Assembly (NCBI RefSeq): GCF_030296775.1
Contig: NZ_AP027742.1
Coordinates: forward strand, 1,798,001-1,862,000
Direction: 5' to 3'
From: Claveliimonas bilis
Lineage (GTDB): Bacteria > Bacillota > Clostridia > Lachnospirales > Lachnospiraceae
DNA: 64,000 bases
Every line of letters starts with the position of its first letter. Within the stretch, counting starts at the first letter, position 1. The notes below the pieces were generated by a model. That model had not been told where the DNA came from. It made no database searches and saw nothing but the letters and a program-made list of their open reading frames with translations. Below, piece by piece: positions 1 to 64,000 of the stretch. The position numbers were made by a program, and so were the translations under genes.

Positions 1-5
1 ATAAT

Positions 6-58
6 CGAACATACTTTCTAAACATTTGTTTGCCTTTTGAAAGATGTTATGATAAAAT
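6..58 (+). promoter_or_regulatory. lexA promoter with two degenerate LexA boxes
   Basis: A TATGAT -10 at 48-53 is preceded at 16 bp by TTGTTT (26-31). AAACATTTGTTTG at 20-32 and CGAACATACTTTC at 6-18 each resemble the Gram-positive LexA (Cheo) box GAACNNNNGTTC with about two mismatches. The downstream box overlaps the -35, which suits LexA autorepression. Box identity is inferred from the consensus. Confidence 0.55.
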
Positions 59-101
59 ACAGATATATTTAACATCACGACTATTTTAAGGGGGAAATAT
101 C

Positions 102-719
102 ATGGCACAGGGAAAGATCAGTCCCAAACAGAAAGAAATATTGGAATATATCAAGGATCAGATCCTTCAGAGAGGATTTCCGCCTGCAGTGCGTGACATC
201 TGTGAAGCTGTGCATCTGAAATCTACATCTTCCGTTCACTCTCACCTGGAAACACTGGAAAAGAACGGATATATCAGAAGGGATCCCACAAAGCCCCGTG
301 CGATTGAAATTTTAGATGATACCTTTAATCTTACAAGACGGGAAGTGACAAATGTACCGCTGATCGGACATGTTGCAGCCGGTGAACCTATTCTTGCCCA
401 GGAAAATATTGAGAACTACTTTCCTATCCCGGTGGAAATGCTTCCCAATAACAATACATTTATGCTGACAGTAAAGGGAGAAAGCATGATCAACGCCGGT
501 ATTCTGGATGGGGATTACGTTCTTGTAGAGGAACAGCACACTGCTCACAACGGCGATATGGTAGTTGCGCTGATCGAGGATGGCGCGACAGTCAAGACTT
601 TCTATAAAGAAGAAGGTGTGATCCGCCTGCAGCCGGAGAATGATTTCATGGATCCCATCATTGTAAGAGATGTGCAGATCCTGGGGAAAGTGATCGGAGT
701 TTTCCGGTTCTTTGGATAA
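102..719 (+). CDS. lexA: LexA SOS repressor/autoprotease
   Basis: This 205-residue protein has the usual LexA length and layout. It represses the SOS regulon and cleaves itself when stimulated by RecA filaments. A winged helix-turn-helix covers about residues 1-70. The Ala93-Gly94 cleavage site lies in HVAAGEP, and the S24-type catalytic pair is Ser128 (in KGESM) and Lys165 (in ATVKTF). The ATG is well placed behind a GGGGGA Shine-Dalgarno. It is the first gene in the window, on the plus strand, opposite to nearly everything that follows. Two LexA-box-like sites upstream suggest autoregulation. A gene diverging to the left of the window may share these boxes. Confidence 0.98.
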   Translation: MAQGKISPKQKEILEYIKDQILQRGFPPAVRDICEAVHLKSTSSVHSHLETLEKNGYIRRDPTKPRAIEILDDTFNLTRREVTNVPLIGHVAAGEPILAQENIENYFPIPVEMLPNNNTFMLTVKGESMINAGILDGDYVLVEEQHTAHNGDMVVALIEDGATVKTFYKEEGVIRLQPENDFMDPIIVRDVQILGKVIGVFRFFG

Positions 720-761
720 GGTTACACCATCCTCTTATCCTGATTATTTTTCAAGTTGTAT

Positions 762-811
762 TTTAAAAGACCGCCAGATTTAGAGCACAGCTTCATCTGA
801 CGGCCTTTTAA
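762..811. terminator. Bidirectional terminator after lexA
   Basis: An inverted repeat (CCGCCAGAT ... ATCTGACGG) has a T-rich stretch on both sides (TTTTAAAA at 761-768, CCTTTTAAT at 804-812). It can end lexA on the plus strand and, with one G-U pair, transcripts from the minus strand. The 3' end of the aldo/keto reductase remnant runs into it. Confidence 0.7.
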
Positions 812-1148
812 TCAGGTCTGTCAGCCGATCAGGGAGGAAATTGCATACTCCGATGGATTTCATCCTTGTCAGTGTCTTTTCAAATGAGGCCATCATCTTT
901 TCATACCCTGCATCCTGAATTCAGACTTTTGATACCAGAAACACATCTTCCCTTCTGATCCCGCTTTCTTTCACAGCTTCACCCACTGCCCTCTCATTTC
1001 CGTAGCATGCGGCGGTATCTATCATCCGGTAGCCCGTTTTCAGAGCTTCTTTTACGGCCTTTTTACATTCATCGTGATCTGTAATCTGAAAAACTCCGAA
1101 TCCAAGAAGCGGCATTTCCAACTGATTATTTAACTGTATTGTATCCAT
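780..1148 (-). pseudogene. Aldo/keto reductase remnant (nonsense plus internal deletion)
   Basis: The first 75 codons encode the N-terminal part of a 2,5-diketo-gluconate-reductase-like aldo/keto reductase. Visible are the MPLLGFGVFQ strand, MIDTAACYGNE with catalytic Asp and Tyr, and a VSKV strand. A TGA at 921-923 then sits where the family normally has Trp (K-V-W-I-Q-D). The same frame continues after it with IQDAGYEKMMASFEKTL, jumps directly to IGVCNFLPDRLTDLI, and stops at 780. About 35 residues between the two blocks are missing. No Shine-Dalgarno precedes the ATG. I read this as a decayed gene, probably fused to foreign DNA at its 5' end near 1150-1194. Confidence 0.75.
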
Positions 1149-1193
1149 AGTAAAATCTTACAACGCCAGTTTGACGTATATTGTACGAAAGTC

Positions 1194-1556
1194 TTGAAAT
1201 ACGCATCTATCAGCTATTACCACTCCAACCGCCGCCGCATGGAGCATGAAATGTCCTTTTCTTCCCTACTGGAAAAGGATTTAGCCGAGGTCAGCACCAC
1301 AGACCGCTACCCTTGTATGCTTTACCGTTTCCAAGTGAGGGAATGGCTTGTAGAAGTGCAGAACGAGCCGTTAGGACACGCCATAGAACGGCTTACCCCG
1401 TACAGGCAGGAAATCATCTTATTGTATTTTTTCTTAGGCTTTAAGAACAAGGAGATCGCCGCCCTCTACGGCTGTAATGCAAGAAAAATCAGCTACCACA
1501 AAATGAGGGCTGTCCGGCAGATACGGGCAGAAATGGAGGTGCGCCGCCATGAGTAA
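1194..1556 (+). pseudogene. Truncated sigma-70-like protein of a conjugative transposon
   Basis: This ORF of 120 codons resembles the small sigma-factor-like proteins of Tn1549/CTn-type elements. It has an acidic middle and a C-terminal region-4-like helix-turn-helix (RQEIILLYFFLGFKNKEIAALYGC, then ARKISYHKMRAVRQIRAEM). The only start in frame is a TTG without a Shine-Dalgarno. Relatives that I recall carry extra residues upstream of the KYASI segment, so the 5' end looks lost at the junction with the aldo/keto reductase remnant. Its last 8 bases overlap the next start codon, as in intact elements. Function in the parental element would be transcriptional control. Here it is probably dead. 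Confidence 0.6.
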
Positions 1557-1596
1557 AAGATACAAAAACCGCATAAGTGCTAAAATAATGATATGA
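1549..1596 (+). pseudogene. 15-residue stub of a transposon HTH protein
   Basis: The ATG overlaps the end of the sigma-like gene and encodes MSKRYKNR, the usual beginning of the helix-turn-helix protein that follows the sigma-like gene in these elements. It then reads ISAKIMI and stops. The gene is cut off after about eight codons, right where the acetyltransferase segment begins. The match to the family start is from memory. Confidence 0.5.
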
Positions 1597-1621
1597 TTAA
1601 AAGGAATTAAGGAGTTGTGTT

Positions 1622-2095
1622 ATGGAATATAAAATACGACAAATGAAGAATACAGAATATCCATTGTTGAATGACTTTTTGTATGAAGCAATCTATGTTC
1701 CAAATGGTATAGAGCCGCCGCCTAAGACAGTAATATATTCTCCCGAATTGCAAGTATATGTTTCTGATTTTGGGAAGAAAGAACATGATATAGCTTTAGT
1801 TGCAGAAGTAAACAAAAAAATCATAGGGGCTGTATGGGTGCGTATTATGAACGATTACGGGCATATTGATAATACTACACCCTCTCTTGCAATGTCTGTT
1901 TTTAAGGAATATCGAGGGTTGGGAGTAGGTACAGCATTGTTAGAGGAGTTAATTGCAATTTTGAAGTCAAAAGGATATGCCCGAATATCGTTGTCAGTTC
2001 AGAAAGATAATTATGCAGTAAAGATGTATCAAAAAGTCGGGTTTACGATTTTAAAAGAAGTTGACGAGGAGTATATCATGGTAATTGCTTTATAG
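1622..2095 (+). CDS. GNAT family N-acetyltransferase
   Basis: This 157-residue protein is a single GNAT domain. The acetyl-CoA binding loop is in EYRGLGVGTALLEEL (about residues 99-113), and a C-terminal NYAVKMYQKVGF motif is typical of the fold. The substrate cannot be told. It has its own Shine-Dalgarno (AAGGAG, 8 bases before the ATG). The DNA is clearly more AT-rich than the flanking transposon sequence, and it lies between the broken HTH stub and tnpW. It therefore looks like cargo inserted into a conjugative-transposon module. GNAT genes of this sort can be resistance or toxin-related, but nothing here shows that. Confidence 0.85.
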   Translation: MEYKIRQMKNTEYPLLNDFLYEAIYVPNGIEPPPKTVIYSPELQVYVSDFGKKEHDIALVAEVNKKIIGAVWVRIMNDYGHIDNTTPSLAMSVFKEYRGLGVGTALLEELIAILKSKGYARISLSVQKDNYAVKMYQKVGFTILKEVDEEYIMVIAL

Positions 2096-2313
2096 TTACG
2101 CAGTAGGCGGCTTGAAACGCCTATTCTACAAGGCTTTTTAAGCGTCAAAATCACAAAGATGTTTTATATCTCTACCCTCAAAAACAGGCTTCTATTGCGT
2201 AACACAGCCATTGAAAACTGAATAACCGCTACCCTTACAGTAGCACTACCGAGCAGGAAATCTTGAAAAGGACTTCTTGCTTTTTCTTTTGCCAAAATTA
2301 GAAAGGAGAGCCT
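2096..2313 (+). other. Transposon leader region upstream of tnpW
   Basis: This 218-base stretch has no gene. It contains two short hairpins: TAGGCG/CGCCTA at 2104-2123 and GCTAC/GTAGC near 2229-2245. It ends in a strong AAAGGAGAG Shine-Dalgarno. The arrangement resembles the leader before tnpW in Tn1549-like elements, an assignment made from memory. Confidence 0.4.
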
Positions 2314-2493
2314 ATGCAGGAAATCACACAGACAGCCACTAAGACCACCGCCGCCCCGAAGCCGCAGACCGTTAAGCGAAAAATCGGAAAGACCACCTAT
2401 GAATTATCGCTCCATTTCAGTCAGACAAGCACAGAGCGCATGAGCGATAAAGTCATGCGGCTACTGGAAAATGACCTATCTACAAAGAAATGA
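2314..2493 (+). CDS. TnpW-like small transposon protein
   Basis: This 59-codon ORF follows a strong Shine-Dalgarno (GAAAGGAGAG). It encodes a Thr/Ala/Pro-rich start followed by KRKIGKTTYELSLHFS and a C-terminal helix with TERMSDKVMRLLEND. This matches the small TnpW-type protein found upstream of the serine recombinase in many Lachnospiraceae conjugative and mobilizable elements. Its role is not established. The recombinase expected downstream is absent: the sequence passes within about 40 bases into the 3' end of the flavodoxin pseudogene on the other strand. So only a fragment of the element is left. Confidence 0.7.
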   Translation: MQEITQTATKTTAAPKPQTVKRKIGKTTYELSLHFSQTSTERMSDKVMRLLENDLSTKK

Positions 2494-2506
2494 GGGAAAC
2501 TTTTCT

Positions 2507-3498
2507 CTATGTCCTTGACAAACAGACCGAAAAGGAATCGCCCTGGTACAGGATCAGATCTCCGGCCTCGGTTGTGATCTGTTCGTCATTGGCAGGAAGT
2601 TCCTGTCCAAGACTTCCCACCTTTTCCATATCAGCATAATCCTGCATAGCGATCTCTAAAGACCCGTCCGCAAGCAGATCCCGAAGCGCCTCTGCTGAAG
2701 AATTGTCGGCAAGTTCAGCTGTCAGCACAGTGTCGCCGATCTGCAGGTTCAGAGCATTTCCCTGGACGGTATCTTCGCCCTGTGCACTGCTGTATCCCAG
2801 TTCCTGAACCCACTGACGGATCACTTCCACAGAGGACGCCGCATCTTCTTCGTAACAGTCAAAGATATTATCGGAAATTTCCGCATCCGGCACTGCTTCT
2901 GTTATGATGTCCACGCTGTCAGCCAGTCCTCCTGTGCCGTGGGAACAGAAGAGATATACGTCTTTACCGGACAGGTCATTTTCTTCAAGGAATGTAAGCA
3001 GCGCCATGGGAACGCCGTACCACCAGTTAGGATATCCCAGAAAGACCGTATCGTACTGCTCCAGGTTTTCTACGCTTGCCGTAAGCTCCGGCCTTGCGTT
3101 TTCTGAAAGTTCTTCATTAGCACGTTCCAGACATTCATCCCAGTCACTGGGATAGGGATCTTCTACCTTTATAGAAAACAGATCTCCTCCTGTCTCCTCC
3201 TGCACCCAGTCTGCAAGCTGCTGACATTTCCGGGCGGGATCACGCTTGGCGATGTCATTGCATCCACATCATCCGCAAGAACGGCGTTGTCTGCCCAGGA
3301 GAAATATGCCACGAGAACGTTTCCCTGGCCGTCTGCAGCATTTTGTCCATCTTCTTCCTGCGATTCTCCGGTATTTGCATCATCCCTGGTCTGCACAGTC
3401 TGGCTGCTGTCATCGGTTCCTTCGGACTGTGCACCGCAGCCTGCAGTTCCCGCTGCAAGTGTTAATGCCAATAATAAAGTTATTGCTCTCTTCTTCAT
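2507..3498 (-). pseudogene. Flavodoxin lipoprotein, frameshifted and 3'-truncated
   Basis: Two overlapping frames make up one gene. The 5' part (3498 to about 3225) encodes a lipoprotein signal peptide (lipobox TAGC) and the first flavodoxin strand VLVAYFSWADN. Near 3221-3226 the frame is lost: adding one base would join PGNV to QQLADWVQEETGGD. The second frame carries the rest of the flavodoxin domain (LGYPNWWYGVPMA, FCSHGTGGL) and the start of a cyclophilin-like domain (NLQIGDTVLTAELADN ... LPANDEQITTEAGDLILYQGD). That domain is cut near 2535 at the transposon remnant. Relatives are exported FMN proteins or putative NAD(P)H-dependent reductases. This copy should be non-functional. Confidence 0.8.
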
Positions 3499-3562
3499 GT
3501 TCGACTCCTTTTCAACGCCGGATATCCGGCTGATTTCTAAAATCGGATAGTTCTTGTTTTCA

Positions 3563-3598
3563 TAACTTTATTATACGAATCGGCAGTTGCAATGTCTA
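3563..3598 (-). promoter_or_regulatory. Candidate promoter of the flavodoxin pseudogene
   Basis: Reading the minus strand, TTAGAC is followed after 18 bases by TATAAT, upstream of the flavodoxin start at 3498. The -35 is weak. The region between it and the insertion sequence (3599-3649) holds no gene. Confidence 0.35.
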
Positions 3599-3649
3599 AT
3601 ACCTTTGTAACATATTGAAAAATGCCTAAACAGCATAAAAGTTCTTCCA

Positions 3650-3662
3650 AGTGATAAACCGA
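3650..3662. repeat. Left 13-bp direct repeat flanking the IS
   Basis: AGTGATAAACCGA here recurs exactly at 5372-5384, just outside the other end of the insertion sequence. The two copies are read as a target-site duplication. Thirteen bases is longer than the 2-3 bp usual for IS30 relatives. Confidence 0.7.
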
Positions 3663-3677
3663 GGTTGATTGAAATCC

Positions 3678-3882
3678 TTACTGCAACATTGAAGTTGTAA
3701 CTGCACATTGAAAACTTTATGAAGTTGTAACTGCACGCTGTCATGAGTAACTGCAACAGTTTTAATCTGTTTTTCTAGCTTTGGATTGCTTTTTTTCGAT
3801 TTTCCTTGTAAAATTTCTTAAAGGAAGGCATCACAAAACACAGACTGCATTTTTTACTTTTCGCAGAAGTTGTAAATGCACC
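3678..3882. repeat. Repeated AACTGCA motifs in the left end of the IS
   Basis: GAAGTTGTAACTGCAC occurs at 3691-3706 and 3721-3736, a variant GAAGTTGTAAATGCAC at 3866-3881, and shorter TAACTGCAAC or TTACTGCAACA forms at 3678-3688 and 3747-3757. Related motifs occur at the right end (5287-5306, 5326-5357). They may be transposase binding sites. Confidence 0.6.
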
Positions 3883-3932
3883 CCGTTTGTGTTCTCTTTT
3901 TTATCGTGTCCTGCCTTCTCTAAAATTCCGGT

Positions 3933-5222
3933 TTACTTCTTAAACAAAGCCGGTGTAAGGGTTATGGAATTGGACGGGATTTTCTCAAGGCCCAGGAGGT
4001 TCGCAGTTTCCTGACCGTAGATCTTGACAAAAAGATCGATTGGAGCCTGTCCGTTCCATTTTTTTCGCGGATAGGAATTGATATGGTTCATCATTTTCCT
4101 AATCTCTTCCTCCGTATATTCATCCTTTCCATGTTTCTTAGGTATGATATAGCGGATCAGTTCATGGTTCCTTTCACAGTTGCTCTTCTGATTTGTATTC
4201 ATCGGATCACAATAGAATACGCGGCATTGAATTTCCCCGGTCTCCATATCTGCTTCGATTTTTTGGGGATCGCTAAATTCACTTCCCCGATCGGTAATAA
4301 TAACCTGGAAAAGTATCCGAAACTTTTCGTCTCCAAGTGCTTTCCTCAGCCGACAGAATATTTCCGTTACAGATCCTGCTGTATTGCGTTCTCTCAGAAA
4401 CATGAGCTGCAAGTCACAGTTGGTAAACAGGATTGTCAGCAGTGTCTGGCCTCCTTTGTGTATGACCACACTGTCCATCTGGCTGACCATGGCATCTGGA
4501 TTCTGGTGCATATATTCCTCGTATTCTTCATAACTGCGTCCGATATGGCATTTCCGGTCTACCCGGAGAACCGGGCCGCTCTTTTTCCGTTCCGGCCTGC
4601 GCAGTTTCCTTCTCAAGTCTATATTTCTGGCATCCAGAAGACCTGCATCAATATAGGAATAGATTGTCCGTTCCGATACTGGCAGTTCATCTCTGTGACG
4701 TTCACAGATAATCGGGAGTGACTGTCCTTTTTTTAACAGCGGTGTGATCGTATCATTGATCCGATTTAATTCCTGCTCCGAGAGAGAGATGCCTTTCCGT
4801 GATTCAGAGAGCATCTGTTCATACTGTTGCTGAGCATACCTGGCGTCGTAAAGCATCCTGCGCAGACGGCAACGAAGCCGGTGGTCACATACATTGCATA
4901 CAAACGGCGACTTTTCATAGTCTATACAGAACTCTTCCTGATAATCAGGGCACCCTTCCTGACATCGTCCACAGGCTGTCTGGCACTGCTTCTTCCCACG
5001 AAAGCAGCCTAGACGACAGTTCGGGATTCTGGTGCAGGTACGATGATGGATACAGTTGTTGCCTTTGGAAGTGGAGACCAGCCTCCTGTGTGCTTTAATC
5101 TCTCTGCCGACAGTAGACCGATCCTTTCCAATGTTTTTGGCGATCTGTGCGACCTTCAATCCCTGCTGCAGACCTGCCTGGATGGCAAGCCTGTCATCAT
5201 ATGTAAGGTGTTTATTACTCAT
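3933..5222 (-). CDS. IS30-family transposase
   Basis: The chosen ATG at 5222 follows GGAGGT by four bases and gives 429 residues. A longer reading to 5315 has no start signal. Residues 5-50 form the helix-turn-helix (YDDRLAIQAGLQQGLKVAQI, with DRSTVGREI). Residues 57-118 hold a Cys/His-rich segment (CIHHRTC, CRLGC, CGRCQEGC, CNVCDHRLRC) that looks metal-binding. The DDE core is Asp250 (QMDSV), Asp311 (TDRGSEF) and Glu350 (SNCERNHE). The frame is open and all catalytic residues are present, so the enzyme is probably active. It fills most of the element and is its only gene. Confidence 0.92.
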   Translation of the reverse strand: MSNKHLTYDDRLAIQAGLQQGLKVAQIAKNIGKDRSTVGREIKAHRRLVSTSKGNNCIHHRTCTRIPNCRLGCFRGKKQCQTACGRCQEGCPDYQEEFCIDYEKSPFVCNVCDHRLRCRLRRMLYDARYAQQQYEQMLSESRKGISLSEQELNRINDTITPLLKKGQSLPIICERHRDELPVSERTIYSYIDAGLLDARNIDLRRKLRRPERKKSGPVLRVDRKCHIGRSYEEYEEYMHQNPDAMVSQMDSVVIHKGGQTLLTILFTNCDLQLMFLRERNTAGSVTEIFCRLRKALGDEKFRILFQVIITDRGSEFSDPQKIEADMETGEIQCRVFYCDPMNTNQKSNCERNHELIRYIIPKKHGKDEYTEEEIRKMMNHINSYPRKKWNGQAPIDLFVKIYGQETANLLGLEKIPSNSITLTPALFKK

Positions 5223-5286
5223 GGTTACCTCCAATCCGAAGGCAGGACAAGGATAGTATACTGGAAAAAAGGCAAAAAGAAACCAT

Positions 5287-5357
5287 GAAGTTACAACTGC
5301 AACTCCATGGCCCATATGCCTTATAATTCTAACTGCAACGACCTATGTTGCAACTAA
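5287..5357. repeat. Repeated AACTGCAAC motifs in the right end of the IS
   Basis: GAAGTTACAACTGCAAC at 5287-5303, TAACTGCAACG at 5330-5340 and GTTGCAACT at 5347-5355 are relatives of the left-end motifs. They sit between the transposase start and the right inverted end, in the transposase promoter region, so they could serve both transposition and self-control. Confidence 0.5.
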
Positions 5358-5698
5358 TTTTTCAATTGACCAGTGATAAACCGATAAAGAATATCGTACC
5401 GGGTATCCGTGTCATTCTCATCGTATCCATAGGGCAAATAGACAAAAGCAGGTTTTGTGATAGCAGTATCGTTCCCGGTATAATCCTGACTTTGATAAGT
5501 CACCTGAATGACCTGTCCCTGTTGTTCTGCATTTTCAAAATACTCCTCTGGAATCGCTTCTAGATATTCTGTCTGTTTCTGTGATGCTGTAGATGCGTTT
5601 CCATTATCATTGCCAATATTATCGTTCGCCCGACCACAGGCCACCATACTGACAGCAATCAAAAGTATCAGGAAAGTTGCCATAAACGAGCGTTTCAC
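5354..5698 (-). pseudogene. Esterase-like lipoprotein, N-terminal fragment
   Basis: The GTG at 5698, seven to twelve bases after AGGAGG (5709-5714), begins a lipoprotein signal peptide (KRSFMATFLILLIAVSMVAC). A low-complexity Asn/Ser linker follows, and then the beginning of an esterase D/feruloyl-esterase-like hydrolase domain (KPAFVYLPYGYDENDTDTRYDILY). The domain is cut after DILY, where the family continues with FMHGG. The remaining codons come from the direct repeat and the IS end. Only the first strands of the hydrolase are left and the nucleophile region is missing, so it cannot be an active enzyme. Confidence 0.75.
5372..5384. repeat. Right 13-bp direct repeat flanking the IS
   Basis: This is the second exact copy of AGTGATAAACCGA, lying directly between the right inverted end (ending TTGACC at 5371) and the esterase fragment. 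Confidence 0.7.
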
Positions 5699-5838
5699 TA
5701 TATAATTACCTCCTCGCATTATATTTGTGTAAAAAGGATTTTCTGTTTCTTTGCTTTTAAATATATTTTGGAGGATGAACCCAAAAAAGTACAATGGCGA
5801 TTAGTTACTGCACTATATTTAAAGAAGTGCCGATCAGA

Positions 5839-5889
5839 ACAAAGAGCAGAAACATCTGTATCATAAAACAGATATTCCTGCTCTTTTAT
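5839..5889 (-). terminator. Terminator of the obgE-rsfS operon
   Basis: Directly after rsfS, the minus strand reads AAAGAGCAG, a long imperfect stem (GAATATCTGT / ACAGATGTTT) with an ATAA-type loop, and CTGCTCTTTG. This is a strong hairpin placed at the end of the operon. Confidence 0.75.
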
Positions 5890-5891
5890 AG

Positions 5892-6248
5892 TTATGCTAA
5901 CGTCTCCGGATCTACTGCCTGGCCGTCGCTCCACACGTGTTCCAGGTTATAGAAAGAACGGTTCTCCTTATCAAAAATATGAACGATAATATCATTATAA
6001 TCCAGAAGAACCCAGCTTCCGCCTGCCCGTCCTTCTTTCTGTCTTAAGGAAAATCCAGCTTTGTGCATCTTCTCTTCCACACTGTCCACCAGAGCGTTTA
6101 CCTGGCTGGAACTGTTTCCGGTTGCGATCACGAAATAATCGGCAATGACGGAAACATTGGAAATATCAATGACACGGATCTCACTTCCCTTTTTTTCGTC
6201 CAGTGCACGGTATGCAGCAAGGGCCATTTTCTTTGAACTTTCGGTCAT
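5892..6248 (-). CDS. rsfS: Ribosome silencing factor RsfS
   Basis: The 118-residue protein has the RsfS/YbeB/Iojap length and core motifs: DISNVSVIADYFVIATGNSSSQVNA, then GRAGGSWVLLDYNDIIVHIFD and the FYNLEHVW end. RsfS binds ribosomal protein L14 and blocks subunit joining when nutrients are short. It starts three bases after the yqeK stop and is the last gene of obgE-yhbY-nadD-yqeK-rsfS, the same order as in many Firmicutes. A strong terminator follows. Confidence 0.96.
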   Translation of the reverse strand: MTESSKKMALAAYRALDEKKGSEIRVIDISNVSVIADYFVIATGNSSSQVNALVDSVEEKMHKAGFSLRQKEGRAGGSWVLLDYNDIIVHIFDKENRSFYNLEHVWSDGQAVDPETLA

Positions 6249-6251
6249 ATA

Positions 6252-6839
6252 CTACGCCTCCTCCTTTCCCAGATATTTTTTATAATATAAATAAGTCTTT
6301 TCTGTCATAGGATCAATGGGGATTCCTCTTGAATTGAGATAAACAAGGGAATCCTTCAAGATACGATAAAGGCATTCATCAATATCTTCAAATGCCAGAC
6401 GACGGACAACAGCCATGTTTGGAAGTTCCTGACGCCCGGGCTCGATATAGTCCGCAATATAGATGATCTTGTCAAGCAAAGTCATTTCCGGCCGCCCTGT
6501 CGTATGACATGCAATTGCATTGATCACCGTTTTATCATCCACATGATATCTTTTCGCTGCAAGAAAAGCGCCCAGCCTTGCATGTAGCAAAGAAGGATTC
6601 GCAAGCTCTACCTCCGACACGTGGAGATGATATTTGTCGCACATCCGGATCTTCTTTTCTCCCGGTATACATTTGGCACAGTCGTGAAGCAGTCCGGCTG
6701 TCAGCGCCTGTTCCAGGTCACTTCCATAACGCATTGCAAGGGCTCCTGCTGTGTACATAACGCCGAGAGTGTGCTCATATCTCTCACGATCAAGATGCTT
6801 TTTCAGCCTCTTCTGCATTTTGGTGATCGTTTCATTCAT
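6252..6839 (-). CDS. yqeK: YqeK, HD-domain Ap4A hydrolase
   Basis: The protein is of the YqeK HD family, which in Firmicutes hydrolyses diadenosine tetraphosphate symmetrically. Metal-binding motifs are visible: RYEHTLGV, LLHDCAK, LLHARLGA, CHTTGR and IIYIADYIEPGR. I prefer the ATG at 6839, giving 195 residues, because AAGGTGG lies just upstream. The alternative GTG at 6863 overlaps the nadD stop and has no Shine-Dalgarno. Either way it is translationally close to nadD, which is the usual neighbour. The product is cytosolic. Confidence 0.92.
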   Translation of the reverse strand: MNETITKMQKRLKKHLDRERYEHTLGVMYTAGALAMRYGSDLEQALTAGLLHDCAKCIPGEKKIRMCDKYHLHVSEVELANPSLLHARLGAFLAAKRYHVDDKTVINAIACHTTGRPEMTLLDKIIYIADYIEPGRQELPNMAVVRRLAFEDIDECLYRILKDSLVYLNSRGIPIDPMTEKTYLYYKKYLGKEEA

Positions 6840-6859
6840 TGGTTCCACCTTCTTTATCT

Positions 6860-7468
6860 TCACTGTCTGTATAACTGATGTTCGTTTATATATGCTTCCA
6901 CTGTCTTCGGGATAAGTGCACTCACATCTTTTCCCTCCCGTATCCAGCTGCGGAGCTCGTGGGAGGAAACATCCATGACAGGCGTATCCAAAAGCCGGAT
7001 ATCCGCGTCATATTTCCGTCTAAGCCTTCTGATCTTCCCGTTCATGATAGCCCGGCTGTTCTTGTCCCCTCGAAAGGCTGCCAAAATCGTACAGGTTGCG
7101 AAAAGACGCTCCGGCGACCTCCACGTTTCAATGGCAAAGAGAGAATCCGCGCCGATGATAAAATAAAAACTGTCTTTTGGATAAAGTTTCGTCAGATGTT
7201 CCATCGTTTCATAGGAACAACTGACACCTCTTCTCTTTATCTCATAATCCTCCAAACGGAAACTTGGATATTCCCTGATCGCCAGAGATACCATCCTGGC
7301 CCTCTCCTCGGCAGAAAGCTCAATAGAAGCATTGTCTTTGTGAGGCGGATTTCCATTTGGCATGAACCAGACTTCATCCAGGAAATATTCCCTGCAGGCA
7401 TAATCTCCCAGCATCAGATGTCCATTATGAATGGGATCAAAAGTTCCGCCCATAATTCCGATTTTCAT
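6860..7468 (-). CDS. nadD: Nicotinate-nucleotide adenylyltransferase
   Basis: At 202 residues this is a standard NadD. It adenylates nicotinate mononucleotide in NAD synthesis. The nucleotidyltransferase signature GGTFDPIHNGHL is at residues 7-18, the substrate-site loop NPPHK follows, and the C-terminal SSHELR replaces the common ISSTxxR. It lies 32 bases downstream of yhbY and touches yqeK, in the conserved GTPase/NAD cluster. Confidence 0.97.
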   Translation of the reverse strand: MKIGIMGGTFDPIHNGHLMLGDYACREYFLDEVWFMPNGNPPHKDNASIELSAEERARMVSLAIREYPSFRLEDYEIKRRGVSCSYETMEHLTKLYPKDSFYFIIGADSLFAIETWRSPERLFATCTILAAFRGDKNSRAIMNGKIRRLRRKYDADIRLLDTPVMDVSSHELRSWIREGKDVSALIPKTVEAYINEHQLYRQ

Positions 7469-7500
7469 AGGTCTCCTTTATGATGAGTTACATAAAATAA

Positions 7501-7791
7501 TTATGGCAACTCAATCTTTTTCTTTTCGTCTTTTCCTTCTTTATAGAGGACGATCTTCTTTCCGATGACCTGTACCACCTGGGAGCGGGTCCGCTCAGCC
7601 AGCACTGCGGCAAGTTCTTTTGGATCATCCGCACAGTTTTGAAGAACACTTATCTTAATGAGCTCCCGGGCTTCAAGCGCCTCGGAAACGGCCTTTGTAA
7701 GCTCCGGAGTCATACTGTTTTTTCCGATCTGAAAAATCGGATCCATTGTCATGGCAAGACTTTTCAGATAGGCTCTTTGTTTTGTCGTCAT
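7501..7791 (-). CDS. yhbY: YhbY-family RNA-binding (CRM domain) protein
   Basis: This 96-residue protein consists of one CRS1-YhbY (CRM) domain with the IGKNSMTPELTKAVSEALEARELIK core. YhbY proteins bind pre-50S ribosomes. It starts 12 bases after obgE, in the conserved obgE-yhbY-nadD order. The C-terminal KEGKDEKKKIELP tail is basic and probably flexible. Confidence 0.94.
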   Translation of the reverse strand: MTTKQRAYLKSLAMTMDPIFQIGKNSMTPELTKAVSEALEARELIKISVLQNCADDPKELAAVLAERTRSQVVQVIGKKIVLYKEGKDEKKKIELP

Positions 7792-7803
7792 AACAGTCTC
7801 CTT

Positions 7804-9183
<1,380 letters not shown>

Positions 9184-9197
9184 CATACCATCGATGA

Positions 9198-9482
9198 TTA
9201 CTGTGCTACCGGATAGATAGAAACCTGTTTCTTATCTCTTCCTTTTCTTTCAAATCTGACAACACCATCTACTAAAGCGAACAGTGTGTCATCTCCACCG
9301 CGTCCTACATTGACACCCGGATGGATCTTTGTACCGCGCTGTCTGTAAAGGATGTTTCCAGCTTTTACAAACTGTCCGTCAGCTCTTTTAGCACCTAATC
9401 TCTTAGACTCGGAGTCACGTCCGTTCTTTGTAGAACCTACCCCTTTTTTATGAGCGAAAAACTGAAGGTTTAATTTCATCAT
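9198..9482 (-). CDS. rpmA: 50S ribosomal protein L27
   Basis: This L27 is 94 residues long and carries the Firmicutes N-terminal extension MKLNLQFFA before HKKG. That extension is removed by the Prp protease before L27 enters the ribosome, and the prp gene lies directly upstream. Two tandem ATG codons make the start ambiguous by one residue. The conserved [14 protein letters not shown] and [15 protein letters not shown] blocks are intact. Confidence 0.98.
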
Positions 9483-9487
9483 GGTCT

Positions 9488-9820
9488 TTACACCTCCTCA
9501 AATCTTACCTGAATATATTCTGAATAGTTTTCATCGTCTGCCATGTCTGTAAGACCAAGAATCATGGCTTTTAAAAGCAGTGACGCTTCCCTGGAAGGTC
9601 TGCCGTTAAGCCGGTAGTCGATCAGTCCCTCCATATCATCAGATACGAGGGAGGTTTTATCACTGGCAAATGCTTCAATCGCATTGACGGTATTGATCAT
9701 CAGAACGGAAGCCGCTGCACAGACAATATCCTGTCCTTCTTCGCTGAAGCCCGCATGCCCTCTTGCCAGGAAACCCGAACACTCTTCTTTTTCATTACGA
9801 TAAATCGTTACCTGGATCAT
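9488..9820 (-). CDS. prp: Ribosomal-processing cysteine protease Prp
   Basis: This 110-residue protein is the L27-processing protease (YsxB). The catalytic His is in the ARGHAGF motif (residue 22) and the catalytic Cys in DIVCAAAS (residue 34). It sits between rplU and rpmA, five bases before rpmA, as in other Firmicutes. Its substrate is the N-terminal extension of the adjacent L27. Confidence 0.96.
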
Positions 9821-9838
9821 AAAGTTCCTCCAGGAAGA

Positions 9839-10147
9839 TTAAGCATTGATCTTTTCAATCTTAACTGCTGTGTACTGCTGTCTGTGACCGTTTTTCTTGT
9901 GATAACCGGTTTTTCTCTTATACTTGTAAACAATAACTTTTTTAGCTTTTCCGTTTTCTACTACGGACGCCTCAACAGTTGCACCTGCTACAGTAGGATT
10001 TCCGATCTTCAGTTCGTTATCGCTTACTGCAAGCACCTGGTCAAATGTATAAGTCTCTCCAGCTTCCACACCAAGTTTTTCTACTTTAATGATATCGCCT
10101 TCGGCTACTTTGTACTGTTTACCACCTGTTGCTATAATCGCGTACAT
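9839..10147 (-). CDS. rplU: 50S ribosomal protein L21
   Basis: The ATG at 10147 follows AGGAGG and gives the usual 102 residues. The sequence shows [14 protein letters not shown] at the start and the C-terminal [17 protein letters not shown] 23S rRNA-binding tail. It heads the rplU-prp-rpmA operon and is preceded by its own promoter and structured leader. Confidence 0.98.
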
Positions 10148-10234
10148 ATGGCACCTCCTATTATCATTACTCGCCAGCTTCGGTGGCATATCCGTATCTG
10201 GACAGCACTTTAAAACCCCGCTGTGCGGCATACT
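10148..10234 (-). promoter_or_regulatory. rplU 5' leader, candidate L21 autoregulatory element
   Basis: The 5' UTR between the promoter and the rplU Shine-Dalgarno can form a CCGC/GCGG hairpin or, using overlapping bases, an ACAGC/GCTGT hairpin. A GCCA/TGGC hairpin follows near the ribosome binding site. Mutually exclusive stems fit the L21 leader known from Firmicutes, but I could not score it against that family. Confidence 0.45.
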
Positions 10235-10239
10235 ATTGA

Positions 10240-10268
10240 AGTGTAGCATAAAGCATTTATAAAATCAA
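10240..10268 (-). promoter_or_regulatory. rplU promoter
   Basis: On the minus strand TTGATT is followed at 17 bp by TACACT, about 90 bases upstream of the L21 start. The spacing is ideal for sigma-A. Confidence 0.65.
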
Positions 10269-10298
10269 GAGTTTTTGTACAAATAATTACCCGAATTA

Positions 10299-11309
10299 TT
10301 ACAAAAGCGGTATCTGATGCGCCTCTGCATCTGCCACCATCTCATCCGGCCAGATGGAGGACTGTACCTCTCCGATATGTGCTTTTCTAAGGCAGTACAT
10401 ACAGATACGGGACTGACCGATTCCGCCTCCTATCGTATAGGGAAGCTCCCCTGCAAGCAGAGCTTTCTGGAAGGCAAGATTTGCGCGGTCTTCACATCCG
10501 GCTGCCTTAAGCTGGCTTTTGAGCGCTTCCTCATCTACACGGATCCCCATGGAAGAAAGCTCCAGGGCAATGTCAAGTACCGGATAATAGACAATGATAT
10601 CTCCGTTCAGTTCCCAATCATCATAGTCCGGCGCCCGTCCGTCATGCTTCTCGCCTGAAGCAAGCGTTTTTCCTATCTGGGCGATAAATACTGCTTTTTT
10701 TGCTCTGGCAATTGCCTTTTCTCTCTCCTTTGGTGTAAGGTCCGGATACATATCTTCCAGCTCCTGTGAGGTGATAAAGAAGATCTCATCCGGAAGAAGA
10801 GGCTCGATATAGTTATATCTTCTTGACATATAGGCCTCTGTATCCTTCAATGCCTCATATACTTTACGGACAGTATACTGAAGTGTCTCCATGTTTCTTT
10901 CCTCTTTGGAAATAACCTTCTCCCAGTCCCACTGATCCACATAAATAGAATGAATGTTGTCTGTATCCTCATCCCGGCGGATGGCATTCATATCTGTATA
11001 AAGCCCTTCTCCGGAATGGAATCCGTAGCGCTTCAGAGCGTATCTTTTCCACTTTGCAAGGGAATGTACGATCTCTGCCACATCATCATCCTGTTCTTTG
11101 ATACCGAATGCAACCGGCCGTTCCACCCCGTTAAGATTATCATTAAGTCCGGTGGCCGGTTTAACAAACAGAGGGGCGGATACTCTCGTCAAATGCAAAG
11201 ACTTGGCAAGAGAACGTTCAAAATGGTCTTTCACTTCTTTGATGGCAACCTCTGTCTCTCTTATAGTAAGCGGGGAAGAATATCCCTCTGGTTTGATCAG
11301 ACTGCTCAT
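10299..11309 (-). CDS. asnA: Aspartate--ammonia ligase
   Basis: This 336-residue enzyme makes asparagine from aspartate, ammonia and ATP. It is the AsnA type, related to class II aminoacyl-tRNA synthetases. It is full length, with [19 protein letters not shown] near the start, [13 protein letters not shown], and the C-terminal [25 protein letters not shown] motif. It is the last gene of a run lysC-CBS protein-amidohydrolase-asnA. Aspartate kinase and asparagine synthetase both use aspartate, so the grouping is metabolically sensible. No riboswitch or T-box leader is visible. Confidence 0.97.
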
Positions 11310-11369
11310 ATGTATTCTCTCCTTTTTTTGTAATTTTCATCTGTTTCCGGAAGCAGTGCAATGGAAAAA

Positions 11370-12158
11370 TCAGGACATTCCAAGAAGCTTTCTTGCATTT
11401 CCTCTGGCAATCGCTTCCTTTTCCTCATCAGGCAGCGGAAGATTCCTGAAATATTCTGCAAATTCTTTCTGTCCTCCCCATGGGGAATCTGTTGCAAAAA
11501 GAATCCTGTCTGCACCGTGGGCACGCACGATACGTACAAACTGCTCTTCCGGTATGTGTCCAAAGACAGCCGCCGTATCCATCCATATATTTTCTCCTGT
11601 AAGATACGCTTCCACCTCATCCCACATCATAAAGCCGCCCATATGCGCAAGCACCAGCTTTTGGGGCTGTACATCCCGAATAACATCAAGCGCTTTTTGG
11701 GGAGGACAGTGGATGCAGTCCGGATATCCCGGATCAAATCCTGCATGCACACTGACAATCAAATCCAGCTCTGAAGCATAGCTGATGATCCGTTTATAGC
11801 GTATATCGTCAATAAAAGTCTCCTGGTAGTCGGGATGAAGTTTGATGCCCTTAAACCCCATATGTTTCAATTCTTTCAGCTTCTCTTTGTAATCCTCATT
11901 ATCAGGATGGATTCCTCCAAAAGATAAAAGGGATCCTTCCTGAAACTGCATGGCAAACCGATTAATAGACTGAAATTGTGACGGTTTTGTTACTACCGGA
12001 AGAATGACAGACATTTCCAGCCCTGCCTCTTTTGTTGAAGCTGAAAGTCCCGGGGCGGTTCCGTCCGTGTAAGGATCAATATGACATCTTGATGCCAGGA
12101 ATTTCAGTGTTTTCTCTGCAATTTTTTCAGGGAAAATATGTGTATGAAAATCAATCAC
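11370..12158 (-). CDS. Amidohydrolase family protein
   Basis: This 262-residue protein is of the ACMSD-like branch of the amidohydrolase superfamily. Metal ligands are visible in DFHTHIF (His5, His7) at the start, then GIKLHPDYQE, SVHAGFDPGY, LAHMGGFMMWDE and FATDSPWGG. The fold is a TIM barrel, and members act as hydrolases or decarboxylases. The substrate is unknown. Its ATG overlaps the CBS-protein stop by four bases (ATGA), so the two are translationally coupled, and asnA follows 60 bases later. Confidence 0.85.
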   Translation of the reverse strand: MIDFHTHIFPEKIAEKTLKFLASRCHIDPYTDGTAPGLSASTKEAGLEMSVILPVVTKPSQFQSINRFAMQFQEGSLLSFGGIHPDNEDYKEKLKELKHMGFKGIKLHPDYQETFIDDIRYKRIISYASELDLIVSVHAGFDPGYPDCIHCPPQKALDVIRDVQPQKLVLAHMGGFMMWDEVEAYLTGENIWMDTAAVFGHIPEEQFVRIVRAHGADRILFATDSPWGGQKEFAEYFRNLPLPDEEKEAIARGNARKLLGMS

Positions 12159-12580
12159 AACAAATCGCCTCCCTGCATCATCATCTGGCTGTAACAGTAG
12201 CTGATGATATCTCTTCTTGTAATAATTCCGATAAAGTTTTCCTGATCATCTACTACAGGGACAAAATTCTGCTCCATAGCCCTGCCTATCATATCTTCCA
12301 TTCTTGACTCGGCGCTGACACTTTGATAGTCAAAGCGGCGCGCCACTTTCATAATGCTTATATTTTCCGCATCGCGGATACTGGAAAGCCCTCTTTTCTT
12401 AATATCCCACAAAAGGTCTCCTTCTGTAATGGATCCTACATATTTGCCATAACGGTTCAAAATAGGCACACAGGAATATTTGTGATGTTCCATGATCTCC
12501 AGCGCCTGCCGCATCGTATGATAATCATATATGTAAGCAATCTCTGCTTTCGGCTTCAGAAAAAATAATATGTTTTTCAT
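12155..12580 (-). CDS. CBS-domain protein
   Basis: A 141-residue protein made of two CBS motifs (about residues 10-65 and 75-135: YSCVPILNRYGKYVGSITEGDLLW and FVPVVDDQENFIGIITRRDII). Such pairs bind adenine nucleotides or S-adenosylmethionine and act as sensors. There is no fused catalytic domain. It is encoded between lysC and the amidohydrolase and overlaps the latter, so it may regulate a neighbour. That is inference only. Confidence 0.88.
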   Translation of the reverse strand: MKNILFFLKPKAEIAYIYDYHTMRQALEIMEHHKYSCVPILNRYGKYVGSITEGDLLWDIKKRGLSSIRDAENISIMKVARRFDYQSVSAESRMEDMIGRAMEQNFVPVVDDQENFIGIITRRDIISYCYSQMMMQGGDLL

Positions 12581-12608
12581 TTCTTCTCTGTTTCTACTCC
12601 TTTAACGC

Positions 12609-13943
12609 TTAAATCTGAGTGGTAACGAAAATATCATAAATAGCCCGTATTGCTGCATCAAAATCATGGTTGCGGACTCCGATTATAATATTAAGCTCAC
12701 TGGACCCCTGATCGATCATTTTGACATTGACATTGGCATGGGCCAGGGCAGAAAAGATGCGCCCCGAGGTTCCTCTTGTTGCTTTCATGCCTCTTCCCAC
12801 AACAGCGATCAAAGCAAGATCTGATTCCAGTTCTACCAGATCCGGTTCCACCGCCCTGTGAATGCCGGCAATGACTTTCTGTTCTTTTTCCTCAAACTCA
12901 TCCTGATGTACGAAAACTGTCAGGGTATCAATCCCTGAAGGCATATGTTCAATGGAAATATCATTCTCTGCAAAGACGCCGAGCACTTTGTGGCAGAATC
13001 CCACCTGCCCGTTCATCATGGCTTTTTCTATTGTGATGGAAGCAAAATCTCTTTTTCCGGCAATGCCAGTGATAGTAAAGCGCGGAGTACGGCAGGTTGC
13101 CTCCACGATCAGAGTCCCCTTATCTTCCGGGGCATTGGTATTCCTGATATTAATAGGGATTCCTTCGCCGCGTACCGGAAAAATAGCGTCCTCGTGGAGC
13201 ACAGTAGCTCCCATGTAGGAAAGCTCGCGAAGCTCACGGTAGGTAATCACATCAATGGCTTTAGGGTTTTTAACAATACCCGGATCCGCCACAAGAAATC
13301 CGGAAACATCTGTCCAGTTTTCATAAAGATCCGCATGTACCGCTTTTGCTACAATAGATCCTGTCACATCGGATCCGCCTCTGGAGAAGGTTTTGATCTT
13401 TCCGTTGGGAAGGGCTCCGTAAAATCCCGGAATAACTGCTCTTTCACAGGAAGATAGCCTCTCTGAAAGAACACGGTTTGTCTTTCTTGCGTCAAAATTG
13501 CCGGATTCCTTAAAGAAAATCACTTCTGCCGCATCAATAAATTCATATCCCAGATATTCTGCCATCACAAGACCATTTAAATACTCTCCACGCGATGCGG
13601 CATAATCACGTCCGATCTTCCGGCTGAAGTTTTCACGGATCACACGAAATTCCGGTTCCAGATCCAGGTGAAGTCCCAGACCGCTGATAATCTCATCATA
13701 CCTCTCCTTGATGGCCTGCAGCAAAGCCTCAAATTCCTCTTCCTGTTCTTCTTCCTCCCGAAGCGCCAGAAGATAACAGCTGTACAGCATATCTGTCACC
13801 TTGGTGTCTCCTGCAAAACGTTTCCCCGGCGCCGAGGGGACAACATATCGCCTTGTATCATCCTGCCGGATGATATATCCTACTTTTTTAAACTGTTCGG
13901 CACTTGCCAGAGAGCTGCCGCCAAATTTTACAACTTTCTTCAT
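12609..13943 (-). CDS. lysC: Aspartate kinase
   Basis: The 444-residue enzyme phosphorylates aspartate, the first step to lysine, threonine and methionine. KFGGSSLASAEQF (residues 6-18) is the phosphate-binding start, and SRGGSDVTGS lies in the active site. Two ACT domains fill the C-terminal third (ITGIAGKRDFASITIEK and ALIAVVGRGMKATRGTSGR), as in feedback-regulated forms. It starts three bases after the HAD gene, and no lysine riboswitch precedes it. Allosteric control by an amino acid is therefore more likely than RNA-level control. The inhibitor is not readable. Confidence 0.96.
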   Translation of the reverse strand: MKKVVKFGGSSLASAEQFKKVGYIIRQDDTRRYVVPSAPGKRFAGDTKVTDMLYSCYLLALREEEEQEEEFEALLQAIKERYDEIISGLGLHLDLEPEFRVIRENFSRKIGRDYAASRGEYLNGLVMAEYLGYEFIDAAEVIFFKESGNFDARKTNRVLSERLSSCERAVIPGFYGALPNGKIKTFSRGGSDVTGSIVAKAVHADLYENWTDVSGFLVADPGIVKNPKAIDVITYRELRELSYMGATVLHEDAIFPVRGEGIPINIRNTNAPEDKGTLIVEATCRTPRFTITGIAGKRDFASITIEKAMMNGQVGFCHKVLGVFAENDISIEHMPSGIDTLTVFVHQDEFEEKEQKVIAGIHRAVEPDLVELESDLALIAVVGRGMKATRGTSGRIFSALAHANVNVKMIDQGSSELNIIIGVRNHDFDAAIRAIYDIFVTTQI

Positions 13944-13946
13944 CCG

Positions 13947-14618
13947 TTAAGTCTCCTTTGTCTTGTCCTTGCTTCTCAAATATTCCAGTATATGATATGG
14001 GGTTTCCGAAGTAAACACCGCCCCATTCAGCCCTATATCCAACGCCGCCTTCACATTTTCCTCGCGGTCATCCAGGAAAAGAGCGTTGTACGGAGAAATA
14101 GAATATGTCTCCAACAGGAGCCTGTATATATGTCTGTCCGGTTTAATGCATCCCGCCTTGTAAGAAAAAATCCCTCCGTCAAAAATATCCAGAAAGCCCA
14201 TCAGATGTTTCGTAGCATGATAGAGGTGTTCTGAATAATTGGAAAGATAGAAAAGCCGGTATCCCTGCCTTTTCAATCCTTCCGTCAGTTCCGTTGTATA
14301 GGGAAGAGGACGGATCGTATGGGAAAGTCCGTCAAAAACCTGCCGGATTTCCTTCTCATATCCCGGAGCATTTTCCAGAAAAAGCTCTTCCCACTGCCGG
14401 GAAGTAATCCCGCCCTGATCTCCCCTTTCCCAGTCTTCATTCAGGAACACTGCCTCTGCAATGATCCGAAAGACCTCCGGCGAGAAATCAAATTCCTGAA
14501 GATAGCTCCTCCAGTCATAAGCAAGAAGTACATTTCCGATATCAAAAATTATGGTATCTGTCCTTTTCAGAACAGATACAATATCTTCTCCTCTATTTGT
14601 GATCTTGACACTTTCCAT
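13947..14618 (-). CDS. HAD-family hydrolase
   Basis: This 223-residue protein is a HAD phosphatase of the HAD-IA type. Motif I is IIFDIGNVLLAYD (Asp26), motif II LFYLSNYSEH, and the last motif ALFLDDREENVKAA. The helical cap lies between motifs I and II. The ATG at 14618 is eight bases from GGAG. It directly precedes lysC with a three-base gap. The substrate cannot be inferred. Confidence 0.9.
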   Translation of the reverse strand: MESVKITNRGEDIVSVLKRTDTIIFDIGNVLLAYDWRSYLQEFDFSPEVFRIIAEAVFLNEDWERGDQGGITSRQWEELFLENAPGYEKEIRQVFDGLSHTIRPLPYTTELTEGLKRQGYRLFYLSNYSEHLYHATKHLMGFLDIFDGGIFSYKAGCIKPDRHIYRLLLETYSISPYNALFLDDREENVKAALDIGLNGAVFTSETPYHILEYLRSKDKTKET

Positions 14619-14643
14619 TTTTTATCTCCGCTGTCCTTGATTT

Positions 14644-15123
14644 TTAAACTGTAACATCGGCAAATTCAGCCGAAGTTACTTTTTTCAGATCCAGCGGAGA
14701 AAGCCGAATCTGCATTCCCAGCTTACCGCCGCTGATATAGATCCATTCCATTTCCTGTGCCTCCCTTTGTATGACAGTTGGAAACGGTTTCTTCATACCT
14801 ATTGAGGTACATCCTCCCCGCACATAACCAGTTACTTTGGTAAGCTCTTTTAAAGGAAGCATTTCCAGAGACTTTTCATGTACCGCGCGGGCTGCTTTTT
14901 TCAGATCAATTTCTCTGGCAATTGGAATGACAAAAACATAATGACCACCTGTCTTTCCAATCGTAACCAGTGTTTTAAACACCTGTTCATGGGGAAGCCC
15001 CAGCTGGTCAGCTACATGGATTCCGTCTGTAAATTCGCTGCATTCATAAGTCTGATATGTATAAGAGACTTTTTCCCTGTCAAGAATGCGCATCGCATTT
15101 GTCTTTAACTCTTTTTTACCCAT
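14644..15123 (-). CDS. ybaK: Cys-tRNA(Pro)/Cys-tRNA(Cys) deacylase YbaK
   Basis: This 159-residue protein matches the YbaK/EbsC group, which hydrolyses cysteine mischarged onto tRNA-Pro. Typical blocks are HVADQLGLPHEQVFKTLV, HYVFVIPIAREIDLKKAARAV and the GYVRGGCTSIGMKK loop with the conserved GGCxS. It is a stand-alone editing domain, 25 bases before the HAD gene. Confidence 0.93.
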   Translation of the reverse strand: MGKKELKTNAMRILDREKVSYTYQTYECSEFTDGIHVADQLGLPHEQVFKTLVTIGKTGGHYVFVIPIAREIDLKKAARAVHEKSLEMLPLKELTKVTGYVRGGCTSIGMKKPFPTVIQREAQEMEWIYISGGKLGMQIRLSPLDLKKVTSAEFADVTV

Positions 15124-15178
15124 AACTCCTCCAGTTTCCTATCATACCACTAATTCCGTGCTTTGCGCAAGTATCAGC

Positions 15179-15898
15179 TTATACAATGTCTGTCCCAAGA
15201 GATTCCAGCGTACAGAAACGGCTTTCCTGACTGCCCGGATTCTTTGCATACAATTCCAGTCTGTGAAAATGGAGCTTTTCTTTCTTGTCATGCCCGCTCT
15301 TTTCATAGAAAGCATCCATGACAAGATCCGGCTTCAGATTTGCTTCGCTTCCGGCAGCCAGTTTCAGGTACATGCCCTGCTCTCTAAGCTCCATCTGATA
15401 GATCAAAGGCCGGATATCCGTCTCTTTCTCACTGCGCTTTGTTTTCTTCATGATCAGAATTTCCGGACTGTCAAGGAAAGTTTTCAGCTCATTTTTCCAG
15501 AAATCCGGGAATCCTTGTCCTTTACTGTCGCTTTCTTTGACCGTCACAAGATAATCTGCCGCCGCAACAATGGTCATGCCGCTGCTTTTCTTATCCTCCG
15601 CGATCTGACGAAAGCTTAAAACTTCAATTCCTTCTGCCATTACCTGATTTAACGCCTGTAATGCCTCTGAAGAAGAAATCTCTCCTGCCAGCTCAATATC
15701 CATGTATTCTGCGTCGCTGGTAAGCCCAATCCCCAACGGCTGTGCAAAAGACATGATCATATGGGGGCTGTATCCGCCTGTAAAAGCAATGGGAATTTGT
15801 GCCCTTCTCATCGCTTTCTGAAAAAAACGCATTACATCCAGATGTCCGATAAAACGCATAATGCCGTATTTACGGAATTTAATTCTTACCTTCAACAC
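15179..15898 (-). CDS. TIGR03936 (DUF2344) protein
   Basis: The protein belongs to the DUF2344 family that accompanies the TIGR03960 radical SAM enzyme and is fused to it in some bacteria. It shows KYGIMRFIGHLDVMRFFQKAMRR and PIAFTGGYSPHMIMSFAQPLGIGLTS blocks. I choose the GTG at 15898, five bases behind AAGGAGG and 20 bases inside the preceding gene. A TTG one codon later is also possible, while the open frame to 15925 lacks a start signal. The function is unknown, and RNA binding or modification is only a guess. Confidence 0.88.
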   Translation of the reverse strand: MLKVRIKFRKYGIMRFIGHLDVMRFFQKAMRRAQIPIAFTGGYSPHMIMSFAQPLGIGLTSDAEYMDIELAGEISSSEALQALNQVMAEGIEVLSFRQIAEDKKSSGMTIVAAADYLVTVKESDSKGQGFPDFWKNELKTFLDSPEILIMKKTKRSEKETDIRPLIYQMELREQGMYLKLAAGSEANLKPDLVMDAFYEKSGHDKKEKLHFHRLELYAKNPGSQESRFCTLESLGTDIV

Positions 15899-17744
15899 AG
15901 ACACCTCCTTTCCATTTTGCCACACCGCATCCGGAACATTGCTGGCGGCAGTTTGGAGTAACTTCCCCTTTCATAGCATGTTCCCACTCTCGTTTTAAAA
16001 ACTCTTTTGTTACGCCGATATCAATAAAATCCCAGGGGAAAAGCTCGTCCAGGGAGCGTTCCCTCTCATTATAAAAAGCAATATCCAGCCCGTTGTCCTC
16101 AAAAGCTTTCAGCCATTTTTCATAATCAAAATGTTCTGTCCAGGCATCGTAAATGCACCCCATCTGATAGGCAGTCATAATGACATCCGCAACCCTTCTG
16201 TCTCCTCTGGCAAGAACGCCTTCCAGAACAGTCACTTCCGCATCGTGCCAATTGTATTTCAGACTTTTACGGTTCAGCTGATTCTGGAACGCATGTTTTA
16301 CAATTGCCGCCCTGGCAATATATTCTTCATTCTTATACATCTTAGCCCACTGAAACGGAGTAAAAGGTTTGGGAATGAAGAAAGAAGAACTGGCCGTAAT
16401 CTGACATTTTCCATTTCTTTGTTCCTTGGGAATCTCATAGTAACGCCTTGCCACCTTGTCTGCAAGAACAGCAATAGCTTCCATATCTTCCTGTGTTTCG
16501 GTTGGAAGCCCCAGCATAAAGTAAAGCTTTACTTTATTCCATCCTCCTTCAAATGCCGCTCCTGCTCCTTCCAGAATATCTTCCTCTGTCAGCCCTTTGT
16601 TAATGACATTGCGCATACGCTGAGAGCCTGCCTCCGGTGCGAAGGTAAGACTGCTTTTACGAATATCCTGTACTTTGCTCATTACATCCAAAGAGAAAGC
16701 GTCTATCCTAAGCGATGGAAGAGAAATATTGATTCCCGTATCCTTAAATTCTTCAATCAGGAAAGTAACAATTTCTTTTAATTGGCTGTAATCGCTGGAA
16801 CTTAACGAACTTAATGAAATCTCCTCATGTCCCGTATTTTTCAGCATTTTCCATGCATATTCTTTTAAATCTTCTACATTTCTCTCCCGGGTAGGACGGT
16901 AAAGCATTCCGGCCTGACAGAAACGGCACCCCCGGATACAGCCCCTCTGGATCTCCAGCACAACCCGGTCCTGGGTCACTTTGATAAAAGGAACTACCGG
17001 AGCTTCCGGATATGTTGTTTCCTCCATATCCATCACAACCTGTTTCTTTACAGTTACCGGTGCACAGGGCCGGTCAGGAGTAAAGGAAGCAAGGGTCCCG
17101 TCCTCATGATAGGAAACGGTATAGAAAGCAGGCACATAAATCCCCTCTACACTTGCCGCCATCTCAAGAAAATCCATGCGGCTTCCGCCTCTTTTCTTAT
17201 TCTCTTTATAAAGATCCAGAAGCTGCCGGTACACCGTCTCGCCCTCACCGATATAGAAAAGGTCGAAGAATGGCGCAAGAGGCTCCGGATTGTAGGCACA
17301 GGGGCCTCCTCCTATGACAATTGGGTCCTCCTCTGTCCGTTCCAAAGAACGCAGCGGAATATGACTAAGATCCAGTACCTGAAGAATGTTTGTGTAACAC
17401 ATTTCGTACTGGATCGTAATGCCCAGGAAATCAAAATCCCGGATAGGATCCTGGGATTCCAGCGCAAAAAGAGGAATGTCCTCCCGGCGCATGATCTCAT
17501 CTAAGTCCACCCAGGGGGAATATACCCGTTCACACCACACATCTTCCATCCGATTAAACATATCATAAAGAATCTGGATGCCCAGGTGAGACATTCCAAT
17601 TTCGTAAACGTCCGGGAAGCACATGGCAAAGCGGACTTCCACTTTATCTTTATCCTTCATCACAGAATTAACCTCACCGCCAATGTAACGGGCCGGCTTC
17701 TCGATTTTCAATAATATTTCATCATCTAATGCTAATTTTCTCAT
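15879..17744 (-). CDS. TIGR03960-family radical SAM protein
   Basis: This 621-residue protein combines an N-terminal cobalamin-binding-like segment (VYEIGMSHLGIQILYDM ... IGGGPCAYNPEPLAPF) with a radical SAM core. The cluster cysteines are Cys269, Cys273 and Cys276 (GCIRGCRFC). A C-terminal Cys-rich tail (NCRQQCSGCG) may hold another metal. It is the first gene of the TIGR03960-TIGR03936 pair, which usually lies beside rng, rplU and obgE. Here the pair is separated from rplU by the asnA-ybaK block, and rng is not in the window. The substrate is unknown. Confidence 0.93.
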   Translation of the reverse strand: MRKLALDDEILLKIEKPARYIGGEVNSVMKDKDKVEVRFAMCFPDVYEIGMSHLGIQILYDMFNRMEDVWCERVYSPWVDLDEIMRREDIPLFALESQDPIRDFDFLGITIQYEMCYTNILQVLDLSHIPLRSLERTEEDPIVIGGGPCAYNPEPLAPFFDLFYIGEGETVYRQLLDLYKENKKRGGSRMDFLEMAASVEGIYVPAFYTVSYHEDGTLASFTPDRPCAPVTVKKQVVMDMEETTYPEAPVVPFIKVTQDRVVLEIQRGCIRGCRFCQAGMLYRPTRERNVEDLKEYAWKMLKNTGHEEISLSSLSSSDYSQLKEIVTFLIEEFKDTGINISLPSLRIDAFSLDVMSKVQDIRKSSLTFAPEAGSQRMRNVINKGLTEEDILEGAGAAFEGGWNKVKLYFMLGLPTETQEDMEAIAVLADKVARRYYEIPKEQRNGKCQITASSSFFIPKPFTPFQWAKMYKNEEYIARAAIVKHAFQNQLNRKSLKYNWHDAEVTVLEGVLARGDRRVADVIMTAYQMGCIYDAWTEHFDYEKWLKAFEDNGLDIAFYNERERSLDELFPWDFIDIGVTKEFLKREWEHAMKGEVTPNCRQQCSGCGVAKWKGGVCVEGKN

Positions 17745-17802
17745 ATATACTCCTGTTTTTTTTGTTTTTCTAAAGGTCTTTTATACCTTGTAAACAATTA
17801 GT

Positions 17803-17831
17803 AGTGTAACGTATTATGAAAAGATTTTCAA
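17803..17831 (-). promoter_or_regulatory. Promoter of the radical SAM/DUF2344 operon
   Basis: On the minus strand TTGAAA is followed at 17 bp by TACACT, about 60 bases upstream of the TIGR03960 start. The stretch between the glycosyltransferase stop and this start holds nothing else. Confidence 0.55.
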
Positions 17832-17850
17832 ATTTATACACATTTTTTAA

Positions 17851-19248
17851 TCAGCTGGGCAGGTAAATCTTCCATGTAACAAATAGTGTTACAGAAACCA
17901 CAATAACAAGAAAAAGCACCGTAATTATGGTTTTGAAGGATTCTGATAGTTTCATTTTTTTTAAAAGCCAGAGTAATCCTTGCGTTCCAAACCAGAAGAA
18001 AGCGGCAATCATAGGATAACAATAACGTCCCTGTGGCTGATAATCTACGGCATAACTATAGTAAATACAAAGAATAATAGGTGTTAGGAAACTGATAATC
18101 ATTCCACCATAAAAAAGCAGCGTTTTTTTTCTTGTCTTATTGCGAACCTCCTTGCGCATTTTTACCCAGTCTCGTAAGTTTCCCAAAACTCCCATAAACA
18201 TCACGACAAATAAAATTCCATATAGTCCGTAAATCCAATTAGGAAGAAATACATTGGCATATCCAAATGCGCCCACAAAAGTATCGAACACTTTTATAAT
18301 CCATGATGTGTGTGAAAAAGACGTAGGAAGAAGCATCTCAAACACCGAAAGTCCTAAATTCTTTGGTGTATTTCGTGCTGAAGGTTTCCATTCTGGATCT
18401 GCATATTTTTCGGAGTATTCATTCAGGATCTCCATACCTAAAAAGTCCCCGTCATAAAGAACCGCGTTTCGTATAAAAAAGTATCCAATCCCCACCAGTA
18501 CCACAACAGAAATCAGCAAACCGATCTTCATCATACGTAGATGCTCTTTTTTTTCTTTGTACTCTTCACACAACCAAAATCCCACAAAAAGGATCATACT
18601 AGCTAAAATCCAACCATACCCGTTATAATAAGATAATGCAATAATAATAATTCCAACTGCCAGTAACAGGCCATTCTTAATATTCCACCTATCCCCAAAA
18701 GCACTTACCCAGGAGAAAAGAATTACAACAGAACCCAAAATGCAGATAATATCATTGTTTACATAGCTGGTCAGAAACACAAATTGCGGAATCATAGACA
18801 AAAGTACCGTATAAATCCAAGCACCTCTTTTTCCAAAAGCCCTCTTTCCAATCCCAAAAGCAAAAAATACTATTGCTGTTCCGCATAATACGCTTGGGAA
18901 GCGAGCAGCTATAACTAACATAGAACTATCCATCGTAAACAGAGAAACTACTTTCATACAAGCCGCACTAAGCAGAGGTCCCAAAAAATTAGGATAAAAA
19001 GCATAGGAAAAGCCCCACAAATCATTACGGATTTCTGGTAGCCTGCCATCTGGCAACTGACCTGTATGGAAAATGTATTCCGGTATCAGATAACGCATCT
19101 CTTCATCTGGTGCATAATTTAACTCCTTGGCGATACTCCAAATGAAATATAGCAAAAAGCAAAACAAGATATAAAAGATTTCTCCTTTTTCCAGTTTCAA
19201 TCCAATCGATGTATTTCTGGCTGTCCTATCATTTTTTTTCAGACACAT
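17851..19248 (-). CDS. Polytopic GT39/GT-C-like glycosyltransferase
   Basis: The ATG at 19248 follows GGGGGAG and overlaps the preceding gene by 20 bases, giving 465 residues. It has about ten or eleven hydrophobic segments. An Asp-Glu pair after the first of them (NYAPDEEMRY) is the usual GT-C catalytic loop, as in the PMT/ArnT-like families that use polyprenyl-phosphate sugars outside the membrane. Its partner upstream is a GtrB-like enzyme that would make such a donor. The sugar and acceptor are unknown. The DNA is visibly more AT-rich than its surroundings, which suggests horizontal acquisition of the pair. Confidence 0.8.
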   Translation of the reverse strand: MCLKKNDRTARNTSIGLKLEKGEIFYILFCFLLYFIWSIAKELNYAPDEEMRYLIPEYIFHTGQLPDGRLPEIRNDLWGFSYAFYPNFLGPLLSAACMKVVSLFTMDSSMLVIAARFPSVLCGTAIVFFAFGIGKRAFGKRGAWIYTVLLSMIPQFVFLTSYVNNDIICILGSVVILFSWVSAFGDRWNIKNGLLLAVGIIIIALSYYNGYGWILASMILFVGFWLCEEYKEKKEHLRMMKIGLLISVVVLVGIGYFFIRNAVLYDGDFLGMEILNEYSEKYADPEWKPSARNTPKNLGLSVFEMLLPTSFSHTSWIIKVFDTFVGAFGYANVFLPNWIYGLYGILFVVMFMGVLGNLRDWVKMRKEVRNKTRKKTLLFYGGMIISFLTPIILCIYYSYAVDYQPQGRYCYPMIAAFFWFGTQGLLWLLKKMKLSESFKTIITVLFLVIVVSVTLFVTWKIYLPS

Positions 19249-20245
19249 TACGATACTCCCCCTTATCCTGCAGAGTGCTCGGCGAATTTTCATATATATC
19301 GCCGATTCGTTCGCTGATAATGTAGCGCGGTCTTTTTTTCACTTCCATATAAATTTTCCCAATGTATTCCCCAATTACTCCTATACACAACAACTGGATT
19401 CCACCTATAAAACAGATAGTACTAATTGTACTAGCCCATCCGTCTACACTATAGCCCATAAGTCTTACAGATACAGACCAAATAACTCCAATAAAACTAA
19501 TCAGGGAAATCAGGATTCCCAAACCTACGATCATACGAATTGGTTTTACACTTAAGCTCGTAATTCCGTCAAATGCAAGAGATAGCATTTTGGATAATGG
19601 ATAATGGGTTTCTCCAGCTATACGTTCATGCCGTTCATAATATACACTTGTACTTTTGAAGCCCACAAGAGGGAACATTCCTCTGAGGAAAAGATTTACT
19701 TCTTTAAAATCTGTAAAAGCGTCCAAAACTCTGCTTGATACAAGTCTGTAATCAGCGTGATTATATACGAGTTCTACCCCCATATAACTCATAAATTTAT
19801 AAAACCCTTGAGCCGTTGTACGTTTAAACCACGTATCTGTACTTCGGTCACTTCTTACCCCATAAACAATCTCACAGCCATTTAAATATTCTTCTACCAT
19901 TTGATCCATGGCGTTAATATCATCCTGTCCATCACAGTCAATAGATATAGTAATATCACATTTATCTTTTGCCTCCATAAGACCAGCCAGAACGGCCTTT
20001 TGGTGTCCGCGGTTTCTGCTTTGTGATATTCCGATATAATGTTCATCCTCCTTTGCCAGCCTAACAATAATATTCCATGTCTCATCTTTACTGCCATCAT
20101 TTACAAATAAAATTCTGCTTTGCTCATCAATTTTCTCTTTTTTAATAAGATCAAGAAGTTTATTCAGAAACATTTTAGATGTAACAGGCAGTACTTCCTC
20201 TTCATTGTAACAGGGTACTACAATAAATAGTAACGGTCTATACAC
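19229..20245 (-). CDS. GtrB/DPM-like glycosyltransferase family 2
   Basis: This 338-residue protein starts with a GTG behind GGAGG. A cytosolic GT2 domain shows VVPCYNEEEVLP, LFVNDGSKDET and the metal-binding DCDGQDD. Two C-terminal membrane helices (about residues 230-300) end in a basic GKIYMEVKKRPRYII tail. This is the GtrB/YkcC architecture that loads a sugar onto undecaprenyl phosphate. It overlaps the polytopic glycosyltransferase, so the two are likely a donor-maker and donor-user pair. No GtrA-like flippase is seen nearby. Confidence 0.9.
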   Translation of the reverse strand: MYRPLLFIVVPCYNEEEVLPVTSKMFLNKLLDLIKKEKIDEQSRILFVNDGSKDETWNIIVRLAKEDEHYIGISQSRNRGHQKAVLAGLMEAKDKCDITISIDCDGQDDINAMDQMVEEYLNGCEIVYGVRSDRSTDTWFKRTTAQGFYKFMSYMGVELVYNHADYRLVSSRVLDAFTDFKEVNLFLRGMFPLVGFKSTSVYYERHERIAGETHYPLSKMLSLAFDGITSLSVKPIRMIVGLGILISLISFIGVIWSVSVRLMGYSVDGWASTISTICFIGGIQLLCIGVIGEYIGKIYMEVKKRPRYIISERIGDIYENSPSTLQDKGEYRNVSEKK

Positions 20246-20274
20246 TTGTTTTCCTCCATTCCTTTATCACCATA

Positions 20275-20298
20275 ACACATTGTTTCTATTCAATGTGT
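20275..20298 (-). repeat. 8-bp inverted repeat in the leader of the glycosyltransferase pair
   Basis: ACACATTG and CAATGTGT are separated by eight bases, about 30 bases upstream of the GTG start. It could be an operator or an mRNA hairpin. There is no T run, so it is not a terminator. The rest of 20246-20354 is AT-rich with no clear promoter. Confidence 0.4.
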
Positions 20299-20354
20299 TT
20301 GTACTTTCTGTAATATATCATATCTTATCTGATCCAACAAGCAGCTTATTATAA

Positions 20355-21109
20355 CTACACCAAAGCCGCGATACAAAATATCAAAACAATTCCCAGTATG
20401 ATATAGGAAAGGAGATTCTCGAAATTAAATGTCCATCCGACTCCGACTGTCTTTGGCACAATAAGGGGCTGCTTCCATTTTGAAATTCCGTCGCTGCCTG
20501 AAATTTTCCTTTTTGCACGCTGACTTAAAATCATATGCAGGAACAAGTTGATAAACACTCCTACTACGAAATATATAACAGGCAGGTTCCCTTTTGTTTC
20601 ATCAAATGCGCACACATAAACCATTCCGGCAGATAATGCCAGTGAAACACCATATAACCCCACAAAAGCATTTTGCCGGCTCATGGATTTTTCTGTTGTC
20701 TCTCCATTATTCTTCTGCTCTTCTTTGTGTATCAAAACGCAGTGCTCCATACCGGTGTAACCGGCCGCCGCTAAAACAGATATAAACATAATAACGGCCG
20801 GAAGTATCTCTTCTTTTCTTATTCCCTGTATAAGGACAAAAGCCAGCATAAGGACCGGTACTGCATAAAAGGAAACCGGAATTTCAGCCTGCTCATCCTT
20901 CCAGAAGAGATAGAGAAGAAACAAAATCGTCTGCCCCGCCGCAAACACTGTCAGCAACAAAATGGGCATCTGCATATATCCTGCCTCCAAAGGGAGCAGG
21001 GCAATACAGACGCCCAAAATCATCATTCCTATCTTTTTTGTGAACGAGAAAAGCTTCGTGCGTATAAAAGGCATTGAACAAGAAGAATTCCTGACAATAC
21101 AGTAAACAT
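20355..21109 (-). pseudogene. Membrane protein with apparent A-run frameshift (DUF5808-like C-terminus)
   Basis: The ATG at 21109 has a fine Shine-Dalgarno (GGAGGTGGG). It encodes a hydrophobic start (MFTVLSGILLVQCLLYARSF) that stops after 26 codons. The stop follows a run of six A (21034-21039 on the plus strand as T). One extra A would join it to KKIGMMILGVCIALLPLEAG and a further 220 or so residues with about six membrane segments. The end IVPKTVGVGWTFNF resembles DUF5808. The alternative TTG start at 21125 gives a hydrophilic, unlikely N-terminus without a Shine-Dalgarno. This is a slippage mutation, a sequencing error, or less likely programmed. Function unknown. Confidence 0.6.
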
Positions 21110-21137
21110 ATGCTCCCACCTCCAATTAGTGGCTTCA

Positions 21138-21386
21138 TTATAGCACTAATTGCTGCGCCCGTTCATAATCTTCCTTGGAAACAAACAATTCATAAATAGT
21201 TTGCCTCTCTCCGTTTGTTCCATAACTGCCCTGTCCGGTTATAAACAGAAGAGCGCCAAAATCTCTTAAACTGCTTCCCGATCTTATTTTTTCCCGATAA
21301 GGAATCCCCTGCTCATCCAGCTGGTATTTCAACTGCAGAATCTGATCCAGAGAATCTGTCTTGATCAGGCAAGTGTCATATTTCAT
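21138..21386 (-). CDS. DUF2007-like (PII-like) small protein
   Basis: The ATG at 21386 is four bases behind AGGAGG and gives 82 residues; the longer frame to 21440 has no start signal. The sequence KYDTCLIKTDSLDQILQLKYQLDEQGIPY and the later GTNGERQTIYELFVSKEDYERAQ fit the DUF2007 putative signal-transducing family, with a ferredoxin-like fold. It is followed at 28 bases by the membrane protein, probably as one operon. The role is unknown. Confidence 0.7.
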   Translation of the reverse strand: MKYDTCLIKTDSLDQILQLKYQLDEQGIPYREKIRSGSSLRDFGALLFITGQGSYGTNGERQTIYELFVSKEDYERAQQLVL

Positions 21387-21411
21387 ACGACCTCCTCCTT
21401 TGTCCCATTCT

Positions 21412-21448
21412 CTCTCTTTATAAGGGTATATACGATCCATAAAGAGAG
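21412..21448 (-). promoter_or_regulatory. 10-bp inverted repeat around the -10 of the DUF2007-like gene
   Basis: CTCTCTTTAT and ATAAAGAGAG are perfect inverted arms, 17 bases apart. Between them lies a TATATA -10 (21427-21432), with TTGTTT at 18 bp as a -35 (21451-21456). A repressor could bind the arms, or the transcript could start inside them. Confidence 0.5.
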
Positions 21449-21511
21449 AAAAACAAAATAATATATTTATTATACTCTCAATGTATCAAAAAACAAAGGA
21501 AAACACAAGAA

Positions 21512-21880
21512 TTATCTGACACTTTCCGCCAGATCCATCCACACATCCTGCACCTGTGTCTCTTCTTCCACCGCCGAAACGATCTGATCTGTACTGACCT
21601 GTGCAATATCGATATCTTGATTGTCCATCAAAACAAATGCCATAAAAAGTAAAATGCAAAGAACAGTCCTGACGCCGAATGTTTCTGTGTTTTCTGCCCC
21701 GTCCTCCTCATATATTTTATGATATGCAGCCCGGTATCTGGGATGAATGGCGGGTACTTCTCTGTCTCCATAAAGACTCCTGGTCCTGTCAAGAAGCTCT
21801 TTTCTCCGCCTTGCGCTCTCTCCTCTTTCCAATCTGTCTGCCTCCGTTTCCCTATTTGGTTCCGTTCCTCTTTTGTTCAT
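21512..21880 (-). CDS. Hypothetical single-pass membrane protein
   Basis: I do not recognise this 122-residue protein. The first 70 residues are charged (many Arg/Glu: NRETEADRLERGESARRRKELLDR). One hydrophobic helix follows (TVLCILLFMAFVLM, about 72-85), then an acidic 35-residue tail. The orientation suggests a cytosolic basic part and an outside tail. It lies 89 bases after the his operon with no clear Shine-Dalgarno before the ATG. Confidence 0.55.
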   Translation of the reverse strand: MNKRGTEPNRETEADRLERGESARRRKELLDRTRSLYGDREVPAIHPRYRAAYHKIYEEDGAENTETFGVRTVLCILLFMAFVLMDNQDIDIAQVSTDQIVSAVEEETQVQDVWMDLAESVR

Positions 21881-21925
21881 ATTTATGCGGGCAGAGGCAT
21901 GTTTAGAATCATCCGAACAAGCAAT

Positions 21926-21960
21926 AAGGAGACAGGATAATCTTCATCTCCTGTCCCCTT
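21926..21960 (-). terminator. Possible terminator of the his operon
   Basis: The minus strand forms AAGGGGACAGGA / TCCTGTCTCCTT with an eleven-base loop, just after the HisIE stop. The following bases (ATTGCTTG) are a poor U tract, so termination may be partial. Confidence 0.5.
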
Positions 21961-21969
21961 ATAAAAGAA

Positions 21970-23253
21970 TTACCGATCCGCTAATTCCCTTACAATATCT
22001 TCCCAGTTAATACCTCTTTCCACCATCAGCACCATAGCATGATAGAGAAAATCGGCCATTTCATATTTGATCTCTTCCGGATTTGGGTTCTTGGCGGCAA
22101 TAATGATCTCAGTTGCTTCTTCTCCCACTTTTTTAAGGATCTTGTCAATTCCCTTTTCAAACAGATAATTGGTGTAAGATCCTTCCTTCGGATGTTCCCG
22201 TCGGTCCACAATGGTCTGATATACACTTTCAAACACCTGAAGAGGATTCGTTTCATCATAATCTGAACCGACAAGCGGTTGAAAGAAGCAAGTAGGATTA
22301 CCGGTATGGCAGGCTGCCCCTACCTGATCCACTTTGGCAAGCAATGTATCTTTGTCACAGTCAATCGTAAGCGAACGGACGTACTGGAAATGCCCGCTTG
22401 TCTCTCCTTTCACCCACAGACATTGCCTGCTTCTGCTGAAATAGGTCATTCGCCCTGTCTTGATGGTCTGATCAAAGGATTCTTCATTCATATAGGCCAT
22501 CATCAGCACTTCCTGAGTCTTATAATGCTGCACAATGACCGGAATCAAACCTTTCTCATCTGTTTTAAATTCTGAGAAATCCATAATACTCTCAAAGGTA
22601 GTCATCTGGATATCTTCCTGCTCACATCGATTTTTAAATTCTGCAAAATCCATATCTGTCTGACTGACATACTTCCCTGACAATCCCCGTACGCCGGAAC
22701 ATTTCAATATTTTGAAAAGTTCAGGTTCCTCCATGGTATCTGTCACCACTACGCAGGGAATGTCCGTAACATTAACAACAGAATCCAGATCCAGACGATG
22801 CATGAAGATAATCTCGCTGGCATACTCATTGATAATGTGCTGGTGTTTAAACAGCGCATCGAAATCATTCAGAGAGACTGCAAGCTTTTCTTTGCCGAAC
22901 CGCTTTGCCACATCTTCAATCAGCTTCTGATTGTCAGATTTGGAAAAATTCAGCATGGCTCTTTTTGCTCCGGCGTAGAGGATTTTCTTTACATCCTCCT
23001 GCCGTTTGATATTTCCGCCCGCCACCATGGGAATACGGATGATGCGGTTGATTTTTTTCATCAGGTCAATGGCCTCGTCGTGCTCTTCATCTGATTCAGA
23101 CAGATCAAATACAAGCAGCTCATCTGCTCCGTGTTCGCTGTAATACCGGGCAAGTGAGAGGACGTCCTCACTTAAAACCGTGCGGTCGTCGAACCATTTT
23201 ACTGCCTTCCCGGAATCTATAAAAATACATGGTATGACTCTTTTATAACTCAT
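21970..23253 (-). CDS. HisF-like domain fused to HisI and HisE
   Basis: This 427-residue protein has three parts. Residues 1-220 resemble a HisA/HisF TIM barrel, but the HisF catalytic Asp11 position is Phe (PCIFIDSG) and the second catalytic Asp region reads AVSLNDFD. Residues 225-325 are HisI (phosphoribosyl-AMP cyclohydrolase) with [22 protein letters not shown] and the metal-binding DCDKDTLL and [13 protein letters not shown]. Residues 335-427 are HisE (phosphoribosyl-ATP pyrophosphatase) with [15 protein letters not shown] and YEMADFLYH. The HisI and HisE parts look active and catalyse steps 2 and 3 of histidine synthesis. The barrel seems to be a pseudoenzyme or to have another task. 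It is the last gene of the his operon. Confidence 0.9.
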
Positions 23254-23272
23254 TTATCTTATCCCTCCTTCG

Positions 23273-23863
23273 TTATGCAAGGGTTCCTTTCGTTGTCCAG
23301 GCGCCTTCAATGCGCTCTTCTTTTCTAACCGCCTGCAAAAGCGCTCTTCCGAAACCTTTAAACAGCGCTTCAGCAATATGATGATTGTTGCCGCCGTCCA
23401 GCATCTTTAAATGCAGGTTCATCTTTGCACTGTAAGAGACGGCATAGAAAAATTCACGGATCATTTCCGTATCAAGATCCCCGATCCTTCCCGGCGTAAA
23501 TGCCGCGTCAAAATTCAGATAAGGACGTCCCGACAGATCCACTGCGCAGAGGATCAGTGTTTCATCCATAGGCAGCATAAAATTCCCATAACGGCAAATA
23601 CCTGCCTTATCGCCAAGTGCCTGAATGATGGCAGTTCCAAGGACAATCCCTGTATCCTCCACCGTATGATGGCAGTCCACCTCAAGATCTCCTTTTGCAC
23701 GCACAGTAAGATCAAAAAGCCCGTGACGCGCAAATCCATCCAGCATGTGGTCGAAAAATCCGATACCGGTCTGAATATCTGTTTTTCCGGTGCCGTCCAG
23801 ATTCAAGATGATCTCAATATCTGTTTCTTTTGTAGTTCGTTTTACTGACGCTGTCCTCTCCAT
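23273..23863 (-). CDS. hisB: Imidazoleglycerol-phosphate dehydratase
   Basis: This 196-residue protein is the monofunctional HisB dehydratase, without the phosphatase domain. The manganese-binding repeats are present: GFFDHMLDGFARHG, DCHHTVEDTGIVLG, and the second DGGNNHHIAEALFKGFGRAL. It starts two bases after the hisD stop and catalyses the step that makes imidazole acetol phosphate. Histidinol phosphatase must be encoded elsewhere. Confidence 0.97.
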   Translation of the reverse strand: MERTASVKRTTKETDIEIILNLDGTGKTDIQTGIGFFDHMLDGFARHGLFDLTVRAKGDLEVDCHHTVEDTGIVLGTAIIQALGDKAGICRYGNFMLPMDETLILCAVDLSGRPYLNFDAAFTPGRIGDLDTEMIREFFYAVSYSAKMNLHLKMLDGGNNHHIAEALFKGFGRALLQAVRKEERIEGAWTTKGTLA

Positions 23864-23865
23864 AT

Positions 23866-25167
23866 TTACCCCTCCTGCTCTTCAAAGCGGACCTTGATGG
23901 AATTTGCGTGTGCAGTAAGGTGCTCCGCCTCGGCAAATGCCTCAATTTTTGTGTGGATCTTTTCCAGCGCTTCCCTGGAATATCCGATAATACTGGACTT
24001 TTTAATAAAGTCATCTACAGACAATGGAGAGAAAAAGCGGGCGGTACCGTTGGTAGGAAGTACATGGTTCGGCCCTGCAAAATAATCTCCCAAAGGTTCA
24101 CTTGCATATTCTCCTATGAAAATAGCTCCTGCATTGCGTATTTTCGTCATTACATTGTAGGGATCCTTTGTCTGGATCTCCAGATGCTCGGACGCAATTT
24201 CGTTTGCGATATCTATGGCATCCTCCATAGTTTCCGCCACAAGGATATACCCATAGTTGTCCAGGGATTTCCGGATGATCTCGCTTCTTGAAAGTGTTTC
24301 AAGAAAGCGGTCCACTTCTTCTGATACCTTTTCTGCCAGCGTTTCACTGGTAGTTACCAGTATGGCGGACGCCAGCTCATCATGCTCTGCCTGGGACAGA
24401 AGATCTGCCGCTACATACCGCGGATTTGCTGTCTCATCGGCAATAACCAGGATTTCACTTGGTCCTGCCACAGCATCAATGCTGACATGACCGTAAACTG
24501 CTTTCTTAGCCAATGCCACATAGATGTTTCCCGGTCCTACGATCTTATCTACTCTTTTAATACTTTCCGTTCCGTATGCCAAAGCTCCGATTGCCTGTGC
24601 TCCGCCTGCTTTATAGATCACATCCACTCCTGCTTCATGTGCTGCAACCAAAGTGGTAGGCGTTACTTTTCCGTCTCTCCCCGGGGGAGTAGTCATGACA
24701 ATCTCATCCACTCCTGCCACTTTCGCCGGAATCACATTCATAAGCACAGAGGAAGGATAAGCGGCTTTCCCGCCCGGCACATAGACGCCGACTCTCTGAA
24801 GCGGCGTAACTTTTTGTCCCAGAATGGTTCCGTCGCTTTTGCTGTCAAACCAGCTGTACTGTTTCTGTTTCTCATGATAGACCCGGATATTTTCCATGGC
24901 CTCCCGGATAATGTCCACAAGGCCGCTGTCTATTTGTTCATAAGCCTCCCGGATTTCTTCTTCTGTGACCCTGATATTGTTCTTATCTATCTTAGCATGG
25001 TCAAACTCCTCTGTATAGGCAAACAGGGCATTGTCCCCCTCTTCTTTTATACGGCTTAGGATCTTTGCAACCCCTTCTTCATATTGTCCGTACTGATTGG
25101 GGCTTCGTTTTAAAAGATCCTCCAGCAGATTTTTCTTGGAACGGCTGTCCAGCTTCTGTATTCTCAT
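23866..25167 (-). CDS. hisD: Histidinol dehydrogenase
   Basis: The 433-residue enzyme oxidises histidinol to histidine. Characteristic blocks are VPGGKAAYPSSVLMNVIPAKVAGV, the signature GPGNIYVALAKKAVYG...IDAVAGPSEILVIAD, QAEHDELASAILVT and SEHLEIQTKDP, which include the zinc and catalytic His residues. It lies between hisG and hisB with gaps of 16 and 2 bases. Confidence 0.98.
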   Translation of the reverse strand: MRIQKLDSRSKKNLLEDLLKRSPNQYGQYEEGVAKILSRIKEEGDNALFAYTEEFDHAKIDKNNIRVTEEEIREAYEQIDSGLVDIIREAMENIRVYHEKQKQYSWFDSKSDGTILGQKVTPLQRVGVYVPGGKAAYPSSVLMNVIPAKVAGVDEIVMTTPPGRDGKVTPTTLVAAHEAGVDVIYKAGGAQAIGALAYGTESIKRVDKIVGPGNIYVALAKKAVYGHVSIDAVAGPSEILVIADETANPRYVAADLLSQAEHDELASAILVTTSETLAEKVSEEVDRFLETLSRSEIIRKSLDNYGYILVAETMEDAIDIANEIASEHLEIQTKDPYNVMTKIRNAGAIFIGEYASEPLGDYFAGPNHVLPTNGTARFFSPLSVDDFIKKSSIIGYSREALEKIHTKIEAFAEAEHLTAHANSIKVRFEEQEG

Positions 25168-25183
25168 CTTTCTTCATCCCTTT

Positions 25184-25819
25184 CTATATTACCGTACGCA
25201 GTCTGGATATCAGATCCTTGATCCGGTCACTTTCCATTCTCATACTGACAGGATTTACGATCATCCGCGCCGAGAGCGGACATACTTCCTCCAGAACAGT
25301 AAGTCCGTTTTCCCTCAGAGTGGATCCTGTTTCCACAATATCTACAATAACCTCTGCAAGACCTACAATAGGCGCCAGCTCAATAGAGCCGTTCAGCTTA
25401 ATGATCTCCACAGTCTGGTGCTTGGTATTATAAAAGTAATCCTTCGCAATATTGGGATATTTGGTAGCGACCCGGATCCGTTCATGATGCAAAAGAAGGG
25501 GAGCGGCGCTTTTGGGCCCGCACACACACATCCTGCAGGTGCCGTATCCCAGATCCAGTACTTCATGAACCTTCCGCCCTTCCTCCAGAATCGTATCCTT
25601 CCCTACGATTCCAATATCAGCCGCGCCGTATTCCACATAAGTAGGCACATCCGGACCCTTTGAAAGGAAAAACCGGAGTTTCAAATCCTCGTTGACAAAA
25701 ATCAGTTTCCTGGAATCTTTGTTTTTCATTTCCTCGCATGTGACACCGATTTTTTCGAATATTTCCAGCGTCTGTTTTGCAAGACGCCCCTTTCCGAGAG
25801 CAAATGTCAAGTATCTCAT
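25184..25819 (-). CDS. hisG: ATP phosphoribosyltransferase, short form
   Basis: At 211 residues this is the short HisG that lacks the C-terminal regulatory domain. It needs HisZ, encoded eight bases upstream, to form the active hetero-octamer. The first committed step of histidine synthesis is catalysed here. LTFALGKGRLAKQ, ADIGIVGKDTI and the phosphoribosyl-binding IVDIVETGSTLRENGL are visible. Confidence 0.98.
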   Translation of the reverse strand: MRYLTFALGKGRLAKQTLEIFEKIGVTCEEMKNKDSRKLIFVNEDLKLRFFLSKGPDVPTYVEYGAADIGIVGKDTILEEGRKVHEVLDLGYGTCRMCVCGPKSAAPLLLHHERIRVATKYPNIAKDYFYNTKHQTVEIIKLNGSIELAPIVGLAEVIVDIVETGSTLRENGLTVLEEVCPLSARMIVNPVSMRMESDRIKDLISRLRTVI

Positions 25820-25827
25820 GATGTATT

Positions 25828-27075
25828 TTACTCCTTCGTATTTATTGTTTTTGTTTCACCGGTAACCAGGTTGAACATTTGGATCTGATCATCTTCCTGA
25901 ATATAAATCATGTTTCCGGCATAATATTCTTTTCCGTACTGCATATAATCTTCCAGCGTCTTGTCAGGCGCCTTTCGCAGCAGCTCTGTATTTTTACATT
26001 TTTCCCGGAAGTCGCTGGCAATACGAATTGCCTTTTTTTCCATTCCTTTATCATACAGGATCAAAGTATTTTTGCGGGAATAGGTGATACGGATATGCTG
26101 TCTTGTCAGAGCGCTCATCAACTCATCGATAACAAGGGCAAAACCGATGGACGGAGATTCCTTGCCGAATTTTTCCAACAGATGGTCATAACGGCCGCCT
26201 TTGACTACTGCATCCCCTGTTCCAAACGTATATCCTCGGAAAATAATTCCGGTATAGTATCCATAAGTTCCGCTCATGCTGAAATCAAACTGAATATATT
26301 GCTCCGCACCATAGTATTTCAACATGTCATAAATCTGTTCCAGGCGGCGCACCGCCTTGATCCCTTTGGAATTTGGCGCAAAGTTCCTTGCCTGTGCAAG
26401 TATTTCCACACCGCCGTACAAATCGCCCAGCGCCACCAAAGCCTCCTTGGAACTCCGTTTCACCTGAATGCCGTCAAGATATTCCTCCAGGCCGAAATAA
26501 TTCCGGTTATTGATCAGTTCCCGGACTCTCTCTTCTTCTTCCTCGTTGAGGGCAGCGTCTTCAATCAGGCTCTGAAATAAATCCACATTCCCCACACTCA
26601 GCTGAAAATCCCGCAGTCCGATAGTCGTCAGACAATCTGCCACCATGGCCAGCATTTCCGCATCCGCCTCAATGGAATCCACTCCGATGAGCTCCGCCCC
26701 CATCTGGGTATTTTCACGGAGCCGCCCCTGATAGCTGGAATGGTTTACAAAAGTATTCCCTGTATAGCACAGCCGGATCGGAATATCCTCATCTTTAAAT
26801 AAAGTAGCTGCCGCTCTTGCAATAGAAGGCGTAATATCCGGCCTTAAAACAAGGGTGTTTCCTTCTTTATCAAAAAATTTATACAACTCTCTGGAAGGGA
26901 TCGTACCGATCTCTTTACGAAAAACATCAAAATATTCAAAGGTAGGTGTCTGAATGTCATGATAGCCATACAGCTGGAGCACTTTATGAAGGCGGTTCTC
27001 CAAAGAAAGTTTCTTGCCGCATTCAATATTGCAAATATCCCGTACACCCTCCGGTGTATGTAATTGTTGTTCCAT
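25828..27075 (-). CDS. hisZ: ATP phosphoribosyltransferase regulatory subunit
   Basis: HisZ is a HisRS-like paralogue without tRNA charging activity that serves as the regulatory subunit of short HisG. The ATG at 27075 gives 415 residues. GGGAGG lies 11 bases upstream, and a GTG at 27099 is less likely because that Shine-Dalgarno lies inside it. Class II synthetase-like blocks are seen (TPEGVRDI, LVLRPDITPSIARAAA, FSMSGTYGYYTGIIFRGY). It opens the his operon, directly behind a consensus promoter. Confidence 0.95.
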   Translation of the reverse strand: MEQQLHTPEGVRDICNIECGKKLSLENRLHKVLQLYGYHDIQTPTFEYFDVFRKEIGTIPSRELYKFFDKEGNTLVLRPDITPSIARAAATLFKDEDIPIRLCYTGNTFVNHSSYQGRLRENTQMGAELIGVDSIEADAEMLAMVADCLTTIGLRDFQLSVGNVDLFQSLIEDAALNEEEEERVRELINNRNYFGLEEYLDGIQVKRSSKEALVALGDLYGGVEILAQARNFAPNSKGIKAVRRLEQIYDMLKYYGAEQYIQFDFSMSGTYGYYTGIIFRGYTFGTGDAVVKGGRYDHLLEKFGKESPSIGFALVIDELMSALTRQHIRITYSRKNTLILYDKGMEKKAIRIASDFREKCKNTELLRKAPDKTLEDYMQYGKEYYAGNMIYIQEDDQIQMFNLVTGETKTINTKE

Positions 27076-27131
27076 ATAATGTGTATCCTCCCTTGGCACT
27101 TTATCATGCTAATACGTTAAAACCTTATTGA

Positions 27132-27160
27132 ATTATACGCATTTTACGTTTACTTGTCAA
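27132..27160 (-). promoter_or_regulatory. his operon promoter, perfect sigma-A consensus
   Basis: The minus strand reads TTGACA, 17 bp, TATAAT. The -35 overlaps the last codons and stop of recU (27150-27152 is the stop). Predicted transcription begins near 27124, giving a 5' UTR of about 50 bases. That leaves no room for a T-box or a histidine leader peptide. Confidence 0.9.
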
Positions 27161-27695
27161 GAGAATCGCGAATGTCAAGATCCAGATTCATATAATCCAA
27201 ATAAGGGATATAGTAATTTTGTTTCAGGTTTATAAAGAAACGGGGATCCAGCTCTTCCATTCGGAAACTTTTGCGTCCCCCTTCCATGGAACGGTTCCAG
27301 AATTGTTTCAATTCCTCAAATCTCATATAGTAGGCAGTTCCCTCTCCCGTATAGTAGATCAGGAGGAAGGCAATCCCGCCCTGGCGCTCAAATTGTTCCA
27401 TGAAAACGACCTGGTGTTCATGGATATTCTGAATAGGAAACGTGCTTCCGGCACATTCCTTTGCATCAAAACATACCGGTATCCCCTGTACCGCACCGAT
27501 ATAATCCACTGTACTTCGCTGTTCAAAATAGGCAAGGGTAATCTGTCGGTGCTCCTTATCCATGCGCACCGGAGTAATAGGAGTAGGTATTTTCTGGATC
27601 AAAGCCAGATTCTTCTCCAGATACTGCTCATTTGTTCGGTTGATCAATTCCTCCAGTGTAGAACCTCTAAGTCCTCTTGTATTCCATGTCCCCAT
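27150..27695 (-). CDS. recU: Holliday junction resolvase RecU
   Basis: This 181-residue nuclease resolves Holliday junctions in Firmicutes. The catalytic core is visible: RSTVDYIGAVQGIPVCFDAKEC supplies the Asp, Asp and Lys metal site, with HEHQVVFMEQF and GGIAFLLI after it. It ends inside the promoter of the his operon and follows rluA by 33 bases. Confidence 0.95.
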   Translation of the reverse strand: MGTWNTRGLRGSTLEELINRTNEQYLEKNLALIQKIPTPITPVRMDKEHRQITLAYFEQRSTVDYIGAVQGIPVCFDAKECAGSTFPIQNIHEHQVVFMEQFERQGGIAFLLIYYTGEGTAYYMRFEELKQFWNRSMEGGRKSFRMEELDPRFFINLKQNYYIPYLDYMNLDLDIRDSLDK

Positions 27696-27728
27696 GTGTG
27701 TTCGCTCTTTCTCCGTTATTTCTTTCTT

Positions 27729-28724
27729 TTAAGCCAGCCCTTCCTCTTTTAAGATTTTTTCAAAAACAGGCGGAATCGGCGCTTCAAATATCTGCTTGGA
27801 CAAATGGCCCAGTCTTCCCTCCATCTGCGGAAATTCCAGACGGCAGGCATGGAGCAGCTGGGAATCCAGTCCATATTTTCTGCGGTACTCCTCATTTACT
27901 TTCCGGCTTCCATATTTATAATCTCCAATGAGGGGATGACCAATGGAAGCAAGGTGGGCCCGGATCTGATGAGGGCGCCCGGTAATAAGATGTACTTCCA
28001 GATAAGTGGCGCCATCTGTCATGGAAAGAGGCCGGTAAGATGTCTCGATCCATGCATCTCCCTCTTTGAGAGGCCTCTCACTGATCGTCACTTTATTTGT
28101 CCGTTCATCCTTTGAGAGATATCCTTTTATATGATCTCCTGTCCCTATTTTTCCGGATACAATGCATCGGTAATATTTTTTCAGATCCCGCTCTTTAAAA
28201 AGGCGGCTTAGAACCTGAAGTCCTGCAAGGCTCTTTCCGGCGGCGATCAGGCCGCTTGTATTGCGGTCAAGACGGTTGCAGACAGAAGGACGAAATGTTC
28301 GGAGATCCTCTTTGGAAAGTGCCCCTGTACTCAAAAGGTATCTAAGAATCCACTCCACCAGAGATTCCTCTTTTGTGTCTGCTCTCTGGGACAGGATACC
28401 CGCCGGCTTGTTGATCAGCAAAATATCCTTATCTTCATAGATGATCTGGCTTTTCTCTAATGTTCCTTTCTTTTGAGAAAGCTTTTTTTCCAAGAGTTCT
28501 TCTGCTTCAGAAAATCCCCGGATCGTCTCCTCTGCCAGGAAAAGGCGTACCTGATCACCAATGGACAGTTTCTCGTTTCCTGACGCTTTTTTCCCGTTAA
28601 GTACAATATTTTTTTTACGCAGCATTTTATAGAAAAAGCTCTTGGGCGCCTTTTTCATATATTTAGCCAGAAATTTATCCAGTCTCTGCCCCGCCTCATT
28701 TTCGCCGATGACAATTTCTCTCAT
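27729..28724 (-). CDS. RluA-family 23S rRNA pseudouridine synthase
   Basis: This 331-residue protein has an N-terminal S4 RNA-binding domain (residues 10-70, GQRLDKFLAKYMKKAPKSFF) and an RluA catalytic domain. The catalytic Asp is in CNRLDRNTSGL, and the later GRPHQIRAHLASIGHPLIGD is typical. It resembles the RluC/RluD group. The target uridines cannot be assigned from the sequence. Confidence 0.94.
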   Translation of the reverse strand: MREIVIGENEAGQRLDKFLAKYMKKAPKSFFYKMLRKKNIVLNGKKASGNEKLSIGDQVRLFLAEETIRGFSEAEELLEKKLSQKKGTLEKSQIIYEDKDILLINKPAGILSQRADTKEESLVEWILRYLLSTGALSKEDLRTFRPSVCNRLDRNTSGLIAAGKSLAGLQVLSRLFKERDLKKYYRCIVSGKIGTGDHIKGYLSKDERTNKVTISERPLKEGDAWIETSYRPLSMTDGATYLEVHLITGRPHQIRAHLASIGHPLIGDYKYGSRKVNEEYRRKYGLDSQLLHACRLEFPQMEGRLGHLSKQIFEAPIPPVFEKILKEEGLA

Positions 28725-28752
28725 ATATTCTTTATCCTCTGCATCTTTTTTG

Positions 28753-29328
28753 CTACATGGAAATATTTAAAATAATCCTGCGTATTTTCCTTTCCCGCTT
28801 CCTGCGGTCCTCCTTTTCAACCTGCGCAATATTATTGAGGCCCTCCACCCGTGCGAGAAAGGGAGTGTAATCATTTAATATCTTTACGGTAATTTTTGAC
28901 ATTCTGTTTTCTTCCAGAATATTTTTGATATGCTTTGCTGCTTCTTCCGGATCTGTCTTTTTATCCGGCGCATAGCCGAACACGGTATTACCGGCAATCA
29001 CAACTGCTGTCACGGGCATAATCTTTTCCCTGCTTGTAAGGACCATATCATAAGCTGTTGTAAGAAGAGAGGCCTTATCTTCTATCTCATCTACAATTTC
29101 CGGATCTATGGTCCGGTAAGGCAGGATCGTGATCAGTCCCACCAGCATTTTACATGCCGGCAGGCACCCTACGATCGCTACTACAGTCAGAAGATTCAAT
29201 CTTGTGCCCGTCTGCATAATGCCAAGAACTAAAAGAGCAATGACCACTGCAAATTCCAGCACAGTCATAAGAAGCAGCTTCTGCTTCCTGGCGCGGATAT
29301 ATCCGGGCTGTCCTTTTTCTATTTTCAT
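28753..29328 (-). CDS. Hypothetical two-helix membrane protein
   Basis: I do not recognise this 191-residue protein. Two hydrophobic helices lie at about 18-38 and 46-67. A soluble domain of about 120 residues follows, with alternating strands (VTAVVIAGNTVFGYAP, KITVKILNDYTPFLARVEGL), and a very basic tail. Its ATG overlaps the SDR stop by four bases (ATGA), so the two are co-translated. It is probably membrane-anchored with the domain inside the cell. Confidence 0.7.
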   Translation of the reverse strand: MKIEKGQPGYIRARKQKLLLMTVLEFAVVIALLVLGIMQTGTRLNLLTVVAIVGCLPACKMLVGLITILPYRTIDPEIVDEIEDKASLLTTAYDMVLTSREKIMPVTAVVIAGNTVFGYAPDKKTDPEEAAKHIKNILEENRMSKITVKILNDYTPFLARVEGLNNIAQVEKEDRRKRERKIRRIILNISM

Positions 29329-30113
29329 CTTACATTGTACTCCTTGTTATTCATTCTGTTCATAACCCAGTCCGTCACGCGGTCCGGTGACAGACGCACG
29401 GCCAGTTTTGCCCCCTTCATGGCTGCTCCGTAAATGGAAATACTGCGCCTGCGCCGCACATCCAGCAGGGCTTTCCGCACAACCTGCTCCGGCTTTGCCA
29501 TCAGCTTTTGTTTGGCAGGAATCTTAAGAGTACCCGCCGTATCAAAGAAATTCGTATCTACCGGTCCAGGGCACACGGCCGTCACAAAAATCCCGTTCTC
29601 TGCAAGTTCCTTGCCCAAAGCCCGGCTGTAGTTTAATACATATGCCTTTGTCGCTGCATACACAGCAGCTCCCGGCTGCGGGGCGAAAGCTGCCGCCGAA
29701 GCAAGATTTACAATACGGCTTCCTCCTGACATGAAAGGAATACACTGGCTTGTCAGCCGTGTCAGTGCCTGACAGTTCAGCTGGATCATATCTGTAAGTA
29801 TCTTCACATCTGTCGCCATGACCGATGCATTTTTCCCAAATCCTGCCGCATTGACAAGAATACGGATATCCGGCTTCAGTGCCTCCATATCTCTCTGCAG
29901 ATGATTATAGACTTCATCCTGCAGAAGATCACTGTTATAAAGACGGCAGTAAACCCCATTTACAGATGTAAGCTCCTGCTTTACTTCTTCCAGTTTATCC
30001 GTATTTCTGGCAATAAGCCAGATTTCATCCAGACTGCGGTAGCATTTCGGAATCTGTCTTGCAAATTCTCTTCCAAGTCCCATGGACGCTCCTGTGATGA
30101 CTGCTATTCTCAT
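29325..30113 (-). CDS. Short-chain dehydrogenase/reductase
   Basis: The ATG at 30113 with GAAGGG upstream gives 262 residues; the frame to 30158 overlaps the ygiQ end and has no start signal. TGASMGLG (residues 7-14) binds NAD(P), NAAG stabilises the fold, and YAATKAY carries the catalytic Tyr and Lys with a Ser upstream in LASAAAFAP. It is a classical SDR of the DltE/YqjQ-like type. The substrate is unknown. It follows ygiQ by 16 bases. Confidence 0.92.
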   Translation of the reverse strand: MRIAVITGASMGLGREFARQIPKCYRSLDEIWLIARNTDKLEEVKQELTSVNGVYCRLYNSDLLQDEVYNHLQRDMEALKPDIRILVNAAGFGKNASVMATDVKILTDMIQLNCQALTRLTSQCIPFMSGGSRIVNLASAAAFAPQPGAAVYAATKAYVLNYSRALGKELAENGIFVTAVCPGPVDTNFFDTAGTLKIPAKQKLMAKPEQVVRKALLDVRRRRSISIYGAAMKGAKLAVRLSPDRVTDWVMNRMNNKEYNVR

Positions 30114-30129
30114 AAAAATCCCTTCTTTA

Positions 30130-32010
30130 CTAATTATTTCTACTCTTTTTATGGACATGCCGGATCGTCTTTTTCTTTCCGGTTCTCTTTTGTTTTCTTT
30201 TCTCCCCCTGTTCCTTTTTGGGACGGATCAGACAGTTCCTGCCGTATCCTACCAGGTCCATTCTCCCTCCCTTTTTCAGCGCCTCTAAGACCAGATCATA
30301 ATTTTCCGGTCTCCGGTATTGGATAAGCGCGCGCTGCATTGCCTTTTCATGAGGGCTCTTCGGCACATAAACCGGTTTCATATCCCGCGGATCCACTCCG
30401 GTATAGTACATACAAGTTGAGATCGTGGAAGGCGTCGGATAGAAATCCTGCACCTGCTCCGGCATATAGCCAAGATCTCTTAGGTATTCCGCCAGCTTAA
30501 TGGCTTCCTTCAAGGTAGAGCCGGGATGGGAGGACATAAGATAAGGCACAAGATACTGGTCTTTTCCGATTTTCTGATTGATGCTTCTGTACTTGTCTGC
30601 AAATGCCTGGTATACCTTATGCTCCGGCTTCCCCATTTTGGACAGCACCGCATCGGATACATGTTCCGGCGCTACCTTCAGCTGTCCGCTGACATGATGC
30701 CGGCACAGTTCCCAGAGAAAACTGTCATCCGGATCTGCCATGACATAATCAAAACGGATTCCGGAACGGATAAACACTTTCTTCACTCCCGGAAGTTCTC
30801 TTAGTTTCCGTAATAATTTTATGTAATCTCTGTGGTCGGCCCGGAGGTTTCTGCAGGGCTTCGGAAAGAGACATTGTTTCGTTGGACATACGCCCTTTTC
30901 CATTTGCTTCTGGCAGGATGGCTGCCTGAAATTTGCCGTTGGTCCGCCCACGTCGTGGATATAGCCTTTAAAGTCCTTCTCTTTTGTAAATGCTTCCGCT
31001 TCTTTCAGCAAGGATTCATGGCTTCTTGTCTGCAGGATCCTTCCCTGATGAAAGGTCAGGGCGCAGAAACTGCAGCCTCCAAAACAACCCCTGTTGCTGA
31101 CAAGGGAAAACCGGATTTCCTGAATAGCAGGCACGCCCCCTTCTTTCTCATAAGACGGATGGTAGGTACGCATATAAGGAAGACTGTACACCTGATCCAT
31201 CTCACTTTGAGACAATGGTTTTGCCGCCGGATTCTGCACCACATAGAGATGATCGGAATAAGACTCCACCAGACGCTTTCCCGAAAACGGATCCGTATTG
31301 CAGTACTGGGTGTAAAAGCTCCTTGCATAATTCAGTTTGTCCGCCAAAAGTTCCTCGTAAGAGGGCAGCATAACCGCATCATAGGCAATGCCCGGATCCT
31401 TTACTTTACATACCGTTCCGTCAATATAGGTAATGTCCTTGATATCAATACCTGAGTCCAAAGCTTCCGCAATCTCCAGAATGGATCTCTCTCCCATTCC
31501 GTAAGAGATCAGATCTGCCCCGGAATCAAGAAGGATTGAACGTTTCAGCTTGTCTGACCAGTAATCATAATGGGCAAGCCGTCTAAGACTTGCCTCGATT
31601 CCTCCCAGTATGACAGGAACGTCTTTATAAACCTGCCGGATCAGATTGCTGTATACAACAGCTGCGTGATCCGGTCGTTTTCCCATAACCCCTCCCGGCG
31701 TATAGGCATCTGTTTTCCTCCGCTTCTTTGACACAGAATAGTGATTCACCATGGAATCCATATTCCCGGCAGATACAAGAAAGCCAAGTCTTGGCTTCCC
31801 GTACTCCATAATGCTCTCCTTACGCCGCCAGTCTGGCTGTGCAATGATGCAGACCCGATAGCCGTGAGCCTCCAAAAGCCTTGTGATAATTGCATGGCCG
31901 AAAGAAGGATGATCCACATAGGCATCTCCGGATACATAGACAAAATCAGCCTCGCTCCATCCTCTCTCCTTCATATCCTGTCTGCAGATGGGTAAAAATC
32001 CCTGTTTCAT
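30130..32010 (-). CDS. YgiQ-family radical SAM protein
   Basis: This 626-residue protein belongs to the YgiQ (UPF0313) radical SAM family. The cluster-binding cysteines are Cys309, Cys313 and Cys316 (GCFGGCSFC). The N-terminal domain (FVYVSGDAYVDHPSFGHAII) resembles a cobalamin-binding fold, and the C-terminal part has VAPEHVSDAVL and DFYPTPSTISTCMYYTG. The tail is Lys/Arg-rich, suggesting nucleic acid contact. The reaction is unknown. The start overlaps the pseudouridine synthase stop by four bases. Confidence 0.95.
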   Translation of the reverse strand: MKQGFLPICRQDMKERGWSEADFVYVSGDAYVDHPSFGHAIITRLLEAHGYRVCIIAQPDWRRKESIMEYGKPRLGFLVSAGNMDSMVNHYSVSKKRRKTDAYTPGGVMGKRPDHAAVVYSNLIRQVYKDVPVILGGIEASLRRLAHYDYWSDKLKRSILLDSGADLISYGMGERSILEIAEALDSGIDIKDITYIDGTVCKVKDPGIAYDAVMLPSYEELLADKLNYARSFYTQYCNTDPFSGKRLVESYSDHLYVVQNPAAKPLSQSEMDQVYSLPYMRTYHPSYEKEGGVPAIQEIRFSLVSNRGCFGGCSFCALTFHQGRILQTRSHESLLKEAEAFTKEKDFKGYIHDVGGPTANFRQPSCQKQMEKGVCPTKQCLFPKPCRNLRADHRDYIKLLRKLRELPGVKKVFIRSGIRFDYVMADPDDSFLWELCRHHVSGQLKVAPEHVSDAVLSKMGKPEHKVYQAFADKYRSINQKIGKDQYLVPYLMSSHPGSTLKEAIKLAEYLRDLGYMPEQVQDFYPTPSTISTCMYYTGVDPRDMKPVYVPKSPHEKAMQRALIQYRRPENYDLVLEALKKGGRMDLVGYGRNCLIRPKKEQGEKRKQKRTGKKKTIRHVHKKSRNN

Positions 32011-32729
32011 TCTAAAACTCCTAATTTTTTCTTCTCTTCAAGCGTCAGCGGCCGGTATTCTCCCGGCTTTAAGTCAGGATCCAGCACAAGGGGTCCCATT
32101 GTCTCCCTTTTCAGATAGACAACTTTCATTCCCACTGCCTGAAACATCCGCTTGATCTGATGATATTTCCCCTCCTGAATGGTAAGACGAACACAGGATA
32201 CCGGACCGCTTTCCAGGATCACAAGCCTGGCAGGAAGGGTCATTTCCGGAGCATCTTCTGTTCCGATATCCACTCCGCTTTGAAACAGAGGAACGAGATC
32301 CTCCGTCACATTTCCTTCAATCCTGGCATAATAAGTCTTATCCACATGCCGTCGGGGAGACAAAAGCTGATGGGCCAGCTTCCCGTCATTGGTAAGGAGA
32401 AGCAGCCCTTCTGTGTCTTTGTCAAGACGGCCTGCCGGGAAAAGATCTTTTCGTTTTCTGTCCCCGATCAGCTCTACCACTGTGACATCTTTCGTATCTT
32501 CTGTGGCAGACACGACTCCGGAAGGCTTGTTCAGCATATAATACTCTACTGCCTCATAGGACACTTCCTGACCGTCCAGGCAGATTTTCTGCTGGGGATC
32601 CACCTTGCATTCCGGCGCTTTTTCTGTCTCGCCGTCAACAGTGACCCTGCCTTTTCGGATATACTTTTTTACTTCCTGCCGTGTTCCGACGCCCATTTCC
32701 GCCAGATATTTATCTAAACGCATCTTCAT
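32007..32729 (-). CDS. RsuA/RluB-family pseudouridine synthase
   Basis: This 240-residue protein has an S4 domain (MRLDKYLAEMGVGTRQEVKKYI) and the RsuA-type catalytic domain with FPAGRLDKDTEGLLLLTNDG (catalytic Asp) and EGKYHQIKRMFQAVG. Members modify 16S U516 or 23S rRNA. It is coupled to ygiQ downstream and touches the methyltransferase gene upstream. Confidence 0.94.
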   Translation of the reverse strand: MKMRLDKYLAEMGVGTRQEVKKYIRKGRVTVDGETEKAPECKVDPQQKICLDGQEVSYEAVEYYMLNKPSGVVSATEDTKDVTVVELIGDRKRKDLFPAGRLDKDTEGLLLLTNDGKLAHQLLSPRRHVDKTYYARIEGNVTEDLVPLFQSGVDIGTEDAPEMTLPARLVILESGPVSCVRLTIQEGKYHQIKRMFQAVGMKVVYLKRETMGPLVLDPDLKPGEYRPLTLEEKKKLGVLE

Positions 32730-32730
32730 T

Positions 32731-34119
32731 TTAATGCCATCTCCATCCGGGTAAATACTTATTCTTTAATGTGCCCCCTGCCAGCTTGCCCCATCCGAGA
32801 GGATAGCCGTCCACACAAAAAAGATACCACCCTTTCTCTTTAGATGAGACAACATCATCAAGATCAATGGTCTCTCCCTTCAGATAGCGGATCACTCTCT
32901 CATCCTTTGCGGGAAGATCCAGGGTGAAGGGATAATCCTCCTTACTTAAGCACATGGCAAGTGCCTGACTCGGCTCGAACCGGTTTTTCTTCAATTCTCC
33001 CAGAAGAAGACCTGTCCTTAGGAAACGTACCCCTTTCAGATCAGGAATCCCCTCTGGCATATAATAAACCTTTTCCCCGCGGATATCCAGTCTGCCACCG
33101 CTTAAATCTATCTTAATTTTCTGTAAAAATTCTTTCAGTTCATCCGGCAGTTTCTGCTCTTTCCCCCTTTTTTCGCCGACCTTTTCCTTCAGCAAAGGTG
33201 CTCCCTCTCCCTTTTTCACAAGGGCGAGATAATGTCCTTCTCCATGCATCTTATGAGGGAAAATACGCACCGTCTTTTCCAGGTGTCTTTCCTCTCCATT
33301 CGCCGCTTCTTCGGAAAGGCCGGGTGTAAACCCTTCATAAGATTCCATATCCATAATACGAAATTCCGGATATTCTTCCAAAAGATGAGCGATAATATCT
33401 TCATTTTCCCGGCGGTCAAATGTACAGGTGGAATAAAGAAGCATTCCGCCCGGCCGCAGCATGGAAGCCGCCTGGGTAATAATATTTCTCTGAATACGGC
33501 TGAAATATTCCGGCCCATGTTCCTCCCACGCTTTTACCATCTTTTTGTCTTTACGGAACATTCCTTCTCCGGAACAGGGCGCATCGATGAGTATTTTATC
33601 GAAATATTCCGGGAAATGCTCTGTCAGGTTTCCCGGCTCTTCACTGGTCACAAGCACATTGCCGATACCAAACAGCTCAATATTCTTCAAAAGTCCCTTT
33701 GCCCTGGAACTACTGATATCATTTGCCACCAGAAGGCCGCGTCCTTTCAGCTTTGCGCCAAGTTCTGTGGCCTTTCCTCCGGGAGCAGCGCACAGATCCA
33801 GCACTCTTTCTCCCGGTTCGACGGGAAGACGGTTTGCCGGCGTCATGGCGCTTGGCTCCTGCAAATAGTAAAGTCCGGCGAAATAGTAAGGATGTTTTGC
33901 CGGGTAGTCTTTTTCTCCATCATAATAAAATCCGTTTTCAATCCACGGAATCGGCCGGATGGGAAACGGACAGATCTTTTGAAATTCTTCTTCTGTTATT
34001 TTTTTGGTATTTACCCGAAGTCCATAGTATCTCGGCTCATCGTAGCATGCAATATAGTCATTGTACTCTTCCTTCAGAAGTACTTTCATTTTTTCCTGGA
34101 ATGTCTCTGGCAGGTTCAT
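32731..34119 (-). CDS. RsmF-like NOL1/NOP2/Sun rRNA m5C methyltransferase
   Basis: The ATG at 34119 behind GGAGG gives 462 residues. The SAM-binding domain shows VLDLCAAPGGKATEL, and the two cysteines of m5C methyltransferases are in DAPCSGEGMF and YSTCTF. The C-terminal 150 residues form a PUA-like RNA-binding region ending in GWGKLAGGTLKNKYLPGWRW. Firmicutes RsmF-type enzymes methylate 16S rRNA cytosines. It groups with three other RNA-modification genes here. Confidence 0.94.
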   Translation of the reverse strand: MNLPETFQEKMKVLLKEEYNDYIACYDEPRYYGLRVNTKKITEEEFQKICPFPIRPIPWIENGFYYDGEKDYPAKHPYYFAGLYYLQEPSAMTPANRLPVEPGERVLDLCAAPGGKATELGAKLKGRGLLVANDISSSRAKGLLKNIELFGIGNVLVTSEEPGNLTEHFPEYFDKILIDAPCSGEGMFRKDKKMVKAWEEHGPEYFSRIQRNIITQAASMLRPGGMLLYSTCTFDRRENEDIIAHLLEEYPEFRIMDMESYEGFTPGLSEEAANGEERHLEKTVRIFPHKMHGEGHYLALVKKGEGAPLLKEKVGEKRGKEQKLPDELKEFLQKIKIDLSGGRLDIRGEKVYYMPEGIPDLKGVRFLRTGLLLGELKKNRFEPSQALAMCLSKEDYPFTLDLPAKDERVIRYLKGETIDLDDVVSSKEKGWYLFCVDGYPLGWGKLAGGTLKNKYLPGWRWH

Positions 34120-34174
34120 CCTGTCATCCTCCTTTGTATATACACCAACGCTATTATAGCATTTTATACATCTT

Positions 34175-34876
34175 CTAGGAATAGGCATATTTCAGTTTTT
34201 TCTTTTCCAATTCCCGAAGAACATAATAGGGATTGACGCTGATCTCATCCCCGGTGTCCCAGCAGTAAATGCCGAGATGCAGATGTACGGCGAATTTGCC
34301 GTATGTCCCCTCTTTTCCGTATCCTGAATCGCCCATAAATCCCAGGATCTGTCCGGCTTTCACTGTATCTCCCTTTTGAATATCTCCATAGGATTCCAAA
34401 TGGGCATAATAGTAATAGACGCCCTGTGGGGAAGTGATGCCGACTCTCCACCCACCAAGTTCCAGCCAGCCAAGACTTGTCACCGTACCGTCTGAGATAC
34501 TCACAATGGGATAAATACCTCTTTCATTTCTGGAAGCCATAATATCTGTCCCCTCGTGCATATTTGTTTTCTTATAGCTGCGCTCTGCCATCCACGAATT
34601 TTCATAGGAAACAGTAAGGGAATCGTCAAGTGTGGAAGATGGAATCGGAAAATACAGGCTGTCTTTTTCTACTTTGTTCAGAAAAATCCGGCATTCATCA
34701 GACAGGAAATCTTTGTTTTTACGCATATCCGGCGCAAAAAACTCCTGACGGTACTCGCTGTTGTCAATTCCCTGTCTGGCTCTGTCATTAAGATCCGCCT
34801 TCTCAAACATCTCCTGGATCCCTATGGCACAAAAAAGAGAAAGCAGCAGTAAAAGGATCAGTATTTTTCGAGACAT
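34175..34876 (-). CDS. M23 family (LytM) metallopeptidase
   Basis: This 233-residue protein has an N-terminal signal anchor (ILILLLLLSLFCAIGIQ). A LytM domain starts near residue 100 with zinc ligands in NMHEGTDIM, the YYYAHL strand, and HLHLGIYC. It probably cleaves peptidoglycan peptides outside the membrane, either in growth or in the forespore. It lies between pepD and the RNA methyltransferase. Confidence 0.9.
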   Translation of the reverse strand: MSRKILILLLLLSLFCAIGIQEMFEKADLNDRARQGIDNSEYRQEFFAPDMRKNKDFLSDECRIFLNKVEKDSLYFPIPSSTLDDSLTVSYENSWMAERSYKKTNMHEGTDIMASRNERGIYPIVSISDGTVTSLGWLELGGWRVGITSPQGVYYYYAHLESYGDIQKGDTVKAGQILGFMGDSGYGKEGTYGKFAVHLHLGIYCWDTGDEISVNPYYVLRELEKKKLKYAYS

Positions 34877-34949
34877 ACCGTTCTGCCTTTTTCTTTTACT
34901 ATATGCCCCTGCCTTTCTCTTTTATGTCCGTCTGTTTTCACGGCGGATT

Positions 34950-36404
34950 TTAAATATCCTCCCGGCAGCATCCGGCAAGAACTGCTTTCAGATATTCATA
35001 GCTTCTTTCTGTGGACTCGATCGAGAGCCTCTCTTTCACTGAATGGACATCCCAGATATCAGGTCCGAAAGATACACAGTCCAGATCTTTCTTTTTGTCC
35101 AGGAAAAGTCCGCATTCCAGACCAGCGTGGATCGTAAGGACCTCCGGATCCCTGCCGAACATCTCCCGGTATGTCCGGGTCATCAGTTCCCGAAGGGAAG
35201 ATTCCTTTTTATAGGCCCATCCGGGATATTCATTATCGGCCCGGAAGGATGCGCCGCACAGCCCGGCCAGGATCTTCAGTCTCTCTGCCAGCTCTGCTTT
35301 CTTGCTTCCAAGGGAACTTCTTACAAGGGTATCGATCGTCAGATATCCCTCTCTTACAGCCATGATTCCATGGTTTAGTGAGGTCTCTACCAGTCCCGGC
35401 AAAGTCCGGTTATATCCCACAGGACCGTCTGGCGCAGCCATCAGGTAGGCAACAATCTTCTTTGTTGTCTCTGCAGAAACAACATTCGCCGTCTGCATCC
35501 CCCTTTTCTCTGTCTGAACAGAAAGATTCGGTTCTTCATCCATAAATTCTTCCTTCCACAAGGCCTCCATTTTCACAGCCGCCTCCATAAGAGCAGAAGG
35601 ATGTTCCGCCATCAAAAGGATCTCTGCCTGGCTTGCTATGACATTTTCCTTTCCGCCGCCCCCGGCATCCATGAGGAAAAGCTGTGTGCTGCGGGACGCC
35701 TCGTAGAGAAGCCTTCCTGAAAGCTTCAAAGCATTGGCTCTTTGCCGGTTGATCTCCGATCCGGAATGTCCTCCCGTAAGCCCGCTGATGATAATTTTTA
35801 CAACCTCGCCTTCCCGTGAAGAAAAGTCCAGCGGGAAGGATGTATGACAGCTGATCCCTCCGGCACATCCCACCGTCAGGATTCCCTCTTCCTCTGAATC
35901 AATATTGATCAGCTTTCTTCCTTTTAGAAGCTGGAGATCAAGCGCTTTTGCTCCGCCCATTCCTGTCTCCTCGTCAGCTGTGAAAACAGCCTCAATAGGA
36001 GGATGGACTGCATCTTTTTCATCCAGCAGAGCAAGGATCATTGCCACGGCAATCCCGTCGTCGCCGCCAAGAGTCGTATTTCTCGCCTTGACAAATCCGT
36101 CCTCCACATAAAGTTCCAATGGATCCTTTGCAAAGTCATGTCCAGAGTCTGCCGTCTTTTCACACACCATATCCAGATGGCCCTGCAAAACAACAGGTTC
36201 TCTGTCCTCATATCCCGGCGATGCTTCTTTCCATATTAAAATATTATCCCCTTCATCCCGAAGTACTTTCAGTCCTCTTTCTTCGGCAAATCGGACACAG
36301 TACCTGCATATTGCATCAAGATTGCCGGATCCATGGGGAATCTGACATATTTCTTCAAAAAAGTGAAACACATTTTCTGGCATTAACTGATTTAATACTG
36401 GCAT
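34950..36404 (-). CDS. pepD: Aminoacyl-histidine dipeptidase (PepD, M20)
   Basis: The ATG at 36404, nine bases behind AGGAGG, is preferred to one two codons earlier (3-base spacing); it gives 484 residues. It is a cytosolic zinc peptidase for Xaa-His and other dipeptides. M20 metal-site blocks are VVLQGHLDMVCEK, LGGDDGIAVAMIL, AVFTADEETGMGGAKAL and, near the end, IHAGLECGLF and GPDIWDVHSVKE. Its promoter overlaps that of the divergent ylbJ. Confidence 0.94.
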   Translation of the reverse strand: MPVLNQLMPENVFHFFEEICQIPHGSGNLDAICRYCVRFAEERGLKVLRDEGDNILIWKEASPGYEDREPVVLQGHLDMVCEKTADSGHDFAKDPLELYVEDGFVKARNTTLGGDDGIAVAMILALLDEKDAVHPPIEAVFTADEETGMGGAKALDLQLLKGRKLINIDSEEEGILTVGCAGGISCHTSFPLDFSSREGEVVKIIISGLTGGHSGSEINRQRANALKLSGRLLYEASRSTQLFLMDAGGGGKENVIASQAEILLMAEHPSALMEAAVKMEALWKEEFMDEEPNLSVQTEKRGMQTANVVSAETTKKIVAYLMAAPDGPVGYNRTLPGLVETSLNHGIMAVREGYLTIDTLVRSSLGSKKAELAERLKILAGLCGASFRADNEYPGWAYKKESSLRELMTRTYREMFGRDPEVLTIHAGLECGLFLDKKKDLDCVSFGPDIWDVHSVKERLSIESTERSYEYLKAVLAGCCREDI

Positions 36405-36445
36405 TAGCATACTCCTCCTTTTTTTATTTTGCCGGACTTTCCTAT

Positions 36446-36474
36446 AGAATAAAAAGACGGCAGTTTCCATACAA
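36446..36474 (-). promoter_or_regulatory. pepD promoter
   Basis: On the minus strand TTGTAT is followed at 17 bp by TATTCT, about 40 bases upstream of pepD. It overlaps the candidate sigma-E promoter of ylbJ on the other strand. Confidence 0.5.
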
Positions 36475-36475
36475 T
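36447..36475 (+). promoter_or_regulatory. Candidate sigma-E sporulation promoter of ylbJ
   Basis: GAATAAA, 14 bases and CATACAAT match the mother-cell sigma-E consensus (about KMATATT - N14 - CATACANT) closely. The predicted start lies near 36483, some 20 bases before the ylbJ ATG. B. subtilis ylbJ is known to be sigma-E dependent, which supports the reading. Confidence 0.65.
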
Positions 36476-36501
36476 GAATTGAAGTCTCTTTCTGGAAATG
36501 A

Positions 36502-37443
36502 ATGATGAAACGACGTTTGTTTATGCTATCGGTTATTTTTCTTTTTATTACAATGCTTTTCTTTCCAACTCCTGTATTCGACGGTGCAAGTGAAGGAATC
36601 CTTCTGTGGTTTCAAATTGTCCTTCCCACCCTGCTTCCATTCATTCTGCTCTCCAACCTGATGATCCGGACAAACGCTGTCTATTATATTTCCCGGATTA
36701 CCGGACCTTTGCTGGGAAAAATCTTTGCTGTGTCAGACAGCGGGTCTTTTGCTGTTATTGCGGGATTTCTCTGCGGATACCCTATGGGAGCGAAAGTGAC
36801 ATCCGACCTTTTAAGGACCGGACGGATTTCTTTCGAGGAAGCTTCTTATCTTCTCTCCTTCTGTAACAACACCAGTCCCATGTTCATCATCAGCTATGTG
36901 GTTATGCAGAACACGCCTTCCGCCTCCTGGATTTTTCCTTCCGTCGTCCTTCTCTTTTTGTCGCCTGTTATCTGCAGCAGGATCTTTTTGCCTTTTTACA
37001 GAAAAGGCAGCGTATCCACACGTTTTCCGGGACTGTCACCTGCCAGAGAACGCCCTTTTTCTCTGACAATACTGGACACTTGTATGATGGACAGCTTTGA
37101 AGCAATCACAAAAGTTGGAGGCTACATAATGCTCTTTTCTGTCATTACCAAACTGGCCTGCCTCCTGCCATGGAAAAACTGGCTTCCCTACCGCCTTCTG
37201 CTCTCTTTTCTGGAAATCACTGCCGGAATCCCCATGATTTCAGAGCTCACTGTTCTTCCATGGCGAATCCGCTGGCCCCTCCTTTTAGGGCTGACTTCCT
37301 TTGGCGGCTTGTGCGCTGCCGCGCAGACTTCCTGCATGATACAGGGCACAGGGCTTAAGATTTCTACCTACTTAACAGAAAAACTGGTTACTATGTCCGT
37401 AACCAGTCTTTTGTGCCTCGGCATCTTTGGAATTTTATTCTAA
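36502..37443 (+). CDS. ylbJ: Sporulation integral membrane protein YlbJ
   Basis: This 313-residue polytopic protein has about eight membrane helices and the nucleoside-recognition (Gate) type motifs GFLCGYPMGAKVTSDLLR and SFCNNTSPMFIISYV, typical of YlbJ. YlbJ is needed for spore cortex formation in B. subtilis. It is the only plus-strand gene between lexA and apbE. It converges with the coiled-coil gene, overlapping its 3' end by nine bases. In many Firmicutes ylbJ also sits next to coaD and rsmD, as here. Confidence 0.94.
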   Translation: MMKRRLFMLSVIFLFITMLFFPTPVFDGASEGILLWFQIVLPTLLPFILLSNLMIRTNAVYYISRITGPLLGKIFAVSDSGSFAVIAGFLCGYPMGAKVTSDLLRTGRISFEEASYLLSFCNNTSPMFIISYVVMQNTPSASWIFPSVVLLFLSPVICSRIFLPFYRKGSVSTRFPGLSPARERPFSLTILDTCMMDSFEAITKVGGYIMLFSVITKLACLLPWKNWLPYRLLLSFLEITAGIPMISELTVLPWRIRWPLLLGLTSFGGLCAAAQTSCMIQGTGLKISTYLTEKLVTMSVTSLLCLGIFGILF

Positions 37444-38058
37444 TTCTTCTGCTGTTTCTTCTTCATATGCTTCTTCCGGAACAGAGCCAAATTCGGCTTC
37501 CAGACCTCTGGAGGACTGATCAGGGATTTCCAGCTCTGAACGGTTGTTGCGCACCATATCATAGCACTCCTGCAGCGAATTTACCAAACCGTCATATTTG
37601 GTTGTATAGCTGTCAAGAGTATGACCGATAATGCTCTCAGCATTGGCAAGAAGATCGTCTGTATACTGCATTGCTCCGATTCGGATGTCGTTAGCGTCGC
37701 TGGTGGCATTGTCAAGAATCTGCTGCGCCTGCTCTGTGGCAGCAGTGACAATCTCATTTGCCTGTGCATAGGCCTGCTGCATGATCTCATGCTCGCTGAC
37801 AAGCTCTGTTGTCTGGATCTGCGCTTCCTGAAGCATGCTGTCCGCCTTTGCCTGAGCGTCTGCAAGAATAGCGTCTTTATTTGCAATGATCTTCTGATAA
37901 CGTTTGATCTCATCCGGAGTTTTCATACGAAGCTCCCTAAGAAGCTCATCAATCTGATCTTTGTTTACAATAATCTTCGTTGTTGACAGAGGCTGAAATT
38001 TACAACTGTCAATGTACTCCTCAATTTCTTCAATAATCTGTTCAATACGGCTGCTCAT
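37435..38058 (-). CDS. Coiled-coil protein, DivIVA/ATP synthase B-like
   Basis: This 207-residue protein is almost entirely helical, with a long heptad-rich region (residues 45-125: RYQKIIANKDAILADAQAKADSMLQEAQ) that resembles DivIVA and V-type ATPase subunit H/E stalks. The first 40 residues have short strands (KFQPLSTTKIIVNKDQIDELL). The tail is acidic. It has no signal peptide. The position between coaD and ylbJ recurs in Lachnospiraceae as far as I recall. A role in cell-pole or division organisation is a guess. Confidence 0.75.
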   Translation of the reverse strand: MSSRIEQIIEEIEEYIDSCKFQPLSTTKIIVNKDQIDELLRELRMKTPDEIKRYQKIIANKDAILADAQAKADSMLQEAQIQTTELVSEHEIMQQAYAQANEIVTAATEQAQQILDNATSDANDIRIGAMQYTDDLLANAESIIGHTLDSYTTKYDGLVNSLQECYDMVRNNRSELEIPDQSSRGLEAEFGSVPEEAYEEETAEELE

Positions 38059-38061
38059 AAT

Positions 38062-38553
38062 TTACACTCTCCTTTTTTTATCTATTTTCTTCTGTATCTC
38101 TTCTATTACGATGTCCGGTACAAACTGCGAAATATCTCCCCCGAAAGCTGCCACTTCTTTTACCATAGAAGAGCTCAGATACGAGTACTGCAGGCTGGTT
38201 GTCAAAAAGACGGTTTCCAGTCCGCCGTCCAGCTTGCGATTTGTCTGCGCCATCTGAAGCTCATACTCAAAATCCGTAATGGCCCTCAGACCTCTTATGA
38301 TCATTTTCGCTTCCATTTTTTTCGCAAAATCTACCAGCAATCCTTCAAATGGTATTACTCTGATATTCGGAATATTTTTAACAGTTTCCTCTAGTATTTT
38401 AACACGTTCTTCTAAGGAAAACAACGGACTTTTTGCGTTATTATACAATACTCCGACAATTAATTCGTCCACGATCTTCGCCGAACGGGTGATCATATCC
38501 AGATGCCCGAAAGTGACCGGATCAAAACTGCCCGGATAAATTGCTCTTAACAT
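38062..38553 (-). CDS. coaD: Pantetheine-phosphate adenylyltransferase
   Basis: At 163 residues this is a normal CoaD, which makes dephospho-CoA from phosphopantetheine. [22 protein letters not shown] contains the HxGH motif (TFGH), and [14 protein letters not shown] is the C-terminal signature. The start overlaps the rsmD stop by seven bases, as in the conserved rsmD-coaD-ylbJ neighbourhood. Confidence 0.98.
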
Positions 38554-39116
38554 ATTTCTTTCCTCCCCGCCGGTTCAATAAACACATGTTTATTGGTTTT
38601 GTAAACCTTCTCTTTGATCAATGCAAAACCAAGCTCGGCCAGATAATCAAAAGAAGTATCCTTTGATGCCTCCACGATGATCACACCCTCATCGGAAAGA
38701 AGCTGCGAGTCTGCCAAATACTCCAGTACCTTTTTCTCCAGTTCCTGATTGTAGGGCGGATCCATGAAAATAAAATCAAACTGCTTTTCTCCCTCCAGCC
38801 GATAAAGGGCTGTCATAACATCCGAAGATATGGTAAGCGCCTTTCTGTCCAGACGGGTATATTTCAAATTTTCTCTGATACACGCCATCGCCTTTGGATT
38901 CTTCTCTACAAAGACCGCCTCCATAGCGCCGCGGCTTAGAGCCTCGATCCCAATACCGCCGCTTCCTGCGAACAGATCCAGGAAAATGCAGTCGTACAGA
39001 TACGGAGAAAGCATATTGAACAACGTTTCCTTGATCCGGTCTGTTGTCGGGCGGGTATCCATCCCATCCAGAGTCTTGAGCTGCAGCCGTTTCGCACTTC
39101 CTGCAATCACACGCAT
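38547..39116 (-). CDS. rsmD: 16S rRNA (guanine966-N2)-methyltransferase
   Basis: The 189-residue enzyme methylates 16S rRNA G966. The SAM-binding strand [20 protein letters not shown] and the catalytic FIFMDPPYN motif are clear. It has its own promoter upstream and is translationally linked to coaD. The ATG follows GGGGAG. Confidence 0.97.
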
Positions 39117-39162
39117 AAACTATCACTCCCCACTTGTTATGTATACAAAAGATTTCCTGTTC

Positions 39163-39191
39163 ATTATACGAAGCAGCGCTGTAAAAGTCAA
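39163..39191 (-). promoter_or_regulatory. rsmD-coaD promoter
   Basis: On the minus strand TTGACT is followed at 17 bp by TATAAT. The -35 overlaps the T-run of the terminator behind the spore protein gene, so the two transcription units are packed tightly. Confidence 0.85.
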
Positions 39192-39234
39192 GAAAAAGCA
39201 CCTGCCGGCGTACATGAAGCTTCCGGCAGATGCC
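39190..39234 (-). terminator. Terminator of the spore protein gene
   Basis: The minus strand reads GGCATCTGCCGG, a loop of about 14 bases, CCGGCAGGTGC and TTTTTCTT, a strong intrinsic terminator. Positions 39235-39292 between it and the gene hold nothing else. Confidence 0.85.
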
Positions 39235-39292
39235 TCTCCTTTTGTTTTTACTGTTTTGTTAAAATTTTTACTGATCGGTAAGATGGTGGCTG

Positions 39293-39499
39293 TTATTTAC
39301 CTGCCATCTGTCTTTCCTGCTGTTCGATCATCTTTTTTACCATATATCCTCCCACAGAGCCATTCTGTCTGGAAGTAAGGTCGCCATTGTATCCGTCTGT
39401 GAGCGGTACTCCCAGCTCGCTTGCAACCTCATATTTGAATTTGTCTAATGCACCCTTTGCTTCAGGTACAGCTGCTTTGTTAGATGAACGATTTGTCAT
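39293..39499 (-). CDS. Alpha/beta-type small acid-soluble spore protein
   Basis: The ATG at 39499 behind GGAGGAG gives 68 residues. The SASP family blocks are present: LDKFKYEVASELGVPL, which contains the GPR protease cleavage site after Glu in KYE-VASELG, then DLTSRQNGSVGGYMVKKMIE. These proteins coat and protect DNA in the forespore. It stands alone between recG and a terminator, so its own promoter is expected. I could not fit a sigma-G consensus with confidence. Confidence 0.96.
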   Translation of the reverse strand: MTNRSSNKAAVPEAKGALDKFKYEVASELGVPLTDGYNGDLTSRQNGSVGGYMVKKMIEQQERQMAGK

Positions 39500-39517
39500 T
39501 TCTATACTCCTCCTTTT

Positions 39518-39544
39518 TTGTAACATTTTTTATTTGTGTTACAA
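39518..39544 (-). repeat. Perfect 8-bp inverted repeat before the spore protein gene
   Basis: TTGTAACA and TGTTACAA are separated by eleven bases and end just before the AAGGAGGAG of the spore protein gene. No U tract follows, so it is not a simple recG terminator. It may be an mRNA-stabilising hairpin or an operator. Confidence 0.5.
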
Positions 39545-39562
39545 CGATAGTATATGGAGGAT

Positions 39563-41593
39563 TTACAAAATTACACTAGAATTTCCTGTATGATTTTCCA
39601 GTTTTTTCAGCCATTCGCATTCTTTCTTGGAAAGCACGGATACTGCCTCACTGGCCATCTGCAAAACAGCCGCATCCTGGAACACATCTCCCAGCCGGAA
39701 GTTCATAAGCCCGCTCTGACGGATACCGAAAAGATCTCCCGGTCCTCTCTGCTTCAGGTCTTCTGATGCAATCTTAAAACCGTCATTGCTCTTATTTAAA
39801 ATATCAAGTCTTTCTTTTGTATCCTTCGCCTTAGATCCTGTCATAAAAATGCAGTAAGACTGATATTTTCCTCTTCCCACACGGCCGCGAAGCTGGTGAA
39901 GCTGCGCCAGTCCAAACCTCTCTGCGTTTTCCACCATCATTACAGTGGCATTAGGAACATTGATTCCTACCTCGATAACGGTAGTGGACACGAGCACATC
40001 AATTTTACCCTCTCCAAAGTCTTCCATGATCCGGTCTTTCTGTTCCTGCTTCATTTTCCCGTGAAGACAGCCTACTACAATCTTGTTTCCCAGTTCTTCC
40101 TGAAGCATAGCGGAATAATCGGTCACATTTTCCACTTCCAGATGTTCGCTTTCCTCGACCATAGGACAGATAATATAGCACTGTCTGCCTTCCTCAATCT
40201 GATTTTTAATAAAGCGGTAAGCAGTGGGACGATATCCGGTGTCCACCACGCAGTTCTTGATCGGAAGACGGTTGGAGGGAAGTTCGTCAATGACAGAAAT
40301 ATCCAGATCTCCGTACAGAATAATCGCCAGTGTTCTCGGAATCGGCGTGGCGCTCATGACAAGCACATGGGGCATTTCTCCCTTTTCTGCAAAAATCTCT
40401 CTCTGCCGTACGCCGAAACGGTGCTGCTCGTCCGTCACCACAAGTGCAAGATCCTGATAGGCAACTTTCTCCTGGATCAGAGCATGAGTGCCGATAATGA
40501 TCTGCGCCTCTCCCCCCTGGATCCTGCGGTATGCCTCCCGTTTCTCTTTGGCCGTCATGGAGCCGGTCAAAAGCGCCGTCTGAAATGGAATCCTGTGTTC
40601 TTCAAGGAGTTTTGTAATGGATTCATAATGTTGTTTTGCAAGCACTTCTGTAGGCGCCATCAAAGCTCCCTGGTATCCGCTGTAAGCCACAGTCAGAAGG
40701 GCAAGCAGAGCGATCACGGTCTTTCCTGAACCAACATCGCCTTGCACCAGTCTTGACATGGACAGATTCTTCTTAAGGTCTGCCTCTATCTCACGCCATA
40801 CTCTTTTCTGTGCCTCTGTCAGTTCATAGGGGAGTTCTTTTATAAAGCGCTCCACTTCCCCGGAAGGAGAGATCCGGAAACGATTTTCGCTTCGCCCGCT
40901 TTCTTCCTTCAGCTTGCGAAGGGAATATATGAATGCGGCAAATTCATCGAATACCAGCCTTTTCCTGGCATGGCAGAATACCTCTTTGTCCTCCGGAAAA
41001 TGGATACCGCGAAGCGCATAATTATACTCCGCCAGATGATATTTCAGCCGGATATGTTCCGGCAGAGGCTCCCGCTCAAGAGGAAGACTTTCCAGAGCCT
41101 GTTTCACCGCTTTCATGACTGTATTATTGGAAAGGCCGGACGTCAGCGGATAGACCGGCTGCATCGTACCGCGCTTCTCTTCGTATTTTCCGGAAGGATA
41201 GAAAATTTCCGGGTGTTCCATTACAAGCACATCCCGGCGTCTGACGATCATTCCCCGAAGCGTAATAACGCCGCCTCTTGAAAGTGTAGTACGCAGAAAA
41301 GGCATACGAAACCAAATAACCTTCAGTGTACCTGTAAGATCTTTTACATACAAAGAAGTCACCTGCATAGCGCGGTTCCCGGATACCTGGACTTTACCGT
41401 AAATCGCTCCGGTAACTGTCTGTACGCGCCCTTCTTCTGCTTCACTGATTGGTACAGCTTCCTCATAGATATCGTATGCCCTTGGATAATAGCGGATCAG
41501 GTCCCCGACGGTCCTGATCCCCAATTTCCAAAATAACTTTTCAGTTTTCTCTCCAATTCCTTTCAGTTCATGAATCGGTGTATATTCTGTCAT
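39563..41593 (-). CDS. recG: ATP-dependent DNA helicase RecG
   Basis: The 676-residue protein is full-length RecG, which remodels stalled forks. The N-terminal wedge domain (about 1-230) contains the OB-fold. The helicase motifs are GDVGSGKTVIALLALL (Walker A), VVTDEQHRFGVRQR (DEQH), MSATPIPRTLAI and the C-terminal QLRGRVGRGKYQSYC. It begins directly at the yloV stop, and the spore protein gene follows. Confidence 0.98.
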   Translation of the reverse strand: MTEYTPIHELKGIGEKTEKLFWKLGIRTVGDLIRYYPRAYDIYEEAVPISEAEEGRVQTVTGAIYGKVQVSGNRAMQVTSLYVKDLTGTLKVIWFRMPFLRTTLSRGGVITLRGMIVRRRDVLVMEHPEIFYPSGKYEEKRGTMQPVYPLTSGLSNNTVMKAVKQALESLPLEREPLPEHIRLKYHLAEYNYALRGIHFPEDKEVFCHARKRLVFDEFAAFIYSLRKLKEESGRSENRFRISPSGEVERFIKELPYELTEAQKRVWREIEADLKKNLSMSRLVQGDVGSGKTVIALLALLTVAYSGYQGALMAPTEVLAKQHYESITKLLEEHRIPFQTALLTGSMTAKEKREAYRRIQGGEAQIIIGTHALIQEKVAYQDLALVVTDEQHRFGVRQREIFAEKGEMPHVLVMSATPIPRTLAIILYGDLDISVIDELPSNRLPIKNCVVDTGYRPTAYRFIKNQIEEGRQCYIICPMVEESEHLEVENVTDYSAMLQEELGNKIVVGCLHGKMKQEQKDRIMEDFGEGKIDVLVSTTVIEVGINVPNATVMMVENAERFGLAQLHQLRGRVGRGKYQSYCIFMTGSKAKDTKERLDILNKSNDGFKIASEDLKQRGPGDLFGIRQSGLMNFRLGDVFQDAAVLQMASEAVSVLSKKECEWLKKLENHTGNSSVIL

Positions 41594-43270
41594 TTACTCT
41601 ACTGCCAGCACGTAATAGTAAATGGGCTGGCCGCCATAATGTGCATCCACATCAAGATCCGGATACTTCTCTTCGATTTCAGCGACAAAATTCTGTGCCG
41701 CCTCTTCATTGACTTCCTCGCCATAGTAAATGCTGATCAGCTCTGAATCTTCATCTACCAGCTGTTCCAGCATTTCCACAGCCGTCTTTTCGATGTCCTG
41801 CCCCACTGCAAGAATGCCGGAATCACCGATTCCCATAATATCCCCTTCGTGGATTTCTTTATCATCAATCCGGGTATCCCGCACGGCGTAAGTAACCTGA
41901 CCTGATTTCACATTCTTGATCGCTTCCAGCATAGTCTCTTCATTTTCCTGCACGCCTGCCTCCGGCATGAAGCTGATGATCGCCGTAATTCCCTGCGGTA
42001 CAGTTTTTGTCGGAATGACCACGATCTCTTTGTCTTTTACAAGAGCCTTGGCCTGATTTGCCGCCAATACAATATTTTTGTTGTTTGGAAGAATGAATAC
42101 TGCATCAGCGTTTACATGTTCAATGGCGTTCAACATATCTTCCGTGCTGGGATTCATCGTCTGACCGCCTTCAATAATGTAGTCAGCACCAAGTTCACAG
42201 AATACACTGTTGAGCCCTTCTCCGATAGAAACTGTGATAAATCCCATCGGTTTTCTCGGCTCGGCGCTCTTTTTCTTCTGATCTTCTTCCTTCTGCTGCT
42301 GTGCAAGCTTCTGAGAATCACGGATCAGTTTTTCCTGATGCTCTTCTCTCATATTGTCAATTTTCATTCGTGACAGCTGTCCGTAAGTCAGCGCTTTCTG
42401 GATAGCAAGTCCCGGATCATTGGTATGGACATGAATCTTTACCACATCATCGTCTGCCACACAGACAATGGAATCTCCGATAGACTCCAGATAAGCCTTA
42501 AATTCCATCTCATCATTCTCTGTAAATTCCCGCTCTGTCATAATGATAAATTCCGTGCAGTATCCGAATTTAATGTCTGCCGCTGCCTCAGCGGAAACCT
42601 TTGTCATGCTGCTTCCCGCTCCTTCCGCGGAAATCGCACTGTAATCCACTTCCTTGCCAAGAAAGGCGTCGTAAGCGCCCTTAAGCACTTCCATCAGTCC
42701 CTGTCCCCCGGAATCTACCACTCCTGCCTCTTTTAATACAGGGAGCATTTCCGGCGTACGGGCAAGAACCGCATCTCCTTCTTCAAGGAGAGCCGGAATA
42801 AATTCTTCCAGATCCTCTGTCTCTTCTGCAAGAACTGCCGCTTTTTCTGCAATCCCCCTTGCAACTGTGAGGATCGTTCCTTCTTTCGGCTTCATAACTG
42901 CTTTGTAAGCAGTATCTTTTGCCCTTTCGCATGCTGCCGCCAGTATTTTTACATTCACTTCTTTCTCATCACGTACAGCCTTGGTAAATCCCCGAAGGAG
43001 CTGTGAGAGGATGACACCGGAATTTCCTCTGGCTCCGCGCAGGGAACCGGATGAAATCGCTTTTGCCAATGATTTCATATCCATGTTTTCAAGGGCGGTC
43101 ACCTCTTTTGCCGCTGACATAATGGTCAAAGACATATTGGTTCCCGTATCCCCGTCCGGAACAGGAAATACGTTCAACTCATTAATAAATTCTTTTTTCG
43201 CCTCAATATTCTGTGCACCGGCAAGAAACATCTTAGCCAGCATTTCCACACTGATTGTCTTTACAGCCAC
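41594..43270 (-). CDS. YloV/FakA-like DAK2-domain kinase
   Basis: This 558-residue protein has an N-terminal DhaL (DAK2) nucleotide-binding domain (LNVFPVPDGDTGTNMSLTI, SGSLRGARGNSGVILSQLLRG, VVDSGGQGLMEV) and a C-terminal FakA-type domain. Firmicutes members phosphorylate fatty acids together with a FakB. No FakB is in the window. The rpmB - asp23-like - yloV - recG order matches B. subtilis rpmB-yloU-yloV-recG. The linker near residue 310 is charged. Confidence 0.92.
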   Translation of the reverse strand: MAVKTISVEMLAKMFLAGAQNIEAKKEFINELNVFPVPDGDTGTNMSLTIMSAAKEVTALENMDMKSLAKAISSGSLRGARGNSGVILSQLLRGFTKAVRDEKEVNVKILAAACERAKDTAYKAVMKPKEGTILTVARGIAEKAAVLAEETEDLEEFIPALLEEGDAVLARTPEMLPVLKEAGVVDSGGQGLMEVLKGAYDAFLGKEVDYSAISAEGAGSSMTKVSAEAAADIKFGYCTEFIIMTEREFTENDEMEFKAYLESIGDSIVCVADDDVVKIHVHTNDPGLAIQKALTYGQLSRMKIDNMREEHQEKLIRDSQKLAQQQKEEDQKKKSAEPRKPMGFITVSIGEGLNSVFCELGADYIIEGGQTMNPSTEDMLNAIEHVNADAVFILPNNKNIVLAANQAKALVKDKEIVVIPTKTVPQGITAIISFMPEAGVQENEETMLEAIKNVKSGQVTYAVRDTRIDDKEIHEGDIMGIGDSGILAVGQDIEKTAVEMLEQLVDEDSELISIYYGEEVNEEAAQNFVAEIEEKYPDLDVDAHYGGQPIYYYVLAVE

Positions 43271-43287
43271 TTAAATATCCTCCTTAA

Positions 43288-43647
43288 CTAATCGATGACT
43301 CTGACGCCCTCGATATAGATATTGATTTTATCAACTTTCATACCGGAAAATTCTTCTACCTTATATTTGACATTGCTGATCAGATTATCCGTCACTGCAG
43401 AAATGCTGACTCCATATGCTACAATCACGTGAAAATCAATAGTGATCTCATTTTCGTCTGATATGGACACCTGGATTCCATGAGTCAGGCTGTCTTTCTT
43501 CAGCAGTCTTACCAGACCGTCCTTTACATTAACTGCCGCCATTCCGACAATTCCGAAGCATTCCACTGCCACGGTGCCGGCATACTTTGCGATCACATCA
43601 GTACTTACTGTGATGATACCCATATCTGTGCTCATGCTTCCCTTCAT
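43288..43647 (-). CDS. Asp23/Gls24 family protein (YloU-like)
   Basis: The ATG at 43647 behind GGAGGG gives 119 residues. The Asp23 fold is seen in ITVSTDVIAKYAGTVAVECFGIVGMAAVN and HVIVAYGVSISAVTDNLISNVKYKVEE. It lacks membrane segments. It lies 17 bases before yloV, its usual partner. The function is unclear: it may act as an envelope stress or scaffold protein. Confidence 0.93.
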   Translation of the reverse strand: MKGSMSTDMGIITVSTDVIAKYAGTVAVECFGIVGMAAVNVKDGLVRLLKKDSLTHGIQVSISDENEITIDFHVIVAYGVSISAVTDNLISNVKYKVEEFSGMKVDKINIYIEGVRVID

Positions 43648-43745
43648 ATAGTTCCCTCCAATTATCTCTATTTTATTTTCTGTCGATCCTTTTGCAAACT
43701 CCAGTTTAACACAAGTATTATACCCTGTTTTCACGCCTTTTACAA

Positions 43746-43772
43746 GAAAAAAGAGTTCCGCCGGCGGAACTC
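43746..43772 (-). terminator. Second terminator after rpmB
   Basis: A 20-bp perfect palindrome at 43753-43772 (GAGTTCCGCC and its complement) is followed on the minus strand by TTTTTTC. It lies in tandem with the rpmB-proximal terminator. Confidence 0.85.
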
Positions 43773-43815
43773 CCGCTCCAGGCGCGGCTGCTTGGCAGCA
43801 AATCCTTCTGCGGTA

Positions 43816-43856
43816 CAAAAAAAGACTAACTTCCCTGCCTAGCGGAAAATTAGTCT
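43816..43856 (-). terminator. First terminator after rpmB
   Basis: On the minus strand AGACTAATTTTCC pairs imperfectly with GGGAAGTTAGTCT and is followed by seven T. It lies 16 bases after the rpmB stop. Confidence 0.85.
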
Positions 43857-43871
43857 CTCTTCAGATTTTCA

Positions 43872-44057
43872 TTAAGCGCGCTCTACTTTTCCGGACTTCA
43901 AACAAGAAGTACATACATACATTCTCTTAGATCCGCCCTCTGTTTTTACACGAACAGATTTTACATTTGATTTCCACATTTTTGGTGTCTTTCTATGAGA
44001 GTGGCTGACACTGTTACCAAAGTGAGCACCCTTTTCGCAAATAGCACATTTAGCCAT
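43872..44057 (-). CDS. rpmB: 50S ribosomal protein L28
   Basis: The ATG at 44057 behind AGGAGG gives 61 residues. It is the zinc-binding (C+) form, with Cys4 and Cys7 (AKCAICEKG) and a second pair in YVCTSCLKSGK. The HSHRKTPKMWKSNVKSVRV block is standard. It is monocistronic, with its own promoter and two terminators. Confidence 0.98.
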   Translation of the reverse strand: MAKCAICEKGAHFGNSVSHSHRKTPKMWKSNVKSVRVKTEGGSKRMYVCTSCLKSGKVERA

Positions 44058-44112
44058 GACTGCACCTCCTAACACTCTAAATAAGTCTGTTCTCCAGACT
44101 CGCAACAATGAT

Positions 44113-44141
44113 ATTCTATCAGAATACTTTTAAAAAAGCAA
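44113..44141 (-). promoter_or_regulatory. rpmB promoter
   Basis: On the minus strand TTGCTT is followed at 17 bp by TAGAAT. The leader between it and the ATG contains a short AGTCTG/CAGACT hairpin, perhaps regulatory. Confidence 0.7.
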
Positions 44142-44185
44142 GCATTTCTTCATAGATTTCACAAAAAGATTGAGGAAAGAACAGA

Positions 44186-44335
44186 TCAGTCATCTCTGCA
44201 GCAAAAAAACAACTCATAAGCTGCCAGGAGACACAATATGATACATAAAATCTCCACAAACATATTAGGAAGCCAAAGGCTGATCGTAATTCCTGCCGCG
44301 ATCCAGAATAAGGCAAACCCTGCCACCCTTTTCAT
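44186..44335 (-). CDS. 49-residue membrane protein
   Basis: This short ORF encodes MKRVAGFALFWIAAGITISL, a Pro-containing turn (WLPNMF), then a second hydrophobic segment (VEILCIILCLLAAYELFF) and the end CCRDD. GGGAGG lies six bases before the ATG. The two helices and a basic N-terminus suggest a hairpin with both ends inside. It follows gerW by 81 bases and may belong to the same sporulation-linked operon. I do not recognise the family. Confidence 0.7.
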   Translation of the reverse strand: MKRVAGFALFWIAAGITISLWLPNMFVEILCIILCLLAAYELFFCCRDD

Positions 44336-44416
44336 CTGAATCCCTCCCGCCGGGGCCTTGTTTTATTCTATGCCCTGCCAGTCGGAAATATGTCTTTTCC
44401 TCATGGTATCTTTTGC

Positions 44417-44806
44417 TTATTCATCTGCCTCGTCAAGAATATCATTTACCTCCTCTTCCGTCATGCGGCTGCCATTTTTGGAAGTGAACCGGTCCAGAAC
44501 ATCCGGGACCATATCAAGGATCTTTGTCATTGTATCCTGATTTCTGATATTTACAAGTCTTGTTGTGCCATTTTGGATAACAAGAACCGCACTGGGAGTC
44601 ATCTTTCCGCCGAGACCTCCTGCGCCTTTTTCCTTCTTTTCTCCATTAAAGGCTCCGGCTCCAATTGCAAAGGAAACATCTACAAGGGGAAGAATGATAG
44701 TATCCCCGATATGGATGGCGTCTCCCACTACTGTCCGTGATGAGATAACGGCATCCATGCCGTGAAAAAGAGCCTCTACTGTTCCTTTAAAATTATTATC
44801 TGCCAT
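44417..44806 (-). CDS. GerW/YtfJ family spore protein
   Basis: This 129-residue protein matches the GerW (YtfJ) family: VVGDAIHIGDTIILPLVDVSFAIGAGAF, a glycine-rich GGLGGKMTPSAVLVIQNG and a C-terminal acidic helix. In B. subtilis YtfJ is made in the forespore and is needed for germination with some nutrients. The neighbour upstream is a DUF2953 protein, corresponding to the ytfI-ytfJ pair of Bacillus. Confidence 0.93.
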   Translation of the reverse strand: MADNNFKGTVEALFHGMDAVISSRTVVGDAIHIGDTIILPLVDVSFAIGAGAFNGEKKEKGAGGLGGKMTPSAVLVIQNGTTRLVNIRNQDTMTKILDMVPDVLDRFTSKNGSRMTEEEVNDILDEADE

Positions 44807-44848
44807 AATATGATCCTCCCAAATCTTTTGAACTTACTGTCAGGGCTT

Positions 44849-45832
44849 TTAAAATTCACTGATAAACTTCCGAACATCCTTATAGGTCTGTCTCACTGCT
44901 TTGCTGACAAGAAGACGAAGTGCAAAAGTCAGCAAATGTATCAAATAAAGCCTTCCATGTATATCCGCTTTTCCCTCAAACATCTTTTCTTCAAATTCCG
45001 GAACAATCTGAATCTCTCCCGGAAGAAAGGGATAAACAACCGCCAGTCCCGCAAGACTGGTTCCTGTCAGCGCCGGATCTCCCAGACCGTATCTTAAAAA
45101 TATCCTTCCTTTTCCCGGACAAAGGCCTCTTAAAAGGCGGATGAGAGCTTTCTTTCCAGTGCCAAAGGCCTTTCTATGCAGCTCATCTTCCAGAAAATCT
45201 ATCAGTTTTTCTTTTTTTTCACTGAATAGGTTTATTTTATCACAGATTGCTTTTATTGTACATTTTATCTTTTGAAAGAACGAAGATATCTTCTCGCCTG
45301 CTTTCTGAATCTTTTTTGCAATTCTGTTGTTCTTCTCAATATTGTCGGACCGTTTTTCTTCATGCGGCGGACTGTCTTCGGGATACGCGTACGGATTTTT
45401 TTCATCTGCTTCCAGTTCTTCAAAATCTTCCGGTTCAGGCTGCGTATCCGGCGCATCAGTTTCTTTCTCCGTTTCCAGATGCGTATCCATTTCCTCTTCT
45501 TCATGAGCTTCCTCATGGACTTTCCTGCAGACTTCATCAGTCTTCCCTTTTTCTTCATCTGATCTCTCTCCTCCTTTGATCCGCTTCCAGCCTATTCTTG
45601 CGGAAAATACACTCGACTTGTTCCCATATAGGATTTTCAATTCCAACAGGGAAAAAAGCCATGTCACCTTACATCTTACCTTTGTCCCCTTTTCTGTTCC
45701 GTCCGTTTTCCCCGACACCTGATAACAAACCGGCACAAAAAGTACAATGCAGAGCAATACTATCAGTATACCCAGTATGATCGCCAGTATGATACCTGCA
45801 ATTTTTAAAATCAACAATAAAAGATGAAGCAT
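44849..45832 (-). CDS. DUF2953 membrane protein (YtfI-like)
   Basis: This 327-residue protein has one strong N-terminal helix (LLLLILKIAGIILAIILGILIVLLCIVLF). A DUF2953-type domain (VTWLFSLLELKILYG) is split by a low-complexity Glu/Lys/Pro region (about 85-165). The C-terminal part shows RLLRGLCPGKGRIFLRYGLGDPALTGTSLAGL. It is a partner of GerW in many sporeformers and probably acts at the forespore membrane. Confidence 0.88.
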   Translation of the reverse strand: MLHLLLLILKIAGIILAIILGILIVLLCIVLFVPVCYQVSGKTDGTEKGTKVRCKVTWLFSLLELKILYGNKSSVFSARIGWKRIKGGERSDEEKGKTDEVCRKVHEEAHEEEEMDTHLETEKETDAPDTQPEPEDFEELEADEKNPYAYPEDSPPHEEKRSDNIEKNNRIAKKIQKAGEKISSFFQKIKCTIKAICDKINLFSEKKEKLIDFLEDELHRKAFGTGKKALIRLLRGLCPGKGRIFLRYGLGDPALTGTSLAGLAVVYPFLPGEIQIVPEFEEKMFEGKADIHGRLYLIHLLTFALRLLVSKAVRQTYKDVRKFISEF

Positions 45833-45833
45833 A

Positions 45834-46157
45834 TTATTTTTCCCGCTCCCTGTTTTCTAAGAATGCGCATATATCGTCTTCCATTTTGCTTTCATATGCA
45901 TCCTGCAGGATTATTCTGACCAATTCCAGTGCATCATCATAGTTCCCTGCCATTCCCGCAATCAAAATGTTATCCTTCGGGCATCTGTACTGCATAAATT
46001 CAAGAGAGGACACGATTTCCAGCCTTCTTGTCCCATAGTCCGTCAGCACAAGAAAGTAAAGGGGCCTTGTTAATTTCCCCTCTCTGATCCGGGAGACTAT
46101 CTTTTTCTCTTTTTTTTCCAGTTCCGCAGATACATACAGATACCTTGCAAATCTCAT
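45834..46157 (-). CDS. Hypothetical 107-residue protein
   Basis: I do not recognise this protein. It has no signal peptide and no hydrophobic helix. The order is a basic start (YVSAELEKKEKKIVSRIREGKLT), strands (LYFLVLTDYGTRRLEIVS), a segment with CPKDNILIAGMAGNYDDALELVRIILQ, and a charged tail. It is one base from the DUF2953 gene and 14 bases from the PBP2 stop, so it is in an operon with division and sporulation genes. Confidence 0.7.
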   Translation of the reverse strand: MRFARYLYVSAELEKKEKKIVSRIREGKLTRPLYFLVLTDYGTRRLEIVSSLEFMQYRCPKDNILIAGMAGNYDDALELVRIILQDAYESKMEDDICAFLENREREK

Positions 46158-46171
46158 ATTTTTTACCCTTT

Positions 46172-47635
46172 CTAGTTATAATAATAACTGTCCAGTATCT
46201 GTTTTGCAACATCAACCGCTCTTACATTTCCGTCGGCCTCCTCAATGATCACACTGATCACAAGTTCCGGGTTATCAACATTAGTAAATCCCACAAACCA
46301 GGAATGGTTTTTGGATGAATCGCCGTCGCTGTACTCAGCTGTTCCCGTTTTTCCAGCGACACTGTATCCCGATCCGGCAAAAACAGAGCCTGTTCCATAG
46401 TCTGTTACATTCTGCATATAAGCCTTAAGCTGTGCCGCTTCCTCTGAGGTCATCAGTTGCCCATAGCTTTCCGGATCAGTCTCTTCTACAATTGTGCCGG
46501 AATAGTTTGTCACTTCTTCTACAAGATAGGGTTCCATCAGCCTGCCTCCATTTGCGACCGCTGAAGTGATAAGCGCCATATGATAAGGACTTACAAGGGT
46601 TTCTCCCTGTCCCATGGCCGTCATCATCCGGTCAGAGGAAGTAGCATTATTATCCAGTGCAAAACTGCTTTTGTTATAACTGATATCTTTTCCGGGAAGA
46701 GCGCTATTGAAGAGCAGCTCTTTAGCGGTATCACTATATTTTGACAGATCAAGCTGAAGTCCGATATTGCAGAAAGACGCGTTACAGGAGTAGGCAAAGG
46801 AGCTTGCCAGATCTTCCTGCCCGTGGACCTGCCCTCCGGCACAGGGGATCGTCACACCGTCATAGGTGATAGAGCCGCTGCAATTGTAAGTATAAGAGGA
46901 ATAATCGCTATGTTCCCGCATATATTCCAAGGCAGTAACAATCTTAAAAGAGGATCCCGGTGCATACTGTCCCTGAGTTGCACGGTTCAAAAGACTGCTG
47001 CTTTCATCTGTGTTCAGCCATTCCCAGTTTTCGCTTACAGTGTTGGGGTCGAAATCCGGTTTAGACAGCATCGTACGGATCTTCCCTGTGGAAGGCTCCA
47101 TAATCACAACTGCCCCCCTGCTGTCCCCCATGGCGTCGGATGCCGCCTGCTGAAGCGAGGTATCCAATGTTGTCACTATGTTGTCTCCTGTATTTTTCTG
47201 ATCCTGAAACTCATTGCTTAATTTTTCCAGGAAAAAAGCATTGGAAGTAAGAAGTTCAAAATTTCTTGTAGATTCCAATCCGGACTTTCCCTGGGAGGAA
47301 TATCCTACTACATGTGCATACAGATTTCCGTAAGGATAAGAGCGGTATTCGCTGCCGTCTTCCGCTGTTTCTGTCTGGGCAAGAACATTTCCGTCTTTAT
47401 CCAGTATTTTTCCCCGCACAACCCGGTCAGCCATAGAATCCAGACGGGGATTATAGGGACTGTTGATAATATCCTCACTCTCCACTACATTGAAATAGCC
47501 AATATACCCCATCAGCACAAGGAACAATGCAACGAATACGTAGGTTACCCTAGCGAATTCTTTGTTTACTTCTCGCTTTTTCTTTTTCTCTTTCTTTTCC
47601 AGTTTTGACTGTTCTTTTCTTTCTTTGCGGCTCAT
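46172..47635 (-). CDS. Class B penicillin-binding protein 2
   Basis: The protein is a monofunctional transpeptidase with an N-terminal Lys/Arg-rich segment, one membrane helix (YVFVALFLVLMGYIGYF), and a dimerisation domain. The transpeptidase domain carries PGSSFKIVT (SxxK), YSCNAS (SxN) and KTGTAEY (KTG). I choose the ATG at 47635 (487 residues). A TTG at 47716 with AGGA eight bases away is also possible. Either start lies inside the 3' end of the ftsW-like gene, by 86 or 167 bases. With FtsW it forms a peptidoglycan-synthesising pair. Confidence 0.93.
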   Translation of the reverse strand: MSRKERKEQSKLEKKEKKKKREVNKEFARVTYVFVALFLVLMGYIGYFNVVESEDIINSPYNPRLDSMADRVVRGKILDKDGNVLAQTETAEDGSEYRSYPYGNLYAHVVGYSSQGKSGLESTRNFELLTSNAFFLEKLSNEFQDQKNTGDNIVTTLDTSLQQAASDAMGDSRGAVVIMEPSTGKIRTMLSKPDFDPNTVSENWEWLNTDESSSLLNRATQGQYAPGSSFKIVTALEYMREHSDYSSYTYNCSGSITYDGVTIPCAGGQVHGQEDLASSFAYSCNASFCNIGLQLDLSKYSDTAKELLFNSALPGKDISYNKSSFALDNNATSSDRMMTAMGQGETLVSPYHMALITSAVANGGRLMEPYLVEEVTNYSGTIVEETDPESYGQLMTSEEAAQLKAYMQNVTDYGTGSVFAGSGYSVAGKTGTAEYSDGDSSKNHSWFVGFTNVDNPELVISVIIEEADGNVRAVDVAKQILDSYYYN

Positions 47636-49025
47636 CTGCGATCTTTCCTGCTTCTTTTGCTGTCGCAATTCTTCTTTTCTTAGCTCGTAACTGTTGTTCT
47701 TTTTTCTTTCTTTCAATGCTTTCTTCCTCGTCCTCTCTTACAATATAAAGTCCCTGGATGATTGCAAACATAATTAATGTGCTGAGCAAAGAGCTTCCGC
47801 CATAGCTCACCAAAGGAAGGGTTACTCCTGTAGACGGAATAAATTTTATAACACCGCCTATATTCAGAAACACCTGGAAAATATAACAGGTTCCAAGCCC
47901 CAGCGCCACCAGTTTATAAAATTGATTGTGGAGCTGCATGGCAATGTTAAGAAACATTATATAGCAGCTGACAAATATAAGGATCAGACACAGGGCAAAT
48001 ATAAGTCCCAGCTCTTCGGCAATCGCCGAAAAAATAAAATCTGAATCTCTGACAGGGATACTTTCCGGCGATCCCTGGCAAAGGCCCATTCCAAACCAGC
48101 TTCCTGTCCCTATGGCAAACAGCGACTGCGCCACCTGATAGCCCCCGTTGTCGTAAGTTGCAAATGGATCCCGCCAGACATTTACTCTCGTCCGGACATG
48201 ACCAAACAAATAATATCCGATCACAGACGCCCCTGCCCCTGCTCCCAGTCCGGCCAGCATATAAAGAGGCTGGCGGGTGGCAACATAGAGCATTACAAGG
48301 TACACAACAAAAATGATCAAGGCAGCTCCAAGGTCTGTGGAAACCACAAGGATCAGCACATGCAGGGCGGCGATCATCGTTGTGATCACCACGTTTTTAA
48401 AAGCAATAGATTCCTTCAGACTTGCCGCAACATAAAAGACAAAAATGATCTTCACAAGCTCGGAAGGCTGGATGCTGATACCGCCTATAGAAAATCCAAG
48501 CTTCGCTCCGTAAGATACCTGTCCCAGAACTGCTACAACTGCAAGTGATACCATTCCTGCAATGGCATAAATTCTCCTTAGCTTCGCCAGGCTTTTTACT
48601 TTTCGGATAATGACAGGAACAATCAGACTTAACACAATACCTGCTGTTGCAAAAACAAACTGTTTCATTGCCGTCTCATAATCCAGCCGCGTCAGCATAA
48701 CAAGTCCGATGCAAAGAAGCATGCACATATTATTGACTACCAGTCTGGATACCTTCGGATAAATATGAGTATACAGAAGGATCGCAGCTCCAAGAAGGAC
48801 AACCTGTGCAAGATAGAATGCTGCTATTTTGATATCTTCTGTCTCCAGATAGAGAATGATAAACGCGATCAGTTGGAACAGAAACATAAGCACATTCTGT
48901 CTTCGCAGCATTCCCTGCTTTTTTTCCATATCATGATACCCGAATATCGTAAAGCAAAGATACGTGTACATGATGATCAGAAGGATAATCAAATATTTTG
49001 AAATTTCTACAATAATATTTACCAA
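47550..49025 (-). CDS. FtsW/RodA/SpoVE family glycosyltransferase
   Basis: This 491-residue SEDS protein has about ten to twelve membrane helices. SEDS motifs are present: GISIQPSELVKIIFVFYVAA, STDLGAALIIFVVYL, RDSDFIFSAIAEELG and GVTLPLVSYGGSSLLS. It polymerises lipid II together with the class B PBP encoded by the overlapping next gene. The last 55 residues are a charged Lys/Arg/Glu tail, which is the region that overlaps PBP2. FtsW, RodA and SpoVE cannot be told apart here. Confidence 0.94.
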   Translation of the reverse strand: MVNIIVEISKYLIILLIIMYTYLCFTIFGYHDMEKKQGMLRRQNVLMFLFQLIAFIILYLETEDIKIAAFYLAQVVLLGAAILLYTHIYPKVSRLVVNNMCMLLCIGLVMLTRLDYETAMKQFVFATAGIVLSLIVPVIIRKVKSLAKLRRIYAIAGMVSLAVVAVLGQVSYGAKLGFSIGGISIQPSELVKIIFVFYVAASLKESIAFKNVVITTMIAALHVLILVVSTDLGAALIIFVVYLVMLYVATRQPLYMLAGLGAGAGASVIGYYLFGHVRTRVNVWRDPFATYDNGGYQVAQSLFAIGTGSWFGMGLCQGSPESIPVRDSDFIFSAIAEELGLIFALCLILIFVSCYIMFLNIAMQLHNQFYKLVALGLGTCYIFQVFLNIGGVIKFIPSTGVTLPLVSYGGSSLLSTLIMFAIIQGLYIVREDEEESIERKKKEQQLRAKKRRIATAKEAGKIADEPQRKKRTVKTGKEREKEKARSKQRIR

Positions 49026-49033
49026 ACTTTCAC

Positions 49034-51316
49034 CTACTTCACTCCCCGCTTAAAATGTCCTCTTGTAAAGTAGCCTTCCCATGTGCCGGGATCTTTCTGC
49101 CCCTCTGTCACTTCACTGAACCATTCCAGAATACGGCTCATCTGGCGGCTGCTTTCTCTGGAAAAGGCGAAAATGAGAGCTGACGGACGAAGCTTTTTAA
49201 TCTCTTCTCCTTGATCTGCCAGCAGTGTGGGCGCTGTATTATATATGACATTATAACAATAAAGACATTCGTTTTTTACGGCAAATTCTTTTTGATAGCG
49301 ATCTGACATCGAAAGCCAGCCGCTTTTCTTCGTACACTTGGACGTATGACGGCGGACACAGCCGGCACTTACCATAACAGGTGCATACCCATATACAGGC
49401 AGTTCCATCCTGCTTCGATCCAATTCCTCAAGTTCAGACACATTCAGTTCCAGCGGGGCCACAAATCCATCCGCCCCGGATGTTTTCCAGAAATACTGTG
49501 ATCTCCGGTTCCACTGATAGGCCGAAGAATCTGCAATAATAATCCCTTCATATCCCTCTCCTCGCAGAATGCGCAGGCTTTCCATATTGCGTATCAGCAT
49601 ACCATCTGCAATGGAACATAACATTTTCAAACTTTGCCTGTAGATATGTTCTGCCTCGCTCCGGAAGATTCTTGCCATAGCAAAAAAGACTTCTTTTCCT
49701 GCTGTTTGCGCCTGGCAGATCTCTGTCTTTAACTCTTCTTTTTTCTCATTTGAGACTCCCAGATAGAGCGTGTCTTCCACATAGATCCTTTCCACGAAGG
49801 ATATTCGGGCCGCACATTTTAATTGCTCTTCTGTCTCCACAGATACATAGATTGGCACCCGTTCTTTGGAATTGTCATCTGACTGCTTTGAAGAGGACTC
49901 TTCTTCGCCGGATGCTGCCGAAGCACCCTCTCTTTCCTCCCGCTCTGTAATCTTCTGATCACGGCGGTATGTTCCGACAATCTCATTTTCAAGCCTTTCA
50001 AGCGCCGCTCTTCTCAGCTCATTAACACCCTGTATTGGCAGAAATACATCTCCATCCATCTCAATGGAAAGTTCCTCGAATGCAAAAGGCGTCCCACCGG
50101 TTTTTCTAAGCTGGCGCTCCAGCCTTTCTTCCGATATCGGCTGTTTCAAAGCTTTTTGCACCAATGCACCCTCGCTCACTGTCTCGATCCGTCCGTATTC
50201 TCCCTCGACAGACAAATATAGTTTAGCACTTTTCCCTTCGGAAAGTATTAATTTCCCATTAATTTTTTCCTGTAATTCTCTTTCGTTACAGGCATCTGCT
50301 TTCTTTAAGGTCTCCCTGGCATCCGGTCTGGCAAGAGAGAGCATCTCTTTTCCATTGTGACGGCGGTAGTACCCATCCGTATAGCCTCTTCTCTGGTAAG
50401 CACTCTGTAAAATATCCAGGTCATTCTTGCTCACCAAAAACTGCTTTTCAGTTCCGGAAGCCTTCTGTTCCAGATACAAATCCACATATTTTCGATACAT
50501 TTCCACCACTGTTTTCACGTAAGAAGCCTGTTTCATTCTCCCTTCGATCTTGAAGGAAGTGATGCCCGCCTCTATAAGTTCCGGTATCAGATCAATGGTG
50601 CACAGATCTTTAAGGCTTAAATAATCTCCTGATTTCTCATTTGTTTTTCTACCTTCTTTTTGACTATTGTCGCTGCTCCCTTTTATCGCCCAGGGAAGTC
50701 TGCAGGGCTGAGCACACTGCCCGCGGTTTCCGCTTCGCCCTCCGATCATGCTGCTTAACAAACATTGACCAGAATAACAATAGCAGAGAGCTCCATGCAC
50801 AAAACACTCGATCTCCAAATTTGTACGGTCTGCGATTTTTCGGATCTCCGTCAAAGAAAGCTCCCTGGCCGGCACGATACGAACCACGCCCAGTTCTTCT
50901 AAATACCCGGCCATAAGAGAATGGGTGACCGTCATCTGGGTACTTGCATGAATGGGAAGATCCGGGAAACGCTGACGGATCATATCCATAACTCCAAGAT
51001 CCTGCACGATAACTGCATCCAATCCCTGCTTATAAAAAGGGAGAAGATAACGGAACACATTTTCCATCTCCCGTTCTTTTACCAGAGTATTGACTGTTAA
51101 ATACAGTTTCTTTCCATGGAGATGCACATAATCGATAGCCTCAAGCAATTCTTTTTCCGTAAAATTCTGCGCAAATGCCCTGGCCCCGAAACAGCTGCCT
51201 CCTGCATACACTGCATCTGCTCCGGCATTGATGGCTGTTTTCAAAATATCATAGGACCCTGCCGGAGATAAGATTTCTATTCCGCCGTTTCCTGTTTTTG
51301 CAGTTGTTCCCGCCAT
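49034..51316 (-). CDS. U32 family peptidase/RlhA-like protein
   Basis: This 760-residue protein begins with the U32 domain (EILSPAGSYDILKTAINAGADAVYAGG, and the signature ECFVHGALCYCYSGQCLLSSMIGGRSGNRG near 170). Middle and C-terminal parts are the DUF3656-type extension, including YGYAPVMVSAGC and CLYCYNVIYN cysteines. Members include RlhA, which hydroxylates 23S rRNA C2501. The many cysteines suggest an Fe-S or redox function. It lies between zapA and ftsW. Confidence 0.94.
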   Translation of the reverse strand: MAGTTAKTGNGGIEILSPAGSYDILKTAINAGADAVYAGGSCFGARAFAQNFTEKELLEAIDYVHLHGKKLYLTVNTLVKEREMENVFRYLLPFYKQGLDAVIVQDLGVMDMIRQRFPDLPIHASTQMTVTHSLMAGYLEELGVVRIVPARELSLTEIRKIADRTNLEIECFVHGALCYCYSGQCLLSSMIGGRSGNRGQCAQPCRLPWAIKGSSDNSQKEGRKTNEKSGDYLSLKDLCTIDLIPELIEAGITSFKIEGRMKQASYVKTVVEMYRKYVDLYLEQKASGTEKQFLVSKNDLDILQSAYQRRGYTDGYYRRHNGKEMLSLARPDARETLKKADACNERELQEKINGKLILSEGKSAKLYLSVEGEYGRIETVSEGALVQKALKQPISEERLERQLRKTGGTPFAFEELSIEMDGDVFLPIQGVNELRRAALERLENEIVGTYRRDQKITEREEREGASAASGEEESSSKQSDDNSKERVPIYVSVETEEQLKCAARISFVERIYVEDTLYLGVSNEKKEELKTEICQAQTAGKEVFFAMARIFRSEAEHIYRQSLKMLCSIADGMLIRNMESLRILRGEGYEGIIIADSSAYQWNRRSQYFWKTSGADGFVAPLELNVSELEELDRSRMELPVYGYAPVMVSAGCVRRHTSKCTKKSGWLSMSDRYQKEFAVKNECLYCYNVIYNTAPTLLADQGEEIKKLRPSALIFAFSRESSRQMSRILEWFSEVTEGQKDPGTWEGYFTRGHFKRGVK

Positions 51317-51357
51317 GTTTTCCCTCCGATATCTATCCGAATCATATCATAAAATAA

Positions 51358-51373
51358 GCTGTCCTTGGACAGC
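51358..51373. terminator. Terminator after zapA
   Basis: GCTGTCC/GGACAGC with a two-base loop starts directly behind the zapA stop. On the minus strand TTATTTTAT follows; on the plus strand CTATTTTTT follows. The minus-strand use fits the gene. Confidence 0.6.
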
Positions 51374-51787
51374 CTATTTTTTCTGATTATTTTTCATTTC
51401 TGTTTCCAGTTTTACAATTTTCATCTGCAGTTCTCTGTTCTCTTCTTTCATTTTATCGAGAGCCTTCTCTGCATTTTCCAGTTTGATCTGAACAGAAATC
51501 AGTTCGTGCTTCAGATCATACATCTCTTTATCTTTTGCTTCAATATCACTTTCCAGGGTGCCTCCCTGCTTCTTTGCTTTAAAATAGTCATCCGCAATAT
51601 TCAGCGCCAGCAGTATGCTTCTTGTTTCCGCGCTCTGTTTACGGTATCCTTCGCTGTTCGTACATTCTTCCAGTTTATGATTCAGATAGGTGGAAACCCT
51701 CTGCAGATATTCCTCGCTCTCAAATCCGCTCAGGGTAAAAACCTTTCCCCCTATGAGAACTTCTGTAAAATTTTTTGATGATGCCAT
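51374..51787 (-). CDS. zapA: Cell division protein ZapA
   Basis: This 137-residue protein has the ZapA N-terminal domain (VLIGGKVFTLSGFESEEYLQRVSTYLNHKLEE, LLALNIADDYFKAKK) and a long C-terminal coiled coil (about 80-135). ZapA promotes FtsZ bundling at the division ring. A promoter lies upstream, and a hairpin follows at once. Confidence 0.93.
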   Translation of the reverse strand: MASSKNFTEVLIGGKVFTLSGFESEEYLQRVSTYLNHKLEECTNSEGYRKQSAETRSILLALNIADDYFKAKKQGGTLESDIEAKDKEMYDLKHELISVQIKLENAEKALDKMKEENRELQMKIVKLETEMKNNQKK

Positions 51788-51823
51788 AAAAGACCTCCCG
51801 CTCTTTCCTCTTATATGAGATTT

Positions 51824-51852
51824 ATTATAAACTATTCGTCAATAAAAACCAA
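51824..51852 (-). promoter_or_regulatory. zapA promoter
   Basis: On the minus strand TTGGTT, 17 bp and TATAAT follow directly after the ruvB stop codon, about 35 bases before zapA. Confidence 0.65.
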
Positions 51853-52860
51853 CTATTTTTCATGATTTTGATATGAAATTCCCAAATGACTGTAGGCCAG
51901 GTCTGTCACCACGCGGCCTCTGGGCGTACGCTGTATAAATCCGTTTTTCAGAAGATACGGTTCATATACATCCTCTATCGTACCTGCATCTTCCCCTACA
52001 GATGCCGCCAGCGTATCCAGCCCCACAGGTCCTCCCTGAAACTTCTCGATCATTGTCAGAAGAAGGTTTCTGTCAATATGATCCAGCCCGTATTTATCTA
52101 CATCCAAAAGATCCAGCGCATAGTCCGCCACCTCTTTTGTAATAACTCCATCATATTTCACCTGTGCAAAATCCCGGACACGCTTTAAAAGACGGTTCGC
52201 CAGACGCGGAGTTCCTCTGGAACGCCTGGCCAGCTCCGTTGCCCCCTTTTCTTCGATTTCTACACCCAAAATCTTTGCCGAATGCAGGATAATGGTCTGC
52301 AGTTCCGAAACCGTATAAAATTCCAGATGATTTACGACGCCAAATCTGTCTCTCAAAGGAGCTGTCAGCATACCCGCACGGGTAGTTGCCCCCACCAGCG
52401 TAAAGTGAGGAAGATCCAGACGGATCGACCGCGCCCCGGCTCCTTTTCCGATCACAATATCAATGGCGTAGTCTTCCATTGCCGGATAGAGCACTTCCTC
52501 TACCTGGCGGTTCAGTCGATGGATCTCGTCTACAAAAAGAACGTCCCCTTCTTTCAGATTGTTGAGGATCGCTGCCATCTCCCCCGGTTTTTCAATCGCC
52601 GGTCCGGATGTCACTTTCAAGTTCACCTGCATTTCATTGGCGATAATTCCGGCCAGTGTTGTCTTTCCAAGACCCGGAGGCCCGTAAAACAGAACATGAT
52701 CCAGCGCTTCCCTCCGTCCTTTTGCTGCTTCTATATAGATTTTCAAAGTTTCTTTTGCCTTTTCCTGGCCAATGTAATCCTTTAAATACTGCGGCCGCAG
52801 ACTGTTTTCTATTTTGATATCTTCTTCCAGATTCTCTGTTGTAATGATTCTTCTGCTCAT
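51853..52860 (-). CDS. ruvB: Holliday junction branch migration helicase RuvB
   Basis: The 335-residue AAA+ protein has Walker A ([19 protein letters not shown]), Walker B ([13 protein letters not shown]), sensor [16 protein letters not shown] and the winged C-terminal domain ([17 protein letters not shown]). It pairs with RuvA, encoded 16 bases upstream. RuvC is absent, as in most Firmicutes, where RecU (also in the window) cuts the junctions. Confidence 0.98.
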
Positions 52861-52876
52861 ATTTCTCCCCTGCTCT

Positions 52877-53491
52877 TTAGAACACCATCAGTTTCAGCGC
52901 CTGCTTCAGAACCTCTTCCACCTGTGTGTCCTCTGTGATCTCAATCTGCTTGACAGCACGAAGAGCCTCTGTATTTCCATATCCAAGGGCAACCAGAGCC
53001 TGCACAGCCTCGCTTTGGATATTTCCCTGTACATTCCCGTAAACCGGATCCGCTCCCTCTTTCCCGTCATTATGGTTCAGCGTATCTTCCAGCTTCAACT
53101 TGTCTTTTAATTCTAAAATCAATTTTTCCGCCGTTTTTTTCCCGATTCCCGGAGCTGCCGATATCGCTTTTACATCCCCCGACAGCACGGCAAAACGCAG
53201 GTCATCGGGCGTAAGCTGGGACAGGATGTTCAGTCCGCCTTTAGGTCCGATCCCGTTCACACCGATCACAAGCCGGAATACTTCCAGATCGTCTCTGGTG
53301 AGAAAGCCAAACAGCTGCATGCAGTCTTCTTTCACATTCAGATAAGTATGGATCTTTACCTCTGTTCCTACAGGGGGCAGCAGTCCAATGGATGCTCCCG
53401 GCATAAAAATGCCATATCCCACCCCCGCCACATCAACAATCACCCTGTCTTCTTCCACAGAAGCCAGTTCTCCCCGTATATATGCAATCAT
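52877..53491 (-). CDS. ruvA: Holliday junction DNA helicase subunit RuvA
   Basis: The 204-residue protein starts with the OB-fold ([32 protein letters not shown]). Two helix-hairpin-helix motifs follow ([33 protein letters not shown]), and then a C-terminal RuvB-binding domain ([16 protein letters not shown]). It starts one base after the Gx-type gene. Confidence 0.98.
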
Positions 53492-53492
53492 T

Positions 53493-53981
53493 TTATATCA
53501 GCTCCTTAATTCTTTTCAGCGTTTCATTGGCGGCAATTCCTATCAGCAGCCCTGTGATCACCCCTGCAATTAAAAGGACTGGAATATAGTACGCCACACT
53601 GAATGTTTCTACAACGATCATCGCGATGATCAGCTGTCCGATATTGTGAAATACTCCTCCGGCTATACTGACTCCCATTACACTGAATCCTCCTGCCTTC
53701 TTCAGGACTGCCATTACAGTAAGACTTAAAAGTCCCCCTGCAAGGCTGTAGAGGATAGCAAACATATTTCCGAACAGGAAGCCGGACAACACAACCCTTG
53801 TTATGGACAAAAGATAGGTCTCTTTCAGGCTCATCTTATAAAGCGCAATGACGATCATCAGATTGGCAAGTCCCAGTTTCACACCAGGGATCCCGATCTG
53901 GATAGGGATCAGTGATTCAACATAGCTGAATATCAGGGCCAGCGCTGTAAAAACACCGAAATATGCAACCCGGCTTTTCAC
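53493..53981 (-). CDS. Gx transporter family membrane protein (heptaprenyl diphosphate synthase component I-like)
   Basis: This 162-residue protein has about five membrane helices and Hpre_diP_synt_I family blocks ([58 protein letters not shown]). The fold is like ECF-transporter S components. Relatives named EetB occur in Listeria beside ApbE-type flavin transferases in extracellular electron transfer loci. Here it follows the NusG-II gene by 12 bases, opposite apbE. The substrate is unknown. Confidence 0.88.
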
Positions 53982-53993
53982 ACATATCCCTCC

Positions 53994-54365
53994 TTAGTTC
54001 GTCATGCCGTCCAACTCACTGTTGATATTTGATTCCACTTCCACAATAACCCGATTAGGCAGGCAGATAATATTCTCTCCGCTGGCGGACACTGCCTTCT
54101 GATGTACACAGAGCTGATCCGGACAATCCGCCTCCGTCATCTTGGCCTTTCCGTTTCTGATCTGCAGAATATTACTTCCATTATTTATGGTTATCTCCCG
54201 ATCCTCATTCAAAGGATAGGTCCCTTCTATTTTTCCATCCACCTTGACCACAGCGCTTCCCGAACCGGAATCTTTCAGTACCTGATGCAGTAAAAATGCA
54301 CCAGCCGCAACTACAAGGATAATAATGATCAATACAATATCTTTTTTGCTTAATGCCTTTTTCAT
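53994..54365 (-). CDS. NusG domain II-containing exported protein
   Basis: This 123-residue protein has an N-terminal membrane anchor (DIVLIIIILVVAAGAFLLH) and a NusG-II-type beta domain (REITINNGSNILQIRNGKAKMTEADCPDQLCVHQKAVSASG, then ENIICLPNRVIVEVE). The conserved Cys pair with His (CPDQLCVH) and the ICLPN motif are intact. Its own promoter drives it with the Gx protein and probably ruvAB. It is predicted outside the membrane and may be redox-related. Confidence 0.88.
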   Translation of the reverse strand: MKKALSKKDIVLIIIILVVAAGAFLLHQVLKDSGSGSAVVKVDGKIEGTYPLNEDREITINNGSNILQIRNGKAKMTEADCPDQLCVHQKAVSASGENIICLPNRVIVEVESNINSELDGMTN

Positions 54366-54444
54366 GTTTTTGCTACCACTTTCCTACCCCGCTTTTTCTC
54401 TGTCAAAATACGTTTTCAAAAGCAGAATATCGATATTCTACCCT

Positions 54445-54473
54445 ATTTTAGCATAACCGGCTTTTTTGTGCAA
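54445..54473 (-). promoter_or_regulatory. Promoter of the NusG-II/Gx/ruvAB operon
   Basis: On the minus strand TTGCAC is followed at 17 bp by TAAAAT, about 80 bases upstream of the NusG-II gene. It is divergent from the apbE promoter 25 bases away. Confidence 0.65.
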
Positions 54474-54496
54474 TCACATGTTCGATTCCCTCCATA

Positions 54497-54526
54497 TTGC
54501 AGGAGAATGCAATAATATGCTATAAT
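54497..54526 (+). promoter_or_regulatory. apbE promoter
   Basis: TTGCAG is followed at 18 bp by TATAAT, about 75 bases before the apbE ATG. Confidence 0.7.
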
Positions 54527-54601
54527 AGCATGGTGTCCTGCCGGATACGTAATTATGGGAATAAATTGGTTTTTATCAAAGATATTTATAAGGAGAACTT
54601 T

Positions 54602-55585
54602 ATGAAAAACAGAATAATTGCTGCTCTTACCGCGGCAGCTTTCATATGCATATCTCTGTCCGGATGTGCGGCTGCTTCAAAAGAGCCCATGACCTATACG
54701 GATACCGTATTTGACACCGTAGTTTCAATTACTGTCTATGACTCCACGGATCAGGAAATCCTGGATGAATGCAAATCGATGTGCCAGAAATATGACGCTA
54801 TGTTTTCTGCCACAAATCCTGACAGCGAGATATCCAGAATTAACCAGGCAGGCGGCAATCCGGTGGAGGTGTCTTCCGAGACAGCAACCCTGATCAAAAA
54901 AGGATTGTACTATGGTAAGCTTTCTAACGGCGCCTTTGACATTACCATCGGTAAAGTTTCCAGCCTGTGGGACTTCAAGGCAGAAAATCCGTCAGTCCCC
55001 GATTCCGCTGCTATTGCTTCCGCCCTTGAGCATGTAGACTATCAAAAAGTACTGGTCAGCGGAAACACTGTCACCATGCAGGATTCTCAGGCTGCCATTG
55101 ATCTGGGTGCAATAGCCAAAGGCTATATTGCAGACCGTCTTAAGGACTATTTGGAGGAAGAAGGAATACGGCATGCCAACATTAATCTCGGCGGAAATGT
55201 TCAGACAATCGGCGGAAAGCCTGATGGCTCCGCTTTCAACATCGGTATCCAGGAACCCTTTTCCGAAAGCGGGATCCCTCTTACTTCTGTTAAGATCAAA
55301 GACCAGTCCATTGTCACTTCCGGGACTTATCAGCGATATTTTGAAAAGGATGGAACCATCTATCATCATATCCTTGATCCAAAGACCGGTTATCCCTGCC
55401 AAAATGGTCTTTCCAGCGTTACGATCATCACAGACTCCTCTCTGACCGCCGACGCCCTCAGTACCACCTGCTTTGTACTGGGGCCTGAAGACGGACTGAA
55501 ACTTGTCAATCAGCTGGATAATGTAGACGCCGTCTTTATAGACAGTGAAAACGAGATCACTTATTCTACCAATTTTATGAAATAG
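54602..55585 (+). CDS. apbE: FAD:protein FMN transferase (ApbE) lipoprotein
   Basis: The ATG at 54602 behind AAGGAG gives 327 residues. It starts with a lipoprotein signal peptide (lipobox LSGC, Cys near 21). The ApbE domain shows YTDTVFDTVVSITVYD, FDITIGKVSSLWDF, AIDLGAIAKGYIADRL, NINLGGNVQTIGG and the catalytic-metal region HHILDPKTGYP. It transfers FMN from FAD to Thr of exported proteins. Likely targets lie in the Rnf complex encoded about 3 kb downstream (RnfG Thr173, RnfD Thr151). It is transcribed opposite to its neighbours, from its own promoter. Confidence 0.95.
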   Translation: MKNRIIAALTAAAFICISLSGCAAASKEPMTYTDTVFDTVVSITVYDSTDQEILDECKSMCQKYDAMFSATNPDSEISRINQAGGNPVEVSSETATLIKKGLYYGKLSNGAFDITIGKVSSLWDFKAENPSVPDSAAIASALEHVDYQKVLVSGNTVTMQDSQAAIDLGAIAKGYIADRLKDYLEEEGIRHANINLGGNVQTIGGKPDGSAFNIGIQEPFSESGIPLTSVKIKDQSIVTSGTYQRYFEKDGTIYHHILDPKTGYPCQNGLSSVTIITDSSLTADALSTTCFVLGPEDGLKLVNQLDNVDAVFIDSENEITYSTNFMK

Positions 55586-55598
55586 GAGAATACAGTAA

Positions 55599-55641
55599 AA
55601 GCTCTGCTTCAGATAGGGATTTTCCCTCTGAAGCAGAGCTT
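55599..55641. terminator. Bidirectional terminator after apbE
   Basis: AAGCTCTGCTTCAG and CTGAAGCAGAGCTT form a 14-bp perfect stem with a 15-base loop. CTCTTT follows on the plus strand and TTACTG on the minus strand. It separates apbE from the convergent 140-residue gene. Confidence 0.8.
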
Positions 55642-55672
55642 CTCTTTAGAAATTTTCTTTGTTCACCGTTGT

Positions 55673-56095
55673 CTAATAAACTCCATATTCCGGGATCATA
55701 GTTGCCACGGAAACTCCGAGAATAACAAAGAGTATAATACTCAGCACAAATACGACTGCATAAATGATCAGCCACGCCCGGCAGAAATTTCTTCTGTTTA
55801 CATTTCCATTCTTTCCAAATGCCCACACAAGATACAGCACCAGACCGACACATGGAATCATCCACGCAAGAATTGTCAGCACCCAGTCTCCCAAAGTCAT
55901 CGGACTTTGATCCATGTTAAACTGATTATCTACATGATAGTTTCCATTATCTCCCTGATAATAGTGATAACCGCTGTTATACTGATAACCTGCATTTGGA
56001 TCCGTATAAGTCTGGTTCTGGCTGCTTTGCTTATTCTGATTATCTGAGTCTGTCTTTTCTAAAATATCCGGTGTATTTTCAAAATTATTATCCAT
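55673..56095 (-). CDS. Hypothetical two-helix membrane protein with N/Q/Y-rich start
   Basis: I do not recognise this 140-residue protein. Residues 1-65 are a low-complexity, Asn/Gln/Tyr/Gly-rich segment (SQNQTYTDPNAGYQYNSGYH). Two helices follow (WVLTILAWMIPCVGLVLYLVWAFG and AWLIIYAVVFVLSIILFVILG) with RNFCRAW between them. The layout resembles small DUF4190/DUF805-like membrane proteins, with a disordered tail inside the cell. Confidence 0.75.
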   Translation of the reverse strand: MDNNFENTPDILEKTDSDNQNKQSSQNQTYTDPNAGYQYNSGYHYYQGDNGNYHVDNQFNMDQSPMTLGDWVLTILAWMIPCVGLVLYLVWAFGKNGNVNRRNFCRAWLIIYAVVFVLSIILFVILGVSVATMIPEYGVY

Positions 56096-56157
56096 TTGCA
56101 GCTCCTCCTGTTTTCTTTTATCACGCCTATTGTATCACAGGTATGGTACAAATACAA

Positions 56158-56613
56158 TTATTGTTTCACCAGCTCCCAAATATGATACAGCAGATTGTCA
56201 TAATAATAAGTCATAGGCGGGCAGTTTGGAAAATAAACATACATACGATAAATATAAAACAGGACCATACCTGCAATCAGCGCTCCTCCCGCCAATTTCA
56301 GATGAAAGGAAAGCCCGTCTCTCCCCTTTCCATATCTTTCATAAGCGGCGGCAAGCACCCAAAGGCCGATCAGAAATATAAAAGGATGCATTTCCCACGC
56401 TCTGCCAAAATCCAGATGCAGAACAGCAAGTCCTGCTCTTGTCAGTCCACAGGATGGGCAGGGAAATCCTGTCATATATACCAGCGGACATACACTTCCC
56501 AAAATTCTTCCTGACAATGCAAAATAGGCGATCACTGCAATAATCGCCCATTTTAACTCTGCAATATCTTTTTTTACCCGATAGCTTATCAGCTTCCAAT
56601 TTTCTTTTTTCAT
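56158..56613 (-). CDS. DUF2752 membrane protein
   Basis: The ATG at 56613 gives 151 residues but has no good Shine-Dalgarno; the open frame extends upstream into rnfB without a better start. The DUF2752 signature FPCPSCGLTRAGLAVLHLDFGRAWEMHP and three membrane helices are present. It is 19 bases after rnfB and so probably at the end of the rnf operon. The role is unknown. The CPSCG motif might bind a metal. Confidence 0.82.
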   Translation of the reverse strand: MKKENWKLISYRVKKDIAELKWAIIAVIAYFALSGRILGSVCPLVYMTGFPCPSCGLTRAGLAVLHLDFGRAWEMHPFIFLIGLWVLAAAYERYGKGRDGLSFHLKLAGGALIAGMVLFYIYRMYVYFPNCPPMTYYYDNLLYHIWELVKQ

Positions 56614-56632
56614 AAGCTTTTGTATGAAAATT

Positions 56633-57424
56633 CTATAAGATAATCTTTTTCGGACATTTCTCTGCACATTTTCCGCAGTTTGTACATTTAGCCGGATCAA
56701 TGTGTGCAATATTATCAACCACTTTAACAGCGTCGAATTCACAGACTTTTTCACACATCTTACATCCGATACAGCCTACAGAACATACGCTCATAACATC
56801 TTTCCCTTTATCTTTGGAGCTGCAGTTTACGAGATGCTTCTGTTCATACGGAACAAGTTCGATCAGATGTCTCGGACACGCTTCAATACATTTTCCACAT
56901 GCCTTACATGCATCTTTATCTACTACTGCCACTCCGTCAACAACATGGATCGCATCAAACGGACAGGCTTTCACACAGGATCCTTCACCCAGGCAGCCAT
57001 AAGCACAGGATTTCGGCCCGCCGTTCTGCATCATATTGATCATAACACAGTCATGGAGTCCGTAATACTCATAGCTCTGTTTTGCCTTTTCACATGTTCC
57101 GCCGCATTTTACAAATGCAACCTCATGTATCTGCTCTCCTGCTTCTACGCCCATAATATCCGCAATTTTAGCAGCTATCGGAGCGCCGCCTACCGGGCAG
57201 GCATTTACCGGAGCTTCCCCTGCTGCGATTGCTGCTGCAAGTCCGGAACATCCCGGATAACCGCATCCACCGCAGTTGTTTCCTGGCAGTACGCCAAGAA
57301 CTGCCTCTTCTTTTTCATCCACTTCTACTGCAAACTTTTTGTCTGCAAGCCCGAGAAAGATACCAATGAATAAACCAGTACCGCCTACAATGACTGCAGC
57401 CAAAATAATTCCTGTCATACTCAT
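56633..57424 (-). CDS. rnfB: Rnf complex subunit RnfB
   Basis: The 263-residue protein has an N-terminal membrane helix, then a four-Cys cluster domain (NNCGGCGYPGCSGLAAAI...ACPVGG). Several ferredoxin-type sets follow (GSCVKACPF, DACKACGKCIEACPR, GCIGCKMCEKVCEF, KCTNCGKCAEKCPK). It takes electrons from ferredoxin on the cytosolic side of Rnf. It is the last rnf gene in the clostridial order C-D-G-E-A-B. Confidence 0.97.
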   Translation of the reverse strand: MSMTGIILAAVIVGGTGLFIGIFLGLADKKFAVEVDEKEEAVLGVLPGNNCGGCGYPGCSGLAAAIAAGEAPVNACPVGGAPIAAKIADIMGVEAGEQIHEVAFVKCGGTCEKAKQSYEYYGLHDCVMINMMQNGGPKSCAYGCLGEGSCVKACPFDAIHVVDGVAVVDKDACKACGKCIEACPRHLIELVPYEQKHLVNCSSKDKGKDVMSVCSVGCIGCKMCEKVCEFDAVKVVDNIAHIDPAKCTNCGKCAEKCPKKIIL

Positions 57425-57437
57425 GTTACTCTTCCTC

Positions 57438-58016
57438 CTATATCAATCCTGAGAATCCGAAGAATGCAATCGCCATCAATGTAGAAGTCAAAAGCACGAT
57501 CGGCATTCCCTTAAAGGACTCCGGAATATCATTGTATTCCATTTTCTCTCTGATTCCTGCCAGAAGTACGATGGCGATCAGGTAACCAACGCCGGTGGCA
57601 AATCCGTTTACCACACTCTCGATCAGATTATAGCCGTCCTGAGCATTGTTGATCGCAACACCAAGCACTGCACAGTTTGTTGTGATCAGCGGCAGATAAA
57701 CGCCCAATGCATTGTAGAGAGATTTTACAAACTTTTTCAGGAACATCTCCACGATCTGAACCAGAGCAGCGATTACAAGAATAAAGACAATTGTCTTCAG
57801 GTAATCAAATCCTAACGGTTCCAAAATAAAATCATACAGGAGGCTGGCAACCAGAGAAGCCAGCGTAATTACAAAGATAACAGCTCCGCCCATGCCGACA
57901 GCAGTCTCAGTCTTTTTGGAAACGCCGAGGAAGGAACAGATTCCAAGGAACTGGCTGAGCACGACGTTACTTACAAGTGCAGAACCTACTGCAATTAAAA
58001 TCAAATTTCCCATCAT
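57438..58016 (-). CDS. rnfA: Rnf complex subunit RnfA
   Basis: This 192-residue protein has six membrane helices. The RnfA/NqrE half-channel motifs are seen in LVSNVVLSQFLGICSFLGVS and PLITTNCAVLGVAINN, where conserved Cys residues are thought to hold a cluster inside the membrane with RnfE. It starts eight bases after rnfE. Confidence 0.97.
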   Translation of the reverse strand: MMGNLILIAVGSALVSNVVLSQFLGICSFLGVSKKTETAVGMGGAVIFVITLASLVASLLYDFILEPLGFDYLKTIVFILVIAALVQIVEMFLKKFVKSLYNALGVYLPLITTNCAVLGVAINNAQDGYNLIESVVNGFATGVGYLIAIVLLAGIREKMEYNDIPESFKGMPIVLLTSTLMAIAFFGFSGLI

Positions 58017-58024
58017 TTCCCCTC

Positions 58025-58741
58025 CTATTCCTTATCTTTTCCGGCCGCTGACGGACATCCGCCGCATGTCTGGCAGTCCGCGCCGCATCCGGACTGGATT
58101 TTGGACGCATCTTTGCCTTTCTTTTCCATGTTGATCTTCACTTTGTTCTGGATTGCCGCAAGAAGCGCTAATACAAGGAATGCCCCAGGCGCCAGGATAA
58201 AGATCGTGATCGGTGTGTATCCTGCTGCTCCTGTCGCCTCATCTGCCAGAGGGAGGATCTGATAGCCAAAAGCCTGTCCTGCTCCGAGGATTTCCCGCAC
58301 AATACCGATAGCAATAAGGGCAACTGTGAATCCAAGTCCCATTCCAAGTCCATCAAAAATGGACGGAAGGACAGGATTTTTGGATGCATAGCTTTCTGCA
58401 CGTCCCAGAATAATACAGTTTACTACGATCAACGGAATATAAAGTCCCAGCGAATCGTAAAGATCCGGGGTAAATCCTTCCATCATGAAATCAACAATTG
58501 TTACAAAAGAAGCTACAACTACGATGAAAGCCGGCATCCGGACAGAATCCGGAATAATCTTGCGCAGCATGGAAATCAGCATGTTGGACATAACAAGCAC
58601 GAAGGTGGTGGAAAGTCCCATACCGATACCATTCATGGCAGAAGTTGTTACAGCAAGTGTCGGACACATACCGAGCAACAACACAAAAATAGGGTTTTCA
58701 TCTATAATACCATTTTTCAGTCTCTCGCCACATGTATTCAT
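58025..58741 (-). CDS. rnfE: Rnf complex subunit RnfE
   Basis: This 238-residue six-helix protein is the partner of RnfA (NPIFVLLLGMCPTLAVTTSAMNGIG, YIPLIVVNCIILGRAESYASKN), with the paired intramembrane Cys motif. The tail beyond the last helix (SGCGADCQTCGGCPSAAG) is rich in Cys, which is unusual for RnfE but seen in some clostridia as far as I recall. Confidence 0.96.
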   Translation of the reverse strand: MNTCGERLKNGIIDENPIFVLLLGMCPTLAVTTSAMNGIGMGLSTTFVLVMSNMLISMLRKIIPDSVRMPAFIVVVASFVTIVDFMMEGFTPDLYDSLGLYIPLIVVNCIILGRAESYASKNPVLPSIFDGLGMGLGFTVALIAIGIVREILGAGQAFGYQILPLADEATGAAGYTPITIFILAPGAFLVLALLAAIQNKVKINMEKKGKDASKIQSGCGADCQTCGGCPSAAGKDKE

Positions 58742-58753
58742 CTCAACTACCTC

Positions 58754-59338
58754 CTAAAATGCATTCTGGAAATAAGCGATTGCTGCGTTTACACCGCCTG
58801 TCACCGCTCTTGATGTGATAGTGGCACCGCTGATAGCATCGATAGGTTCCCCTTCTCCGCCGTCTTTGGAAACGTAGAACTGATCTGCCTGTACGCCTAC
58901 ATACTGTCCGTAAAAGGACTCTTCCCTTGCTTTCATACCGAGACCTGCTGTCTCAGATATTGAAAGGAAAGAAATTCCGCTGATGCTTCCATCGGCTGTG
59001 ATACCCACTGTCATCTGGATATCTCCGCCGTAACCTTCCCCGTCTGTAACCGTAATGACATATCCTGCTTCACCGCCGTCCACAGCGCTTACTTCATCAA
59101 TCGATCCCTCAATTCCCGCGTCGGAAATTGCCTGCTTTGCGATATCCTGATCTACATCTACTGTCTCAAACGCATCAATATCAGCGTCCGGGAATACCGC
59201 CTGCCATGCTTCCTTCTTTGCCTCCTCGTTCGCCTGAGCGATCGGATCCTTTGTCACTTCATATGCCACTCCCAGCAAAAGTCCGGAAATCAAAGTAATA
59301 ACTGTAAGAATAATCGTATTTCTGATAATCTTGTTCAT
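58754..59338 (-). CDS. rnfG: Rnf complex subunit RnfG
   Basis: The 194-residue protein has one N-terminal helix and an extracytosolic FMN-binding domain. The flavinylation motif SGAT is at residues 170-173, in DAISGATITS, so Thr173 should carry covalent FMN added by ApbE. The start overlaps rnfD by one base. Confidence 0.97.
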   Translation of the reverse strand: MNKIIRNTIILTVITLISGLLLGVAYEVTKDPIAQANEEAKKEAWQAVFPDADIDAFETVDVDQDIAKQAISDAGIEGSIDEVSAVDGGEAGYVITVTDGEGYGGDIQMTVGITADGSISGISFLSISETAGLGMKAREESFYGQYVGVQADQFYVSKDGGEGEPIDAISGATITSRAVTGGVNAAIAYFQNAF

Positions 59339-60291
59339 TATTTTTCTCCTCCTTTACCAAATGGTTTTGGAAGAGTAACCTTCTCAATCAACGGAACCAG
59401 AAGGTTACTGATGATGATTGCATAGGACACACCTTCTGCCGATCCGCCGAAAATACGGAACAGACCTGTCAAAAGACCAAGCACGATACCATAGACATAC
59501 TGTCCTTTCTTCGTGATCGGTGATGTTACATAGTCTGTTGCCATGAACCATGCACCAAGCATCAGACCACCGCCGCACAGATGAGCTGTGATATACTGCG
59601 GATCAAAAAATCCAATCTCCGGATGCGCTACATGTCCGAAAATTCCTACAAAAATCACGAATGTCACAATATATGTACCTGGGATCCTAAGATCAATGAC
59701 TCCCATTAAGATCAGGAAAATAGCTCCGATCACAATGGCAATCACAGAAGTCTCACCAATGGTTCCCGGAATATTTCCGATCAGCATATCCATTGTGTTG
59801 ACCTGATCCAAAGCGCCCTCTTTTACATAGGCAAGTGGGGTCGGTCCGGTAATGCCGTCATAGACAAAGCTTGTCATTGGTCCGGTAAAGGAAAGCAAAA
59901 GGAAACATCTTGCTCCCAGAGCCGGGTTCATAAAGTTCTGTCCAAGTCCTCCGAAAAGCTGTTTTACAATAAGAATACCGAATACGCTTCCCAGCGCGCC
60001 CATCCAAAGCGGCGCTGTCGGAGGCATGTTAAGCCCCAGCAGAAGACCGGTCACAACAGCACTGAAATCTCCTACCGTTACTTTTTTGTGCATAAGTTTC
60101 TCATAAATAAATTCTGTTAATACTGCCGCTGCCGTTGTGCTGATCAGCATAAGCAGAGCAGGTACGCCAAAGTTATATACTCCGAAAGCAGATGCCGGAA
60201 GCAGTGCAATAACTACCATGAGCATGATATTGCCAGAAGTAACCTTGGAACGTATATGTGGTGAAGACGAAATATTTAACTGATTCTCCAC
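59338..60291 (-). CDS. rnfD: Rnf complex subunit RnfD
   Basis: This 317-residue protein has about nine membrane helices. The flavinylation site is in DGITGPTPLA with Thr151. A Pro replaces the Ala of the usual [ST]GA[ST] motif. It is the second Rnf subunit with covalent FMN, and its context is normal. Confidence 0.96.
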   Translation of the reverse strand: MENQLNISSSPHIRSKVTSGNIMLMVVIALLPASAFGVYNFGVPALLMLISTTAAAVLTEFIYEKLMHKKVTVGDFSAVVTGLLLGLNMPPTAPLWMGALGSVFGILIVKQLFGGLGQNFMNPALGARCFLLLSFTGPMTSFVYDGITGPTPLAYVKEGALDQVNTMDMLIGNIPGTIGETSVIAIVIGAIFLILMGVIDLRIPGTYIVTFVIFVGIFGHVAHPEIGFFDPQYITAHLCGGGLMLGAWFMATDYVTSPITKKGQYVYGIVLGLLTGLFRIFGGSAEGVSYAIIISNLLVPLIEKVTLPKPFGKGGEK

Positions 60292-60316
60292 TTTTGTTCA
60301 CCTCTTCCTCTCTTTA

Positions 60317-61636
60317 TTACTTTTTCTTGCGGTTCGCAAGAGCAATTTTCCTCATAGATCCTATAGACTGTTTCAGCTGGCGTTTTGCCGGACATACGTA
60401 ACTGCAGCAGCCGCATTCCACACATTCCAGCCCATTCTGCTTTGTAAAGAGCTCTTCATCATGATGCTCTGCATAATCCGCAAGTCTGGAAGGGATCAGC
60501 CTGCTCGGACAGACCTCTACACACCTTCCGCAGTTAATGCAGGCTGTCGGCTCAAATTTCGCCACCTCGTCTTTTGAAAGACAAAGGATAGATGAAGATG
60601 TCTTTGTCACAGGAGTATCCAGAGTAAACATAGCAAATCCCATCATCGGACCGCCGGAGATGACCTTCTCCGGTTCACCCTTGAATCCGCCTGCAGCTTC
60701 CACAAGTTCCATCTGGTTTGTTCCAAATAAGGCCTTAAAATTGCCAGGTTCATTCACTCCATCGCCGCTGACTGTTACAACTCGCTCCATAGACGGGATA
60801 CCTTTTACAACTGCCTGGTATACATTGATCATTGTCTCAACGTTGTCTACCACGCATCCTGCATCGGCCGGAAGCATAGTGGAATTAATTGCCCGTCCGG
60901 TTGTTGCATAGATGAGCTGACGCTCTGCTCCCTGGGGATACTTCGTTTTCAGAGGCATAACTTCCATGCGTTTCTCATCTTTCACAAGTTCCTGAAGCTT
61001 TGCGATACAGTCTGGTTTATTATCTTCTACAGCAAAAATACCTTTTGCATTGTCAAACAGAGATAAGATCACCTTCATTCCGCCTACAAGCAGCTCCGGC
61101 GTCTCGATCATTCTTCTGTAGTCAGCAGTGATGTACGGCTCACATTCCGCACAGTTTGCTATAATGTAGTCAATTTTATCAGGCTCTTTCGGGGACAGTT
61201 TCACTCTTGTGGGGAATCCTGCACCTCCCATACCTACAATACCGGCTTCGCCGATCGCATTTAAGATCTCTTCCTTTGTCATTTCTTCCAAAGGCTTTAC
61301 AGGGCCGTATTCTACTTCTTCGTACTGTTCGTCATTTTCAACTACAATACAGTTTACTTTTGCTCCTGTAGGATTAAAATGAGGCTCGATCGCTTTCACT
61401 GTTCCGGAAACAGATGCATAGATCGGAGCTGAGACAAACCCGCCGGCCTCCGCAATTTTCTGCCCCCTGAGTACATGATCACCGACAGACACAACCGGAG
61501 CTGCCGGAGCACCGATATGCTGTGAGAGCGGATAAACCAGGTTCCCTTTTGGCTTAACTTCAGTAATCGCCTTGTCCTTGGCCAGGCGCTTACCATCATC
61601 GGGATGAATACCACCCTTAAATGTTAATAATGCCAT
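60317..61636 (-). CDS. rnfC: Rnf complex subunit RnfC
   Basis: The ATG at 61636 after GGAAAACGAG gives 439 residues. The NADH/FMN-binding domain shows GIVGMGGAGFPTRVKL and YIIANCAECEPYITAD. Two 4Fe4S motifs lie near the end (ACINCGRCVEVCPSRL and CVECGCCSYVCPAKR). It oxidises or reduces NAD on the cytosolic side and opens the rnf operon. The Rnf complex couples ferredoxin:NAD oxidoreduction to Na+ or H+ pumping. Confidence 0.97.
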   Translation of the reverse strand: MALLTFKGGIHPDDGKRLAKDKAITEVKPKGNLVYPLSQHIGAPAAPVVSVGDHVLRGQKIAEAGGFVSAPIYASVSGTVKAIEPHFNPTGAKVNCIVVENDEQYEEVEYGPVKPLEEMTKEEILNAIGEAGIVGMGGAGFPTRVKLSPKEPDKIDYIIANCAECEPYITADYRRMIETPELLVGGMKVILSLFDNAKGIFAVEDNKPDCIAKLQELVKDEKRMEVMPLKTKYPQGAERQLIYATTGRAINSTMLPADAGCVVDNVETMINVYQAVVKGIPSMERVVTVSGDGVNEPGNFKALFGTNQMELVEAAGGFKGEPEKVISGGPMMGFAMFTLDTPVTKTSSSILCLSKDEVAKFEPTACINCGRCVEVCPSRLIPSRLADYAEHHDEELFTKQNGLECVECGCCSYVCPAKRQLKQSIGSMRKIALANRKKK

Positions 61637-61774
61637 CTCGTTTTCCTTCCTTCCTAACTTTAATCTGTATATACTATACAAGAAAACGCCGACTCTATCT
61701 AGCTTTTTTCGGCAATTTTATTGTACATTTCCAAGTACATCTTGATGTTTGTTTAACAATGTCTCACACACAAA
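61637..61774 (-). promoter_or_regulatory. rnf upstream region
   Basis: This gene-free stretch should hold the rnf promoter. TATAGT and TATACA are possible -10 elements around 61667-61680, but no convincing -35 is at the right distance. A GCCGA/TCGGC inverted pair lies near 61690-61715. I cannot assign a regulator. Confidence 0.35.
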
Positions 61775-61801
61775 GATAGAGACTATATTCTAGTCTCTAT
61801 C
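61775..61801 (-). terminator. Terminator after rpsA
   Basis: GATAGAGACTA and TAGTCTCTATC form an 11-bp perfect stem with a five-base loop, followed on the minus strand by TTTGTG. It separates rpsA from rnf. Confidence 0.7.
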
Positions 61802-61841
61802 CGAAAACACTTTATGATATTCCATACGGTTTATCAGTTAC

Positions 61842-62921
61842 TTATTCATCAGATCCTTCTTCTGCTTCAGCAGGCTCCAAAGCCTTCATACTCAGACTGA
61901 TCTTCTTCTCTTCCACATTGAGATCAACGATCTTTGCAGTAATCTCCTGTCCTACTGTCAGAACATCTGATGGTTTTTCAACATGCGCTCTGGAAATCTG
62001 GGATACATGAAGAAGTGCGTCCACTCCTGGTGCAAGTTCAACAAAAGCTCCGAAATCTGTCATTCTGGCAACCTTTCCTGTAATCTCCTTGCCAACCGCA
62101 TAATCTTCCTGTGCATTTGCCCAAGGATTTGTCTCCGGGAATTTCAGGCTGAGCGCAATCTTTGTATCATGAATATCTTTTACAAGAACTGTCACTTTCT
62201 CGCCAACCTGGAATACCTTCTTCGGATTTTCAATTCTGCCCCATGACATTTCAGAAATATGAAGGAGTCCATCCACACCGCCAAGATCGATAAATGCTCC
62301 AAAATCTGTCACATTCTTTACTGTTCCTTCAATTCTGTCACCGATCTGCAATTTTTCAAAAAGCTCTTTTTGCTTTTCTGCCCTTTCTGCTACAAGAAGC
62401 TGTCTTCTGTCACCGATAATACGGTTGCGGCGAGGATTAAATTCACTGATCACAAATTCAATTTCCTGTCCCTGATACTTGCTCAGATCTTTTTCATATG
62501 TGTCAGAAACCAGGCTTGCAGGGATGAATACTCTGGCTTCATCAACAACCACACTGAGTCCGCCGCCCAGAATCTGTGCGACAGGTGCCTTCAGTACTTC
62601 TTTGTTTTCAAACGCTTCTTTGAGGCGCTCATTTCCTTTCTCAGCAGCAAGCCTTCTATAAGTAAGCAGCACCTGACCTTCTCCGTCATTAACCTTTAAT
62701 ACTTTTGCAGTCATTGTATCACCAACAGAAACAAGAGTAGTAAGGTCCACACCCGGCTCATTCGTATATTCGCTTCTTGTGATGATACCGTCTGCTTTGT
62801 AACCGATATTCAGAATGATCTCATCCGGCTTTACATCAATGACTGTACCGTCAACCACCTCTCCGTTTCGTATTGTCTTGAATGACTCGTCTAACATCTG
62901 TTCAAATGTTAATTCTGACAT
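61842..62921 (-). CDS. rpsA: 30S ribosomal protein S1 homologue
   Basis: The ATG at 62921 behind GAGGAGG gives 359 residues and overlaps ispH by 20 bases. Four S1 RNA-binding repeats are visible, starting at about residues 20, 105, 190 and 275 (VVDGTVIDVKPDEIILNIGYKADG, GTVKNVTDFGAFIDLGGVDGLLHISEMSW, GKVARMTDFGAFVELAPGVDALLHVSQIS). The Glu-rich tail is normal. Clostridia often fuse or couple ispH and rpsA; here they are overlapping but separate. Confidence 0.95.
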   Translation of the reverse strand: MSELTFEQMLDESFKTIRNGEVVDGTVIDVKPDEIILNIGYKADGIITRSEYTNEPGVDLTTLVSVGDTMTAKVLKVNDGEGQVLLTYRRLAAEKGNERLKEAFENKEVLKAPVAQILGGGLSVVVDEARVFIPASLVSDTYEKDLSKYQGQEIEFVISEFNPRRNRIIGDRRQLLVAERAEKQKELFEKLQIGDRIEGTVKNVTDFGAFIDLGGVDGLLHISEMSWGRIENPKKVFQVGEKVTVLVKDIHDTKIALSLKFPETNPWANAQEDYAVGKEITGKVARMTDFGAFVELAPGVDALLHVSQISRAHVEKPSDVLTVGQEITAKIVDLNVEEKKISLSMKALEPAEAEEGSDE

Positions 62922-63756
62922 TATTTTGAACCTCCTCAATTATTTTGTTGGGCGTGGATGCCCCTGCTGTAATACCTACTGTTTCCACGGACCTTAATTG
63001 ATTCATATCCAAATCGTCAAGTGTCTGTATGTAGTACGTATTGTTACATGCATGATTACATATTTCAAATAACTTCTGGGTGTTTGAGCTCTTTTTGTCG
63101 CCAATCACGATCATTGCATCCACCTCTTTTGCAATACGTTCCGCCTCCTCCTGACGCTCTTTTGTCGCACTGCAAATCGTATTTAAAACAGTTATATCAT
63201 ACCCCTTTTTCGAGATAATTTCAACTAAATCTTTGAATTTATTGTAATTATATGTCGTTTGGGCCACTACGCACACGGGTTTTCCCTCTTCTACCGTAAC
63301 AGCCTGTGCATCTTCTGCTGTAAAAACAACCTTTACATCTTCTTTTGCCCATCCCTGTATCCCTTTCACCTCCGGGTGGTCGGGATTTCCGATGATAATG
63401 ATATACGCGCCTCTTGCACTTTGTTCTGAAACAATCCGATGTATTTTTTTTACAAACGGACAAGTAGCATCTACATAAGGAATCCCTTTTTTTTCAAGCA
63501 TACTGCAGACTCTTTTCGGAACGCCATGGGAACGTATGATAACAACACCATCTTTCACTTTCCCCAGTTCTTCTTCTGTTTCCAGGACACAGACTCCTTT
63601 TTCTTTCAGATCTCGGATCACCTCATCATTATGGATAATAGGTCCGTAAGTGTAGATTTTTTGTTCCTTTTGTTCCCGGATCTGTTCATAGACAGTCTCT
63701 ACCGCCCGCTTTACACCAAAACAAAATCCTGCTGATTTTGCCAGTTTTATTTCCAT
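62902..63756 (-). CDS. ispH: 4-hydroxy-3-methylbut-2-enyl diphosphate reductase
   Basis: The 284-residue enzyme makes IPP and DMAPP in the last step of the MEP pathway, using a 4Fe4S cluster. The cluster cysteines are in KSAGFCFGVKRAV (Cys12), VDATCPFVKK and NTICSATKERQ. TTYN and ITAGASTP motifs are also present. It lies between cmk and rpsA, a classic clostridial order. Confidence 0.97.
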   Translation of the reverse strand: MEIKLAKSAGFCFGVKRAVETVYEQIREQKEQKIYTYGPIIHNDEVIRDLKEKGVCVLETEEELGKVKDGVVIIRSHGVPKRVCSMLEKKGIPYVDATCPFVKKIHRIVSEQSARGAYIIIIGNPDHPEVKGIQGWAKEDVKVVFTAEDAQAVTVEEGKPVCVVAQTTYNYNKFKDLVEIISKKGYDITVLNTICSATKERQEEAERIAKEVDAMIVIGDKKSSNTQKLFEICNHACNNTYYIQTLDDLDMNQLRSVETVGITAGASTPNKIIEEVQNNVRINI

Positions 63757-63771
63757 CTTGTTCTTTCCTTT

Positions 63772-64000
63772 CTATTTGCAAAGAGAGAGTATTTTTGAAA
63801 CCACTTCCGGTATGCTCATATGAGAACTGTCGATCAGCACAGCATCTTCTGCCTGCTTAAGAGGAGCAGTCTCCCGATTCATATCCCTTTCATCCCTCTC
63901 CCTGATATCCGACTCGATTTCATCCAGATTACAGGAAATTCCTTTGGCAGTAAGTTCATCATACCGTCTTTTTGCCCTTGTTCTTGCGTCAGCTGTCAAA
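63772..64000 (-). CDS. cmk: Cytidylate kinase, C-terminal part
   Basis: Only the last 75 codons are inside the window; the gene continues past 64000. LTADARTRAKRRYDEL, EIESDIRERDERDMNRETAPLKQAEDAVLID and a C-terminal helix match the end of Cmk, which phosphorylates CMP and dCMP. It is upstream of ispH with a 15-base gap, giving cmk-ispH-rpsA. Confidence 0.93.
   Translation of the reverse strand, partial: LTADARTRAKRRYDELTAKGISCNLDEIESDIRERDERDMNRETAPLKQAEDAVLIDSSHMSIPEVVSKILSLCK

Follow-up and report, generated by a model that had tools for sequence, protein, structure and literature searches.

Background

The closest described system is the EetB-FmnA-EcfAA' exporter of Listeria monocytogenes. 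In the published account, EetB (PF07456) is the S subunit of an ECF-type exporter; the Listeria protein binds FAD, exports it as a supply for ApbE and is required for PplA flavinylation (PMC9973259). FmnA, the dedicated ECF-T, is described as essential for flavinylation in Listeria. Neighbours of eetB were reported to include eetA in 3,328 genomes, apbE in 2,169 and, among Clostridia, Rnf in 572; since ECF-T genes are near in only 291 of the 4,214 published eetB genomes, a dedicated ECF-T is not a defining feature of EetB (PMC9973259). The ApbE flavinylation motif is given as D-[GAIQ]-[IALVF]-[ST]-G-A-[ST] in PMC10722498. The role of EetA is unsettled in this literature, a clean eetA deletion in Listeria having kept activity in extracellular electron transfer (EET) (PMC9973259), and Rivera-Lugo et al. 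do not settle by what route flavin passes from EetB to ApbE.

Organization of the locus

The window, the whole stretch of 64,000 nucleotides of Claveliimonas bilis DNA analysed here, carries at 53493-61636 eetA (NusG_II), eetB (Gx), a divergent apbE and rnfCDGEAB (Table 1). A preliminary description had named these eight kb a flavin-transfer neighbourhood, with NusG-II and Gx proteins of the EetA and EetB types, and had proposed RnfG and RnfD as likely substrates of ApbE. Pfam and TIGR matches bore out the genes and the family types, and both target motifs were present, S170-G-A-T173 in RnfG and T148-G-P-T151 in RnfD, with acceptor positions T173 and T151. Our main reading, to which we give a probability of roughly 0.85, is that the region encodes an Rnf complex together with the set supplying its covalent flavin, EetB exporting FAD and ApbE flavinylating RnfG and RnfD.

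Table 1. Features of the eetAB-apbE-Rnf region, in window coordinates
Feature	Position	Strand	Evidence and remarks
eetB (Gx transporter)	53493..53981	-	PF07456, E 2.5e-42, 144.8 bits (cut-off 30); 162 aa; GTG start
eetA (NusG_II)	53994..54365	-	PF07009, E 1.4e-32
EetA C-terminal tail, L118-D119-G-M-T-N123	53997..54014	-	resembles start of ApbE motif
apbE, FAD:protein FMN transferase, probable lipoprotein	54602..55585	+	PF02424, 1.3e-96
13-bp inverted repeat 3' of apbE	55601-55613 / 55627-55639	.	read in sequence
140-aa protein, membrane protein by eye	55673..56095	-	no Pfam family; relatives at 9/80 loci
DUF2752 protein	56158..56613	-	PF10825, 1.7e-16; start inferred; relatives at 10/80 loci
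rnfB	56633..57424	-	TIGR01944 over cut-off
rnfA	57438..58016	-	TIGR01943 over cut-off; Rnf-Nqr Pfam match
rnfE	58025..58741	-	PF02508, 1.6e-68; name from operon position
rnfG, motif DAISGAT	58754..59338	-	TIGR01947 over cut-off; FMN_bind Pfam match
rnfD, motif DGITGPT	59338..60291	-	TIGR01946 over cut-off; NQR2_RnfD_RnfE Pfam match
rnfC	60317..61636	-	TIGR01945 over cut-off

The six Rnf subunit genes are adjacent on one strand; RnfA, B, C, D and G were covered by the TIGR scan, RnfE lying outside it. The inverted repeat, of which an automated scan reported the inner part only, is a possible terminator between the convergent apbE and rnf genes. For the DUF2752 frame, an inner ATG near 56613 is a more probable start than the GTG that overlaps rnfB. 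On the other side of apbE, the eetAB pair leads into ruvAB.

Since RnfG was the only FMN_bind (PF04205) match in the whole genome at E 0.001, Rnf is the likely customer of the flavin supply. The ApbE domain is full-length (profile positions 1-266 of 266), and a lipobox-like LSGC, read by eye, suggests that the protein is exported, probably as a lipoprotein. The genome holds a second apbE, which may serve other targets.

Distribution of eetAB among related genomes

In 120 genomes of the family, counted regardless of kinship, eetB was found in 108 of the 110 with rnfC and in none of the 10 without it, the two genes agreeing in presence or absence in 118. These counts exclude eetB and rnfC matches below the curated cut-off, one eetA row that was likewise below cut-off, and the pieces into which one eetB and two apbE were split. 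All 108 eetB genomes carried both rnfC and apbE. The preliminary description had regarded independence of the pair from apbE in related genomes as an argument against its proposal: no such independence was seen in presence, but in position it was seen in part, the distance from eetB being at most 10 kb to apbE in 49 of the 108 genomes and to rnfC in 42, both values being lowered by contig breaks. The order apbE (divergent)-eetA-eetB-ruvA recurred at 23 of 80 named loci, which are the closest relatives found and not independent (L044 is nearly the window itself). This recurrence and the agreement of eetB with rnfC indicate a grouping beyond chance.

In wider samples, where eetA and apbE likewise occurred together, eetA was present in 150 of 196 genomes of the class and 124 of 199 of the phylum, 6 and 4 of these, respectively, being without detected apbE; such genomes were picked by eye and then rechecked against the lists, and one with a weak EetA match (G271) was left out. 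Conversely, apbE occurred without eetA in 5 class and 13 phylum genomes. Two family genomes, G041 and G081, had rnfC and apbE and no eetAB in their assemblies, and no clear candidate for another FAD exporter was seen by eye among the ORFs around their rnf and apbE genes (L039, the second apbE of G041, left aside). The pair is either not always needed or was missed in these and the other apbE-only genomes.

EetB and the flavin supply

Besides its PF07456 match, EetB showed the fold of an ECF S component. Its AlphaFold2 model (pLDDT 92.5) returned ECF transporter chains at all of Foldseek ranks 1-10, with E values of 0.02-0.6 and none below 0.02, the best match being TmRibU (TM 0.75, probability 1.00). 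The titles of seven of these ten name an S component, an S subunit or RibU; the others were 7nnt_C, from an ECF complex, the ECF transporter 4huq, and 4m58, which we take to be an ECF-type S subunit.

A genome search with PF02361 gave two matches, both in other contexts than a dedicated FmnA-type ECF-T, which was not found. The first adjoins two ABC ATPase ORFs and a TruA-like ORF, and the second lies within a CbiMNQO-like set (neighbours named by eye). The housekeeping EcfAA'T module, the only general ECF-T found, would be what energizes EetB, and by analogy with Listeria EetB would export FAD here.

The locus shares with the L. monocytogenes exporter (PMC9973259) the EetA-EetB pair, a nearby apbE, the ECF-like fold and the supplying of an ApbE. 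It differs in that the target would be Rnf, not PplA, and in having just a housekeeping-type EcfT and CbiQ in place of a dedicated FmnA. Its gene content and proposed role are those of the eetB-Rnf clusters reported in 572 Clostridia genomes (PMC9973259), to which it adds one more member, here with the pair between apbE and ruvAB.

EetA and its C-terminal tail

EetA, a PF07009 protein encoded next to eetB, consists of one N-terminal helix, a beta domain with Cys 81, 86 and 101 that would face outward, a linker and a C-terminal tail. Its AlphaFold2 model reached a pLDDT of 90.6, falling to 65 and 55 in the last blocks. A close relative is RUMGNA_02503 from Ruminococcus gnavus, whose crystal structure, 4ESN, bears no title beyond that of a DUF1312 family protein; the match has a TM of 0.94, taken by target length, with 60% identity over the aligned domain. 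The R. gnavus sequence ends in SELDGIVN, and because the structure library entry holds 77-78 of 104 residues, this tail is probably disordered.

The usual EetA C-terminus reads hydrophobic-D-[A/G]-[V/I]-[S/T/A/V]-x. With window copies (L001, L015, L033, L145) and duplicates over the last 60 residues removed, and L044, whose EetA is the same as the window's, retained, the strict tail pattern was found in 172 of 339 distinct EetA and in none of 916 other genes, and the loose one in 277 of 339 against 29 of 916 (ORF background 135/2,541). After the same removals, D[GAIQ][IALVF][STA] occurred in 93 of 194 cases, the permuted mean being 14 and the maximum 27: the three residues after the tail Asp keep the order of the ApbE motif. 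Among the class and phylum loci, 54 of 239 fell outside the loose pattern, 44 with no tail and 10 with a variant. A ribosome-site artefact as the cause of the tail was rejected, given that all positions of the tail show variation among synonymous codons and that tails are also retained in natural EetB-EetA fusions (L078, L251, L254, L256 and L257, named by eye).

Compared with the ApbE motif, the EetA tail agrees over three to four positions from the Asp on, as well as in the hydrophobic residue ahead of it, and ends before or about at the Gly, ahead of the acceptor Thr. The full D-x-x-[ST]-G-A-[ST] was present in none of 230 EetA, and some longer tails (e.g. DAVTGR, DAVSGGGAE) retain the motif Gly. 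This likeness leads us to propose, tentatively and with the odds leaning against it, that EetA is an adaptor of extracytosolic flavinylation whose tail, as an acceptor-less mimic of the motif, docks ApbE on the EetB exporter. The literature searched, mostly at the level of listings, yielded nothing recognised as an account of such a tail in EetA or of a pseudosubstrate of ApbE, and PMC8238504 and PMC11334425 contain no EetB or NusG terms.

A competing explanation, to which we would give a little short of even odds, is that the tail is real and its partner is not ApbE but, for instance, EetB or the ECF module, the likeness reflecting convergence on a short pattern. The motif is indeed short, and the tail Asp did not co-vary with the Asp of the local FMN_bind motif (34/7/6/2 loci). 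Tail presence showed no link with EetB/ApbE in the fetched stretch (91/24 vs 17/7, p 0.42; one weak-E row removed, many stretches having just 1.5 kb on each side) or in longer stretches (50/17 vs 8/5, p 0.33). Lack of a detected ApbE was not accompanied by a significantly lower share of tails either (6/9 vs 179/230, p 0.43, window copy L145 and duplicates being retained in this comparison), and mutation of the motif Asp is said, in the review PMC12052999, to have had only a minor effect in one ApbE substrate. Against convergence stand the motif-like order of residues after the tail Asp and the longer tails with the Gly, as well as the designation of the motif Asp as essential for ApbE in PMC10722498 and the lack of a tail in both genomes found with neither ApbE nor FMN_bind (G405 and G416, n=2). 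The six tailed genomes without detected ApbE all have FMN_bind, so that their assemblies may simply lack an ApbE that the organism has; a further genome without detected ApbE, G445, has FMN_bind and is tail-less. As for Listeria, its EetA ends in DDPIISS, which fits the loose pattern and not the strict one, a difference that may, but need not, account for the eetA deletion having no phenotype there.

Other functions proposed for the pair

The preliminary description also raised the possibility of NusG_II and Gx being an extra redox module in the membrane that exchanges electrons with Rnf, as in Listeria-like EET. The families are those of the Listeria EET locus, and the three Cys of EetA were invariant in 69 of 69 aligned sequences, but some or all of them were absent from two Fusobacteriota NusG_II proteins, and neither EetA nor EetB matched a Pfam family of cofactor-binding redox proteins. 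A Lactiplantibacillus plantarum mutant deleted for both eetA and eetB no longer gave riboflavin-dependent current and reduced less iron, and the working model of the authors leads electrons through EetA (PMC9888254); however, that mutant also lacked eetB, so that the exporter was removed too, and putting back either gene by itself did not return activity to the wild-type level. EetB being a FAD exporter in the published account and eetA dispensable for EET in Listeria (PMC9973259), the best fold matches of EetB here being ECF chains and no PplA-like FMN_bind protein having been found in the genome, this part of the preliminary description was rejected for Gx, and the redox module as a whole is improbable. 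By eye, neither Ndh2 nor demethylmenaquinone genes were recognised among the ORFs of 48-64 kb of the window.

That Gx is heptaprenyl diphosphate synthase component I of quinone synthesis, as the Pfam name of PF07456 has it, and as would suit the polyprenyl synthetase gene adjoining eetB in Listeria and the placing of EetB/DmkB under demethylmenaquinone synthesis in PMC9888254, was rejected as extremely improbable in view of the ECF-like fold, the published evidence that EetB binds and exports FAD, the co-inheritance with rnfC and the lack of a prenyl synthase, by eye, among the same ORFs.

Proposed mechanism and implications

Returning to the supply of covalent flavin to Rnf, EetB with an ECF energizing module would carry FAD from the cytosol to the outer face of the membrane, where the lipoprotein ApbE would link its FMN half to Thr173 of RnfG and Thr151 of RnfD. 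EetA would be the single-pass partner of EetB on that face, and its flexible C-terminus may hold ApbE near the exporter; ApbE docked in this way would receive FAD locally, before it could be lost to the medium. Sequence analysis established the genes, both target motifs, co-inheritance with Rnf, the folds and the conserved tail.

The eetAB-apbE-Rnf set is of a known kind, and the EetA tail is a new lead. In the 120 family genomes, eetB never occurred without rnfC and is thereby tied to Rnf, a central energy converter of gut anaerobes. The conserved tail offers a concrete test of how EetB hands flavin to ApbE. If the docking proposal is true, it would give a role to a family without settled function that stands beside eetB in over 3,000 genomes, and a mechanism for targeted cofactor delivery across a membrane.

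Locus layout and co-occurrence of eetAB, apbE and rnf

The window covers bases 1,798,001-1,862,000 of a 3.11-Mb genome assembled as one contig. Its EetB matched the Claveliimonas bilis protein at 100% identity over residues 2-162, which makes a gut Lachnospiraceae resembling Claveliimonas the likely source. On the minus strand, rnfC, D, G, E, A and B followed one another, then came a DUF2752 gene and a gene for an unknown protein. Gene apbE lay on the plus strand, opposite the rnf run, and eetA (NusG_II) and eetB (Gx) were divergent from it and followed by ruvA and ruvB, both identified by eye. Profile matches bore out the gene identities of the preliminary description (NusG_II, Gx, apbE, Rnf), and its flavin target sites were correct as motifs, RnfG T173 lying within DAISGAT and RnfD T151 within DGITGPT. 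The gene combination was already known as a kind, since eetB has been reported with eetA (3,328 genomes), apbE (2,169 genomes) and Rnf genes (572 Clostridia) as neighbours (PMC9973259). The locus is a member of this published kind and ordinary for its family.

Features of the locus and of a second apbE gene (window positions unless marked genome)
Feature	Position	Strand	Remark
eetB (Gx, PF07456)	53493-53981	-	
eetA (NusG_II, PF07009)	53994-54365	-	
apbE	54602-55585	+	
Unknown 140-aa protein and DUF2752 protein	55673-56613	-	Between rnfB and apbE; relatives in 9/80 and 10/80 loci, respectively
Second apbE (L002)	genome 3,056,648-3,057,460		Adjoins membrane protein resembling DUF4405 type (by eye)

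The expected co-occurrence with apbE across genomes held by presence at the family, class and phylum levels, and the position of eetB relative to apbE and rnfC was looser than their shared presence. Among 120 genomes of the same family as the window, one per genus, 107 had eetA, eetB, apbE and rnfC, one (G044) had all but eetA, two (G041 and G081, assemblies as given) had rnfC and apbE without eetAB, two had apbE alone and eight had none of the four. Gene eetB was found in 108/110 genomes with rnfC versus 0/10 without it (Fisher p 6e-13, relatedness ignored). In the class sample (196 genomes), eetA was present in 150 (6 without apbE) and apbE in 149 (5 without eetA); the corresponding numbers in the phylum sample (199 genomes) were 124 (4) and 133 (13). 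Within the family, eetB lay at most 1 kb from eetA in 88/107 genomes, and at most 10 kb from apbE in 49/108, from rnfC in 42/108 and from either in 63/108, all distance counts being depressed by contig breaks. The divergent order apbE-eetA-eetB-ruvA was observed in 23 of 80 named close relatives, including Dorea, Mediterraneibacter and Hespellia.

EetB as probable exporter and the likely target of the flavin

A structure model of the window EetB was built with 53 relatives (pLDDT 92.5). All ten best Foldseek matches were ECF transporter chains, including 4m58, which we take to be one, and the first was the flavin-specific TmRibU (TM 0.75, probability 1.00, E 0.02); as E was never below 0.02, the evidence lies in the agreement among these ten. 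In Listeria, EetB (PF07456) binds FAD, resembles ECF-S proteins and is required for the FAD export that serves FmnB, an enzyme of the ApbE type (Rivera-Lugo et al. 2023, PMC9973259). The preliminary description had suggested NusG-II and Gx as a possible additional membrane redox module feeding from or into Rnf; for Gx this is unsupported in view of the published exporter function and the ECF matches.

Listeria has a dedicated ECF-T for the exporter, FmnA, whereas two CbiQ-type ECF-T genes were the only ones found in the window genome. Judging by eye from their neighbours, the first belonged to a common housekeeping set, with two ABC ATPase ORFs and one TruA-like ORF beside it, and the second sat in a cobalt-type set. 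The exporter would here use the housekeeping ECF module, or an ECF-T missed by the profile model.

RnfG was the sole FMN_bind match in the whole genome at a cut-off of E 0.001, without any PplA-like carrier of this family, and Rnf is therefore the evident target. In four other loci, L117 (Fusicatenibacter saccharivorans), L092, L115 and L122, a further RnfG-like (FMN_bind) match lay between apbE and eetAB, which suggests another flavinylated target in those species.

A conserved C-terminal tail in EetA

Alignment of 69 EetA sequences (the window and 68 relatives, one identical to it) displayed three invariant cysteines (window 81, 86 and 101) and, near the end, an Asp (window D119) that is likewise invariant and lies beyond a variable linker, 68 of the 69 proteins stopping three or four residues past this Asp. 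The residues following this Asp were mostly A/G/S/T, then V/I/M, then A/T/V/S. A loose pattern (D-x-hydrophobic near the end) was found in 185/239 class and phylum EetA loci, and in 277/339 distinct EetA versus 29/916 sequences that these loci contributed from 14 other gene families, with a background of 135/2,541 in non-overlapping ORFs. A strict pattern ([VILMFYP]D[AGSTIV][VIMLA][STAV], followed by no more than one residue) matched 172/339 distinct EetA versus 0/916 and 0/2,541. Since codons varied synonymously at every tail position, it is the protein sequence that is conserved. The tail is thus a real conserved feature of EetA, and a literature search of open-access papers found no prior description of it.

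The strict form extended to a Spirochaete EetA ending EEYDALTN, beside its own Gx and ApbE, and the loose form to two Fusobacteriota NusG_II proteins. Among Bacilli the tail was weaker or absent: Listeria EetA ended DDPIISS (loose form only) and that of Enterococcus raffinosus GEPGSVIY (neither form). Four Bacilli NusG_II proteins (L266, L270, L271, L272) had no first two cysteines and no eetB match in the fetched stretch; three lacked the D-tail, and L270 ended TDLIVPN (loose pattern only). Natural EetB-EetA fusion frames, recognized by eye, retained the tail at the C-terminal EetA in L078, L251, L254, L256 and L257; another, L253, had none.

Likeness to the ApbE motif and possible docking

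As published, the ApbE motif is D-[GAIQ]-[IALVF]-[ST]-G-A-[ST] (PMC10722498) and opens with a strictly conserved Asp (PMC12052999). In the collected loci, D-x-x-[ST]-G-A-[ST] was found in 50/67 FMN_bind ORFs, preceded by I, V or L in 49 of the 50, the D being mostly followed by A/T/G, then I/L/V, then S/T. The same columns came in the same order in the EetA tail: among the 194 of 230 EetA with D at -5 or -4, 93 matched D[GAIQ][IALVF][STA] versus 14 by permutation (maximum 27, 2,000 permutations), and with the published [ST] and at most one further residue the counts were 57/230 EetA versus 0/2,288 ORFs. The tail follows the D and next columns of the motif, but ends ahead of its acceptor residue; some longer tails reached the motif G (DAVTGR, DAVSGGGAE), and none of the 230 EetA had the full motif.

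On this likeness, the tail may hold ApbE near the EetB exporter, a reading to which we give a probability of about one in three. With a basic stretch and a single helix at its N-terminus, EetA would be expected to expose its domain and tail on the outer side, the side on which ApbE is anchored. The tail had low confidence in the structure model (last blocks 65 and 55) and is probably disordered in 4ESN, the crystal structure of a close EetA relative (77-78/104 residues present).

The estimate was kept this low because of null or contrary tests and a disagreement on the motif Asp. Tail presence was independent of EetB or ApbE within the fetched stretch (91/24 versus 17/7, p 0.42), its D did not co-vary with that of the same-locus FMN_bind motif (34/7/6/2), and 51/230 EetA had no loose tail, yet ApbE in the genome. 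Of nine EetA genomes without detected ApbE, six were tailed, and as all six had FMN_bind, ApbE may be missing through a gap in those assemblies; of the three tail-less ones, one had FMN_bind and two (only two cases) had none. PMC12052999 describes a minor effect of replacing the motif Asp in one ApbE substrate, whereas PMC10722498 describes this Asp as essential.

Against the exporter reading, and with a different role for EetA, stands the working model of a Lactiplantibacillus plantarum study (PMC9888254), in which electrons pass through EetA. Without both eetA and eetB, that organism no longer showed riboflavin-dependent current and reduced less iron, but this double mutant was also without the exporter, and neither eetA nor eetB singly restored activity, the authors suggesting a combined function. 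In Listeria, deletion of eetA left electron transfer unchanged (PMC9973259). For the EetA half of the proposed redox module, the evidence is this double mutant of another organism. With its conserved tail as a candidate docking site for ApbE, the role of EetA becomes open to test.
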